This document shows, in pieces, positions 1 through 41,812 of a stretch of 41,812 nucleotides of DNA. The translations under genes were made by a program, and so were the position numbers. The notes beneath the pieces were generated by a model. It was not told the DNA's origin, made no database searches, and saw only the letters and a list, made by a program, of their open reading frames with translations. Numbering within the stretch: position 1 is the stretch's first letter; the number at the start of each line of letters is the position of its first letter. The stretch is from a virus, in the IMG/VR virus record IMGVR_UViG_3300001686_000011, positions 1-41,812 of that record. The stretch is one strand, 5' to 3'.

Positions 1-29
1 GCTCGTTACGCGGGCCGGCCAGCGTCCGA

Positions 30-1817
30 TCAGTCGCTCGCGGACCCGCCGGCGGCGACGGTGCCGGCCAGCGTCTCGGTGGAGACGGTGGCGGCGCTCG
101 CGCCGGTCGGCTGAAGGGCCATGGCAACGTGCAGGGACTCGATACCGCGGAAGGCGGTGGCCTCGAAGCCCTCTGAGAAGGTCTGGTACTTGTTCTCCCC
201 CACCAGCGTGGAGTCCCGGATCACGCCCAGGTCGAGAGTTCCGCCGTCCATGAGCAGCCAGTCGCCCTCGGCGAACAGCAGCGTCGAGACGACGTCGGGG
301 AAGCCGGGGATGACCTGGCCGGCCACGACCGGGCTGTACGCCTGCGTCGGGATCGTCAGGGTCGGCGTGGTGGTGATGTCGGCCGGGTCGATGCCGTCCA
401 TGTGCCAGGTGGCGGCCACGTTGCGGGCCGAGAACCACTCCTGGATCTGCGCGTCGCTGATGGCGAACACGCCGAGGCCGTCGCCGACCATCTGCCGCGT
501 CAGGTCCACGCGGATCATGTCCTTCAGCCACGCGGGCGCGATGAACCGCAGGTTGCGGTTGTCTCGCAGCCGGTGCACGTTGCGGTAGTAGGCAACCATG
601 TGGTCGATCGTCGCCAGGGCGTCGCGGACCGCGCCGAGCAGCTGCTTGGACTGCACGGTGGTCGAGCCCACGGTGAGCTGGCGAATCAGCTCGTTCTCCG
701 CCTTGCGGGCGTACGCGATGTTCTGCGCCTTGACGATCGAGTCGGCCCACTCGGGGTCGAACCGCGCCGACATGTTCGAGATGGTCAGGCACTGGTAGAT
801 GGCCTGCACCTCGGCTTCGACCACGCCCGGGCAATCGATCTCCACGCACGCCTTCGGCACGATCGGGCTGGCCGTGTCGTTGGCGGTGGTCCAGATGCCG
901 ATACCGCCGGTCTGGGCAACGCCGGACACGGCCGGCCGGTAGGTGATGCCGCCGCGGTCGGCGGTGACGCGGTTGAGCGCGTCACGCACGGGCCGGTCGG
1001 TGTCGCCGATCACCGGGATGTCGTACAGCACCTGGAGAGGGGCGCAGAAGCCGCCGGCCGCCGTCAGGCTGTTGCCGGTCGCGGCCTGCTCGCTCAGCTG
1101 CTCCAGCTTGAGCTTGTTGTCGAACGGGTCCGCCGACTTCGAGAACACGCGCGACTCCGGGAAGTCAGTGCGCATGCGCAGCACATCGGTGCGCCCGCTC
1201 AGCCCGGTCCGCAGGGAGCCGACACGCCGGATCGCCTCGGCGAAGGCGTCCGCGACGCCACGCCGGTCCAGCTCGTTGCCGTTCTCCGTGTTCGGGCCGG
1301 ACAGCGCCATGAACCGCACACGGGCGACATCGGCCCCGACGGTCGGGCGCAGACCACTTTGCCGGCCACCCAGCCGCCGGCCCCCGGCCTGCACACCGTC
1401 CTGGCTCTCGCCGGCCGGGTCCTCGGTGGTCGTCTCCGCCTTGTCGGTCGAGCCGTCGTCGTCGGCCGCTGCCTGCGCGGCCGCCTGCGACTGGTTCGCG
1501 GGGTGGATCTCGTTGCCCGCCGGGTCGGTGCCCATGCTGGACAGCTCGGCCAGGGCCGCCTTGCCGGCCTCCGCGAGCGCGGCATGCGCGGCCTCGGCGG
1601 ACTTCACCTCGCGCAGCGCGACAGCCAGAGCCTGCACGGTCGGCACGTCGTCGAGCGCCAGTTCGCCGGCCTTGTCGCTGTACGGCGCGGCAGCCGCCAG
1701 GGCTGCGGCCTTGAACTCGGCCAGCTGCGCCGGGGTCTTGCCCGCAATCGCTGCCTTCGCTTCGGCCAGCTGGTCGCCGCCGGCAGCGATGGCGGCGAGA
1801 ATCTGCGTCACGTCCAT
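30..1817 (-). CDS. Major capsid protein with long N-terminal scaffold-like region
   Basis: This 595-aa protein is probably the HK97-fold capsid subunit. Residues 1-110 are Ala/Glu/Lys-rich and helical, and residues 110-170 are a low-complexity linker rich in Asp, Thr and Gly, as expected of a scaffolding or delta domain removed by the protease encoded upstream. From about residue 210 the chain looks like capsid: Gly- and Pro-rich strands, a DLTRQMVGDGLGVF stretch, and a late segment (GDWLLMDGGTLDLGVIRDS) typical of actinophage capsid proteins. The ATG follows a GGAAGGGAAAG ribosome site. It is the last structural gene before the window edge. The capsid call rests on position after portal and protease plus residue pattern; the cleavage site is not identified. 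Confidence 0.85.
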   Translation of the reverse strand: MDVTQILAAIAAGGDQLAEAKAAIAGKTPAQLAEFKAAALAAAAPYSDKAGELALDDVPTVQALAVALREVKSAEAAHAALAEAGKAALAELSSMGTDPAGNEIHPANQSQAAAQAAADDDGSTDKAETTTEDPAGESQDGVQAGGRRLGGRQSGLRPTVGADVARVRFMALSGPNTENGNELDRRGVADAFAEAIRRVGSLRTGLSGRTDVLRMRTDFPESRVFSKSADPFDNKLKLEQLSEQAATGNSLTAAGGFCAPLQVLYDIPVIGDTDRPVRDALNRVTADRGGITYRPAVSGVAQTGGIGIWTTANDTASPIVPKACVEIDCPGVVEAEVQAIYQCLTISNMSARFDPEWADSIVKAQNIAYARKAENELIRQLTVGSTTVQSKQLLGAVRDALATIDHMVAYYRNVHRLRDNRNLRFIAPAWLKDMIRVDLTRQMVGDGLGVFAISDAQIQEWFSARNVAATWHMDGIDPADITTTPTLTIPTQAYSPVVAGQVIPGFPDVVSTLLFAEGDWLLMDGGTLDLGVIRDSTLVGENKYQTFSEGFEATAFRGIESLHVAMALQPTGASAATVSTETLAGTVAAGGSASD

Positions 1818-1939
1818 GACGTCTTTCCCTTCCGCTCAAAGTTCCGATACGCGGGGCAGCTGGCTATGCCTGCGTCCGGCATTCGGCTAGGCCGACCGGA
1901 TCGGTACCCGTTGTTGAGCGAAAGGGTAGTGCCGGGGGG

Positions 1940-1945
1940 TGTCAA
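1940..1945 (-). promoter_or_regulatory. Copy of the TTGACACCC motif without a clear -10
   Basis: On the minus strand this reads TATTGACACCCCCC, matching the promoter family found across the small-gene region. The hexamer 17 bp downstream is TTCGCT, not TANNNT. It lies between a small gene and the capsid gene, so it could be a weak promoter, or an operator or stoperator-like site. Confidence 0.4.
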
Positions 1946-1958
1946 TACCCGCCGTGAA

Positions 1959-2405
1959 TCAATTCGTGGGGGTCACCGGGCTAGCGGCGGGGCTCGGCGT
2001 GGGGTAGCCGGGCGGCATCTCGGGCGTCACCATGGGCGGCGCGGTGTCCACGGTGGTGGTCGGGTTGGGGTCGACCGGCATCACTGCGTGCATCTCGCCG
2101 GATGGGCCCTGGGGTGCGGGGGGCGGGCCGGCGATGATCGTCACGGGGTGCTCGGGGTCGCTGTTGTCGATGGTGACGACAGAGGCGTTCGAGGGCGGGG
2201 TGCTCACGGGGGGCTGCTCCGTCGTGGTGGTCGGGGCGGGCGTGTCGGTCGTGGTGTCGAGCACCTGGACGACGGCGGCCGGCGTGCTGTGGTGCACGGC
2301 GGGCTCGGCCGGCCCGCTGGTGATCATGATACCGGTGGCGATGCCGAGCACCGCGGCGGTGGCAACGCCGAGGCTGGTTCCGGCGGCTAGCTTGATCTTG
2401 TTCAC
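1959..2405 (-). CDS. Secreted or membrane-anchored Pro/Thr-rich protein
   Basis: This 148-aa protein starts at GTG after an AAAGGGAAG site. Residues 1-32 hold two lysines followed by an Ala/Gly/Ile-rich hydrophobic stretch, consistent with a signal-anchor. The rest is low-complexity Pro, Thr, Ser and Val with runs such as TTTTEQPP, and no recognisable enzyme domain. It lies between capsid genes and may be a membrane-tethered or surface-exposed accessory protein. Function is unknown. Confidence 0.7.
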   Translation of the reverse strand: MNKIKLAAGTSLGVATAAVLGIATGIMITSGPAEPAVHHSTPAAVVQVLDTTTDTPAPTTTTEQPPVSTPPSNASVVTIDNSDPEHPVTIIAGPPPAPQGPSGEMHAVMPVDPNPTTTVDTAPPMVTPEMPPGYPTPSPAASPVTPTN

Positions 2406-2415
2406 TGCTTCCCTT

Positions 2416-2709
2416 TCATGATCGGCGGTGCGATCCGCCGCGCTTGACGCACACTTCCACGTGCACGGTGTACAGCTTGATTCCCGCGAGCTGCATGGCC
2501 GCCCGCTTCGACTTCTCGGCCACGACGTTGCCCGCGTACCCGTTGGACGTCGAGGTGACCGCCACGGTTCCCTGAACGTCCGGCAGGGGGTCCACGTACT
2601 CGATCTTCGGCTGCCCCTTGCTCACCTTCGTTGTGGTGACGTCGCACAGCTCAGCGTGGCACACCTGACACGTGCGGCCAGGCGTCGGCGTGAGTGGTCC
2701 GGATTCCAT
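2416..2709 (-). CDS. Small protein with Cys pairs, hypothetical
   Basis: This 97-aa ORF begins at ATG behind a GGAAGG site. An N-terminal CQVCHAELC cluster resembles half a zinc ribbon, and a second Cys lies near the C-terminus (VEVCVKRG). The middle is beta-strand-like (VQGTVAVTSTSNGYAGNVV). It ends 10 bases before the next gene. Zinc binding is inferred from Cys spacing only. Confidence 0.65.
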   Translation of the reverse strand: MESGPLTPTPGRTCQVCHAELCDVTTTKVSKGQPKIEYVDPLPDVQGTVAVTSTSNGYAGNVVAEKSKRAAMQLAGIKLYTVHVEVCVKRGGSHRRS

Positions 2710-2710
2710 G

Positions 2711-2764
2711 TCACTCGCCTTCCTTCGGCCAGTTCTCGATCTTGAACCTGCCGATCATGGTCAC
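2711..2764 (-). CDS. Possible 17-residue coupling ORF
   Basis: A GTG codon overlaps the stop of the upstream gene (GTGA) and opens a 17-codon frame (MIGRFKIENWPKEGE after the first two codons). Its last codons supply the GGAAGG ribosome site of the next gene. It may be a translational coupler or chance. Confidence 0.25.
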   Translation of the reverse strand: MTMIGRFKIENWPKEGE

Positions 2765-3057
2765 TGTCCCCGCGGTGAGATCTCGATACGACCGAACTCG
2801 GGGATCAGAGTGAGGCGACACACCCACGGCATGATCTTGCACAACTTCGTGAACCAGGTCTCGGCCTCGGCGAACCGGCCCACCGGCAGGGCGACGACGA
2901 CGCGTTCGAGGTGGCGGCCGGTGGACACGGACTTGACGCAGAAGGTGAACTCGGGCGGGCGCACGCCGGTGTCCATGAGCAGCAGGCGGACGCGCTGCGC
3001 TGCGGTGGCTGGCGTCTTCGGCATGGCCCGACCGCTGGTGGTGGTGTAGGTCTGCAT
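2761..3057 (-). CDS. Hypothetical protein, probably leaderless
   Basis: This 98-aa basic protein begins MQTYTTTSGRAMPKT. I do not recognise a domain; it alternates short strands and helices, with two isolated Cys. The ATG lies only 7 bases after a clean -10 (TACCGT) of the family promoter, so the transcript is likely leaderless. A longer frame reaches 3114 but would run back through the promoter, so 3057 is preferred. Confidence 0.65.
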   Translation of the reverse strand: MQTYTTTSGRAMPKTPATAAQRVRLLLMDTGVRPPEFTFCVKSVSTGRHLERVVVALPVGRFAEAETWFTKLCKIMPWVCRLTLIPEFGRIEISPRGQ

Positions 3058-3064
3058 GGCACTG

Positions 3065-3093
3065 ACGGTACGCCCGGCCGTGTTGGGTGTCAA
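3065..3093 (-). promoter_or_regulatory. Family promoter TTGACA-17-TACCGT
   Basis: TTGACA at 3088-3093 and TACCGT at 3065-3070 on the minus strand are 17 bp apart. The -35 is embedded in GTGTTGACACCCA, shared with the other copies. It drives the 3057 gene. Confidence 0.75.
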
Positions 3094-3165
3094 CACTAGA
3101 CCCCGCGACAACACTCCTGACGGGCTCGGGTAAGATCAGCCACGCTTGGCGGAGCAGCGGGGAAA

Positions 3166-3209
3166 CGCGAAGGCCCCTACGTGATCGGGGAAACGTAGGG
3201 GCCTTCGCG
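3166..3209 (-). terminator. Strong 16-bp hairpin terminator
   Basis: Perfect inverted arms 3166-3181 and 3194-3209 (CGCGAAGGCCCCTACG) enclose a 12-nt loop. On the minus strand the stem is followed by TTTCCCC. It sits between the end of the 3428 gene and the next family promoter, so it separates two transcription units. Confidence 0.7.
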
Positions 3210-3227
3210 CGCCGACACGGTAACAGA

Positions 3228-3428
3228 TCAGTCCTCTGAAGCCGCCTTCTCTGCCCGCGTCCCCTGCCACGCGCCGACGTGCAGCCAGGCATTCGCGTAC
3301 AGCGAGCACAGGGCGACCCACAGCACGGAGTCCTTCCACCACAGCGCCGTCGGCACCGCCAGCAGCGCCCACACGGCGGCCAGGCCGAGGTGCATGCCGC
3401 CCAGCCGCCGTGCCGCGCGCTTCGACAT
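3228..3428 (-). CDS. Small membrane protein
   Basis: This 66-aa protein has two predicted TM segments at about residues 12-30 (LGLAAVWALLAVPTALWW) and 35-52 (VLWVALCSLYANAWLHV), with a basic N-terminus and an acidic tail. Its start overlaps the upstream stop (TGATG). A holin or other membrane role is possible but unsupported. Confidence 0.65.
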   Translation of the reverse strand: MSKRAARRLGGMHLGLAAVWALLAVPTALWWKDSVLWVALCSLYANAWLHVGAWQGTRAEKAASED

Positions 3429-3646
3429 CAGTCCTCGGACGGCTCGAACGTGAGCGTGTACTTGCCGCCTTCGGTGAACCGCTCGGCCACGTCGCCCTTG
3501 ACGGTCATGCTCACCGACAGCGCGGGGGTGGCCTCAGACCATTCGGCATTGCGACCGTCCTGATAGTCCGGGCTGAACGAAAGGCTTACCTGTCCGTTGC
3601 CGGCATCGGCTTTCCGGTCCAACTTCACCTTGGCCGTGACAGCCAT
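3428..3646 (-). CDS. Hypothetical beta-rich structural-region protein
   Basis: This 72-aa ORF (MAVTAKVKLDRKADAG...) shows alternating polar and hydrophobic residues suggesting a small beta domain, ending KYTLTFEPSED. Position right after the capsid protease suggests a head accessory or decoration protein; this is inference from order only. The ATG at 3646 is chosen because the upstream extension overlaps the protease gene. Confidence 0.65.
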   Translation of the reverse strand: MAVTAKVKLDRKADAGNGQVSLSFSPDYQDGRNAEWSEATPALSVSMTVKGDVAERFTEGGKYTLTFEPSED

Positions 3647-3662
3647 ATCTATCACCCATTTC

Positions 3663-6350
3663 TTAATCGGCGTGGCTCTTCGCCTTCTTGGCTTCCCAGT
3701 CCGCGACCGCGGCACACGCCTCGGCCTTCGAACCGGGATTGACCTGCTGGGAGCCCGGGAAATTCAGATCACCCGTGGAGCACATCTTCTTTGCCGCGTT
3801 GACCGCCGTGGCGATCGCCCGCGACTGGTCCATTCCCTTTTCCACCAGGTGCTTTGTGATCCGCTTGATATAAGACGGTAGGCCGCCGGCCTTCTGCACC
3901 CAGTTGGCCAGCTGCTCGGCCTCGACCAGCTCGGTCAACCCCACCATGAGCTGCATAGCGGGCGACGCCAGGTCATCCACCTCGGTCAGCTCGGCCAGCT
4001 CAGCCAGCGCGGCCGCCCCCTGCGCCCGCAGTGCCGCGCGCTCTTCCTGCTTGCGCACCACCGCGTCAGCCAGCGCTTCCATGTCGACCGTGACCGGCTG
4101 CATCACCGGCACCTGCTCCAGCCGCCCACCGGCCACCAGCGCCAGCGGCACACCGGACGCGACGCGGGCGCGCGGCACCGGGAAGCCCGGCGTGTTCACC
4201 GACAGCACCGCCACCAACTCCAGCGACCCGCCGATGTTGCGCCAGTCGCCCGACGGCGGGGCCGCCCGGAACGCGTGCCGCTCGCTGGCCGTGAGGGTGT
4301 CGCGCACCGAGCCCGACACCCAGATGCCGTGCGCGTCTTCGCCGCACACCACGTCAGCACCGACCATGCCGGTGTCGTCGTAGTGTCGGATCGTCGCCAG
4401 CGGCGCGAGCTTGCCGCCCGCGTGGCCGGTGCCGAACGTCAGGTGACCCACCGACAGCGGGCCGGCCGACGTCAGCACCTCGCCCGTGTGGAAGTAGGCG
4501 TACTGGCTGGCCGACCGCGGCGGCGTGACGCACTGGCCGCCGAAGCCGATGTGGCACGTGCCCCATGTCGCGATGTGGCCGAAGACCCGCCCGTCCGCGG
4601 TGAACGTGAGCGGCGTCGGCTTCGACAGCACGGGCGGCTCGAAGTGCTCGGCCGGCAGCACGCGCTGCGCGCTCGCGACCATGGCCGGCTTACCGCCGTT
4701 GAGCGGGTAGTCGACGGTGTGCTGCGGGGTGGCGACACGCACCTTGCTGAACTTGACCGGCCCCGGGTGGTTGAGCTTGGGCAGTACCTTCGCCGCGTCC
4801 GGCGACTGCTTGGCCGTGACGTGCGGTATGAACGGCTTGCGCTGCTCGGGCAGCTGCCGGCTACCGCCGAGGTGGCCGGCGACGTGCTGCTGCACCTTGT
4901 CGGCGAAGTCGTTCACGTCCTGCGAGTCGCCGAGCAGGTGCACGGCGGCCGGCGTCTGCTTGCCGGTCTTGCCGCCGCCCGGGTTGAACAGCGACGGGCC
5001 GAGCACGTGCGCCTTGATCGGGCCGCCGTGCTTCTGTGGCGGCTTGGGGCGCGGCTGCGGGATCACCGGCGTGGTGGCGAACGGGCTGCCCTCGGCGATG
5101 TCCTCGGCGTCGGGCTTGCCATCCTCGGGCGGCTCGGCGACATCCTCGGGGTCCATGTCGTCGTCCGGCACGGTGCCGTCGTCCGGGCCGGCGTTGTGCG
5201 CGGCGATGGCGTCGTTCACGCCCGCGTGCACGTCGGCGACCTGCTGCGGCGTCCACTCGTTCAGGTCGTCGCCCAGATACATCAGGGTGCAGTGCATCTC
5301 TTCGGCCGGGTCGCCGCCGGGCACGGTGAACGCGTCCGGGTTGTCGGGGAGCAGCGCGACCATGCCCGAGGTCGGATACTGGTCGCCGGCCGCCCGCAGA
5401 CCCCGCTCCCACGGGGCCACGTCGCCGATGCGCCGGCACAGCGCGGCGGCGGCGGTACGCAGCGCGGCGATGTCGGCTGGCGACCACGCCTTGACTAGCG
5501 TGCGGCCGATCTCCGTCTCGCCGGCCAGTGTGGCGGTCACCGCGCGCACGGCGGCCGGCACGATCGTCAGCTTGCCGCCGTCGATGTTGGCCACCTGCAT
5601 GGCCAGGTTGCTGCCGTCGCGGTGCAGGAAGGTCGTCGGCACATCGCTGGGACGCAGCACCTCGCCAGTCGGCGCGACGCTGGCCGTGACGAACTCGGCC
5701 GGCATGGCCAGCTCGATGCCTGGCTTGCCGGCCAGGCACGGCGAGCAGGCGTCGCCGAGGTCGGCGGACCGCCACATCGGCGTGGCCGCGGCCGCCAGGG
5801 CCTGCGCGTTCGGCTCGATGGTCTGGCCGTCGAGCACTACGTAGGCGTCGGGGAACGCTGGCAGGCCCACGAGCGTGGAAGCGCCGATCACCCCCGACAC
5901 CATGTTGACCTGCTCGCGGCCGTCGTCGGCCATCTCCACCTCGGCGTCGACCGCGGACAAGTCCACGCTGTTGCCGGACAGCGCCCCGTCCTTGACCATG
6001 CGATACGCGGGCACGTCGGTATACATCCACCCCTTGCCGGACCAGACGAAGGTGCCGTCCGGGAAAGGGTGGCCGGTGGACTTGCTGACCACCTCGGGCC
6101 CGGGGGTGCGGGTGAGCTCGGTGAGCGCGCCGACCACGTCCGCGTTGTCGTGCCCCTGTCCGCCGTCGGGCGTGCGCGTCTGCGCGTAGAGGGTGAGCGG
6201 CACGGCCCGGTGGGTGAGCGCGCCGGGCTCGATGTAGCGCCCGTCCGCAGTGGGCATGCCTTCGATGGCCAGCACGGGGAAGCTGATGGGTGCTGCATTC
6301 TCTGGGGTGGCCGGCATGGTCTCGGCCGGGTCGATCACTGACGCGGTCAC
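3663..6350 (-). CDS. Capsid maturation protease with 2H-phosphoesterase-like insertion
   Basis: This 895-aa protein probably processes the prohead. Residues 20-180 resemble prohead protease (FPVLAIEGMPTADGR..., GALSGNSVDLS). Residues 590-735 carry a segment I associate with actinophage capsid proteases (WGTCHIGFGGQCVTPPRSAS, GDWRNIGGSLELVAVLSVNT). Between them lie HCTL at 353-356 in EMHCTLMYLGD and HVT at 510-512 in FIPHVTAK, the two H-x-T motifs of 2H phosphoesterases, separated by an acidic Pro-rich linker (about 388-440). Residues 755-800 look coiled-coil. The gene overlaps portal by 4 bases. Protease assignment is from context and pattern; the 2H call rests on two motifs and is less sure. 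Confidence 0.75.
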   Translation of the reverse strand: MTASVIDPAETMPATPENAAPISFPVLAIEGMPTADGRYIEPGALTHRAVPLTLYAQTRTPDGGQGHDNADVVGALTELTRTPGPEVVSKSTGHPFPDGTFVWSGKGWMYTDVPAYRMVKDGALSGNSVDLSAVDAEVEMADDGREQVNMVSGVIGASTLVGLPAFPDAYVVLDGQTIEPNAQALAAAATPMWRSADLGDACSPCLAGKPGIELAMPAEFVTASVAPTGEVLRPSDVPTTFLHRDGSNLAMQVANIDGGKLTIVPAAVRAVTATLAGETEIGRTLVKAWSPADIAALRTAAAALCRRIGDVAPWERGLRAAGDQYPTSGMVALLPDNPDAFTVPGGDPAEEMHCTLMYLGDDLNEWTPQQVADVHAGVNDAIAAHNAGPDDGTVPDDDMDPEDVAEPPEDGKPDAEDIAEGSPFATTPVIPQPRPKPPQKHGGPIKAHVLGPSLFNPGGGKTGKQTPAAVHLLGDSQDVNDFADKVQQHVAGHLGGSRQLPEQRKPFIPHVTAKQSPDAAKVLPKLNHPGPVKFSKVRVATPQHTVDYPLNGGKPAMVASAQRVLPAEHFEPPVLSKPTPLTFTADGRVFGHIATWGTCHIGFGGQCVTPPRSASQYAYFHTGEVLTSAGPLSVGHLTFGTGHAGGKLAPLATIRHYDDTGMVGADVVCGEDAHGIWVSGSVRDTLTASERHAFRAAPPSGDWRNIGGSLELVAVLSVNTPGFPVPRARVASGVPLALVAGGRLEQVPVMQPVTVDMEALADAVVRKQEERAALRAQGAAALAELAELTEVDDLASPAMQLMVGLTELVEAEQLANWVQKAGGLPSYIKRITKHLVEKGMDQSRAIATAVNAAKKMCSTGDLNFPGSQQVNPGSKAEACAAVADWEAKKAKSHAD

Positions 6351-9094
6351 GATGCCGCCTTTCCGCCGGAAATGAAGCGTGCCTGCAATTTCTGAATTCG
6401 GGCGTGCTGGTCGCGCAATTGCTGCGCATTTGTATTCTTGCGGCCTGCCTGGTCATCCATCTTCGCGAGCATGATGATGTTCGACATATCAACCGAAGGT
6501 GTGGATAGACGTTCGGCCACCTGCTTGCCGTATTTCGGAATGGCATAGGCCGGCACGTAATCGCACATGCAGCCCTTGTGATCACCCGGATACATGTGAT
6601 CTCCGAGCCATTCATAGCCGGCCGGCGGATCCAACTGCTGGTCGGACCAGTCAGCGAATCGAGCCCCCTCGATATCCAGGTGCGGCAGGAAGTTGTCCGG
6701 CGTGAGCGTCACGCCGTACACCCACAGGTAGCCGACACCCACCGCGCCCTTCTCCGCAAGGGCGTGCTGCACCGTCGAGCCCGTAGCCAGGCCGGCGGCC
6801 GGCGCAGCCGAGCGCCCCCCCTTGTCGACGTGCCCCGCGCCTTCGCCAGTGCCGCCGATGTCCGCGAGCACCGAGCGCACCATGCCCGGCGGCACGCGCG
6901 TGGCCGCCACTTCGCCGCGCGTCGGCGGCTCGTGCTCGCCGTGCAGCACCGCATCCGCCAGCGTCTCAAGCTCGCTGTTCAGCCGGTGCCAGCCGTCGTT
7001 GACGCGGGAGGTCATCTCCTGCCGCACCCGATCGTGCAGACGGTGCGCCTCATCGCTGCCAGCCGGCAGGCGCAGCATGCGGACCAGCTTCGCCGCGATC
7101 TGCCCGATAGCCGCCGTCGTCCACACGGCGAACTTCGCACCCAGGGCCGCGAACGCGCCCGCCACCAGGAAGTCCGTGGTGGCCCCGGCCGTGATCGCGC
7201 GCTGGCGGCCGATGAACGAACCCCACTCGGCGAAGTCCCGCTCACGCAACCCCGCCGACACCTCGGGGTCGCCCGAGAACTTCGAGCGCAGCTTGCTCGC
7301 ACCGCGGCGCACCACGTCGTCCAGCATGATGCCGGCGGCGGTAGTGACGCGCTCCCGCAGTGCCTGTTCGATGCGCACGACGTCGCGCATGTCGTCGAAC
7401 ACCAGCTCGTAGTCCGGGTCCACCTCGGCGATCGAGGCGACCATGCTCAGCTTGGCCGTGAGCCGCTCAAGCATGTCGCGCCCGGACGAAGCAAGGCCAG
7501 CCGGTGTCGCCGGCGGGCCCGCGGGCAGCGCCGGCTGAGAGGCAGGCTCCGTGACCTCGATGCCTGCGCCCGCGTTCGGTGCGCCGCCCTTGTCGCCGAC
7601 CGACACCGTCTCGCGCGTCGGCAGGACCACCGGCTTGTCAGGCTCCAGCAGGCGCTGAATCAGCTGGCTCGCAGTGAGCGTGTCGAAGCCGCTGCGGAAC
7701 AGCATCATGCGCAGCAGCTCTTCATCCGCCGGCTTGTCGCCCTCGTTGAAGCCGAGGGCCTGCAAGAGCGCGTCGAAGCCGATGCCGCCGACAGCGAACG
7801 CGTCGAGGGCATCCTGCCGCCGGTTGGTGTTCTCCGTGATCGAGCCAGCGTCGTACCAGATCCGAATCCGCTTGACCTGCTTCGGGTCCCAGCCGTCCTC
7901 AATCAGGTTGTACCGCAGGTAGGCGACGGTGAGCGAGTCGGCCATGCGGCGCACGCCAGGCTCGAAGTGGTAGCGGAAGGTGCTGGCGTCGATCTGCCAG
8001 GCCGACCAGTGGTTGGAGTCGCCTAGACCGGCCACGACCTCGGGCGGCAGGTCGATGCCGCGCCCCATGCGACGCAGAAAGCCTTCCAGCTTCGCGGCCA
8101 GCTCCGGTGACGTCTCGCGCGCCAGCGAGAGGTGCGTAACAGCTTTGATGTCTTCGGCGTCGCCGACCAGCACCATGGGCACCACACCGCCCGCGTCACC
8201 TTCGTTGGTGATGGGCGCGAGCATGCCAGCCGTCAGCTCACCGAGGAACTGATCGGATCCGGCCGCCACCTGATCCGACTCGTCATTGGTGTTGCGCATC
8301 AGCGCCATGGTGGCCGGCATCATCAGCAGGCCGTTGGCCGCGATACGGGACCGCGCGGCAGCACGGATCTCCCGGCCAGTGAGCACGATGTCCTCGAACA
8401 CGTCCAGGGCCGCCTGACAGGGCGAGTCAGCGAGGATGCCGCGCCGCGGGTGCGGCACCCATAGCCGGTACAGTTCTTCGTCATCCCAGTTGATGTCGCG
8501 GCGCTGGCCGGGGTTGTCGTCGTCTTCGATCTGGCAGGTTCGGCCGTCCTGGCCGGGCCACACTTCGTCGACAGAGCGGATGCGCCACAGTTCGTCGCCT
8601 GTGTCCGGGTCGCGCATGCCGTGTAGCCAGCATTCGCCGGCCACGTCGAAGTTCTCTGACCAGGCACCGAGGAATGTGAAGCCGTCGTCGAGCGGTAGGC
8701 GGTCCAGCATCTCCTGCGCGGCGTCGGCCAGACCGGGCGGCAGATCGATCTGCCTGGCCTTGGCCGGGTCGTCGCCGTGCAGCAGCGACAGCGGGATGGG
8801 CTCGTCGTCGTCGTCGATGATCAACGCGGGGTACAGCCGCACCCGTGACAGAGCGTTAGCGCGGAACCCCGTGGCGAAGCGCAGCTCAGGAATCGAGTCG
8901 CGATACCGCCACGCGTAGCCCTGCCACTGCTGGCGGGCCTGCGCCACGGCGCGCAGCTGGCTACCGCCGTTGAGACCCTGCTCGGCGGGCTTGATCCGCA
9001 TGCCGGCCGCGCGCATCGACTTCACGCGCTTCGACTGGCCGGGCTCGGCCACCTCGTGCGCGCGCCAGCCCTTGACGCGCTCAAAGACGCCCAT
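6347..9094 (-). CDS. Portal protein with C-terminal MuF-like region
   Basis: This 915-aa protein forms the portal. The N-terminal 450 residues are portal-like (RYRDSIPELRFATGFRANAL, then WRIRSVDEVWPGQDGR, RLWVPHPRRG and EDIVLTGREIRAAARSRIAA). The last 150 residues contain WLGDHMYPGDHKGCMCDYVP, the Cys/His/Pro pattern of SPP1 gp7/MuF minor head proteins, so portal and minor head functions appear fused. Start 9094 follows GGGGGAG and overlaps the upstream stop (TGATG). Its 915 residues are long compared with the usual 450-550 aa, consistent with fusion. Confidence 0.85.
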   Translation of the reverse strand: MGVFERVKGWRAHEVAEPGQSKRVKSMRAAGMRIKPAEQGLNGGSQLRAVAQARQQWQGYAWRYRDSIPELRFATGFRANALSRVRLYPALIIDDDDEPIPLSLLHGDDPAKARQIDLPPGLADAAQEMLDRLPLDDGFTFLGAWSENFDVAGECWLHGMRDPDTGDELWRIRSVDEVWPGQDGRTCQIEDDDNPGQRRDINWDDEELYRLWVPHPRRGILADSPCQAALDVFEDIVLTGREIRAAARSRIAANGLLMMPATMALMRNTNDESDQVAAGSDQFLGELTAGMLAPITNEGDAGGVVPMVLVGDAEDIKAVTHLSLARETSPELAAKLEGFLRRMGRGIDLPPEVVAGLGDSNHWSAWQIDASTFRYHFEPGVRRMADSLTVAYLRYNLIEDGWDPKQVKRIRIWYDAGSITENTNRRQDALDAFAVGGIGFDALLQALGFNEGDKPADEELLRMMLFRSGFDTLTASQLIQRLLEPDKPVVLPTRETVSVGDKGGAPNAGAGIEVTEPASQPALPAGPPATPAGLASSGRDMLERLTAKLSMVASIAEVDPDYELVFDDMRDVVRIEQALRERVTTAAGIMLDDVVRRGASKLRSKFSGDPEVSAGLRERDFAEWGSFIGRQRAITAGATTDFLVAGAFAALGAKFAVWTTAAIGQIAAKLVRMLRLPAGSDEAHRLHDRVRQEMTSRVNDGWHRLNSELETLADAVLHGEHEPPTRGEVAATRVPPGMVRSVLADIGGTGEGAGHVDKGGRSAAPAAGLATGSTVQHALAEKGAVGVGYLWVYGVTLTPDNFLPHLDIEGARFADWSDQQLDPPAGYEWLGDHMYPGDHKGCMCDYVPAYAIPKYGKQVAERLSTPSVDMSNIIMLAKMDDQAGRKNTNAQQLRDQHARIQKLQARFISGGKAAS

Positions 9095-9393
9095 CACTCC
9101 CCCATCGGCAGCAGGGCGGCCACGGACGACGCGGCCAAGGCGACCGCGATCGGCTGCCACACACGGCGCGGCAGCGCGCAGGCGGCCAGCACGACCGCGG
9201 CCGACACCCACCAGCCGAGGCACCAAGGGCAGGTGAGCAGCTCGGCGAGATGGCCGGACGGGTTGCGCTTGATAAGCCGGTTGCGCAGCGCGCCGAACGG
9301 CATCGTGTCCAGCAGGCCCATTCGGGTCAGTCGGTGCACGGCCAGCGTCAGCACGGCGACCGCCAGTGGATCGCGAGCCCAGGTGGTGTTCAC
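9094..9393 (-). CDS. DUF1360-like membrane protein
   Basis: This 99-aa protein starts at GTG overlapping the upstream stop (GTGA). It shows the DUF1360 pattern: a hydrophobic N-terminus with HRLTRMGLLDT, then LRNRL, then LLTCPWCLGWWVSAAVV, followed by a second TM segment (PIAVALAASSVAALL). DUF1360 proteins are frequent in actinophages and have unknown function. The CPWC pair could be a redox or metal site. Confidence 0.75.
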   Translation of the reverse strand: MNTTWARDPLAVAVLTLAVHRLTRMGLLDTMPFGALRNRLIKRNPSGHLAELLTCPWCLGWWVSAAVVLAACALPRRVWQPIAVALAASSVAALLPMGE

Positions 9394-9794
9394 GCGGCCT
9401 GCCCCCACGGGAGTGAGCGGCCAGCCCACGACGGGTGCCAGTTCTTCAGGGCGCGCAGGTGGCAGCCGCACCCCATCACCGGGGAGATCCTGACCGGACC
9501 GGCAACAGTGTGGAGCACGAAACCCAGGCGCGGCTGCGGCAGGCTCGGCTGCACGGTGAGCGTCGCCGGCCAGTCGAGCGACGAACAAAAGAGCGCGCCG
9601 GACAGGTCGGTGTCGGTAGCCGGCCGCTGGTTGAACACGAACAGGCCCGCGTCGGTGGCGTACACCAGCACGACATCGGTCACTTCAGTAGCGTCCGGCA
9701 GCTGAACCACCGCCGGAAACCAGCGCGCATACACCGCGCTCGGTGTGGGTGCGGTCGGCTGTGCCGACGCGATGCCGTCGAGCTGGGCTGTCAT
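9390..9794 (-). CDS. Hypothetical protein upstream of portal
   Basis: This 134-aa ORF starts at ATG behind AAAGGGGG. It has strand-like segments (TDVVLVYATDAGLFVFNQRP, LGFVLHTVAGPVRI) and ends with a short CGCH motif and a Trp-rich tail. No family is recognised. It is the first gene of the head operon after a strong terminator, with overlapping starts downstream, so co-expression with portal is likely. Confidence 0.65.
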   Translation of the reverse strand: MTAQLDGIASAQPTAPTPSAVYARWFPAVVQLPDATEVTDVVLVYATDAGLFVFNQRPATDTDLSGALFCSSLDWPATLTVQPSLPQPRLGFVLHTVAGPVRISPVMGCGCHLRALKNWHPSWAGRSLPWGQAA

Positions 9795-9830
9795 GGCATC
9801 CCCCTTTCGGTCGGATGCCAGGATAGCCAG

Positions 9831-9861
9831 CAGCCCCGGCGCGCTACGGCTGCCGGGGCTG
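9831..9861 (-). terminator. 10-bp hairpin terminator
   Basis: Arms CAGCCCCGGC (9831-9840) and GCCGGGGCTG (9852-9861) pair perfectly around an 11-nt loop. There is no U tract, as is common in actinobacterial systems. It separates the 10752-9870 operon from the head operon. Confidence 0.55.
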
Positions 9862-9869
9862 CGATCGAT

Positions 9870-9962
9870 TCATTGGCGCAGAATGGTCAGCAGGGCGGCG
9901 AGAATGGCCGCGGCCGCTCCGAGGGCAATGGAGCACCCGCCTTTCTGTCGTCGATGGCTCAT
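9870..9962 (-). CDS. 30-residue single-TM peptide
   Basis: ATG at 9962 opens MSHRRQKGG followed by a strongly hydrophobic helix (CSIALGAAAAILAALLTIL) and a stop at 9870. The basic N-terminus and single TM segment fit a small membrane peptide. It starts 5 bases after the upstream gene ends, suggesting coupling. Confidence 0.45.
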   Translation of the reverse strand: MSHRRQKGGCSIALGAAAAILAALLTILRQ

Positions 9963-9967
9963 GTCCG

Positions 9968-10345
9968 TCAGGACGTTTCGGGCCGGGTCGGGTTGAGCGG
10001 TTCGCCCATGGCCAACAGGACGTCCGCCGCCAGCTGTCGAGCTTCGGCGTCGCCGCGACGTTCGGCGTCGGCCATCTCGTTACGCCACCATGCGATGTTC
10101 TCCTGACGCAGCATCCCGGACTTCATCCCGGCGGTGAACCCCTCGACGGCCGATGTGCCAAGCGTGTCGAGCCACTTGCTCCAGCGACGGTGCCGGTAAC
10201 CACGAGCGATCAGCCAGGGCCAGCTAAACGGGGCGAGGAACACGGCGAAGACCACCGTCCATACCTTGGTCGGGAAGGTCGGCGCGGCTGGCCAGGCGTA
10301 CCAGGCGACAGTGCCCATGGCCAGCACAAGCAGGTAGCCGATCAC
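9968..10345 (-). CDS. Membrane protein, hypothetical
   Basis: This 125-aa protein starts at GTG overlapping the upstream stop. Two TM segments occupy residues 2-20 and 29-48 (VWTVVFAVFLAPFSWPWL), followed by a basic, helical cytoplasmic tail (RGYRHRRWSKW, then a charged region to residue 125). No enzyme motif is visible. The topology would be compatible with a holin or superinfection protein, without direct support. Confidence 0.65.
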   Translation of the reverse strand: MIGYLLVLAMGTVAWYAWPAAPTFPTKVWTVVFAVFLAPFSWPWLIARGYRHRRWSKWLDTLGTSAVEGFTAGMKSGMLRQENIAWWRNEMADAERRGDAEARQLAADVLLAMGEPLNPTRPETS

Positions 10346-10752
10346 AGCGCGGCCGCCTGCCGGAAGGCCGCGCCGAGCTCGCTCAGCCGACGATGGGCCA
10401 TCGTCTCGTCGGGCATCCAACGGACGGCCTTGCTGTCCACGTACGGCTTGCGATCCCCGACGTAGCGGGGACGCCACACAACGCGCCGGGGATGGCCGTC
10501 GGCGAGCACGGTCGTCTGCTTCGGTCGGCCGGCGCGCGCCCGCACGCCGAAGCGCGTGATGGGTAGCCACAGCAGCGCCGCGGTCCCCTTGGTGACGGAC
10601 TGGTCGGCGCGCACGCGGCGGCCGGTGAGCATCATCGTGCCGGTGGCGCTGCCGTCTTCGACGATCGTCACCACCAGCCACCAGAGGCCGGCAGAGTGGA
10701 TCTGCATGTCGGGCTGGACGTCGGCAACGGCGATAGTGCGCTCTTCGGTCAT
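10342..10752 (-). CDS. Hypothetical basic protein
   Basis: This 136-aa ORF has its start at 10752 fixed by a GAGGAG site 4 bases upstream. The N-terminal half is beta-like with VADVQPDMQIHSAGLWWLV, and the second half is Arg/Lys-rich. No family is recognised. It is first in a three-gene operon from the promoter at 10787-10816, with a leader of about 28 nt. Confidence 0.65.
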   Translation of the reverse strand: MTEERTIAVADVQPDMQIHSAGLWWLVVTIVEDGSATGTMMLTGRRVRADQSVTKGTAALLWLPITRFGVRARAGRPKQTTVLADGHPRRVVWRPRYVGDRKPYVDSKAVRWMPDETMAHRRLSELGAAFRQAAAL

Positions 10753-10786
10753 GGCTCCTCGATTCGGCTGACCTGCTGGTGGGACC

Positions 10787-10816
10787 ATATTAACCGGTCG
10801 GCAAGGTGGGTGTCAA
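10787..10816 (-). promoter_or_regulatory. Family promoter TTGACA-18-TAATAT
   Basis: TTGACA at 10811-10816 and TAATAT at 10787-10792 (minus strand). It is the only clear copy with 18-bp spacing and has the most A/T-rich -10. The -35 overlaps the stop codon of the upstream 54-aa gene, showing how tightly units are packed. Confidence 0.75.
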
Positions 10817-10977
10817 CACTTTATTGGGGCCAGCTTCTTGGCCAACTTCCGCGCTACCGCATGCGCCCGCGCGGAACGCATGGACCGCTCCGCCGCCACC
10901 ACATCGCCGCGAGCTCGATCGTTGCGAGCTACCGCAAGGTGAAGTTCCCACAGTGTCCTACTGTCGATGGGCTCCAT
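10813..10977 (-). CDS. 54-aa basic helical protein
   Basis: ATG at 10977 overlaps the upstream stop (TGATG). The product begins MEPIDSRTLWELHLAV and is highly helical and Arg/Ala-rich, ending KKLAPIKC. It ends inside the next promoter's -35. Short length and charge suggest a helix-forming binding peptide; function unknown. Confidence 0.5.
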   Translation of the reverse strand: MEPIDSRTLWELHLAVARNDRARGDVVAAERSMRSARAHAVARKLAKKLAPIKC

Positions 10978-11234
10978 CACCGCATCTCCAACCGCATCCG
11001 GCCGGCCTGCACGTGCATGCGCAGTAGTAAGTCCGCGGTGGCCGCCAGGTCCTCAACCGACACGTACAGGCCGGCCCCGCTCGGATTGAACAGCAGCACG
11101 CCGGCCGGCGGAGTGGAGTTGCGCAGCGTGTGCGACAGCGGCCGGCCTTCCTGGTCGACGATGTGCGCCGTGTACCCGCGGTCTTCGGCCGAGGCCCGGA
11201 ACACCGCGTGTTCGGCAGTGGTGGCCTTGTTCAT
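10977..11234 (-). CDS. Hypothetical 85-aa protein
   Basis: ATG at 11234 overlaps the preceding stop. The protein (MNKATTAEHAVFRAS...) has two beta-like stretches (YTAHIVDQEGRPLSHTL, GVLLFNPSGAGLYVSVED) and a C-terminal helix. No family is recognised. It is the middle gene of a three-gene operon. Confidence 0.6.
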   Translation of the reverse strand: MNKATTAEHAVFRASAEDRGYTAHIVDQEGRPLSHTLRNSTPPAGVLLFNPSGAGLYVSVEDLAATADLLLRMHVQAGRMRLEMR

Positions 11235-11332
11235 CAGGCACCGTCCGGATGCGGTCGGTGATCGTCGGGGTCGGCCATGCGGTCTTCCAGTTCGAGGGTC
11301 TCGGCCAGCTCGATCATGTCTGCGTCCGTCAT
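11234..11332 (-). CDS. 32-aa acidic peptide, possibly leaderless
   Basis: ATG at 11332 opens MTDADMIELAETLELEDRM and stops in TGATG overlap with the next gene. It is rich in Asp/Glu. The start codon follows the presumed -10 by about 6 bases, so translation may be leaderless; a GAGGC also abuts the ATG. Confidence 0.5.
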   Translation of the reverse strand: MTDADMIELAETLELEDRMADPDDHRPHPDGA

Positions 11333-11338
11333 GCCTCT

Positions 11339-11367
11339 ATTGAACCCCATGCGACGATGGGTGTCAA
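11339..11367 (-). promoter_or_regulatory. Family promoter with degenerate -10
   Basis: TTGACA at 11362-11367 with TTCAAT at 11339-11344, 17 bp apart (minus strand). The -35 context GTGTTGACACCCATCG is canonical, but the -10 lacks the conserved second-position A. It separates the large RNA unit from the 11332 operon. Confidence 0.55.
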
Positions 11368-11382
11368 CACCTGTGGTGAAAC

Positions 11383-11460
11383 GAAGGGCCCGGGGAGTCG
11401 ACCGGACGGTCGATGCTAGTCGCCACGCCAGTTCCCCTGCGCAACAACCCCGGGCCCTTC
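11383..11460 (-). terminator. 13-bp terminal stem of the noncoding unit
   Basis: GAAGGGCCCGGGG (11383-11395) and its exact complement (11448-11460) pair. The 52-nt interior holds a second hairpin (TCGACC-GGAC-GGTCGA). On the minus strand the stem is followed by GTTTCACC. It closes the 3' end of the noncoding region just before the next promoter. Confidence 0.6.
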
Positions 11461-11673
11461 ATCTGCCGGCTGAGAGGCACGTACGCGCCATCGCTCCCCG
11501 GCGGCCGTACACCTCACGGCGTGAGCCAACGTAGTCGGACGTGATCGGCTTCGGCGGTCCTGTCCATCGGCCCACGGTGATCAACCCGCGAGACGATCCA
11601 TACTTCCACCTCTGCTCCGCCCGTCCGAGGTGCACCCCTCGCGGACCCGCTTGCGCGTCACGCCCTTGTCCCC

Positions 11674-11764
11674 CGATAGGGAGTCGAACCCCTGCATATC
11701 CGGGTGCCCTGCCGCCTATGTGGACGGCCGGCCCGGCCCAGCTTCCGATCTGGTAGTCGGGGTG
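11674..11764 (-). ncRNA. tRNA-like element 1
   Basis: The minus strand shows a 5' arm (CCCCGA) able to pair with TCGGGG at the 3' end, then TA and a D-arm-like CCAG-ATCGGAAG-CTGG, and a T-arm AGGGG-TTCGACT-CCCT. The middle (about 44 nt) gives no normal 5+7+5 anticodon arm with U33. It is not a standard tRNA; it may be a decayed gene or a tRNA-like module in the larger RNA. Confidence 0.35.
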
Positions 11765-11898
11765 GTGTACCGGCCACACGGTGCCGGTACACCCAACCAA
11801 GGCTCCATCGCAGCCCAGAGGCCCGGCGGGTCCCTCCCGACTTCGAGCTCTTCGGGCCTTCCCGTTGGCGTTTCTGATCACTGCGTCGTGCGCGCCTT

Positions 11899-11994
11899 GT
11901 GGCATGGCCGGATTCGAACCGACGTCTACCCCTCGCAGGGTCGGCGGTGCCATCCCGCCTTCATGCCGTGCAGCCCCATCGCTCTGCTACCACG
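11899..11994 (-). ncRNA. tRNA-like element 2
   Basis: A good T-arm GTCGG-TTCGAAT-CCGGC is followed by CATGCCAC, which can pair with GTGGTA at the 5' side. GCAG...CTGC forms a D-like arm, GGCGG-GATGGCA-CCGCC a 5-bp stem with 7-nt loop, and CCCT-GCG-AGGG a variable-arm-like hairpin. The anticodon-position loop lacks U33. It resembles a class II tRNA without being one. Confidence 0.35.
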
Positions 11995-12040
11995 TGCCCG
12001 TGGTCAGCTTCAGCGCATCATTCAAGCTGCGTCGGTGAGC

Positions 12041-12108
12041 GGTCCCGCTTCATGCGGGACCTGACGGTGTCGACTTTTGGGGGGGTCCGTCGGAGTCGAC
12101 ACCGTCAG
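12041..12108. repeat. Two adjacent strong hairpins, one with a perfect 15-bp stem
   Basis: CTGACGGTGTCGACT (12061-12075) is exactly complementary to 12094-12108 across an 18-nt G-rich loop. Immediately beside it GGTCCCGC (12041-12048) pairs with 12054-12061 across TTCAT. The two stems share base 12061, so they may be coaxial or mutually exclusive. Neither is followed by a U tract. Confidence 0.7.
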
Positions 12109-12145
12109 ATCTCACCTCACCGCACCACCGCCGTTCCGGCCTGTT

Positions 12146-12161
12146 GTTAGGCGAACCTAAC
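12146..12161. promoter_or_regulatory. GTTAGG-CGAA-CCTAAC palindrome (UUCG hairpin or iron-box-like site)
   Basis: A 6-bp inverted repeat with 4-base centre. In the minus-strand RNA it forms a stem capped by UUCG. As DNA its right half and centre match the DtxR/IdeR iron box well (about 15 of 19 positions by eye). Given the surrounding structured RNA, the hairpin reading is favoured. Confidence 0.4.
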
Positions 12162-12346
12162 TGTCCGGATCTCGGCGGCGGGTCTTGGTGTCTATGGAGT
12201 TGTCCGGCCAGCAGTCTAGCGAGCTTCGGCGTTCAGGGCGACCGCTGGCCGGGGGTTGGGATCGGGCACTATCCAGGACTTCCACCTGCGACGGTCGGGC
12301 CGCCCGGCTTCTGCCTGCCCGCCCTGCTCCGTGCCCGACGTCAGCG

Positions 12347-12375
12347 ACGCTACATGCCGTCAGCGGGTGTGTCAA
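12347..12375 (-). promoter_or_regulatory. Family promoter TTGACA-17-TAGCGT driving the noncoding region
   Basis: TTGACA at 12370-12375 and TAGCGT at 12347-12352 (minus strand). The promoter lies entirely within the last codons of the 13024 gene, so the downstream RNA can be made independently of that gene. The predicted start is near 12340. Confidence 0.75.
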
Positions 12376-13024
12376 CAACGGTCGGCGCGATCAACAACAT
12401 GGGCCGGGTCACCGGCATACGGCGCACCGGATAGCCCTCCCAGCGCAGCACCTGCGGCCACGTGAGCGGCGTGGCAACCACGATCTGAACCCTGCCCGCC
12501 AGCCTGACCAGCGCGGCGAGAGTCGACCATAGCTTGTTCAGGGCCGCCTGCTGCTCTTCCGTGAACTTCTCCCCGGCTACCGTGGCGGCAAGGTCCACAC
12601 CACTGTGAATGTCGCCGGCCTGCACCACAGTGCCGTGCACGGTGCCAGTCACAGAATTGCCGCGGCCGACATCGACGGGACCCCGTGGCGTCTCCTGCTT
12701 GACGCGATCGCGCAGACTAACCAGGTCGATCTCCGTCAGGCTGCGCAAGCTGGTCGGCATCGTCAACTGGACGAAGTGGGCTGCGGGCTGCGGGACAAAC
12801 GTGCCGGCGAGCCCGCCGACACGCTCGTGCCAGTAGCCGATACGCAACACTGTCCAGCTCGCGAACGGATCGGGGTCACCCGCCGCGCGACCGCGCCAGG
12901 CCACGAACACGCCGGCGGCACCGTCGAGCAGCACGTGGGTTGGCCGGCCGAGACCGTTCGGGCCGTCCGGTGCGAGCGCCGCCTGCTGAGCGGCGACGGC
13001 TTCCAGGGGGGTCAGGGAGCTCAC
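12350..13024 (-). CDS. Protein with RHIM/BASS3-like amyloid-signalling motif
   Basis: This 224-aa protein starts at GTG overlapping the upstream stop. Residues 122-143 read GNSVTGTVHGTVVQAG followed by DIHSGV, the pattern of the RHIM-related bacterial amyloid signalling motif (BASS3), known from actinobacterial NLR-type immune proteins and their effectors. The N-terminal 110 residues look folded (LLDGAAGVFVAWRG, WTVLRIGYWHERV); residues 150-224 hold a helix then strands ending in PMLLIAPTVV. Established: such motifs form amyloid-like contacts between receptor and effector. Inferred: the phage protein could block or hijack such signalling. The gene precedes the large RNA. Confidence 0.6.
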   Translation of the reverse strand: MSSLTPLEAVAAQQAALAPDGPNGLGRPTHVLLDGAAGVFVAWRGRAAGDPDPFASWTVLRIGYWHERVGGLAGTFVPQPAAHFVQLTMPTSLRSLTEIDLVSLRDRVKQETPRGPVDVGRGNSVTGTVHGTVVQAGDIHSGVDLAATVAGEKFTEEQQAALNKLWSTLAALVRLAGRVQIVVATPLTWPQVLRWEGYPVRRMPVTRPMLLIAPTVVDTPADGM

Positions 13025-13434
13025 AGCTGCCACCCGCGAAGCCCGTGCGGTGCCACCGGCGCATACGCCTCGACCAGCTCGGTCACGTATGTCGGCAGCT
13101 CGATCGCAGGCCAACCCCGGCCGTACACAGATCGGGCGTAGTCGTCTCCGGAAACGACCCGTTCGAAGCTGACGTCCCGCTTGACAAGGTCGCTCGACCG
13201 GCCCGATTTCATGATCAACGCAACGGTCATGCGCACATCAACTGTCCACGGCTTGGGGTACGTGCGGCTGTACACCATCGTCAGCTCCGTGGGCATGAAC
13301 CGCTGGCCAGCTTTGCCGAGGTGCTCATGCTCCACAGCGGGCCGATCGAACAGGCGGACGACCACCGTGCGGATCGACTGTTCGGTGATCTGCACGTCTT
13401 CCGTGTGGACCACCTGAATGATGTCGTCGTTCAC
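13021..13434 (-). CDS. Hypothetical 137-aa protein
   Basis: It starts at GTG (GTGA overlap) and reads VNDDIIQVVHTEDVQ. The sequence is strand-rich with a central segment PTELTMVYSRTYPKPW and YARSVYGRGWPAIELPTYV. No family is recognised. It is translationally coupled to the genes on both sides, placing it in one operon with the amyloid-motif protein. Confidence 0.6.
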   Translation of the reverse strand: MNDDIIQVVHTEDVQITEQSIRTVVVRLFDRPAVEHEHLGKAGQRFMPTELTMVYSRTYPKPWTVDVRMTVALIMKSGRSSDLVKRDVSFERVVSGDDYARSVYGRGWPAIELPTYVTELVEAYAPVAPHGLRGWQL

Positions 13435-13757
13435 AGGCCCATCCCCACGGTCTCGTCAACGATCACGGGGTACGTCGGCACGCTGGCGAGCTTGCTGTGG
13501 GCCAGCGCGCGGACGCTCGGGCGGCTGCTTCGCGTGGCGTCGATCCACCGGGAGTACAGACCGGCCAGCGGGTGCCCGGCGGCAATCTGCGTGTCGCGGT
13601 GGCGGGTTGTGCCGCGGTAGGAGATGCGTCCGTGCCTGCGCGTGAACATGGCGCGTCGGCCGCTCAGGTTGCGCTTCTCCTGGCCGGCCCGGCGCGGCTG
13701 CTCGACCTCGTGCCCGAGCACGTCGCCGTGGGTGGCTTTCATGGCCTTGTTGCTCAT
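13431..13757 (-). CDS. Very basic hypothetical protein
   Basis: This 108-aa protein begins MSNKAMKATHGDVLG. It is rich in Arg and His through its middle (RRAGQEKRN, MFTRRHGRISYRG), suggesting nucleic-acid contact. The start at 13757 is supported by AGGAAGCGAG and by a 4-base overlap with the small TM gene upstream. A longer frame to 13934 is low-complexity and lies over that gene, so it is rejected. Confidence 0.5.
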   Translation of the reverse strand: MSNKAMKATHGDVLGHEVEQPRRAGQEKRNLSGRRAMFTRRHGRISYRGTTRHRDTQIAAGHPLAGLYSRWIDATRSSRPSVRALAHSKLASVPTYPVIVDETVGMGL

Positions 13758-13867
13758 GCGGTGGCTCGCTTCCTGATGGTCTGGCGGATACGGAGGATGA
13801 CCAGGCCGGCCACGCCGAGCAGCATGGCGGCTCCGAACTCTTGCAAGCTCTCGACGATATCGATCAC
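13754..13867 (-). CDS. 37-aa single-TM protein
   Basis: GTG at 13867 with GGAGAG 8 bases upstream opens VIDIVESLQEFG, then a hydrophobic helix (AAMLLGVAGLVILRI) and a basic tail (RQTIRKRATA). It ends with ATGA overlap into the next gene. It is the first gene after the promoter at 13903-13931. Confidence 0.55.
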   Translation of the reverse strand: MIDIVESLQEFGAAMLLGVAGLVILRIRQTIRKRATA

Positions 13868-13902
13868 GGCCTTGGCTCTCCATTCTTGCTGGTGTAGCCC
13901 AT

Positions 13903-13931
13903 ACGCTACACACGTTCGACAGGGGTGTCAA
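13903..13931 (-). promoter_or_regulatory. Family promoter TTGACA-17-TAGCGT
   Basis: TTGACA at 13926-13931 and TAGCGT at 13903-13908 (minus strand). It drives the operon from 13867 to 12350. The -35 flank is ATGTTGACACCCC, one base off the usual palindrome. Confidence 0.75.
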
Positions 13932-13954
13932 CATATATCCGGCTGTAGACGCCG

Positions 13955-13971
13955 CGGGCGGCCACCGCCCG
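13955..13971 (-). terminator. 7-bp GC hairpin
   Basis: CGGGCGG (13955-13961) and CCGCCCG (13965-13971) pair around CCA. It lies just past the 14310 gene stop and before the next promoter. No U tract is present. Confidence 0.4.
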
Positions 13972-13995
13972 GGTAGCCGCCCTCGGCGTGCTCGC

Positions 13996-14310
13996 TCACC
14001 AGGCGAACCGTACGGCCGAGGCGTCCACGGTGGTGATCAAGCCCTGCTCCAGCGGCATCGAGTACGGAGAACCCTCAAGCGCACAGAACGCCCGGTCAAC
14101 GGCCGCGGTAGCGAGCCCCTCGAAGCCGGGTACCCGCACGTACACCTCGGTCCGGCCGACCGGCTTGACCGTAGCCGCGGCAAGGGCGATCAGCTTGTCG
14201 GCGGCCCGGTAGTCGTCAGTGGACAGCCGCACAGCTTCTGCCAGCTCGGCGAAGATAACCGTGCGGATCACCAGGGTGTAGATGTCGGCGGGGGTGATTG
14301 CGTTGTACAT
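13996..14310 (-). CDS. Hypothetical 104-aa protein, single-gene unit
   Basis: ATG at 14310 follows GAGGAGACCAG. The protein begins MYNAITPADIYTLVIRTVIF and is mostly helical in the first half, then strand-rich (TEVYVRVPGFEG). No family is recognised. It has its own promoter (14350-14378) and downstream hairpin, and its leader resembles those of its neighbours (CAGCCCC then a GGAGA site). Confidence 0.6.
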   Translation of the reverse strand: MYNAITPADIYTLVIRTVIFAELAEAVRLSTDDYRAADKLIALAAATVKPVGRTEVYVRVPGFEGLATAAVDRAFCALEGSPYSMPLEQGLITTVDASAVRFAW

Positions 14311-14349
14311 CTGGTCTCCTCGGGGCTGTCTTCCTGGGCTGATAAGACA

Positions 14350-14378
14350 ACTCTACACCCCGAGTCGGTGGGTGTCAA
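14350..14378 (-). promoter_or_regulatory. Family promoter TTGACA-17-TAGAGT
   Basis: TTGACA at 14373-14378 and TAGAGT at 14350-14355 (minus strand). The upstream gene's TAG stop ends 2 bases before the -35. Confidence 0.8.
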
Positions 14379-14380
14379 CA

Positions 14381-14662
14381 CTAGCTGAGGTCCTTCCACC
14401 ACACCTGCACACTGCCACCGAACATGCTGCCGCTCACGTTCACCGCGCTGGCCGGCACACTTCTGCTGGCCTTGATTGCCGCGAGGATGTCCGACGTCCG
14501 ATAGCCGCCAGTCGGCCGGGCGCGCGTCACGGCCATGTGGCCGGCACGGCGGGTGGTCGCGGTTGAGACGATCGCGTCGACGCCGGCCGCGGTGCACGCG
14601 CCAGATACGGCGAGCGTGAGCAGATCCAACATGACGGGGGGCTTTTTTCTGGTCAAGATCAT
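14381..14662 (-). CDS. Hypothetical 93-aa protein
   Basis: It begins MILTRKKPPVMLDLL and has a small hydrophobic N-terminal region (LLTLAVSGACTAAGVDAIV) and a C-terminal Gly/Ser/Val/Trp-rich strand segment. An AGGAGAG sits only 2 bases before ATG 14662, so TTG at 14656 (8-base spacing) may be the true start. It is preceded by a region with three GTCGTTAGT repeats rather than the family promoter. Confidence 0.5.
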   Translation of the reverse strand: MILTRKKPPVMLDLLTLAVSGACTAAGVDAIVSTATTRRAGHMAVTRARPTGGYRTSDILAAIKASRSVPASAVNVSGSMFGGSVQVWWKDLS

Positions 14663-14671
14663 CTCTCCTGT

Positions 14672-14746
14672 GTCGTTAGTTGCGCCCTACACCTATCGGG
14701 CGCCTGACGCGGTCGTTAGTTGGGGCAAGGAACCAAGGTCGTTAGT
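14672..14746. repeat. Three direct repeats GTCGTTAGT
   Basis: Copies at 14672-14680, 14712-14720 and 14738-14746 lie upstream of the 14662 gene, after a terminator hairpin. Spacing is 40 and 26 bp. This is the one clear transcription-unit start in the tract without a TTGACACCC promoter, so the repeats may bind another regulator. Confidence 0.5.
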
Positions 14747-14789
14747 GGTGGTAACCAACCGGCTGAGCTGCTCTCTGCCGGGGCGAACA

Positions 14790-14824
14790 CCCCAGGCCGG
14801 GGGTTGTGGTCACCCGGCCTGGGG
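14790..14824 (-). terminator. 12-bp hairpin terminator
   Basis: CCCCAGGCCGGG (14790-14801) pairs exactly with 14813-14824. On the minus strand it is followed by TGTTCG. It lies 8 bases after the 15215 gene ends. Confidence 0.6.
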
Positions 14825-14831
14825 GAGACTC

Positions 14832-15215
14832 TCAGCGGCGGCGACGCGGCCGCATCACGTACGTGGCGTGGTGCTCGGCCATGGCCTGAAGCTGATCCAT
14901 CAGCGTGCCGCCCTCGAACCGCACCTCAACCTCGGCGCGCTCGACGATCGCCAGGCGCTCGGCCTCGACGTCCACCGAGGTCAGCACGGGGGCGGTCTTG
15001 GCGACCTTGGCGATCGGCAGGCTCTTCGGGGCGGCGGTGCCCAGCTTGCGGCAGCAGGACTTGCAGGTGACGGGAGCCTGGTCGGCGTCGACCGTCAGGA
15101 AGGCGACGGGGGCGAAGCCGGCGGAGCGCATGTTGGGCTTGCACTCGGGGACGCCGGTGACGCCGATCTGGGCGTGCACTGCCTGGCCGTTGCGGGTGAT
15201 CAGGTTCTGCGCCAT
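14832..15215 (-). CDS. Hypothetical protein with CKSCC cluster
   Basis: This 127-aa protein begins MAQNLITRNGQAVHAQIGV. A central segment has TVDADQAPVTCKSCCRKLG plus an earlier Cys (VPECKPN), which could hold a metal. The C-terminus is helical and ends in an Arg-rich tail (MRPRRRR). Start 15215 is supported by CCAAGGAGAG. It is a single-gene unit between a palindromic promoter and a terminator. Confidence 0.6.
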   Translation of the reverse strand: MAQNLITRNGQAVHAQIGVTGVPECKPNMRSAGFAPVAFLTVDADQAPVTCKSCCRKLGTAAPKSLPIAKVAKTAPVLTSVDVEAERLAIVERAEVEVRFEGGTLMDQLQAMAEHHATYVMRPRRRR

Positions 15216-15254
15216 CTTGGCTCTCCTTGGGGCTGTCGTTCTCTTGTAAGGACA

Positions 15255-15283
15255 ACACTACCCCCCTTCCCGATAGGTGTCAA
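15255..15283 (-). promoter_or_regulatory. Family promoter TTGACA-17-TAGTGT
   Basis: TTGACA at 15278-15283 and TAGTGT at 15255-15260 (minus strand). The -35 sits at the exact centre of a perfect 34-bp palindrome (15265-15298). Confidence 0.8.
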
Positions 15284-15298
15284 CACCTATCGGGAAGG
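15265..15298. repeat. Perfect 34-bp palindrome over a promoter
   Basis: Arms 15265-15280 and 15283-15298 (16 bp each) flank a 2-base centre CA. It covers the -35 and most of the spacer. It could be an extended operator, a terminator for the upstream gene, or both. Confidence 0.75.
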
Positions 15299-15346
15299 TC
15301 ACCCAGACGGAGCAGCCGCCCCCCCGGCGGGGCCGGCGTCGCCCGG

Positions 15347-15565
15347 TCAGTCGCAGATGTCGCAGTGGTCGTCACAGTGGACGTCGTGCTCGCACCAGTC
15401 GGTGTCGTCCTTGCCGACGAACTCGAACTCGCTGGCGAACGTCTCGGAGCTCATGACGTCCTCGCGGCCGTCGAAGAGACGGAAGCGCACCGAGCTGTCA
15501 GGCTCATCGGTCAGGCGCTCGACCATCTCGCCGTTCTCGTTCTGGTAGTCAGGGCGGAAGTTCAT
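15347..15565 (-). CDS. Acidic 72-aa protein with Cys/His tail
   Basis: It begins MNFRPDYQNENGEMVE and is strongly acidic. The C-terminus WCEHDVHCDDHCDICD has four Cys and three His, suggesting metal binding. Start supported by AAGGAGACGAC. It has its own promoter and the common leader. A DNA-mimic or metal-binding inhibitor role is possible on charge alone. Confidence 0.6.
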   Translation of the reverse strand: MNFRPDYQNENGEMVERLTDEPDSSVRFRLFDGREDVMSSETFASEFEFVGKDDTDWCEHDVHCDDHCDICD

Positions 15566-15604
15566 GTCGTCTCCTTGGTGGCTGCTCTCTTGCTGACATG
15601 AACT

Positions 15605-15633
15605 ACTCTACCCGGTCCGACGGTGGGTGTCAA
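15605..15633 (-). promoter_or_regulatory. Family promoter TTGACA-17-TAGAGT
   Basis: TTGACA at 15628-15633 and TAGAGT at 15605-15610 (minus strand). Arms 15611-15625 and 15634-15648 (one mismatch in 15) place the whole spacer and -35 in a potential hairpin. Confidence 0.8.
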
Positions 15634-15653
15634 CACCGTCCGACCGGGTCACC

Positions 15654-15995
15654 CTACCGGCCCATCATCTCCGCATGCATGCCAGCATCCAGCAGGACTC
15701 GGGCGGCCCAGTTCATCAGGTCCATGTCAGTGGTGTCCTCACGCAGCGCCAGCAGCTCAGCCAGCGCGCGGCGGTGCAGCTCGTTGCGGTACAACTGGCG
15801 GGCGTAGGCGGCGCAGTATATGGTGTGCTCGCTGCCGTCGCGCTGCAAGCGGTCGTGGTGAATGGCCTGCTCATCGTTCAGGGCCCAGACACTCAGCCAT
15901 TGCAGCTCGTGCGTCTCGTTGGCCGAGGCGGTGTTGGCGGAGTCGATGCCCTCGGCGATGGCGTTCGCTCGGGCGGCCTGGGTACAGATGCTCAT
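15654..15995 (-). CDS. Hypothetical helical 113-aa protein
   Basis: It begins MSICTQAARANAIAEGID and is almost entirely alpha-helical with Ala/Leu/Arg repeats (RNELHRRALAELLAL). No family is recognised. It is a monocistronic unit with promoter 16038-16066, the shared leader and CCAAGGAGA site, ending directly before the next promoter palindrome. Confidence 0.6.
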   Translation of the reverse strand: MSICTQAARANAIAEGIDSANTASANETHELQWLSVWALNDEQAIHHDRLQRDGSEHTIYCAAYARQLYRNELHRRALAELLALREDTTDMDLMNWAARVLLDAGMHAEMMGR

Positions 15996-16037
15996 TTCGG
16001 TCTCCTTGGGGCTGCTCTGGCTGGCCTGACAAGAAGA

Positions 16038-16066
16038 ACATTACCCCGCCTAGTATTGGGTGTCAA
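16038..16066 (-). promoter_or_regulatory. Family promoter TTGACA-17-TAATGT
   Basis: TTGACA at 16061-16066 and TAATGT at 16038-16043 (minus strand). The core GGGTGT-CA-ACACCC is a 14-bp palindrome. Confidence 0.8.
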
Positions 16067-16104
16067 CACCCGACCGCCGGGCCACCCGAATGGAGCAAAG
16101 AAGC

Positions 16105-16138
16105 GGCCCGCCCAACCGTTGCACCGGCCGGGCGGGCC
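16105..16138 (-). terminator. 9-bp hairpin terminator with T-rich tail
   Basis: GGCCCGCCC (16105-16113) pairs with GGGCGGGCC (16130-16138). The minus strand continues GCTTCTTTGC. It ends the operon running from 17458 to 16192. Confidence 0.65.
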
Positions 16139-16191
16139 TCATTCGGCCGGGTGAGACGGTGCGCGAACACCCCACGGCCAGGTCTACGCGG

Positions 16192-16365
16192 TCACGCCCT
16201 TCTGAGGTCGGTCTGCGGGTAGAGCCCTGATGTGTCGTTGTCCCAATCCACCCAGTAGCGCCGCTGGTGGGTGCCGACCCTGTGCCAACCGCGCACGGTG
16301 CCGCGGCGACGCATGAACCATCCGCGGTCGGACACTCGGTCGCCCACGCCGTACCTGTTCCTCAC
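16192..16365 (-). CDS. Small SH3-like basic protein
   Basis: This 57-aa ORF starts at GTG (GTGA overlap). VGDRVSDRGWFMRRRGTV and RRYWVDWDNDTSGLY alternate charged turns and aromatic strands, as in small SH3 or KOW-like barrels that bind nucleic acid or peptides. The fold is inferred from pattern. Last gene of its operon before a terminator. Confidence 0.5.
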   Translation of the reverse strand: MRNRYGVGDRVSDRGWFMRRRGTVRGWHRVGTHQRRYWVDWDNDTSGLYPQTDLRRA

Positions 16366-16529
16366 GCCGGTCGCAGCGGGCGGCGCACCCGGCGGGTTGG
16401 GCCGAACTGGCGGTCGGCGCGGCGCAGTGCCTCCCATTCGATGGCCTGCGCACGCGACGCCGGCTTCTGGCCGGTGTACAGGGCCAGGGCCCGTTCCATG
16501 ACTGCGCGCTGTCTGCGGGTCAGGTTCAC
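16362..16529 (-). CDS. 55-aa basic helical protein
   Basis: GTG overlaps the upstream stop. The product (VNLTRRQRAVMERALALY...) is helical and Arg-rich, ending TRRVRRPLRPA. Possibly nucleic-acid binding; no family recognised. Confidence 0.5.
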   Translation of the reverse strand: MNLTRRQRAVMERALALYTGQKPASRAQAIEWEALRRADRQFGPTRRVRRPLRPA

Positions 16530-16717
16530 TTCGTTCCCCTTCCGATGATCTCGACGTCGGTCGCCCCGGGGTGCCGCTTCTCTGCGACCGATTTGGCCCA
16601 CGCCTCGGACGGAAGGTTGCCCTGCCAGCTGACGGGCGCGTCGGCCCAGAACAAGGCAGCCCTGCCGGACCGCTTCACGTATCCGATCTTGATGCGCTGG
16701 CCGGACGCCTTGCTCAC
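16526..16717 (-). CDS. 63-aa hypothetical protein
   Basis: GTG start in GTGA overlap. VSKASGQRIKIGYVKRSGRA is followed by an aromatic stretch (ALFWADAPVSWQGNLP) and KRHPGATDVEIIGRGTK. Beta-rich; function unknown. Couples to genes on both sides. Confidence 0.5.
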   Translation of the reverse strand: MSKASGQRIKIGYVKRSGRAALFWADAPVSWQGNLPSEAWAKSVAEKRHPGATDVEIIGRGTK

Positions 16718-16872
16718 TTCGAACCGCCCTTGGGCCGGTGGTGCTCGGTGAAGCTCTGATAGATCTTGTCACCGTGCAGGCGGCACTTGCCCTTGCGGAG
16801 CGGCCGCCCGCAGGTGGCGTTGCGCACCAGGGCGCGGCACACGCCGGCCGCCTTCGCCTTCTCCGTGCTCAT
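16714..16872 (-). CDS. Small zinc-binding-like protein
   Basis: This 52-aa protein (MSTEKAKAAG...) has VCRALVRNATCGRPLRKGKC followed by RLH, three Cys and a His spaced like a small zinc knuckle. Start 16872 has GGAAAGG at proper spacing; ATG 16878 overlaps that site and is less likely. Confidence 0.55.
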   Translation of the reverse strand: MSTEKAKAAGVCRALVRNATCGRPLRKGKCRLHGDKIYQSFTEHHRPKGGSK

Positions 16873-16939
16873 GATCATCCTTTCCTGCTGGCCGGACCAG
16901 CGTTCGTCGTCTACCGATTCACCCTGCAACACACATATT

Positions 16940-17458
16940 TCACCGACCGAGCGCCCTCTTGTTCTGCCGCGCGACGATCTTCCGCAGCGCCGCCCACTGC
17001 TCAGCAGACAGCTGCTCGACATCGCGCAGTTCGTGCATGGCCATCACCACCGACACGCGGAACTGGTCATATGCAGTCCGCTCCCGGTCCAGCACCTCGA
17101 AGGTGCGACGGCTATACTCCGCCTGCTCTCGCATCTGCCTGTCGACCTCGGGGGCGTCCAGGCCCACATGTTGGATCAGCAGCTCACGCGCCGCTGCCTG
17201 CCCCTCGGCAGCCTTCGACCGGGCGCGGTCAGCCTCGACCATGAGATGTCCATTCGAGGACTCCAGACGACTGATGCGCCCCTCTCGCTCGCGCGCCCGC
17301 TCTGCCATGCTGGCCACCACTCCCGCGGCAGTGTGCAGCAGGTCGCGCAGTCTTCGTACCCGCTGCTTGTCCAAGGTCAACTGCGGATATGCGTCCGCGT
17401 CGACCAGCTCGCGCAGCTCGCGTGCAGCCTCGATCAGATCCGACTCAGTGTGGCTCAT
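16940..17458 (-). CDS. Coiled-coil protein, hypothetical
   Basis: This 172-aa protein (MSHTESDLIEAARELRELVD...) is charged and helical nearly throughout; residues 52-115 give heptad-like patterns (MAERAREREGRISRLESSNG). It resembles coiled-coil phage proteins of unknown role. It is the first gene after a strong hairpin at 17476-17508, reached by readthrough or an unseen promoter. Confidence 0.6.
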   Translation of the reverse strand: MSHTESDLIEAARELRELVDADAYPQLTLDKQRVRRLRDLLHTAAGVVASMAERAREREGRISRLESSNGHLMVEADRARSKAAEGQAAARELLIQHVGLDAPEVDRQMREQAEYSRRTFEVLDRERTAYDQFRVSVVMAMHELRDVEQLSAEQWAALRKIVARQNKRALGR

Positions 17459-17475
17459 GCTCTCTCCGTCCCGGT

Positions 17476-17508
17476 GCCGGGGCGGCCGCGGTGTGCGGCC
17501 GCCCCGGC
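17476..17508 (-). terminator. 14-bp perfect GC hairpin
   Basis: GCCGGGGCGGCCGC (17476-17489) pairs exactly with 17495-17508 around GGTGT. It lies between the 17905 and 17458 genes; with no family promoter downstream it may act as an attenuator rather than a full stop. Confidence 0.6.
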
Positions 17509-17512
17509 GCGT

Positions 17513-17905
17513 TCAGCACGCGAAGGTGTCGTGCTGGTCCTGCATGCCGGCAGCCCAGACGGGCGACGTCACGGCGTCGAGGGCGAAGCCGAGGGCCGCT
17601 TCGATGCCGCGGAAGCCGTCCGCCAGGACCAGCGAGCCGTCACCGGCCTGCACGTCCCACCGGTTCCACTCGGCAGCGACCACGGCAACGGTCTTGAGGA
17701 CTCGCACCTCGAAGTCGTCGTCGAGCTCGATCAGGCGCAGCACCCACGTACCCGCGGCGGGCAGCCATGCCTCGACGTGCGCCGCGCCGATCCCGAAGGA
17801 AGTGTCGGTGCCGGTCGCGTACTCGGCGATGTTGCGCACGGTCTGCGCGAAGCGCTGGGCGGACGTCTTGGTGGCGGTGGGGGCGATGGTGGTCGTGATG
17901 GACAT
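17513..17905 (-). CDS. Hypothetical 130-aa protein
   Basis: It begins MSITTTIAPTATKTSAQRFA and alternates strands and helices (TWVLRLIELDDDFEVRVL, GFRGIEAALGFALDAV). One Cys is the last residue. No family recognised. It has its own promoter (17949-17977) with a 40-nt leader, and a downstream hairpin. Confidence 0.6.
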   Translation of the reverse strand: MSITTTIAPTATKTSAQRFAQTVRNIAEYATGTDTSFGIGAAHVEAWLPAAGTWVLRLIELDDDFEVRVLKTVAVVAAEWNRWDVQAGDGSLVLADGFRGIEAALGFALDAVTSPVWAAGMQDQHDTFAC

Positions 17906-17948
17906 TTCGGCCTGCCTTTCGGGCTGTGTGGTTGGCCTGACCTGAACT

Positions 17949-17977
17949 ACATTACCCCACCATGCGATGGGTGTCAA
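17949..17977 (-). promoter_or_regulatory. Family promoter TTGACA-17-TAATGT
   Basis: TTGACA at 17972-17977 and TAATGT at 17949-17954 (minus strand), with GGTGT-CA-ACACC core. It drives the 17905 gene. Confidence 0.8.
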
Positions 17978-17995
17978 CACCGACCGGGGTACTGG

Positions 17996-18295
17996 TCACC
18001 AGCCCTGCGAAATCTCCAGGTCGCTGGCGTAATGCTGCGGCCCGAAGCACAACGATGCCGACATGCCGTGTTCGCAGGTCGGGTTGAGCAACCCCCACAA
18101 GATCGGGTACCGGGCCGGCCGCTGCATCAGGTCGCCATCCTCGGGAATGTGAAATGCGTGCGTCGCTCCCCTCTGCTCGACGTACGCCACGGCCGACGCC
18201 TCGGCGTCTGCGTAGGCGTGCCCCTCGAAGGTCACAAGATAGGTGTTGCGGTTGTCGCAGTGATGGGCCTCAAGAGTGATCTTCGCGAGCTGCAT
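17996..18295 (-). CDS. Hypothetical protein behind a structured leader
   Basis: This 99-aa protein (MQLAKITLEAHHCDNRNTYLV...) has a mixed alpha/beta pattern with YADAEASAVAYVEQRG and a late Cys/His segment (NPTCEHGMSASLCFG). No family is recognised. The nearest promoter is 220 bases upstream, leaving a long 5' region folded into a closed structure (18329-18506). Expression may be controlled by that leader, or it may simply follow an independent RNA. ATG 18295 is chosen; an in-frame extension reaches 18331. Confidence 0.6.
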   Translation of the reverse strand: MQLAKITLEAHHCDNRNTYLVTFEGHAYADAEASAVAYVEQRGATHAFHIPEDGDLMQRPARYPILWGLLNPTCEHGMSASLCFGPQHYASDLEISQGW

Positions 18296-18328
18296 GTCTT
18301 GGCCTGCCTTCGGACTGTGCGATTGGGC

Positions 18329-18506
18329 CAACAGCAGAGCGGATGGGCGATGGGGACCAGGACGACCGTCTCACGGTTTCATCCCGCTGAGCTCGCGACC
18401 CTTGCCTCTGTCCGTAGCCTTTCGGCTACCGGGCTGTTCAGGCGTTGCGTTGCCCGGCCTACTTGCTGCCGGTGCTCCCTGGTGATCCCCATCCGCTCTG
18501 CTGTTG
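18329..18506 (-). ncRNA. Structured RNA closed by a 19-bp helix
   Basis: CAACAGCAGAGCGGATGGG is the 5' arm (18506-18488 on the minus strand) and pairs exactly with 18347-18329. The helix extends inward with ACCAGG/CCTGGT. Inside are GTAGCC-GAAA-GGCTAC (a GNRA-type loop), CCGGGC...GCCCGG with 17-nt loop, and ACCG-TGAGA-CGGT. The promoter at 18515-18543 would start RNA within 1-2 nt of the closing helix, so both ends are fixed by structure. It is either a small RNA or the leader of the 18295 gene; I recognise no riboswitch class. Confidence 0.65.
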
Positions 18507-18514
18507 TGAGAACG

Positions 18515-18543
18515 ACGTTACCCCATAATACGCCGGGTGTCAA
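18515..18543 (-). promoter_or_regulatory. Family promoter TTGACA-17-TAACGT
   Basis: TTGACA at 18538-18543 and TAACGT at 18515-18520 (minus strand). GTTACCCCA (18517-18525) and TGGGGTAAC (18553-18561) form inverted repeats spanning it, with the left arm inside the -10. Confidence 0.8.
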
Positions 18544-18563
18544 CACACATGGTGGGGTAACTT

Positions 18564-18758
18564 TCAGTAGTCGCGCGGCTTCAGTGCCCGACGCTTGCCG
18601 CCCTTCGCCTTCGCACACGCCGTGCACATGACGAACCGGGCCGCCCCAAACCCGAACGAGCCACCCGCCATGCTGACCAACCACACAGCCGTGCGCGTGC
18701 TGCACATCTGGCACTTCGGCAGCGGCTTGACACCGTCGTCATCCATCTGGCGGCCCAT
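18564..18758 (-). CDS. Zinc-ribbon-like protein, tandem paralogue B
   Basis: This 64-aa protein has CQMC near residue 16 and CTAC near residue 45, spaced as in a four-Cys zinc ribbon, and a shared C-terminal RALKPRDY. It parallels the preceding 64-aa gene in length, Cys positions and ends, indicating tandem duplication. Start 18758 is in ATGA overlap. Confidence 0.65.
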   Translation of the reverse strand: MGRQMDDDGVKPLPKCQMCSTRTAVWLVSMAGGSFGFGAARFVMCTACAKAKGGKRRALKPRDY

Positions 18759-18952
18759 CAGTACTCCCTCGGCTTCAGTGCGCGCACCGTGCCCTCCTTG
18801 CGGAACTGCCGCGCGCACTGCGAGCACATCGCCAACCGTGCCGTCTTCATGTCCGGCGGCCCCCACGTCACCATCCACGACGCCAACCGGCCGCAGCTCT
18901 GGCTGCACGGCGGCCGCGGCTTCAAGCCCGCATCGTCCGCGTGTCCGCCCAT
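18758..18952 (-). CDS. Zinc-ribbon-like protein, tandem paralogue A
   Basis: This 64-aa protein begins MGGHADDAGLKPRPPC and carries an N-terminal CSQSC and a later CSQC (MCSQCARQF), ending RALKPREY. It is a paralogue of the next gene. Four Cys suggest one structural zinc. Both ends overlap neighbours by 4 bases. Confidence 0.65.
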   Translation of the reverse strand: MGGHADDAGLKPRPPCSQSCGRLASWMVTWGPPDMKTARLAMCSQCARQFRKEGTVRALKPREY

Positions 18953-19203
18953 CAGCCACCCCTCAGCTTCTTGATCGAGGCCTCGTTCAATGTCAGCGCC
19001 CAAGCCGGCCACGAAGCCATACCCAGGCCCTGCCCAGATCGGGCGCACGGCTTGCCGGGCCCGAACATCGCGTCAGCCCGCCGCTTATGCTTCTCGTACC
19101 AGAACCCCGCCAACTTGCGGCTGGTCGGCTCTTCGAACACGGCAGTGGTGGTCTCCCCGCAGAACGGGCACGTCTGGCCTGGCTTCTTGTGCCGCTTCGC
19201 CAT
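18952..19203 (-). CDS. Zinc-ribbon-like 83-aa protein
   Basis: It starts MAKRHKKPGQTCPFCGETTT. CPFC at residues 12-15 is a typical knuckle; a later Cys (KPCARSG) may complete the site. The tail has a Trp-rich stretch (MASWPAWALTL). The start overlaps the upstream stop (TGATG). Function unknown. Confidence 0.6.
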   Translation of the reverse strand: MAKRHKKPGQTCPFCGETTTAVFEEPTSRKLAGFWYEKHKRRADAMFGPGKPCARSGQGLGMASWPAWALTLNEASIKKLRGG

Positions 19204-19427
19204 CAGCTGAACTTCTTATCGACGCCACGGGAAGCCCAGACCGGGAAGAGCGGACTGGCGTAGTCGACTCGGCCGTCAGGGCACTTCTTGTGCCCCGAGC
19301 CGCTCTTCGAGCTGTGGCCGCGGTACTTGACGTAGCAGAGCTCCGCACGGCTCCGCACGGTCACCACCACCTGGAGCGGCTTGTCGCAGTTGGGGCAGTG
19401 CATCCACCCCTTGATCAGGTCGGCCAC
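19203..19427 (-). CDS. Zinc-ribbon-like 74-aa protein
   Basis: GTG at 19427 opens VADLIKGWMHCPNCDKPLQ. CPNC with later Cys (ELCYVKYRG and HKKCPDG) fits a four-Cys site. The C-terminus YASPLFPVWASRGVDKKFS is aromatic and basic. It lies in a run of seven small overlapping genes from one promoter. Confidence 0.6.
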   Translation of the reverse strand: MADLIKGWMHCPNCDKPLQVVVTVRSRAELCYVKYRGHSSKSGSGHKKCPDGRVDYASPLFPVWASRGVDKKFS

Positions 19428-19429
19428 GG

Positions 19430-19702
19430 TCAGTCCACCTCGTGGATGTGCTTGTATTTCGTGGCGGCAGCCGTCTGGCACGAACTCTTGGCGTGCACGT
19501 TACCGCGACCATTCTTGATCGGCTTGCCACAGCCGATGCAGAGCGTGCCGCCCTTCCCCAGGACTTTCTTCGTCTTGTGCCGGCCCATGACGCTCTTCGG
19601 GTTGACGGCGTCCTTCACGTCGTCGACCTTGCCCCTGACGGCGTCCTTCGCCTTGCCCCGCAGCGTCTCGCCGCGGCCAGTGGTCAACCAGCCCATGATC
19701 AC
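19430..19702 (-). CDS. Hypothetical 90-aa protein with Cys/His site
   Basis: It reads MGWLTTGRGETLRGKAKD from ATG 19696; GTG 19702 is an alternative two codons earlier. The N-terminal half is a charged amphipathic helix (GKAKDAVRGKVDDVKDAV); the second half has CIGCGKPIKNGRGNVHAKSSC, a C-C-H-C metal site. The helix pattern recalls CsbD-like repeats but is too short to call. Confidence 0.6.
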   Translation of the reverse strand: MIMGWLTTGRGETLRGKAKDAVRGKVDDVKDAVNPKSVMGRHKTKKVLGKGGTLCIGCGKPIKNGRGNVHAKSSCQTAAATKYKHIHEVD

Positions 19703-19707
19703 ATTCC

Positions 19708-19887
19708 TTAGTGGTTGATTCGCTTGAGGTCTTCGGGCCCGAGGCCGTGTTCTCCGTACCAGGCTTGCAAGCAGCCGGCGCAGAGCTGGTCACGGGTCAG
19801 CTTGCCGCGGCGTCGCTTCTTCTCGACGTAGAGCGCGGCACGCTTCTTGCACATATCGCACAGCTCGTTGTTCTGTTGGGCACACAT
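19708..19887 (-). CDS. 59-aa zinc-finger-like protein
   Basis: It begins MCAQQNNELCDMCKKRAALY and has a second pair CAGC near residue 36, giving a C-x2-C...C-x2-C ribbon, with a basic loop (KKRRRGKLTRDQ). It is in the operon from promoter 20186-20214. Nucleic-acid binding is plausible from charge. Confidence 0.6.
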   Translation of the reverse strand: MCAQQNNELCDMCKKRAALYVEKKRRRGKLTRDQLCAGCLQAWYGEHGLGPEDLKRINH

Positions 19888-19969
19888 CGGATGTCTTCTC
19901 CGCCGGGTGTCGGCAATCACGGGGGTAAGACCACGCTGAGGCGTGGCGGCCTCTGGATTGATCGGATGT

Positions 19970-20152
19970 CTAGCGGCGACGGCGTCGCAGCTCGGCTTCG
20001 ATCTTGCGGATGATGCGCGTGTGGTTGCGCACGAGCTCGGCTCGGGTTGCGCGGTCCTTGACCAGTCGCGCCGCGGCCCGTGAGTTGACTTCGCCGCGGC
20101 GAAGTATCTCCAGGTCTTTGATGGTGACGCTGGCGTAGGGGTTGTCGGCCAT
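19970..20152 (-). CDS. 60-aa basic helical protein
   Basis: ATG 20152 follows AGAGAGCAGCCAG. MADNPYASVTIKDLEILRRG is followed by a long Arg-rich helix ending RKIEAELRRRRR. First gene of its operon. Likely nucleic-acid or protein binding; no family recognised. Confidence 0.55.
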   Translation of the reverse strand: MADNPYASVTIKDLEILRRGEVNSRAAARLVKDRATRAELVRNHTRIIRKIEAELRRRRR

Positions 20153-20185
20153 CTGGCTGCTCTCTCTTCGCTGGTGACAACCCCT

Positions 20186-20214
20186 ACACTACCCGTCTTC
20201 ACCGGCGGTGTCAA
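20186..20214 (-). promoter_or_regulatory. Family promoter TTGACA-17-TAGTGT
   Basis: TTGACA at 20209-20214 and TAGTGT at 20186-20191 (minus strand). It drives the seven-gene run 20152-18564. The -35 lies 3 bases before the 20544 gene stop region. Confidence 0.8.
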
Positions 20215-20217
20215 CAC

Positions 20218-20544
20218 TCATTGTGACGCCAGGTGCCAATGATCACCGAGCACTTCCCGCCCGTACGCCATCCGGCACTCATACGGGCGCAATGCTCCCC
20301 TGCCTTCCAACTGCGCCATCAGGGCGTCCGCCGCGACCGCAGCCGCCTGAGTCCGGAATGCCGGCTTCACACGGCCACTCTGCTGCCGGCACATCCACAA
20401 GCGTGCCACCGTCGGATGCGTGATCGCGTACCGCAGCAGGATGTCCCGTCGTGCGGCGTGGGCTGTTCCCGCCCGCTGCTCGTCTAGGCGCACCTCACGC
20501 TGCTTGCGGCCCGATCGGTCACCGTAGCCGCGGTGGCGGCTCAT
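20218..20544 (-). CDS. Hypothetical 108-aa basic protein
   Basis: ATG 20544 overlaps the upstream stop (ATGA). MSRHRGYGDRSGRKQREVRL is very basic; the centre is helical (DILLRYAITHPTVARLWM) and the C-terminus ends YGREVLGDHWHLASQ. No family recognised. Confidence 0.55.
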   Translation of the reverse strand: MSRHRGYGDRSGRKQREVRLDEQRAGTAHAARRDILLRYAITHPTVARLWMCRQQSGRVKPAFRTQAAAVAADALMAQLEGRGALRPYECRMAYGREVLGDHWHLASQ

Positions 20545-20753
20545 GCCAGCCAGTGCGCCGCGAACGCGACGCCAAGGTCCAGGCCGACCGTGACGATCAT
20601 GCCGCCAAGCCACTTCCACATGTCGATCGACAGCGGCTTTCGGATGATCCACTGGCGGTACCACGTGCGCAGCAGGTCGCCGAGCGTGTCGACGGTCAGG
20701 GCGGCGGCAAGGACGACAGCGGCCCAGAAGCCCGCCGTGGCAACGGCGTTCAC
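20541..20753 (-). CDS. Membrane protein with two TM segments
   Basis: GTG 20753 opens VNAVATAGFWAAVVLAAALTV (TM 1), a loop with basic and Trp residues (LLRTWYRQWIIRKPL), then TM 2 (WLGGMIVTVGLDLGVAFAA). At 70 aa with two TM helices it fits small phage membrane proteins, including holins, without proof. Confidence 0.6.
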   Translation of the reverse strand: MNAVATAGFWAAVVLAAALTVDTLGDLLRTWYRQWIIRKPLSIDMWKWLGGMIVTVGLDLGVAFAAHWLA

Positions 20754-21208
20754 TCGCCGCGCCCGCTGCCCGAGGTGTCGGCCGTGGCCTGCGCCACCCT
20801 GGCCAGCATGATCTTGTGGTTGAGGTGGCTGGCCAGGGCCTGGGCCGCGTCATCGGCGTCGCCCAGGCTGACCGTGGCAACCACCCGATCCCCAGGTTCC
20901 GCCGCGGTGTCGACGACGTACCAGGTGCCCAGGCCGCCGGTGCCGCGGGTGCCCTGCTCTGCCTGGTAGCGGTCGCAGAGCAGCCAGGACCACAGGTCGC
21001 GCTGGTGGGCGAACATGGCGGCGATGTGGCGGCTGAGCGTTTCGGGCTCGGTGCGGACGGCGGCGGCTAGCGCGACACCCAGGGGGCCGTACTGCTCGGC
21101 GAGCTTGTCGACGGCGGCCAGCAGGTTGGGATCGAAGGTGTGGTCGGTGTAGCCGCAGTCGAGCAGGATGTCTGCGAGGTTGTGTGGCTGGTCGGCGTGG
21201 TGTTCCAT
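20750..21208 (-). CDS. Hypothetical 152-aa protein
   Basis: It begins MEHHADQPHNLADILLDCGY. It alternates helices and strands, with a central WSWLLCDRYQAEQG and later WYVVDTAAEPGDRVVATVSL. No family is recognised. First gene of the operon from 21247-21275. Confidence 0.6.
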   Translation of the reverse strand: MEHHADQPHNLADILLDCGYTDHTFDPNLLAAVDKLAEQYGPLGVALAAAVRTEPETLSRHIAAMFAHQRDLWSWLLCDRYQAEQGTRGTGGLGTWYVVDTAAEPGDRVVATVSLGDADDAAQALASHLNHKIMLARVAQATADTSGSGRGE

Positions 21209-21246
21209 GTCGCTTCTTTCGTTGGGGGGCAACGCTTGCGCGGTTG

Positions 21247-21275
21247 ACGTTACACACTTTCGACGGGTGTGTCAA
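21247..21275 (-). promoter_or_regulatory. Family promoter TTGACA-17-TAACGT
   Basis: TTGACA at 21270-21275 and TAACGT at 21247-21252 (minus strand). It lies wholly inside the last codons of the 21612 gene; the -10 provides that gene's TAA stop. Confidence 0.8.
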
Positions 21276-21612
21276 CACGCTCCCACTTGCCGTTCGCCCA
21301 CCGAAGCAGGCCGTCACCGAGCGGGATCACTGCGCCCTCCACCGGGGCCGCCAACTTCACCTCCGCCCCCCACCGGCCGTGCTCATTGCCGAACGCCGCC
21401 TCCAGCGTCGACAGCGCCATAAACTCGCGATCCGCCGGCCGCACCCGCCACGCACGCAGCACCGAGTCCACATGCTGCGCCAGCTCCGCCGTCAGCTGCC
21501 AGGCGGCGTGCACCGTGGCGTCCGTCATCGCCAGCACCGACACCTCGCGGTTGTCCGCCAAGTACCGATCGGCGACACCGCCCACTAGATCGAATGGGAA
21601 CGGCTCGGTCAC
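21250..21612 (-). CDS. Hypothetical 120-aa protein
   Basis: GTG 21612 overlaps the upstream stop. VTEPFPFDLVGGVADRYLAD leads into a helical region (AWQLTAELAQHVDSVLRAW) and a strand-rich C-terminus. Its last codons encode the next promoter, so coding and regulatory constraint coincide. Confidence 0.6.
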   Translation of the reverse strand: MTEPFPFDLVGGVADRYLADNREVSVLAMTDATVHAAWQLTAELAQHVDSVLRAWRVRPADREFMALSTLEAAFGNEHGRWGAEVKLAAPVEGAVIPLGDGLLRWANGKWERVDTPVESV

Positions 21613-21764
21613 TTCTCCCCCAACTGTCGGCGCAGGCGCGCAACCCGCCGACCGCATGTGACGTGCGCCAGCTTCGAGGCGTCCCTCGGGTCTTTGCGGA
21701 CCTGCGTGCCCTTGCTGTATTCGCGGCCGCACACCGCGCACCTGCCGTCCGCCGTCGCCTTCAC
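21609..21764 (-). CDS. 51-aa zinc-binding-like protein
   Basis: GTG 21764 (GTGA overlap). VKATADGRCAVCGREYSKGT carries CAVC, and HVTCGRRVARLRRQLGEK adds His and Cys with a basic tail. A single zinc knuckle is likely. Confidence 0.55.
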   Translation of the reverse strand: MKATADGRCAVCGREYSKGTQVRKDPRDASKLAHVTCGRRVARLRRQLGEK

Positions 21765-22177
21765 TGGCCGGCCCGCCGACTGGCGTGCACGATGGCTTCG
21801 GCGTGGCGCTGCGCCGCGGTGCGCTCGGTGGGCCACGTCGCGCTGGTCGCCTGCTGTAGGGCGTAGGCGAGCACGCCGGATTCGTCTGCTCGCAGCGCGG
21901 ACCACAGGTCGGCAAGGGTGGCCTGTGTGGACGTGGCGGCTTGCGTGGACGTGGCGGCGTGCTGTTCGGCTTCGATGACCCGGGGCACCAGCTCGGTCAG
22001 GCAGCGCACACCGCACTCGCGGCGCAGCTCTTCGGCGGTGCTGCCGCACCATGAGTGTCCGGCGGTTTGGCAGTCGCCGTGGTGGTCGAAGTCGCAGGGT
22101 TCGGCGTGGTTGTCTTCGTTGGCTTGCAGGAGCCGCCAGGCGGCGGGTAGGGCTCGGGGCGGCAGGCCGGGGGTCAT
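21761..22177 (-). CDS. Hypothetical 138-aa protein with His/Cys-rich centre
   Basis: It begins MTPGLPPRALPAAWRLLQA. A region CDFDHHGDCQTAGHSWCG followed by two Cys (RRECGVRC) could bind metal. A short repeat AATSTQ occurs twice (residues 74-85). The C-terminus is helical. It starts after a 76-base gap containing no clear promoter. Confidence 0.6.
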   Translation of the reverse strand: MTPGLPPRALPAAWRLLQANEDNHAEPCDFDHHGDCQTAGHSWCGSTAEELRRECGVRCLTELVPRVIEAEQHAATSTQAATSTQATLADLWSALRADESGVLAYALQQATSATWPTERTAAQRHAEAIVHASRRAGQ

Positions 22178-22253
22178 GGTTGTATGCCTTTCGGGGAATG
22201 TGCGGTATGTCGGTGCTGGTGGGGGATGCGTGTCACCCCGGGGTCAAGATCAT

Positions 22254-22433
22254 CTATAGGTGGCCTTCCATGCCCATCGCCATGCACAAGCCGAACGCCA
22301 CGCACAGCGAGCAGGCTACGAGCAGGTACGCGGTCACCGACTGCGGCGACCGCGCACGCATCGTGGCGAAGAGCCCCTCCGCGATCGCCGCCAGGAACGC
22401 CGCACAGGCCGCCACGATCCACCACGGCGTCAC
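22254..22433 (-). CDS. 59-aa membrane protein
   Basis: GTG 22433 overlaps the upstream stop. TM 1 is WWIVAACAAFLAAIAEGLF and TM 2 is VTAYLLVACSLCVAFGLCM, joined by a basic loop (MRARSPQS). It follows another two-TM gene, and such pairs occur in holin/antiholin sets, but the lysozyme is 8 kb away. Confidence 0.55.
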   Translation of the reverse strand: MTPWWIVAACAAFLAAIAEGLFATMRARSPQSVTAYLLVACSLCVAFGLCMAMGMEGHL

Positions 22434-22615
22434 CGGAACCCCGCCGGGGCCGCGACCACGGCCAGCGCGCAGAGTCCGGCCACTACCGCAAGCAGGCCGG
22501 CGGACAGTCTCCACCGTGCGGCCCGTGTTGGGGCCTCGGCATGCGTGGCCACGTATCCAATCCCGCCGGCGGCAGACAGCCAGGCCAGGCACCACGCGAC
22601 GTCAACCGCGGTCAC
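22430..22615 (-). CDS. 61-aa membrane protein
   Basis: GTG 22615 (GTGA overlap) is preferred to a TTG two codons earlier. TM segments AVDVAWCLAWLSAAGGIGYV and LSAGLLAVVAGLCALAVVAA flank a basic loop. Function unknown; paired with the 22433 gene. Confidence 0.55.
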   Translation of the reverse strand: MTAVDVAWCLAWLSAAGGIGYVATHAEAPTRAARWRLSAGLLAVVAGLCALAVVAAPAGFR

Positions 22616-23154
22616 GTCCAAGACTCCTTGGTCCTCACGTTGAAGTGCGTGCCGTCGTGGAAGTCTGGTCGACTACACTGCACCGCGTCATCCAGGCGTG
22701 GCGCGAACGACGCACAGAAACCCGGGAGAGCGAGGCGTCCGGCGCAGCCCGTCAGGTCGCAGCGACTGCCGTGCAAGCGGTGCGGCCACCAACAGCCGGT
22801 GCCGCACCGGTCGCAGACCAGCAGCATCGGCGTACCCGCGTTGCAGTAGGCACAGCGCGCCGGAATACGGCCGTGTGGGCAGGCGGGACCGTCGTAGCCG
22901 ATCTCGCGGAACGCCAAGCGTGGGTGCGATTCGGCGGGCCGCTCGGCTGCCCTCCAGGCGTCGTACTGGCCCTGGGGAATCGACGCCAGCACGGCATGCA
23001 CGTGGGCTCGGGCAATGACGTGGTCGAGCACGTCGACCGGCACACTGTTGGGCGCATGGAGTCGGGTCACGGCGTCCAGGCCGCGGGTAAGCAGGCCGGA
23101 TGCGGCGGCGTAGTGCTCGCTCGGAGACATGATCTTGTATCCGTCGTCGGTCAC
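22612..23154 (-). CDS. Cys-rich zinc-binding-like protein
   Basis: This 180-aa protein begins with a helical domain (MTDDGYKIMSPSEHYAAASG) and then has many Cys/His: CPHGRIPARCAYC, CDRCGTGC, WPHRLHGSRC and later CAGR and CSRP, sufficient for two zinc sites. Nucleic-acid or protein-interaction role is inferred. Starts at GTG in overlap. Confidence 0.6.
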   Translation of the reverse strand: MTDDGYKIMSPSEHYAAASGLLTRGLDAVTRLHAPNSVPVDVLDHVIARAHVHAVLASIPQGQYDAWRAAERPAESHPRLAFREIGYDGPACPHGRIPARCAYCNAGTPMLLVCDRCGTGCWWPHRLHGSRCDLTGCAGRLALPGFCASFAPRLDDAVQCSRPDFHDGTHFNVRTKESWT

Positions 23155-23390
23155 CGCCGCCTCCCCTCCGTGAGCAGGACGACAACCGGACAGTCGACGG
23201 GGTGGCCGTGGACCAGCTTCGCCATAGACGTGGGCGGATAGTAGGTGGCGGCTGTGGTCACGGCCATCGGGTTGCGGCGGTCGTGACCGTTGCTGACGGC
23301 GACCTCGACGTCACCCCATCCCTGCACGTCGCGCATGTTGATCAACAGTTCGATCAGACGGTTGACGGTGACACTGCGATTCTCGGTCAC
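23151..23390 (-). CDS. 79-aa hypothetical protein
   Basis: GTG 23390 in GTGA overlap. VTENRSVTVNRLIELLINMR, then GWGDVEVAVSNGHDRRNPMA; the pattern helix-strand-strand with a Gly/Asp loop resembles small phage proteins with a DxEV strand, seen widely with unknown role. No catalytic motif. Confidence 0.55.
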   Translation of the reverse strand: MTENRSVTVNRLIELLINMRDVQGWGDVEVAVSNGHDRRNPMAVTTAATYYPPTSMAKLVHGHPVDCPVVVLLTEGRRR

Positions 23391-23881
23391 GGACGCCACC
23401 CCACCTCTCGGCCCGCCGAGCACGCTGCACAGCCAACACAGGCGTTCGCTATCACCGCGTGGTGCTGGTGGACCACGCCATAGGGCATCTCGTGCTCACA
23501 GCGGCCGCACAGCATGCCGCCGCTCGACATGGCCGACCACAGCTCGGTAATGCGCGCCGCGATGTCGTCGCCCACCTGCTCGGCCGTGAAGTAGCCGGTA
23601 GCCACCAGGGCCTCGCGAGCTCGGCAGAGCCGCTCGACATCCGGGTCCACCAGCTGGTCAGCCGGAAGCGACAGCGGCGGCTCGACGCCCGAGATCGTGT
23701 CGGCCGCGTTCTGCTGAACCAGGCCGTTGGCGTAGGCCAATAGCACCGACGCCAGGTCGCGAGGGTTAGTGCTGGCTAGCGTGCCCTCGCCGATACGGCG
23801 ATACACCTCCGCGACCACAGCTCGGGACTGCTGCACGGTGATGCCGCCGGCCAGATAGCGGACCCTGTCAATCAAGCTCAC
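23387..23881 (-). CDS. 164-aa protein with C-terminal zinc site
   Basis: GTG 23881 opens VSLIDRVRYLAGGITVQQSR; the body is helical (LASVLLAYANGLVQQN). The C-terminus carries CGRCEHEMPYGVVHQHH and CVGCAAC, a four-Cys or Cys/His zinc ribbon. Coupled on both sides. Confidence 0.6.
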   Translation of the reverse strand: MSLIDRVRYLAGGITVQQSRAVVAEVYRRIGEGTLASTNPRDLASVLLAYANGLVQQNAADTISGVEPPLSLPADQLVDPDVERLCRAREALVATGYFTAEQVGDDIAARITELWSAMSSGGMLCGRCEHEMPYGVVHQHHAVIANACVGCAACSAGREVGWRP

Positions 23882-24777
23882 GGTGTGCCGTCCCCTCGTT
23901 CGGCGGCCGCCTGGATACCGGCCACCACTTCCGCAATGGCCTTCGCGCACTGCATCATGGCGCGGCCGATCTCCTCGACGGCGGTAGCCGACTGCGCCGC
24001 CCACGCGTGCAGCCCCTCGCTCACCAGATACTCGACAGCCACCGGCGGCTCGGCGCGCAGCAGCACTCGCAATCGGCCGCGGTGGTTGAACAGGGCCAAG
24101 TCCGTGTCGGCCTCAAACAGCACGTCGCGGCCGTCGCCCTGGGCACCCATCGCGCGCAGCGACTCCTCATCCGCCTTGGCCTCGGCGACAGCCGCACGCG
24201 CGATGTACTCGGACAGTTCGGCGGCGACCAGCCCCGGCATCGGGTCCAGCCGCGTCAGCTTGCCGGCCTCGGTCCAGATCCAATTCCGCTCGGCGTCGCC
24301 CGGCTTCGCGACTGGCGGCGTCAGGTCAACGCTGACCGTTGCGTTCGGGACCAGCATGGACTTGCCGAGCGAGCCATCATCGTTGTACTTCGTCAGCCGC
24401 AGCTCGCCGTGCATCGTCCCCGGCCACGGACCGGCCAGTCGCTCGCGGGCCTCCGCGTCCATCTCGGCCCGTGTCGGGTACTTCGGCTGGCCGGTAACGC
24501 GCTGCATGATCTCGTGCGCTTCGGCGGGCGAACACCCGCCACCTTCGCGCGGCGGCCCGAAGATGTCGGCCTGATCCGCGTACGGCTCGGCGTCCTGGGT
24601 CATCTGGGTCAGCAGCTCGGTGCGAACCTCGGCGCAGTCCGTGCAGTTGCTGCACAGCACGGAGGAGTCGCGCGCCGGCGTTCCGTCGTGCGCCGAGCCG
24701 ATGTGGTGGCCGCACGTCTGACACAGCTGCGCTTCGACCAGCGCCTCACAGTTGCCGTCATCATGATCGTGATCCAC
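23878..24777 (-). CDS. Hypothetical 299-aa protein with N-terminal zinc-binding-like domain
   Basis: GTG 24777 is chosen, in a 17-base overlap with the preceding gene. The N-terminus is His/Asp-rich (VDHDHDDGNC), followed by CQTCGHH and CSNCTDC, suggesting a treble-clef site within residues 1-55. The rest is mixed alpha/beta with EIMQRVTGQPKYPTRAEMDA and a strand region around residue 150, then a long C-terminal helix. No family recognised. Confidence 0.6.
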   Translation of the reverse strand: MDHDHDDGNCEALVEAQLCQTCGHHIGSAHDGTPARDSSVLCSNCTDCAEVRTELLTQMTQDAEPYADQADIFGPPREGGGCSPAEAHEIMQRVTGQPKYPTRAEMDAEARERLAGPWPGTMHGELRLTKYNDDGSLGKSMLVPNATVSVDLTPPVAKPGDAERNWIWTEAGKLTRLDPMPGLVAAELSEYIARAAVAEAKADEESLRAMGAQGDGRDVLFEADTDLALFNHRGRLRVLLRAEPPVAVEYLVSEGLHAWAAQSATAVEEIGRAMMQCAKAIAEVVAGIQAAAERGDGTP

Positions 24778-24916
24778 GGCGTTTGCTCCTCTCGATTCGC
24801 TCGCGCTCCCGCACCGTGCGGATACACTCCGTGTTGCCGCAGGCACCACCAGCGCGCTCGGCTTTCCTCTGGCTGGTCAGCCCTCCGCAGACAACACAGC
24901 GGACTGCGTCCGTCAA
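24761..24916 (-). CDS. 51-aa zinc-ribbon protein with TTG start
   Basis: TTG 24916 overlaps the upstream stop (TTGA). The frame encodes CVVCGGLTSQRKAERAGGAC followed by GNTEC, a C-x2-C...C-x4-C ribbon, and a very basic helix (RTVRERERIERSKRRGSRS). The motif supports a real gene despite the rare start. Confidence 0.5.
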   Translation of the reverse strand: MTDAVRCVVCGGLTSQRKAERAGGACGNTECIRTVRERERIERSKRRGSRS

Positions 24917-25431
24917 CTCTGCCCCTCACTCACCCGCAGTCTTCCCAGCGCCTTGTGCAGCGCGGTCAGGTCGCCCTCGGCAGCCAGCGCGCGGCGCTTC
25001 CACTCGTCGCGATCGCGGGTCAATCGCTCGATGCGGCGCTCAGCCGCACTGCTGTTTTGAATCAGCTGCTTCAGGTCCGCCATCGCGCCGGTCAACTCGG
25101 CTACCTTCGGCTTCGCCTTGCGGTGCGCGTTGCGGTGCGGACGCACCTGATAGTGGTGTGGCGCGGCGTAGTCGCAGTCGGCGCAGCCGTACACCACGGC
25201 GTTCGGCGGGCCATCAGCCAACGCCAGCGTGCGAATCGAAGGCCACACCACCGGCTGACCCTTGCGGTCCGTCAGTCCCGAATCAGTGTCGGTGTTCGAC
25301 ACCACCAGGTAGACGCTGCCGCGCGTGTCGTCGCCGTTGCCGAACTCGACGAACTGCCGCCCACCCTCACCCGTCCACCAGCGCACGCCGGTGGGCTTGC
25401 GCTGCTTCTCCGGGAACTTGCTGTACGCCAT
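24913..25431 (-). CDS. Hypothetical 172-aa protein with C2H2-like motif
   Basis: ATG 25431. MAYSKFPEKQRKPTGVRWWT leads to a beta domain (GSVYLVVSNTDTDSG), then CADCDYAAPHHYQVRPHRNAH, a C-x2-C...H...H zinc motif, and a C-terminal coiled coil (SAAERRIERLTRDRDEWKRR). DNA binding is plausible. Confidence 0.65.
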   Translation of the reverse strand: MAYSKFPEKQRKPTGVRWWTGEGGRQFVEFGNGDDTRGSVYLVVSNTDTDSGLTDRKGQPVVWPSIRTLALADGPPNAVVYGCADCDYAAPHHYQVRPHRNAHRKAKPKVAELTGAMADLKQLIQNSSAAERRIERLTRDRDEWKRRALAAEGDLTALHKALGRLRVSEGQS

Positions 25432-25445
25432 TGTCTTCGGTCCCC

Positions 25446-25772
25446 TCACGAATGGGTCTGGTGTCGCGCTCTGCGGGCGGCTTCGTTCTGGCGGGCGCGT
25501 TGCGCGCCGAGCTGGCCGCCCTGCCGCGACTGGCACGGCTGGCATGCCGGCCGGATGTTGTCGCGGCGGTAGGTGCCGCCGTCGCAGCCAGGAATGATCC
25601 GATCGGCGGTGACGGTGTCGACGGTGACCGGGCCCGTACACGCCGGCGTCGCCAGTGCGCACGGGGCGGTGGTGCCGTCGCCGAATGTGTCGATCAGCCA
25701 CCGTCGGCGGCGTGCACGGTCCTGGCTGCCACCCCGGGCGTTGCCGTTGGTGCAGCCCCGTCTGACGCTCAC
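25446..25772 (-). CDS. HNH endonuclease
   Basis: This 108-aa protein contains TVTADRIIPGCDGGTYRRDN and IRPACQPCQSRQGG, the HNH/McrA pattern in which the first catalytic His is replaced in sequence by R/I while D-R-I-I-P and N...C-x2-C remain; an upstream APCALATPAC supplies zinc ligands. Free-standing HNH nucleases in phages act in packaging or homing. It starts at GTG, overlapping the stop of a 12-codon ORF (25769-25807) with a better ribosome site (GAGAGGAAC), which may couple translation. Confidence 0.7.
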   Translation of the reverse strand: MSVRRGCTNGNARGGSQDRARRRRWLIDTFGDGTTAPCALATPACTGPVTVDTVTADRIIPGCDGGTYRRDNIRPACQPCQSRQGGQLGAQRARQNEAARRARHQTHS

Positions 25773-25840
25773 CGCGGTGGGCTCATGGCGAAAGTGGGCA
25801 GCTGCATGGCCTGTTCCTCTCGGGCTGACGGTATGCAGGG

Positions 25841-25869
25841 AACCTACACCCGCCGTCGGGTGGTGTCAA
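25841..25869 (-). promoter_or_regulatory. Family promoter TTGACA-17-TAGGTT
   Basis: TTGACA at 25864-25869 and TAGGTT at 25841-25846 (minus strand). The -35 includes the stop of the 26039 gene. It drives the long operon from 25772 to 21250. Confidence 0.75.
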
Positions 25870-26039
25870 CTCTGGTAGCCGCAGATCCGGCACCGCTTCA
25901 TCGGAAACTCTCGGTTGCCGCGCTTCAACACGTCGCGCTTGCCAACAGGCTTCCATCGCGTACCGGTGCAGTGGGGGCCCGGACACGGCCCTTCCTTGGC
26001 GCTGCGCGGTTTGCACGAGCCCAGGCAGTGCTTGCGCAC
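25866..26039 (-). CDS. 57-aa zinc-ribbon-like protein
   Basis: GTG 26039 begins VRKHCLGSCKPRSAKEGPCP. Pairs C-x3-C, C-x4-C (PCPGPHC) and C-x2-C (KRCRICGY) give six Cys. The stop overlaps the next promoter's TTGACA. Another frame across this span lacks any motif and is rejected. Confidence 0.55.
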   Translation of the reverse strand: MRKHCLGSCKPRSAKEGPCPGPHCTGTRWKPVGKRDVLKRGNREFPMKRCRICGYQS

Positions 26040-26040
26040 C

Positions 26041-26343
26041 TCACACCGCCTTGTTGCGCGGCAACACCACTCCCGGAGGCACTGGCAAGCCCGCCCGCTG
26101 GCGGATCTCCCTGGCCACTTCCTGGCACTGCTCGCGGTCGCTCGGGTAGAACTGCTTCTCGAACACCTCGCCTAGGGCGTACAGGACCAGGCTGGCCAGG
26201 TGGGCGACCTGCTGGCCGGTGAAGTCGGCCAGGGGTCCGCGAGAGTTGGCGTGCCAGACACTCGCGGACAAGCCGCTGTTGATCATGTCCGCAGTCGTGA
26301 CGGGGTCCGTCTTCTCGGTGAGGAGACGCTTCTGCGTTGCCAT
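26041..26343 (-). CDS. Hypothetical 100-aa protein
   Basis: ATG 26343 opens MATQKRLLTEKTDPVTTADM. Mostly helical, with FTGQQVAHLASLVLYALGEV and a short Pro-rich C-terminus (GLPVPPGVVLPRNKAV). No family recognised. Third gene of its operon. Confidence 0.6.
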   Translation of the reverse strand: MATQKRLLTEKTDPVTTADMINSGLSASVWHANSRGPLADFTGQQVAHLASLVLYALGEVFEKQFYPSDREQCQEVAREIRQRAGLPVPPGVVLPRNKAV

Positions 26344-26345
26344 GG

Positions 26346-26471
26346 TCAGCGAGCCTTTCTCGTCGTTGGCCGCTCGGGACATTCGCTGGCCTCATACACA
26401 ACGCGGCCAGCCCGGGTGGCGAACTTCGCGCCACAGTGGGCGCACGCGAACTTGCGCTTAAGCAGGGGCAT
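26346..26471 (-). CDS. 41-aa zinc-ribbon-like peptide
   Basis: MPLLKRKFACAHCGAKFATR shows CAHCG, with one further Cys (ECPERP) and a basic end. Half a ribbon plus one Cys suggests a small metal-binding peptide. Start is 3 bases after the upstream stop. Confidence 0.5.
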   Translation of the reverse strand: MPLLKRKFACAHCGAKFATRAGRVVYEASECPERPTTRKAR

Positions 26472-26474
26472 CGA

Positions 26475-26654
26475 TCAGCCCATCCCGGACATGTCGACGG
26501 TCGCGTCGAAGTCGTCGTCCTCGAAGTTGGCCGCCAGGGTGGTGCCGGCCAGGTTGGCGCACGCCTCGGCAATCATCTCTTCAATCACCGGAATGTCGTG
26601 CTCGGCCAGGAAGCCGGCCGGAACAGTGACGCGCACGGTGAACGTCTCGCTCAT
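26475..26654 (-). CDS. 59-aa acidic hypothetical protein
   Basis: ATG 26654 opens MSETFTVRVTVPAGFLAEHD. A strand then a helix (IPVIEEMIAEACANLAG) and an acidic tail (FEDDDFDATVDMSGMG). First gene after promoter 26696-26724, with about 35 nt of leader. Confidence 0.55.
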   Translation of the reverse strand: MSETFTVRVTVPAGFLAEHDIPVIEEMIAEACANLAGTTLAANFEDDDFDATVDMSGMG

Positions 26655-26695
26655 GGTGATCTCGATTCACGTATCGGGCGGCTGGTTCACGAATG

Positions 26696-26724
26696 ACGCT
26701 ACACCCTTGACGCGTGGGTGTCAA
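26696..26724 (-). promoter_or_regulatory. Family promoter TTGACA-17-TAGCGT
   Basis: TTGACA at 26719-26724 and TAGCGT at 26696-26701 (minus strand). It abuts the TAG stop of the 27165 gene. Confidence 0.8.
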
Positions 26725-27165
26725 CTACGTGGACAGGCCCCGCTCCTCCCGCAGGCGCAGCACATTGCGCACCACCTGCGAGTCCGAGCGGAACTTCCGA
26801 CCACTCGGGGCCTGCCAGCGCCCGTCCGGCAGCTTCGCCCACGACGCCGGATTGTGGCGCGGCGGCCGCCCGGTCGCCCGCACTGGCCGATGGGTGGGCG
26901 GCGTGCCGGCGGCCGCGGTCAACGCCGTGCGCGAGTCGCCCTTCACCTGCTCCGTCAGCTTCGACAAGTCGTACTTGGCATTGCGCGAACGGGCGTAGCC
27001 GGCCACCGTCACCTCGACGAACGCGGTCTCGATGGCACGCGCCAGCTCGTGCGGGCTGCGCACCACCGCAGACCATCCACGGGTCAGCGGGGTCTCCACG
27101 CGCAGCCGCCCGTCCGGGAGGTACTCCACGGTCAACGGGATCATCGTCGGTCGGTGCCGGCCCAT
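26725..27165 (-). CDS. Hypothetical 146-aa protein after large terminase
   Basis: MGRHRPTMIPLTVEYLPDGR begins a beta-rich N-terminal domain; the central helix reads SPHELARAIETAFVEVTVAG. The second half is basic with Trp-Gly motifs (PDGRWQAPSGRKFRS). It follows terL by 2 bases and ends its operon. No family recognised. Confidence 0.6.
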   Translation of the reverse strand: MGRHRPTMIPLTVEYLPDGRLRVETPLTRGWSAVVRSPHELARAIETAFVEVTVAGYARSRNAKYDLSKLTEQVKGDSRTALTAAAGTPPTHRPVRATGRPPRHNPASWAKLPDGRWQAPSGRKFRSDSQVVRNVLRLREERGLST

Positions 27166-27167
27166 GC

Positions 27168-28682
27168 CTACCGCCTTCCCAGCATCGCGTGCCGCACGTT
27201 CATCTGATGCCGCGGAATGACGCCCTGGCTGCGGCGCGGCGGCTTCGGGATGCCGGCCTTGCGCAGGTGCAGCACGGCGTACACATAGGCGTCCAGGCGG
27301 TCAGGCGACTCGGTCTCATCGGTGGTCCACGTCACGAGCTGGTCTTCGAGAAGCTTGAACACCCCGACGTGCGCAACGGCATGCTGCTCGGACAGCGCGC
27401 TCACGGGCTCGGCCCGGACGCGCTTGCCCTGCTTCGCCCGGATCTTATGGATGGGCATGGGGATGTTGCGCCCGTGCAGGGCCTCGGTGGTGCGGATCAG
27501 GTCAACCAGCGCCTGCCCGCCGTTGTTGACCTCGATGATGACTTCGTTGCAGTTCCACAGGTCGTAGACACGCAGGATTTCCGCCGCCCACTTGGCGGGG
27601 CTGTCGCGCATCGAGTAGTCGCCGAGGATGTAGACCTTGCCGTCGGCACCGAGGCCGGCGACGATCAGGCCGGTTTCGTCGGGGTCCTGCCGGCCGCGAC
27701 GTCCCGTGTGCTCATCGGATTTGCGGTCTTCCACGGCAGGGTCGACGGCCAGGACGATGCGGACCAGCGCGAACGGCTGCACCATGCCGTCCTTGTCGAT
27801 ATAGGTCAGCGGCAGCCCGTCGGTAATGCGGTCGTCGTCGATCTGCTTCTGCTTCCACAGTGCGCCATCGACTTCTTCGAGCAGGTCGCCGTCGAGCTCT
27901 TGACGGCCCTTGGCGGTGCCGTCGAACTTGTTGTGCAGGGTGCGCAAGGTGGACGCCGGAAGGTTGGCACGGTTCGAGTCGGTGGTGCCGCGCCGAGTCA
28001 CGCAGTCCGGATCTTGCAACAGGTCTTTGATCACCGATAGCGGCAGGGGCGTGGTGGTGGCCACGATCTGCGGATGCCGCCCCAATCGCATGCCGAACAG
28101 CAGCATCTCCCACGTATCCACGGCGCGCTTGGCCACCTGCGCCAGTTCATCCACCCAAGCCCTGTGGTGTTGCGGGCCGCGCAGGCGGGCCGGCTTCTCC
28201 GCGCTGAACAGCTTGTAGCGACTGCCGGTGCTCGGGATGATCAGCTCGCCGATGGAGCGGTTCCATGTGTACTCGACGCCCATGCGCAGCAGCACCGACT
28301 CCAAGCCGGACTCACCCTCGACGCAGGTGTCACGCGCGTCAGCGTAGGTGGGGGCGACGATGGCCATGCGCCAGTTGTTGTTGAGCAGGCCGGCGGCCGC
28401 CATGTCCTCGGCGGCCGAGCGCGTCTTGCCCGCACCGCGGCCGGCCAGGTACAGGGTCACGTCGAACTCGGTGCTCGGCGTGCGCTGCTCCGGTCGGCAC
28501 GCCGAGCAGCTGTGGCACAGCGTGCCGGGCACGCGATCCCAGTTGACCGCCAGGTCGCGGGACGGCCAGTTGGCGGGGTCCGGGTCTATGCACGAGCTGT
28601 CGCGCCAGTCTCGGATCACCTTCAGCCAGGTTGCCTCTGCTTCGCGCTCGAGCAGGTCGGCGGCCAGGCCAACGAAGCTCAC
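27168..28682 (-). CDS. terL: Terminase large subunit
   Basis: This 504-aa ATPase/nuclease packages DNA. Walker A is AGRGAGKT (80-87), Walker B WVDE (176-179) and the coupling motif TTTP (209-212). The C-terminal RNase H-like nuclease shows AVDPA (312-316), VIIEVNNGG (about 381-389) and SPDRLDAYVYA (about 459-469), giving the three acidic ligands. The start overlaps the small subunit stop by 4 bases (ATGA). An N-terminal CHSCSAC cluster is an unusual extra. Length is normal. Confidence 0.95.
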   Translation of the reverse strand: MSFVGLAADLLEREAEATWLKVIRDWRDSSCIDPDPANWPSRDLAVNWDRVPGTLCHSCSACRPEQRTPSTEFDVTLYLAGRGAGKTRSAAEDMAAAGLLNNNWRMAIVAPTYADARDTCVEGESGLESVLLRMGVEYTWNRSIGELIIPSTGSRYKLFSAEKPARLRGPQHHRAWVDELAQVAKRAVDTWEMLLFGMRLGRHPQIVATTTPLPLSVIKDLLQDPDCVTRRGTTDSNRANLPASTLRTLHNKFDGTAKGRQELDGDLLEEVDGALWKQKQIDDDRITDGLPLTYIDKDGMVQPFALVRIVLAVDPAVEDRKSDEHTGRRGRQDPDETGLIVAGLGADGKVYILGDYSMRDSPAKWAAEILRVYDLWNCNEVIIEVNNGGQALVDLIRTTEALHGRNIPMPIHKIRAKQGKRVRAEPVSALSEQHAVAHVGVFKLLEDQLVTWTTDETESPDRLDAYVYAVLHLRKAGIPKPPRRSQGVIPRHQMNVRHAMLGRR

Positions 28683-29260
28683 GCGGCGCTTTCGACGATG
28701 CGCAGGTGCCGGGCGAAGATCTTCGCGGCGGCCGCGCGCTGCTCCGCGCCGACGCCGAGCTCTTCCATGCCGGCAGCGAACGCCTGGCGGACCATCTTGG
28801 CCTGCTGCTCCTCGATGGCGGCGAGCCGTTCATCAATGTTGAGGCGGGCCAGGGTCGCCAGCGCGGTGATCGACCGGTCGAGGGCGCGTTCCCAAACGAT
28901 GATCTCGGCGCGCACTTGCTCGCCGGTCATGCCCGAGTAGCCCACCGTAGCGAGCTCGGCCAGCTGCTCGCGGCACAAGTCTTTCCACTGGAGCACTTCG
29001 CCGGCGAGCTTCTGCAAAGCGTGCAGCGGATTCTCGACCGGATTGGCGATTCCGAGCCGCTGCGCGGCCCTGCCGATCTTCTCTTCGAGGCGGGCGCGCT
29101 CGGCGGCGATCCGCGGGCCGGGGAGGTTCCCGCCGTGCAGGGGGCAGCGCTTCTGGTATTCGCGAGGGAATCGCCGGCACAGCCCATCGGGGTTGTTCTT
29201 CGTGACGTTCTTCAGCTTCGCGCCGCATCGTGGCAGGTCTGACGTCTGGTTGCTGGGCAT
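28679..29260 (-). CDS. terS: Terminase small subunit
   Basis: This 193-aa protein begins MPSNQTSDLPRCGAKLKNVT. Its N-terminus has a Cys/His motif (CGAKLKN...CRRF...CPLHGG) as in HGG-type phage proteins, followed by a mostly helical body with coiled-coil potential (DERLAAIEEQQAKMVRQAFA) used for oligomerisation. Position 4 bases before terL is the main support. Start 29260 is chosen for GGAGGGG; a longer frame to 29290 exists. Confidence 0.75.
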   Translation of the reverse strand: MPSNQTSDLPRCGAKLKNVTKNNPDGLCRRFPREYQKRCPLHGGNLPGPRIAAERARLEEKIGRAAQRLGIANPVENPLHALQKLAGEVLQWKDLCREQLAELATVGYSGMTGEQVRAEIIVWERALDRSITALATLARLNIDERLAAIEEQQAKMVRQAFAAGMEELGVGAEQRAAAAKIFARHLRIVESAA

Positions 29261-29338
29261 GGCGTCCCCTCCGTCCCAGGACCTTGTCAAGTCCTAACGA
29301 AACGGTACACGACGTTTGATCAACCACCTACCAGGCTG

Positions 29339-29746
29339 CTACAGGCCGTAGTGCGGCATCTCCGCGTAGGCGCAGGTGTTGACCACCAGATACATGCACG
29401 GCATGGTGCGGTCAGCCGGATCCAGGTCGCGGGGGATCACGCGCTGTGAGGTGCGCACCACATACCGCGGCGAGTCATCGGGCAGCACGCCGGTGCGCAC
29501 CAACGCGTCGATGCAGTGCTTGAGGGTGCTCGCGATGTTGTCCGAGTCGGCCACCCGATTGTTGCCCGGATACCACACGAGCTCGGCCGTGATCGGATAG
29601 ATATCGCGCGGAATCTTACCTTTCGACACCAGGGCCGTGCCGTCTTTGATGATCGTCGCCAGACGCCATTCCTCGATGCGGGTCCCGCGCGAGTTCATAG
29701 TGAGTGGCGGCCGCTGCCACGGCAGGGGAATCACGTATTCGGACAC
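29339..29746 (-). CDS. RusA-family Holliday junction resolvase
   Basis: This 135-aa protein has the RusA signature at residues 63-94: NRVADSDNIASTLKHCIDAL followed by VRTGVLPDD, containing the metal-binding aspartates (D67, D69, D80 and D90/D91). RusA enzymes cut four-way junctions before packaging. GTG at 29746 lies 6 bases after TACTAT with only Cs between, so the mRNA may be leaderless. It opens the terminase unit. Confidence 0.85.
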   Translation of the reverse strand: MSEYVIPLPWQRPPLTMNSRGTRIEEWRLATIIKDGTALVSKGKIPRDIYPITAELVWYPGNNRVADSDNIASTLKHCIDALVRTGVLPDDSPRYVVRTSQRVIPRDLDPADRTMPCMYLVVNTCAYAEMPHYGL

Positions 29747-29752
29747 GGGGGG

Positions 29753-29758
29753 ATAGTA
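29753..29758 (-). promoter_or_regulatory. Putative -10 TACTAT for the terminase unit
   Basis: TACTAT on the minus strand ends 6 bases before GTG 29746. No good -35 is seen 17 bp upstream (best match AGCACA), so this is weaker than the family promoters. A terminator hairpin lies just upstream. Confidence 0.35.
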
Positions 29759-29763
29759 GCCCG

Positions 29764-29797
29764 CGTGCCGCCGGATGTGCTGACACCCGGCGGCACG
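29764..29797 (-). terminator. 11-bp hairpin after lysozyme gene
   Basis: CGTGCCGCCGG (29764-29774) pairs exactly with 29787-29797. It starts 6 bases after the lysozyme stop. No U tract. Confidence 0.6.
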
Positions 29798-29802
29798 GCA
29801 GG

Positions 29803-30810
29803 TCAGACCGGCGGCGGAGGGCTCGCGGCGGCGTGGCTGAGCACCGTCAGCAGCTGCTGCACCAACGCGTCGGGCAGGCCGGCCGAGACCAGCGCCGACG
29901 CGAGCTGGTTGACGTCGACCGAGGGCACCGACAGCGCCTTGACCGCGGCCAGCGTCTGCGCGTCGCGCTGCTGCTCGGCGGTGGCCTGCGCGTTGAGCGC
30001 GGCCAGGATGGCGTCCAGCTTGACACTGTTCGCCTCGCTCGCGTCCTTGGCGAGTCGAGAGAAATAGTCGGCGTAACCCCAGATGTTGCGGGCCTTGTCC
30101 GGTGTGAGCCCATCGGGCGCAATGATGTCGTCGGGTCCCATGTCGGTGTCCCCTCCCAAAGTGAGGTCTGCCTGCGTGAATGCTATCTGTCGGCTACGGT
30201 CGCCCGGGTGTGCCATGCCGGCGATCGGCGCAGCGTCGGTGTACTGCCAGACGGCCAGCCGAGGATGGCTGTAGCCGGATTGGTTCAGACCTTGCGACCA
30301 GACCACCGCGCCGGGGTAGGCGGCCACCATGAGGTAGACGTCACCGTCGACCCACTGATCCGGCTGCATGATCGTCTGCCAGAAGGATCGAGAGGCGTAC
30401 ACCATGATCTTGCGCTGGCCGGTGAGCTGCCGGTACCGCTCGATGAAGCGACGGATCCACTGAGGCGTGCCGCCGATCGGCCAGCCGATCGGCCTGCCGT
30501 TACTATCCGTCGTGTTCTCGATGTCCAGCAGCGGCAACAGCCGGCCGTTCTGGAAAGCCACCGATCCGGCCGTGGCGACGAAGTGCTCTGCGTCGGCCGC
30601 GGGATCCATGCGCGGGTCGGCGAAGTGGTACGCGCCAGCCAGTCCGCCGGCGGCAATCGCGCCGCCGAGCTGGCCAGCGTAGACAGGACTGGTGTACGCG
30701 GCGTAGCCGGATGCCTGCGTGGCCTTGACCCACACCGCCGGGGTGTCGCTGAGGTAGGCGGTCCAGTTGTTGATCTCGTTGTGACTGCTCACATCGCCAA
30801 TGAATCCCAC
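29803..30810 (-). CDS. Endolysin, GH25 lysozyme family
   Basis: This 335-aa muramidase opens MGFIGDVSSHNEINNWTAYL; D6 and LDIE at 95-98 match the GH25 acidic active-site residues, and YHFADPR and AVWQYTDAAPI are family landmarks. Residues 1-215 form the catalytic barrel; 230-335 are helical and Ala/Gln-rich and end in a Pro run, with no cell-wall binding domain I recognise. GTG start follows GAAGGGAAGGGG. It is placed between helicase and resolvase, away from any holin. Confidence 0.9.
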   Translation of the reverse strand: MGFIGDVSSHNEINNWTAYLSDTPAVWVKATQASGYAAYTSPVYAGQLGGAIAAGGLAGAYHFADPRMDPAADAEHFVATAGSVAFQNGRLLPLLDIENTTDSNGRPIGWPIGGTPQWIRRFIERYRQLTGQRKIMVYASRSFWQTIMQPDQWVDGDVYLMVAAYPGAVVWSQGLNQSGYSHPRLAVWQYTDAAPIAGMAHPGDRSRQIAFTQADLTLGGDTDMGPDDIIAPDGLTPDKARNIWGYADYFSRLAKDASEANSVKLDAILAALNAQATAEQQRDAQTLAAVKALSVPSVDVNQLASALVSAGLPDALVQQLLTVLSHAAASPPPPV

Positions 30811-30849
30811 GGTCGTCCCCTTCCCTTCGTCCCCACGGTACGGGACGGT

Positions 30850-32187
30850 TCACGCCCGGTCGGCGATGTCGCCCCAATGCGGCTTATAGTCGAGCTCGAT
30901 TGTGCCGGTACGGCCGTGCCGGTTCTTCGCGATAATGAACTGCACCGTTCCGGAAGGGTAGGAGATGGTGCCACCCTCGGGCAGCTCTTCCGTGATGGTC
31001 GGCAGGTGCAGCAAGATCACCCCGTCTGCGTCCTGCTCGATGCTGCCGGTTTCGCGGAAGTGGTGCAGCTGTGGAGCGTCAGCACCACCGCGGTTGAGCT
31101 GCGCTAGCGCCACCACCGGCAGGTGCAGTTCCTTGGCCAGCTGCTTGCAGATGCCGGACATGAGCGCCACCTGCTCCTGACGGTTGGAGCCAGCGGCAGT
31201 CTTGATCAACTGAAGATAGTCGATCACCACCAGGTGAAGGCCGTGACGGCGATGCAGCTGCCTGGCCTGAGCGACGATCCGGGCCATGGTGATGTTCGGC
31301 GAATCCAGGACCCATAGCGGCAGGTCGACCTGCTTCACCCACGCGGCGTGTGCCTGCGCCGCGGCGAGCACACGCCCGCTCGGCGCGTACGAGGTGAACT
31401 CGGACAGCTCCTCGCGCATGCTGGCGGCCATCCACCGATCCATCAGCTCGAAGCGGTGCATCTCCGCGCTCACGACCAGCGTGTTGTAGCCCGACTCGGC
31501 CGCCACCCATGCCACGCGGCCGCCGGCCAAGGTCTTGCCGACGCCCGGTCGAGCGCCGAACACGTAGAAGCCGCCCGGCCGCAAGCCGCCCGCCGTGAAG
31601 ATGGAATTCAGCTCGGCCCACGGCGTCGGCACCACCTGGTATTGCGGGCCGCCGGCCAGCTCGCCGAGGTAGGCGTCCACGAAGTCAGGCACCCGCGGCG
31701 CTTCGTCGACCACCATCACATCGGTCTGGATAGCCCGCCACGTCTCCTCGGCGTGCTCCATCACCGTGTCGAACGCGTCCAGGTCGCCGACATCCGCAAG
31801 CTGTTGAAGCCGCTGCCCGAGCGCGCCAACCCGGCGCAGCTTCGCCGCCTTCGCCACACGCTCGGCGGCCAGCGGTGCCCACCCGGGGGCCGGCGGGCTG
31901 AGACATTCGCGGGTCACGATGTCCATGCACATGCGCAACTTGGCCCCGCTGGCGGCCGCGCCGAGCGCCGAGTGCATGGCCGCGATGTCCAGCGGCTCGC
32001 CGTTGGTGGCGTGCGCCTCGACGACGCGCCAGACCAGCTCACGGCCGGCGCTGGTGAAGTCGGCGGGCCGTACCAGGCGCAGCGACTCCATCAGGTCGTC
32101 GATCATGGCCGGGTAGAACGCCAGCCCGAGCAGGGTCGCTTCGTCCGCGTTCAGCTGCTGCTGCCGATCGGCAGGCGTGAGGCTCAC
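30850..32187 (-). CDS. Replicative DNA helicase, DnaB family
   Basis: This 445-aa RecA-fold helicase starts at GTG in GTGA overlap. The N-terminal DnaB domain covers 12-100, with Walker A ARPGVGKT (212-219), SAEM (240-243), VVIDYLQL (320-327), LAQLNRG (362-368) and FRETGSIEQDAD (377-388). It unwinds phage DNA at the fork. It follows the replication initiator and a 163-aa gene that may be its loader. Length is normal. Confidence 0.93.
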   Translation of the reverse strand: MSLTPADRQQQLNADEATLLGLAFYPAMIDDLMESLRLVRPADFTSAGRELVWRVVEAHATNGEPLDIAAMHSALGAAASGAKLRMCMDIVTRECLSPPAPGWAPLAAERVAKAAKLRRVGALGQRLQQLADVGDLDAFDTVMEHAEETWRAIQTDVMVVDEAPRVPDFVDAYLGELAGGPQYQVVPTPWAELNSIFTAGGLRPGGFYVFGARPGVGKTLAGGRVAWVAAESGYNTLVVSAEMHRFELMDRWMAASMREELSEFTSYAPSGRVLAAAQAHAAWVKQVDLPLWVLDSPNITMARIVAQARQLHRRHGLHLVVIDYLQLIKTAAGSNRQEQVALMSGICKQLAKELHLPVVALAQLNRGGADAPQLHHFRETGSIEQDADGVILLHLPTITEELPEGGTISYPSGTVQFIIAKNRHGRTGTIELDYKPHWGDIADRA

Positions 32188-32675
32188 GCCGGGTCCGCGA
32201 ACCGTGTGGCGTTCTCGCGAATCCAGGTGATCCACTGCTCGTCGGTCATGCGGACCATCACGGCGTCTTCGAAACGGGCCCGCCAGCCGCGCGGATCGCG
32301 CTCGAAGAGCAGCTCGACATCTTCGCCCGCGAGCTGCGCGGCGATCGGATGCCGCCAGCACGACGCCCGGGCCGCGCGCAGCCAGGCCCGCCGGTCCATG
32401 ACGTGCTTGTGCACGTGGGCGGTCTTCACGAAACCCAGCTCGGACAGGTTGACTGCGTCCACGGCGGCGGCCAGCTCGACGGCCGTCCACTGGCCGGCGG
32501 CGGCGGCACGCTGCCAGCGGGTGATCTCCACGGGGCCGACCGGCGTTCCCAGGTCCAGCAGCAGCACGCGGTCACGCAGCTCTTCGGCGGTCATGCGCAG
32601 GGCTTCCGAGCTCAGCGGCGGCAACGTGGCGAACATGTCGTGCTTCGCCTGCTGCTCCGGTAGGTTGGTCGCCAT
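32184..32675 (-). CDS. Hypothetical replication-region protein
   Basis: This 163-aa helical protein begins MATNLPEQQAKHDMFATLPP. It lies between initiator and DnaB, where helicase loaders or primase accessories often sit, but shows no AAA+ Walker motif (so no DnaC-type loader). Features include TAEELRDRVLLLDLG and HVHKHVMDRRAWLRAAR. Function is inferred from position only. Confidence 0.6.
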   Translation of the reverse strand: MATNLPEQQAKHDMFATLPPLSSEALRMTAEELRDRVLLLDLGTPVGPVEITRWQRAAAAGQWTAVELAAAVDAVNLSELGFVKTAHVHKHVMDRRAWLRAARASCWRHPIAAQLAGEDVELLFERDPRGWRARFEDAVMVRMTDEQWITWIRENATRFADPA

Positions 32676-32702
32676 CGGTCGTACCGTCCTTCGATCGGTC
32701 TG

Positions 32703-32731
32703 CCCCCCGGACGTTCCAGCGTCGCGGGGGG
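32703..32731. terminator. GC hairpin between initiator and next gene
   Basis: CCCCCCG (32703-32709) pairs with CGGGGGG (32725-32731), with inner GACG/CGTC. On the plus strand it is followed by TTCTGTGTT; on the minus strand by CAGACC. It may limit readthrough. Confidence 0.4.
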
Positions 32732-32738
32732 TTCTGTG

Positions 32739-32744
32739 TTGACA
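32739..32744 (+). promoter_or_regulatory. TTGACACCC motif in inverted orientation
   Basis: The plus strand reads TGTGTTGACACCCTACCC, matching the family -35 but facing against the surrounding minus-strand genes. No TANNNT lies 17 bp downstream (TCAGAG). It may be an operator copy rather than a promoter. Confidence 0.4.
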
Positions 32745-32761
32745 CCCTACCCTGATCGACT

Positions 32762-33958
32762 TCAGAGCGTCCAGTCGTTCAGCATGCCCGATGCGTACCG
32801 GCGGTCACCGGGCGACATGCCGTCCGGCAGCTCCACGATCCCCTTGCTGGTGACGATCTGCTTCCCGCGGCCTCGAGCTGCCCAGTTGCCCGGCTGCACA
32901 TCGGCCATGGCCCGGAACACCCACGCGCCGCGCTTCTCCGCCGCCCGCTTCACCGCCGCCAGGATGTGCACAGGGTTGTTGCCGGCGGCCACCAGGCCCT
33001 TGACTTCCTTGCCGACCTGGCCGATCTGGCGGCCGGACGGCTCGAAGCTGAAGCCGCGGCACGCCTCGACGTACAAGCCGACCAAGGTCTTCGTCCACTC
33101 GGACGGGGTGTGCTGCTCGCGCGGCAGCTGCCACGCCATGGCGTCATAGCGGGGGGCATCCACCGGCGCGCTGCGCTTGCGCTTGCCGGTCTCTTCGGGC
33201 TCGGCAAGAAGCCAGGACGCCGAGAGATCGGCGACGGCCGGAATGGTCGGCTCGGCCGGCGCTAGCTCGGTGCCGGGCTCTTCGATGATCTCGGCCTCGG
33301 TCACCTCCGGGCCGGCCGGCGTCGCGCTAGCGGCGTCGGTGATCTTCTGGTTGGTCTCTTCTGCTGGTGGTGAAAAGGACTGGTCGCCGGAAGCCAAGTG
33401 CGTGACACGACCCGATGTCACGCACTTGGCTTCCGAGATCAACTCGTCTGTCACGCACTTAGCTTCCGCGGCTTTGCCCTGCTCGATGGCCTCTGTCACG
33501 CACTCAGCTTCCGAGATCAACTTTGCTCGGCGGCGGCGTTGACGCTCAACCGCAAGCGCCCGCTTGTGCTCCTCGCGGGCATCGATCGGCAGCCAGCCCG
33601 CCGGCACGTCGTACTCGAACCGCAGCCGCCACCGGATCGTGCCGTGGCGGCTCAGCCCATCCCGCTCGACGCGCTTGGCTTCCTCAAGGCGGGCCAGGGC
33701 CGACCGCACCGAGCGCTCGGACACGTGCGCCCGCTCGGCCAGCCAGGCATTCGAGGGGTAGGCGTTGCGGCCGGTCTTGTGGTCAGCCCGAGAGGCGAGG
33801 TTGGCAAGCACCCGGTTGGCCACCTTGTCCTCTGCGCCGCGCCCGTTCAGCAGCGGCGGCAGGGCGGAGAGCCAGTCGAGAGTGCCCTTCCACTGCTGCC
33901 CGTCAAGCAAGTGTGTGTCAACTCGCTGGTCAGTGGCGTTGTGCTGCGGGTCAGTCAT
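32762..33958 (-). CDS. Winged-helix replication initiator-like protein
   Basis: This 398-aa protein has a winged-helix region at residues 60-115 (NAYPSNAWLAERAHVSERSV then RSALARLEEAKRV). Residues 145-195 are a basic and repetitive linker in which EAKCVT/EAECVT recurs, encoded by iteron-like DNA. The C-terminal domain (280-398) has a helix pattern WTKTLVGLYVEACRGFSFEP and a WNAARGRGK-like stretch. It resembles phage lambda-O-type initiators in layout: N-terminal DNA binding, origin repeats within the gene, downstream helicase genes. Identity is inferred from this layout. Confidence 0.7.
   Translation of the reverse strand: MTDPQHNATDQRVDTHLLDGQQWKGTLDWLSALPPLLNGRGAEDKVANRVLANLASRADHKTGRNAYPSNAWLAERAHVSERSVRSALARLEEAKRVERDGLSRHGTIRWRLRFEYDVPAGWLPIDAREEHKRALAVERQRRRRAKLISEAECVTEAIEQGKAAEAKCVTDELISEAKCVTSGRVTHLASGDQSFSPPAEETNQKITDAASATPAGPEVTEAEIIEEPGTELAPAEPTIPAVADLSASWLLAEPEETGKRKRSAPVDAPRYDAMAWQLPREQHTPSEWTKTLVGLYVEACRGFSFEPSGRQIGQVGKEVKGLVAAGNNPVHILAAVKRAAEKRGAWVFRAMADVQPGNWAARGRGKQIVTSKGIVELPDGMSPGDRRYASGMLNDWTL
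33389..33522. repeat. Four iteron-like repeats, candidate replication origin
   Basis: TGTCACGCACTTGGCTTCC occurs at 33416-33434 and inverted at 33389-33407, forming a perfect 19-bp inverted repeat around CGACCCGA. Two more direct copies with one or two changes start at 33449 and 33494; 33416 and 33494 extend the match with GAGATCAACT. They lie inside the initiator gene, as in lambda ori. Confidence 0.65.
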
Positions 33959-33988
33959 GGATAGACTCCCTGCTAGATGAGCGTTCTA

Positions 33989-34025
33989 GCAGCCCCGCTG
34001 GGTCGGCACCCATAGGCGGGGCTGC
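33989..34025 (-). terminator. 10-bp hairpin upstream of initiator
   Basis: GCAGCCCCGC (33989-33998) pairs exactly with 34016-34025; the loop holds TGGGT/ACCCA. A second stem GCTAGA/TCTAGC (33972-33990) lies next to the initiator's AGGGAG site, so the leader may be regulatory. Confidence 0.45.
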
Positions 34026-34026
34026 A

Positions 34027-34161
34027 TTACGTCTGGGGTCTGATCGTATCCGTCGGACGTCTGACGCGATAGGTGCCGAAGCGCACCGCAGCGGGCCGGA
34101 AGTCACGGAATGGCAACAGGTCTAGTCCTGCGCTGCCGTGTACGCTGCCGGTGCGGGTCAT
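34027..34161 (-). CDS. Possible 44-aa basic protein
   Basis: ATG 34161 opens MTRTGSVHGSAGLDLLPFRD and ends RPTDTIRPQT. No ribosome site is convincing and no family recognised. Included because it fills the gap between HNH and initiator genes on the coding strand. Confidence 0.3.
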   Translation of the reverse strand: MTRTGSVHGSAGLDLLPFRDFRPAAVRFGTYRVRRPTDTIRPQT

Positions 34162-34229
34162 GGCTGGTTCGCGCTGGTGGTCAAGGCCGCCGGGTCTGGT
34201 TCCCCTTGCCCGGCGGCCGCACCGCGGTT

Positions 34230-34889
34230 CTAGTTCGGCCGCTCGGGGTCCGGCCACTCTCCATGGGTGAGCTGCCGGCGCTGCTTGGCGGTGAGCTCCG
34301 AGCTCTTGCCGTAGATCCGGCCGCACGGTCCGTAGAGGACAGGCAGCGGCTGTGGTCGCACCCGCTGCCCGGCCGCCGCCAGTTCCTGACGCACGCGCTC
34401 GCGACCACCCGGGTCAAGCCGCGCCTGCTCCTCGGGTGTCCATTCGACGTCGACCAGCCCCGGCAGGCGCAGGCGTGATCCGACGTAGACGTAGCCCAGG
34501 GCAATGGGCGGCCCGAGCGGCACGCGGATGTGGTCCACCAGCAGGGACCATTGCCGGATGTTCGGGGACGGCGCGATCAGCACCGGCACGCGGTCGAGAG
34601 GCTCGGTCGACAGCTTCGACACCAGCCAACCGCGCGGACCGGACACGCCGTTGCGGTCCGCGTGCACGCTGCCCGGGCCGCCGTTGTGCACGGTCGGGTC
34701 GAGCGCCAGCAGGTTGGACAGCAGGTCGGTATCCAACCGGGAGGTGCCGCCCATGCCCTTGTTGCGTCGGTGATGGGCGTCGAAGGTCTCGAAGTCCAGC
34801 GGCGTGCCGCTCACCTCACACCGGCCGCTGCATCGGGCCCACAGCTGCTCACGTAGGCGTGACCAGTTGGCCTTCGGTCGCTTCGCCAT
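34230..34889 (-). CDS. HNH endonuclease
   Basis: This 219-aa protein carries an HNH motif near residue 39: AHHRRNKGMGGTSRLDTDLL and NLLALDPTVHNGGPGSVHAD. An upstream CSGRCEVSG may bind zinc. Residues 105-219 form a second part with strand-rich VRVPLGPPIALGYVYVGSRL and no known motif. Phage HNH proteins of this type lie near origins and recombination genes. ATG 34889 follows GAGGGGAG, first gene of the leftward block. Confidence 0.8.
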   Translation of the reverse strand: MAKRPKANWSRLREQLWARCSGRCEVSGTPLDFETFDAHHRRNKGMGGTSRLDTDLLSNLLALDPTVHNGGPGSVHADRNGVSGPRGWLVSKLSTEPLDRVPVLIAPSPNIRQWSLLVDHIRVPLGPPIALGYVYVGSRLRLPGLVDVEWTPEEQARLDPGGRERVRQELAAAGQRVRPQPLPVLYGPCGRIYGKSSELTAKQRRQLTHGEWPDPERPN

Positions 34890-34892
34890 ATG

Positions 34893-34921
34893 TTGACTCC
34901 CCTCGGGTCGGTGGGTATGAT
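34893..34921 (+). promoter_or_regulatory. Rightward promoter TTGACT-17-TATGAT
   Basis: TTGACT at 34893-34898 and TATGAT at 34916-34921. It drives the plus-strand block, starting near 34928; a GGGAGG site and GTG 34960 follow. It is related to but distinct from the family (TTGACTCCC, no palindrome). Confidence 0.75.
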
Positions 34922-34924
34922 CCT

Positions 34925-34953
34925 AGTATGCGAGCACGGCGAAGGGAGGTCAA
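34925..34953 (-). promoter_or_regulatory. Leftward promoter TTGACC-17-CATACT
   Basis: TTGACC at 34948-34953 and CATACT at 34925-34930 (minus strand). Its -10 sits just beyond the rightward -10, so the two start sites face each other and may compete. It would start the 34889 HNH operon. Confidence 0.5.
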
Positions 34954-34959
34954 CCACCG

Positions 34960-35559
34960 GTGAGCACGAACCCACGGCCCACGGTCCAGATCAAGAGCCC
35001 CGACCAGCTGACCGAGCGCGACCTTGAAATTCTGCGCCTCAAGAAGGTCGAAGGCTGGAGCTTCCGCGAGATCGGAGACTCGCTCGGCATCACACGCCAG
35101 GCCGCGCAGCTGGCATACCGGCGGGCCGGCGGCGAGACCGACCGGCAGTGGCCCGTCGAGAAGGCGTCCGACGCTGTGCACCAGCCCGAGGTACGCGTGC
35201 GCAAGGTCGTCAACACGGCCGCTCTTGCCCGCCTGGCCCAGATGAGCGCGGAAGGACTCGGCCGTTACACGCTGCGCGAGCTGTGCCGGCGGTTTGCTCT
35301 GCTGCCGCTCGGACAGCGCGAGTTCCCGCCACTGGACGCGCCTTTCACGTCGTCGCCGCCAGGCAGTCGCAGCGGCGAGACCATCACACTGCGTTGGGAG
35401 ACGCGGTGGGCCGAGTTCGAGGGGGCCCAGAAGCTGATCCACCAGCGCGGCTACTCGCTGTCCGAGGTGATCGAGAAGCGGCTGCGCCAGTTCGCGCTGA
35501 CCGGAGACATCCCGCCCGAGCCGACCCTGAAGACCCTGGAGACCAGCAGCGATGACTGA
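34960..35559 (+). CDS. HTH DNA-binding protein
   Basis: This 199-aa protein has a sigma-region-4/MerR-like helix-turn-helix at residues 18-50 (TERDLEILRLKKVEGWSFRE then IGDSLGITRQAAQLAYRRAG). The C-terminal half has a QREF...PPLDAPF segment and a helix ending SEVIEKRLRQFALTG. GTG 34960 follows GAAGGGAGG by 11 bases. As the first gene from the rightward promoter, it is a candidate regulator of the family promoters, without direct evidence. Confidence 0.75.
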   Translation: MSTNPRPTVQIKSPDQLTERDLEILRLKKVEGWSFREIGDSLGITRQAAQLAYRRAGGETDRQWPVEKASDAVHQPEVRVRKVVNTAALARLAQMSAEGLGRYTLRELCRRFALLPLGQREFPPLDAPFTSSPPGSRSGETITLRWETRWAEFEGAQKLIHQRGYSLSEVIEKRLRQFALTGDIPPEPTLKTLETSSDD

Positions 35560-36883
35560 CCAGCAGGACCAGCCACAGACCAAGCGACCGGCCATGCAGG
35601 TCGCACTCGACGCCGAGAAGCTCGCCAGGCAGGCCATGAGCGAGGTGGAGAACATCGGCGCGCTGGCCGCCGCGGCGGCCGAGTCAGGCGGCGGCGAGCA
35701 GGTCGGAACGGTGCTCGGTGAGCTCAAGCAGACGGTGGACAGCCACGATGGCGCGCTCCGTGAGGTCATCACCGATCTCGGCGCGACCAGGCGCGAGATC
35801 GGCGCGCTAGCCACGCAGCGGCAGGTCGCCAAGGTGCGGGAGCAGGTCGAAAACATCGAGAAGTGGCAGCTGGCCGAACTCGAAGGTGCGCAGGACGGCG
35901 GCAGCACGATGGTGGCCGGCCTGGTCGAGATGGTGGCCGAACTGCGCGAAGAGCTTGAGCAGCTGCGCGGTCGCCTGGCGCACAAGGCGGACGGCGGCGG
36001 CGCGGCGGTGCATTCGCCGGGTGCGCCGCACGTGCTCGGCCTGATCGCGCAGTTGCAGAAGCTCGTGCACGAGATCGGCAAGGGTCGTGAGTTCAGGGCC
36101 GAGAACAGCCGGGGCACCGTTACCCAGCAGTACGACTTCCGGGGTATCGACGAGGCACAGAACGCTATCGGCTCGGCGCAGCGCGAGATTGGGCTGATCG
36201 GCCCGAAGGTGACGATCATCGAAAAGACGGTCAACATCACCGAGGTTGACAAGGGCAGCTACACGCAGGTGTGGACCACGGTCAGTGTGACGGCGCGCTA
36301 CACCTTCCAGTCGCCGGTGGACGGCTCGGAGTGGTCGACTGAGGGCTGCGGCATGGGCCGCGATCTCGGCGACAAGGCCGAAAGCAAGGCGCTGGCCGGC
36401 GCGTTCAAGTACGCCCTCTTTCACGGGCTGAACATCCCGGTCAAGGGCGTGTTCGTGGACGCTGAGACCGAAGACCCGCGGATCGAGCGTCAGCAGTCGC
36501 AGGACACCGGCCGCATCTATGGCCACGGTCACGCCGCACCGGACCCGCACGGCAGCGATGCCGAGGCCGAGGCAGCATTCGAGCGCGCCTTGCAGGCCCC
36601 CTCGCCGGCCAACGTGCAGGCGTCCCTGGCCGCGCAGCAGGCGGCACCGGCAGAGCGACCCGACACCCGCAGTCCCGAAGAGTTGGCGCGTGACGCGTTG
36701 GCCGCCGGGCGCAAGGCCGCCAACGCGGACGACGCCGGCAAGGTGTGGCAGTACGCGCATCAACGCGGCGTGCTCTCCATGCACGTCGAGGGGTTGCAGC
36801 TCGGTCAGCATCTCCTGGCCGCGCTGCGACTGCTGCCCGGCGGTGCTGCACTGCGACTGGCCGGAATGGAGCACTACCTGTGA
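35552..36883 (+). CDS. ERF-family single-strand annealing protein
   Basis: This 443-aa recombinase has a long N-terminal coiled coil (about 20-145) then the ERF core at 160-310: YDFRGIDEAQNAIGSAQ (194-210), VTARYTFQSP (246-255) and GMGRDLGDKAESKALAGAFK (267-286) followed by YAL. ERF anneals ssDNA and works with SSB, encoded nearby. The C-terminal 100 residues are Ala/Pro-rich linker and helices. The N-terminal coiled coil is unusual. Start overlaps the HTH gene by 8 bases. Confidence 0.88.
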   Translation: MTDQQDQPQTKRPAMQVALDAEKLARQAMSEVENIGALAAAAAESGGGEQVGTVLGELKQTVDSHDGALREVITDLGATRREIGALATQRQVAKVREQVENIEKWQLAELEGAQDGGSTMVAGLVEMVAELREELEQLRGRLAHKADGGGAAVHSPGAPHVLGLIAQLQKLVHEIGKGREFRAENSRGTVTQQYDFRGIDEAQNAIGSAQREIGLIGPKVTIIEKTVNITEVDKGSYTQVWTTVSVTARYTFQSPVDGSEWSTEGCGMGRDLGDKAESKALAGAFKYALFHGLNIPVKGVFVDAETEDPRIERQQSQDTGRIYGHGHAAPDPHGSDAEAEAAFERALQAPSPANVQASLAAQQAAPAERPDTRSPEELARDALAAGRKAANADDAGKVWQYAHQRGVLSMHVEGLQLGQHLLAALRLLPGGAALRLAGMEHYL

Positions 36884-37536
36884 GCGACTCGACGGCGTAT
36901 GGGGATGCCGTGCAGCAAGCGCTGGTCGCCGTGCTGCGTGACTCGGCGCATTACGAGACGGGGCCGGTCGATGCCTGTTCCGGGCCGGCGCAGTTGATCG
37001 CGGACGGCGACGGGACACAGCTGGTCGTCTGCTCGTGCGGCGCGGTGGTGGAGATTCCGGGCGGCATCGAGGCGCAGCTGCGTAGCCGCGGCCTGCTCCC
37101 CGATGCCGGCCCGGTCACCGCATCCGACCCGGTGTATCCGGGGCTGCCGATGATCGACCCGTCGCAGATCGCGACGCCGGCCGATCTTGAGGCGCACCTG
37201 CTCGACGTGATCGTGCGCCTGGAACGCGGCCAGATGTTCGAGCGGGAAGCGATCGAAGCCGAGTACAACGCCCGGTTGGCGTGGGAGCTGGCCCGCGCGA
37301 AGTCGATCGCGACGGGCGGGGGCGCGGCCGACGTGCGGGAGGCTCGTGCGCTCACCGACAACGAAGAGTTGTACGAGACGTATCGGCGGGCCGAGATGAT
37401 GCGCAAGGCGACGCAGGCCGCGATGCACAACTGCCGGTCGCAGCTGTCGGGCTACCAGTCGGTAGCACGGTCGGTGCTGGCGACGTACGGGGCCGGCGGG
37501 TCGCCGGGACCAGCCACTTCGAGGGGACGGAATTGA
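36880..37536 (+). CDS. Hypothetical 218-aa protein in recombination operon
   Basis: GTG 36880 (GTGA overlap) opens VSDSTAYGDAVQQALVAVLR. Residues 50-75 are strand-rich with CSCGAVVEIPGG. The C-terminal half is a long helical, coiled-coil-like segment (LLDVIVRLERGQMFEREAIE, then YNARLAWELARAK). No family recognised; co-operonic with ERF and SSB. Confidence 0.65.
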   Translation: MSDSTAYGDAVQQALVAVLRDSAHYETGPVDACSGPAQLIADGDGTQLVVCSCGAVVEIPGGIEAQLRSRGLLPDAGPVTASDPVYPGLPMIDPSQIATPADLEAHLLDVIVRLERGQMFEREAIEAEYNARLAWELARAKSIATGGGAADVREARALTDNEELYETYRRAEMMRKATQAAMHNCRSQLSGYQSVARSVLATYGAGGSPGPATSRGRN

Positions 37537-37538
37537 CG

Positions 37539-37976
37539 ATGATGTTCAACAAGGCGGCCCTGCTTGCCGCCGCTGAAGCCGAGATCGAGGCGCGCAACAC
37601 TGCAATGCGCGCCGAAGTGGACCGGCGAAACGCGGAGCTGGCCGATGCCAAACGGGCATGGATGGACCACTACGGCGAAGCATGGCTCACCACGTTGACC
37701 CAGCTGCGCAAGAAGCTGCGCAACGGCCAGCCTATCTACGGTGCCGACCTTCCATCGGCGGACCGGTACGGCCGGGTGGCCCTCTACGGTGATCGACCCA
37801 TAGCCGACCGGCAGCACAAGGACATGCTGTCGCCGGACCTGGCCAATCTGATCGAGGTCCTGAAAACGATCGACGACGAGTTGGTCAGCGTGCCGACACT
37901 GCGCACCCTGCTCACGCCCGCGGCCCTCGGCGCGGCACTGCGCCAGCTGGGCCGCTCAACCAGTAAGGAAAACTGA
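37539..37976 (+). CDS. Hypothetical 145-aa protein
   Basis: It starts MMFNKAALLAAAEAEIEARN after GAGGGGACGG; ATG 37542 is the alternative. The N-terminal half is a charged helix, followed by YGEAWLTTLTQLRKKLRNG and a strand/turn region GRVALYGDRPIADR. No family recognised. Confidence 0.65.
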   Translation: MMFNKAALLAAAEAEIEARNTAMRAEVDRRNAELADAKRAWMDHYGEAWLTTLTQLRKKLRNGQPIYGADLPSADRYGRVALYGDRPIADRQHKDMLSPDLANLIEVLKTIDDELVSVPTLRTLLTPAALGAALRQLGRSTSKEN

Positions 37977-37977
37977 C

Positions 37978-38343
37978 ATGGGCTGGTGCAGCGCGACCGA
38001 GATCATGGACACGGCGTTGGAGGCAGCAGAGGCAGCGGTGGGAGCGGCCCTCGACGCGATCGAGTGGGGAGCGCAGCCCACCAGCCACGGTGAGCAGCTG
38101 GTGGACGACGCGCTACGGCCGTTCGTCGCCAAGCTGGCCGCGGTGCTGCGCGACAACGACTGGGACTGCATCGAGGAGTCGGACTACTTCGACCGATTCC
38201 AGCAGGAAATGCTCGGCTACGACGACAGCGAATACGCGGCATACCTGGTCGAACAGGTGAAGGACGCAGCCGACTACCAGTCCGGCGACCTGGAAAAGTG
38301 GACGGCAAAGCTCGCCGTGCACAAGCGGAAGATGGGAAACTGA
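37978..38343 (+). CDS. Hypothetical acidic 121-aa protein
   Basis: ATG 37978 is 1 base after the previous stop. MGWCSATEIMDTALEAAEAA starts a helical domain; the motif WDCIEESDYFDRFQQEMLGY resembles small actinophage proteins next to recombination genes. Acidic overall. Function unknown. Confidence 0.65.
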   Translation: MGWCSATEIMDTALEAAEAAVGAALDAIEWGAQPTSHGEQLVDDALRPFVAKLAAVLRDNDWDCIEESDYFDRFQQEMLGYDDSEYAAYLVEQVKDAADYQSGDLEKWTAKLAVHKRKMGN

Positions 38344-38345
38344 TC

Positions 38346-38939
38346 ATGAGCGCGTTGCAGGTGAGCGGTGTGTGCCGACTCGGGGCTGATCCCGATCTGC
38401 GGTTCACGCCGAGCGGGGCCGCGGTGTGTTCGGCACGGGCCGTATTCCAGGACCGCTACCAGGACAAGCAGAGCGGCGAGTGGAAGGACGGCGACACCAC
38501 CTGGGTTTCGCTGATCGGCTGGCGGCAGCTGGCGGAGAACATGGCGGAGTCGTTCAAAAAGGGCGACGACGTCATGGTCACCGGCACGCTGGTGGTCCGC
38601 GAGTACAAGAAGAACGACGGCACCCCCGGCTACGCGACCGAGGTCAAGGTGCGGGACATCGGCCCGTCGATCCGGTTCAGCGCGGCCAAGTCGGCGCGCG
38701 TCGACCGGCAGTACGACGGCCCGGCCGCCGGTCCGGCCGAAGACCCCTGGGACCGTGCGCCGGACGCGCGGCAGCAGGCGGCTAGCGCGCGGCCAAACCA
38801 GGGCCAGCAGGACGGCCCGCCGGCGCGCGGCCAGTGGCAGGCGTCCGGCCGGCCGGTGCAGCAGGCGGCCCGCTTCGATCCGGTGACCGGTCAGCCACTG
38901 GTTCCGGCCGGCGGCTTCGACGACGAGCCGCCGTTCTGA
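38346..38939 (+). CDS. ssb: Single-stranded DNA-binding protein
   Basis: This 197-aa SSB has an OB fold at residues 1-110 (VSGVCRLGADPDLRFTPSGA, then WVSLIGWRQLAENMAESFKK) and a Gly/Pro/Gln-rich linker. The C-terminus DDEPPF is the acidic tip used to bind partner proteins. Start ATG 38346 is 3 bases after the upstream gene. Confidence 0.93.
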   Translation: MSALQVSGVCRLGADPDLRFTPSGAAVCSARAVFQDRYQDKQSGEWKDGDTTWVSLIGWRQLAENMAESFKKGDDVMVTGTLVVREYKKNDGTPGYATEVKVRDIGPSIRFSAAKSARVDRQYDGPAAGPAEDPWDRAPDARQQAASARPNQGQQDGPPARGQWQASGRPVQQAARFDPVTGQPLVPAGGFDDEPPF

Positions 38940-39205
38940 TGGGTACTCCTCCTGGGCAGGTAGACCCGTTGATCACGGAGGCCGAGCGGGCACAGCTTGA
39001 CAACCTGTTCACCTATCACGCTCCGCACGGCGATCAGGTGGACCGATATGGCATCATCCGGGCGGCCGGGCGCGAGATGGCCCGAATGATCATGGCCTAC
39101 TCGTACGAAAGCGAGGAACGCGAACAGGCGTTGTTCGCTGTGCGGGCGGCTGTAATGTGGGCGAACGCCGGGATTGCCTGCAACGAGCCACCGGCCGATG
39201 GGTAG
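38939..39205 (+). CDS. Acb2/Tad1-like protein (possible cyclic-nucleotide sponge)
   Basis: This 88-aa protein reads FTYHAPHGDQVDRYGIIRAA and YESEEREQALFAVRAAVMWA then NAGIACNE, matching the small phage family with YHxP, RYxxIR and MWANAxIAxN. Family members (Acb2) form oligomers that bind cyclic di- and trinucleotides and so block CBASS and similar defences. Start overlaps ssb by 1 base (TGATG). Anti-defence function here is inferred. Confidence 0.75.
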   Translation: MGTPPGQVDPLITEAERAQLDNLFTYHAPHGDQVDRYGIIRAAGREMARMIMAYSYESEEREQALFAVRAAVMWANAGIACNEPPADG

Positions 39206-39377
39206 GCATCGCGTGTCCACCGGCCGCCATGGGGGTGGCGGCCGGTGGCGTGTACCTCGCGTCTTGCGGCATGCGACGGCGGGCCACCGGGCGTCGCCGG
39301 GGTGCATGGGATGGCTGCTTGTGGGCGTGGTGGTGCTGGTCGCACTGGTTGTTGACACCCCCCACATTGGGGCGTAG
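39198..39377 (+). CDS. Possible 59-aa single-TM protein
   Basis: ATG 39198 overlaps the Acb2-like stop by 8 bases. MGRHRVSTGRHGGGGRWRV is basic; near the C-terminus is a TM segment (GWLLVGVVVLVALVV) then DTPHIGA. The gene crosses a 12-bp hairpin and the next promoter, which lowers confidence; a shorter start at 39306 gives only the TM peptide. Confidence 0.35.
   Translation: MGRHRVSTGRHGGGGRWRVPRVLRHATAGHRASPGCMGWLLVGVVVLVALVVDTPHIGA
39217..39248 (+). terminator. 12-bp hairpin after Acb2-like gene
   Basis: CCACCGGCCGCC (39217-39228) pairs exactly with 39237-39248 around ATGGGGGT. It lies 11 bases after the Acb2-like stop. No U tract. It would end the ERF-SSB operon. Confidence 0.6.
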
Positions 39378-39380
39378 CGT
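39352..39380 (+). promoter_or_regulatory. Family promoter on plus strand TTGACA-17-TAGCGT
   Basis: TTGACA at 39352-39357 and TAGCGT at 39375-39380. It is the only plus-strand copy with a good -10. The next ATG (39387) is 6 bases after the -10, so the mRNA may be leaderless, with a GGAGG directly before the ATG. Confidence 0.8.
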
Positions 39381-39386
39381 GGAGGC

Positions 39387-39656
39387 ATGACGAAAACAGT
39401 GCTCGACCCCACGCTCCGCCTGGTCCAACAGCTGGCCGAGCAGGAAGTGACCCTGCGCGCCGTCGACCACACCGACAACGAGGGCGAACCGTGTGAGCAC
39501 TGTCAGATGCGTGGCCGCGCCAACACGGTCACCCTGTACGGGTACAACGGCGATGGCGAGCGCATCACCGCTGACTGCTGCGTGCACTGCGTCCCTGCCG
39601 TGGCCGGGGAGCACTTCCACCCGCTGTACGGCGTGCGCGCCGAGGTGGCCCGGTGA
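39387..39656 (+). CDS. 89-aa zinc-ribbon-like protein
   Basis: MTKTVLDPTLRLVQQLAEQE is helical, followed by CEHCQMRGRANTVTLYGYNG and then DCCVHC, a C-x2-C...C-C-x2-C site, and a C-terminal helix. First gene of an operon of seven small genes. Function unknown. Confidence 0.65.
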   Translation: MTKTVLDPTLRLVQQLAEQEVTLRAVDHTDNEGEPCEHCQMRGRANTVTLYGYNGDGERITADCCVHCVPAVAGEHFHPLYGVRAEVAR

Positions 39657-39847
39657 TCCGCTGGACACGCGAGCCTGCCAAGCCCGACGTCATCTGGACA
39701 CCGACGGGATGGTGGCGGGTCGCCGCCCCGGACGGCTCGCTGTGGTGTGAGACCAGCATCGAATCCGAGGCTCGGGACGCGGTTCGCCCCGGCGACAAGC
39801 TTCAACGGCTATGGGAAGCGCGACGCGAATGGCGGGATGCCGAGTGA
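39653..39847 (+). CDS. 64-aa hypothetical protein
   Basis: GTG 39653 in GTGA overlap. VIRWTREPAKPDVIWTPTGW is aromatic-rich and strand-like; the C-terminus is helical (KLQRLWEARREWRDAE). No family recognised. Confidence 0.55.
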   Translation: MIRWTREPAKPDVIWTPTGWWRVAAPDGSLWCETSIESEARDAVRPGDKLQRLWEARREWRDAE

Positions 39848-40101
39848 GCGACCTTGATCCCGCCACCGTTCCCGGCTTCCGAGAGGCCAGGGCCGCGCTG
39901 GACGGCCTAACGGAAGGCACCATGTCGGCGGACGATGTGGATCGGATCGTGGCCGTAGTGATGGGGATTTCCCGGCCGTACGTGCAGGCCGAGCTTCTCG
40001 CGGATGTCTCGGACTACCTGACCGAGCAGGGGCACCACGACCTGGCCAGCCTGCTCGACAATCTGAGTGCCGGCATCCAGAAGGCGGTTTACGGTGGCTG
40101 A
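39844..40101 (+). CDS. 85-aa hypothetical protein
   Basis: GTG 39844 in GTGA overlap. VSDLDPATVPGFREARAALD then VMGISRPYVQAELLADVSDY; helical throughout. No family recognised. Coupled to both neighbours. Confidence 0.55.
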   Translation: MSDLDPATVPGFREARAALDGLTEGTMSADDVDRIVAVVMGISRPYVQAELLADVSDYLTEQGHHDLASLLDNLSAGIQKAVYGG

Positions 40102-40246
40102 CGAACTGAAGCTGGCCGATATGGCAATCCGCCTGCTGGCATCGATCCGCGCGCTGGTCGATGAACCCCTTGACGATCCGAACAGCGACGAAGCTATCAC
40201 CATCTGCAAAATCCGGAAACTGCTGGGAGTCGAACGAGATGACTGA
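40094..40246 (+). CDS. 50-aa hypothetical protein
   Basis: GTG 40094 overlaps the previous gene by 8 bases and ends with an 8-base overlap into the next. It reads VADELKLADMAIRLLASIRA and ends CKIRKLLGVERDD. Two helices with an acidic link. Short, but coupling supports it. Confidence 0.5.
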   Translation: MADELKLADMAIRLLASIRALVDEPLDDPNSDEAITICKIRKLLGVERDD

Positions 40247-40913
40247 CGCGCTCATGACGTTGCAGATGGTGGCGGACACGCTGCCGGATCCGGTCGAGTT
40301 CCGCCGACGCGCCATGCAGGCGGCCCGCGACGGCTACGCCGCGGCTGTCGACGGGCAGGACGTGCGCACGCCCGAGGACACGGCGAGTGTTCAGCTGTCG
40401 CTGGCCCGTACTCGCGAGCTGGCCCAGCAGTACGCGGCCACCTTCACCGCAGTGGATAAGGAGCTGGCCAGATTCCAGCGCGACCAGCTCGAACTGCTGC
40501 CCGGTGGCCCGTCTGCCTTCAAGGTGGCGGACAGCGACGGCGACATTATCGTGCAGCTGGACACCTCGAATACCTACACCTTCGACGAGGGCCAGCTGCT
40601 GTTCGCGGTCGCCGCCGACACTGTGCGTGACGCGGTGCTCGACGAACTGATTCACGTGGTTGAGGACTCGGCCAGCTATGACGCGATGCGCACAGCTCTC
40701 GGGGAGCGTCTCGCGGTGCTGCTGGTGGGCATGGTGGAGTCGGTGGCGGCGATGGGTAGTTTGAAGATGCAGGTGACGAAGGTGAGGGCCTTCGCGGATC
40801 AGCTTCAGCGCAACGGTGATGGCGTGCTGGCCCGCGTGGTCCGTGACACGATCGTGCAGGAGAAGAACACCAAGTCCGGTGCGAAGTTCACCAGGAAGGA
40901 ACCGAAGTCGTGA
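40239..40913 (+). CDS. Hypothetical 224-aa protein
   Basis: ATG 40239. MTDALMTLQMVADTLPDPVE begins a helical domain; the centre is strand-rich (DGDIIVQLDTSNTYTFDEGQ). The C-terminus is helical and basic (FADQLQRNGDGVLARVVRDT). No family recognised; largest gene of the late right operon. Confidence 0.65.
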   Translation: MTDALMTLQMVADTLPDPVEFRRRAMQAARDGYAAAVDGQDVRTPEDTASVQLSLARTRELAQQYAATFTAVDKELARFQRDQLELLPGGPSAFKVADSDGDIIVQLDTSNTYTFDEGQLLFAVAADTVRDAVLDELIHVVEDSASYDAMRTALGERLAVLLVGMVESVAAMGSLKMQVTKVRAFADQLQRNGDGVLARVVRDTIVQEKNTKSGAKFTRKEPKS

Positions 40914-41401
40914 CCAACAGCCAGAAAGACAGCGGCTTGACCAATCTGCCCGCAGACGGACCGCACCCGGCCGGCGAAGCGCCGCCGTTCGACCCGAAGC
41001 CGCCGGTCGCTGTCGAGCAGGCGCAGCAGCCGAACGCGGCCGCCGCGTTCGCCGCCGAGCACGAGCGGCAGACCCGCGCGGCGCATGATGCCGAGATCGC
41101 GGCCGCCGGCGAGTCGACCAACATCGGCACCGACGGTGAGCCGCACTTCCTGAAGATGATCCCGCACGAGGGAGTCGACGCATCCGAGGGCGACCACAAC
41201 CCGGACGACTTCGATTACGTGTGTGGCTCGGACGGCCAGCCGTGGCCGTGCTCGCAGGCGCAGGAGTTGGAGCGCCAGGAGCAGGAGCGGCGCGGGGAGC
41301 AGCCGACGGCGGCCGGGCAGCCCAAGAACCTGTCCGACGCCGAGCACCTGGCGAACGAGTCGGCCGGAATCGCCGAGCAGGCCAGGGGGCCGCGGCCGTG
41401 A
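40910..41401 (+). CDS. Hypothetical 163-aa protein
   Basis: GTG 40910 in GTGA overlap. VTNSQKDSGLTNLPADGPHP is Pro-rich, then Ala/Glu helices, with DHNPDDFDYVCGSDGQPWPC and a Gln/Glu-rich C-terminus. Low complexity suggests intrinsic disorder. No family recognised. Confidence 0.6.
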   Translation: MTNSQKDSGLTNLPADGPHPAGEAPPFDPKPPVAVEQAQQPNAAAAFAAEHERQTRAAHDAEIAAAGESTNIGTDGEPHFLKMIPHEGVDASEGDHNPDDFDYVCGSDGQPWPCSQAQELERQEQERRGEQPTAAGQPKNLSDAEHLANESAGIAEQARGPRP

Positions 41402-41547
41402 CGGTTGCCGAGCTGGTCGAGCAGTTGGGCCGTTGCGATCAGGGCGCTGAGGTTCTGCTCTGGGCTGGCGACGGATTCCGTAGCGGCCTCGATGAGATCG
41501 ACAGCACCGATCAGGACCGCGTGGTTCTGGTCGGGTACCTCGGCTGA
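41398..41547 (+). CDS. 49-aa hypothetical protein
   Basis: GTG 41398 in GTGA overlap. VTVAELVEQLGRCDQGAEVL then a strand ending DRVVLVGYLG. Alternating helix and strands fit a small alpha/beta fold of unknown role. Confidence 0.5.
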   Translation: MTVAELVEQLGRCDQGAEVLLWAGDGFRSGLDEIDSTDQDRVVLVGYLG

Positions 41548-41792
41548 TGTCCGCCGAGCAGGTGGACAGAGTCGCCCGGTCGCTGCTGCGCTCTGAGATG
41601 CTGCTGCGCCTGCTCGACAGCGACCGCAGGCCAGCCACCGTGGAGCAGGTAGTGGCTGGCCTGCGGATCGAGCTGGCCTTGCAGCGCGACAACGTCTGGC
41701 TTCAGCTGAACGAGTTGGGCCTGCCTGTGCCAGACGCGCCACTACTGGCTTCCCGCCGGCACTTGCCGGCGAAGCCCGAGACGCTGTTCTAG
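41547..41792 (+). CDS. 81-aa hypothetical protein
   Basis: ATG 41547 overlaps the previous stop (TGATG). MSAEQVDRVARSLLRSEMLL is helical, with RPATVEQVVAGLRIELALQR and a Pro-rich end. No family recognised. Last gene; 20 bases remain in the window. Confidence 0.55.
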   Translation: MSAEQVDRVARSLLRSEMLLRLLDSDRRPATVEQVVAGLRIELALQRDNVWLQLNELGLPVPDAPLLASRRHLPAKPETLF

Positions 41793-41812
41793 TCGGCGCG
41801 GCCGGTGGCGCG

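Follow-up and report, generated by a model that had tools for sequence, protein, structure and literature searches.

In a tailed phage, the whole of whose IMG/VR record (41,812 nt, with portal and terminase genes) is the window analysed here, one predicted transcript opens on an arm of a long perfect helix, and this raises the question of what such a closed RNA does directly ahead of a short gene: whether it regulates that gene, leaves it as a small RNA or serves the message in some other way. The host of the phage is probably actinobacterial, as the relatives of its portal protein point to Actinobacteria.

The closing helix and its promoter

The element (18329–18543) lies on the minus strand, a point that the initial annotation had left unstated. 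Its two ends form a helix between a 5′ arm, CAACAGCAGAGCGGATGGG (18506 to 18488), and a 3′ arm, CCCATCCGCTCTGCTGTTG (18347 to 18329); all 19 of the 19 positions are Watson–Crick pairs and the span is 178 nt, exactly as had been claimed. Such a repeat is not expected by chance: when the window as a whole was dinucleotide-shuffled 100 times, inverted repeats with arms 50–400 nt apart had a maximum length of mostly 12–13 bp, of 18 bp in one shuffle and of 19 bp in none. The fold of the 178 nt is likewise exceptional (z = −6.65, equalled by 0 of 200 shuffles), and the predicted pair probability is at least 0.99 throughout the closing helix, three terminal pairs excepted.

The same cannot be said of what the helix encloses. 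The 140-nt interior (18348–18487, minus strand), which is non-coding by codon usage and multibranched in the minimum-energy fold, gives a z of only −1.17 when folded alone, with 29 of 200 shuffles equally stable, so that the excess stability is confined to the closing helix. The GAAA-capped hairpin of the initial annotation and two other stems do appear in the minimum-energy fold, namely the GUAGCC-GAAA-GGCUAC hairpin (18414–18429), a GC-rich stem CCGGC/GCCGG with a 9-nt loop (18452–18475) and a third stem of low confidence (18360–18387), all on the minus strand. Because the stability of the interior stays within chance, the closing helix is taken as the real feature, and the named stems cannot be claimed.

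Upstream of the helix there is a promoter (18515–18543, minus strand) with TTGACA at 18543–18538, a 17-nt spacer and TAACGT at 18520–18515, which belongs to a family with the consensus GTTGACACCC...GGGGTANNGT that is represented by 15 copies in the window and by 143 in the window and its relatives. A conventional distance from the −10 hexamer places the predicted transcription start at 18508/18507, in agreement with the proposal that transcription begins 1–2 nt before the 5′ arm, and the helix would therefore begin at +2/+3. The 5′ arm itself resembles the ordinary leader starts of the family. By a measure based on our regular expressions and a ribosome-site rule, 116 of 140 family promoters in the window and the fetched relatives have leaders of 20–50 nt, as compared with 219 nt for the promoter at 18543. 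Among the same 140 promoters, helices anchored at the start in the other leaders reach at most 10–11 bp.

The downstream gene and the origin of the element

Following the 3′ arm, a further leader (18296–18328, minus strand) with the ribosome site AAGGCAGG leads to the ATG at 18295–18293, 33 nt beyond the helix, and both this distance and the placement of the element in the leader of the gene at 18295 bear out what had been proposed. The 33–34 nt after the 3′ arm and the leader that belongs to the next family promoter (17949–17977, minus strand, accompanied by a weak 6-bp terminator-like hairpin) are homologous, the two leaders being paralogues: 22 of 27 aligned columns are identical, and 0 of 1000 shuffles are as similar. 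Given the tight norm of 20–50 nt and the presence of a paralogous standard leader after the element, the element is best described as extra sequence within an otherwise normal mRNA leader. Since one short gene follows before the next promoter, a short mRNA with its own leader is likely.

The gene in question (17996–18295, minus strand) encodes 99 aa, and its product has no family match in Pfam or PHROGs. Relatives of it occur in other phages with the same promoter family (36–47% by tblastn; 39–51% identity over the aligned part), where they lie in other gene contexts, and the element is not seen upstream of them in the four stretches covered, of up to 900 nt, of which that in L074 offers 107 nt only before the contig start.

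Comparison with syntenic relatives, within about 1.15–1.2 Mb of fetched contigs, suggests how the arrangement arose. The best of these is G020, and G026, G027 and G028 were found through the terminase; both the element and the 99-aa gene are absent from all four. G026 and G027 each have one promoter, similar to that at 17977, after which come a short leader, a short gene and the orthologue of the gene at 16940–17458, in that order, and the corresponding region of G020 and G028 has short-leader promoters only. Taken with the duplicated leader, these absences suggest that a module comprising the 99-aa gene, the element and the promoter at 18543 was added, the element apparently having been inserted within a duplicated promoter-leader.

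No homologue of the element emerged from any of the searches. There was no Rfam match among 4227 families, even at a local E of up to 5; the element DNA gave chance-level matches at most in phages and plasmids; the 19-mer arm occurs in no other viral contig by IMG/VR pattern search; and neither BLAST nor a covariance model made from this one sequence, entered as two identical rows, found a homologue in about 1.2 Mb of relatives, which leaves none to show covariation. Within this coverage of IMG/VR patterns and fetched contigs, neither covariation nor conservation thus backs selection on the helix itself. The element is also non-coding in six frames by codon usage: a 37-aa reading frame within it scores −0.48, as against +0.30 to +0.65 for the genes of the window, and a 621-aa plus-strand frame that runs across it has negative codon usage over the element. 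The packaging RNA of phi29, at 174 nt and closed by a helix between its 5′ and 3′ ends, is similar in size and closure, but its Rfam family is unmatched in the window, the element itself lacks any Rfam match and the phage is of a different kind.

Several candidates were considered and set aside. The sole other strong match of the covariance model, L083:15793–15845, is a terminator-like hairpin; matches to GGCAAGGGTCGCGAG in G020 and G005 fall within open reading stretches of protein-like character and are attributed to chance, as is an arms-pattern match in L229, in apparently coding sequence with a z between −0.65 and −1.36. Another arms-pattern match, from a Lachnospiraceae MAG (L233:3219–3390), is a long, imperfect palindrome with ACATGTATATTGTCCGGAAAAA-type arms and no relation to the element. 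A 16-mer anchored at the start occurs in a promoter context in one viral contig only, L008, where CACAACAGCAGAGCGG at L008:3743 comes after a promoter and is as far from its −10 as in the 5′ arm of the window; as this locus is without the 3′ arm and folds unexceptionally, we take it to have a leader start in common with the element and not to be a homologue of the whole. Two further repeats were noted in passing, an inverted repeat of 25 bp, CGGAAGCTGAGTGCGTTACCGAGGT, which lies in a G020 open frame (L096:9162–9299), and direct repeats TGTCACGCACT..GCTTCCGAGATCAACT at 33416–33522 of the window, which look related to it.

What the closed leader may do

The reading that we favour, tentatively and with a good deal of room for the others, is that the 99-aa orphan gene has a short mRNA whose 5′ leader is sealed by the element, which would act in cis to protect or insulate the 5′ end. 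In such a model, the family promoter would start the mRNA at about 18508, and the first transcribed bases, which look like an ordinary leader of the family, would remain mostly unpaired until some 165–180 nt have been made; folds of successive prefixes likewise predict no pairing of the first several nucleotides before transcription reaches the 3′ arm. The 3′ arm would then capture the complementary 5′ bases, closing the 178-nt domain, with an ordinary ribosome-binding leader of 33 nt and then the 99-aa gene beyond it, and the closed helix, if it forms in cells, could block decay that depends on the 5′ end, following the principle of the 5′-terminal stem-loops of ompA and papA, and insulate the start of the mRNA. 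In E. coli, terminal base pairing stabilizes mRNA, according to Emory 1992 and Bouvet and Belasco 1992 as cited in PMC3997798. As in the ompA and papA leaders, the ribosome site is predicted to be free downstream of a stable terminal helix, and pairing would begin within a few nucleotides of the 5′ end if the mRNA starts where the promoter spacing suggests (+2/+3 for the helix); the element differs from them in that 19 perfect pairs close a 140-nt interior and in that the phage probably has an actinobacterial host. Against the sealed leader weigh the lack of any homologue, and hence of covariation or conservation, within the coverage given above, and a start that is placed by promoter spacing; in addition, a simple hairpin would be enough for 5′ protection, which leaves the 140-nt interior unexplained, and a perfect 19-bp duplex is a plausible substrate of RNase III, cleavage by which would destroy the seal.

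Among other roles in cis, the leader switch raised by the initial annotation was not supported where the ribosome site is concerned. The site is not part of the helix, and predictions of its mean unpaired probability hardly differ (0.45 with the element, 0.51 without it); no alternative pairing of the element with the start region was found, and a simple scan revealed no terminator-like, U-tailed site after the 3′ arm. The near-unchanged accessibility and the lack of a terminator-like site argue against a switch at the ribosome site or by U-tailed termination, making masking of the ribosome site unlikely on these predictions and leaving protection of the 5′ end as the simplest effect in cis. 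A broader form of regulation, with a ligand or a protein of the phage or host binding the interior and so controlling the 99-aa gene, would suit a multibranched fold with a GAAA hairpin in a 5′ leader, yet it seems very improbable in view of the failure to match Rfam, the lack of any expression platform and the chance-level stability of the interior.

A perfect duplex closing a long interior also brings to mind the processing stalks of rRNA precursors, which it resembles, and the 178-nt domain might accordingly be released, by an RNase III cut or by termination after the 3′ arm, and act in trans, in which case expression of the gene would rely on mRNA that has been processed or results from read-through. 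Phage promoters that drive abundant, stable non-coding RNAs are known from the mycobacteriophages L5, D29 and StarStuff, in which regions of about 500 bp at the right end are transcribed without an ORF beyond about 30 codons (PMC5712189), and in several relatives of the present phage promoters of this family open onto an extended, partly conserved region of non-coding DNA and tRNA genes. Common to the mycobacteriophage RNAs and the element is a non-coding stretch behind a strong phage promoter, but here the stretch is of 178 nt within the leader of a gene, and no phage record matched it. With no terminator-like site after the 3′ arm, an interior neither unusually structured nor conserved anywhere searched, and a complete gene leader following directly, we regard a small RNA as rather doubtful, although it deserves consideration. 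Somewhat less likely still is a relic of a MITE-like inverted-repeat insertion or of a rearrangement, devoid of RNA function. The terminal inverted repeats, the lack of coding content, the chance-level interior and the restriction to one phage, with four syntenic relatives lacking the element, are all as such an insertion would have them. Against this, the element is present in a single copy, with no second one in the genome, the viral collection, plasmids or phages (the one pattern match among genome contigs being the Lachnospiraceae palindrome); its flanks, TTCTCA and GCCCAA, have no common direct repeat that would mark a target-site duplication; the 5′ arm looks like an ordinary leader; and its position exactly at the predicted transcription start would have to be coincidental.

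If the helix of the sealed leader does protect the message, the element would be an RNA cap made by a phage on a modular promoter-leader cassette, and would offer a clean natural test of how pairing at the 5′ end sets mRNA life in GC-rich bacteria; if the 178-nt domain is instead excised, it would be a new phage small RNA.

Related layouts and the promoter family

When the 140 leaders were ranked by the length of a start-anchored helix, four relatives were picked out in which such helices, spanning 55–97 nt and unrelated in sequence to the element of the window, follow family promoters. At L063:5947−, TGTCAGGGG at the start site closes with CCCCTGACA through 9 bp over 97 nt, after which a standard leader follows, and the first 100 nt fold at −64.5 kcal/mol. 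The other three (L102:19828−, L219:17733+ and L081:3144+) share a 55-nt start-anchored stem, TGYCGGAGGGG/CCCCTCCGRC, with a slightly shorter 3′ arm in one, and their stems differ by one compensatory change of U-A to C-G. As these amount to two or three independent cases picked by ranking, they are no more than suggestive in support of the sealed leader. A generalization would be that closed RNA domains anchored at the start arise again and again, each time independently, in this group of phages, capturing the first transcribed bases of the standard promoter-leader module and so equipping selected transcripts with a modular 5′ “cap”; the window element would be the longest example. We consider this generalization unlikely.

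At six loci (L102:19828−, L081:3144+, L077:10307−, L090:7259−, L108:2092+ and L219:17733+) the family promoter is followed by a second promoter-like motif, CTTGACAAC, and then by several hundred nucleotides of partly conserved non-coding DNA (AAGATCCCTACGGGGCGTGGACAGACTGG...; ACCCCGTCGGAGAGGTCAGGGG), possibly a family of phage non-coding RNA. Most of these loci have tRNA genes nearby, and tRNAs are all that Rfam recognizes there.

The promoter at 18543 is itself embedded in a terminator-like inverted repeat (18515–18560, minus strand; GTTACCCCA/TGGGGTAAC, 9 bp), whose upstream arm is complementary to the spacer and the −10 region. This is a wider habit of the family, in which the 30 nt preceding the promoter pair, over as many as 18 bp, with the −10 region and the variable spacer, as at the minus-strand promoters 15283, 18543 and 15633 of the window and at L102:12214−, L108:10411+, L211:6089− and L098:6842− in relatives; the longest helix between the upstream and promoter segments averages 6.45 over 143 promoters, as compared with 5.04 (sd 0.09) when the upstream arms are permuted. 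In appearance, these repeats join the terminator of one gene to the promoter that comes next. Beyond roughly ten bases past the −10, the leaders of the same 143 promoters contain almost no T, with frequencies of 1–3% at positions 10–21 and at most 7% at positions 22–24, which gives them a strong signature in composition. Finally, at 15633− and 20214− in the window and at L063:10380+, the first transcribed bases are complementary over 8–11 bp to the start-codon region 41–47 nt downstream, a pairing that could mask these translation starts.
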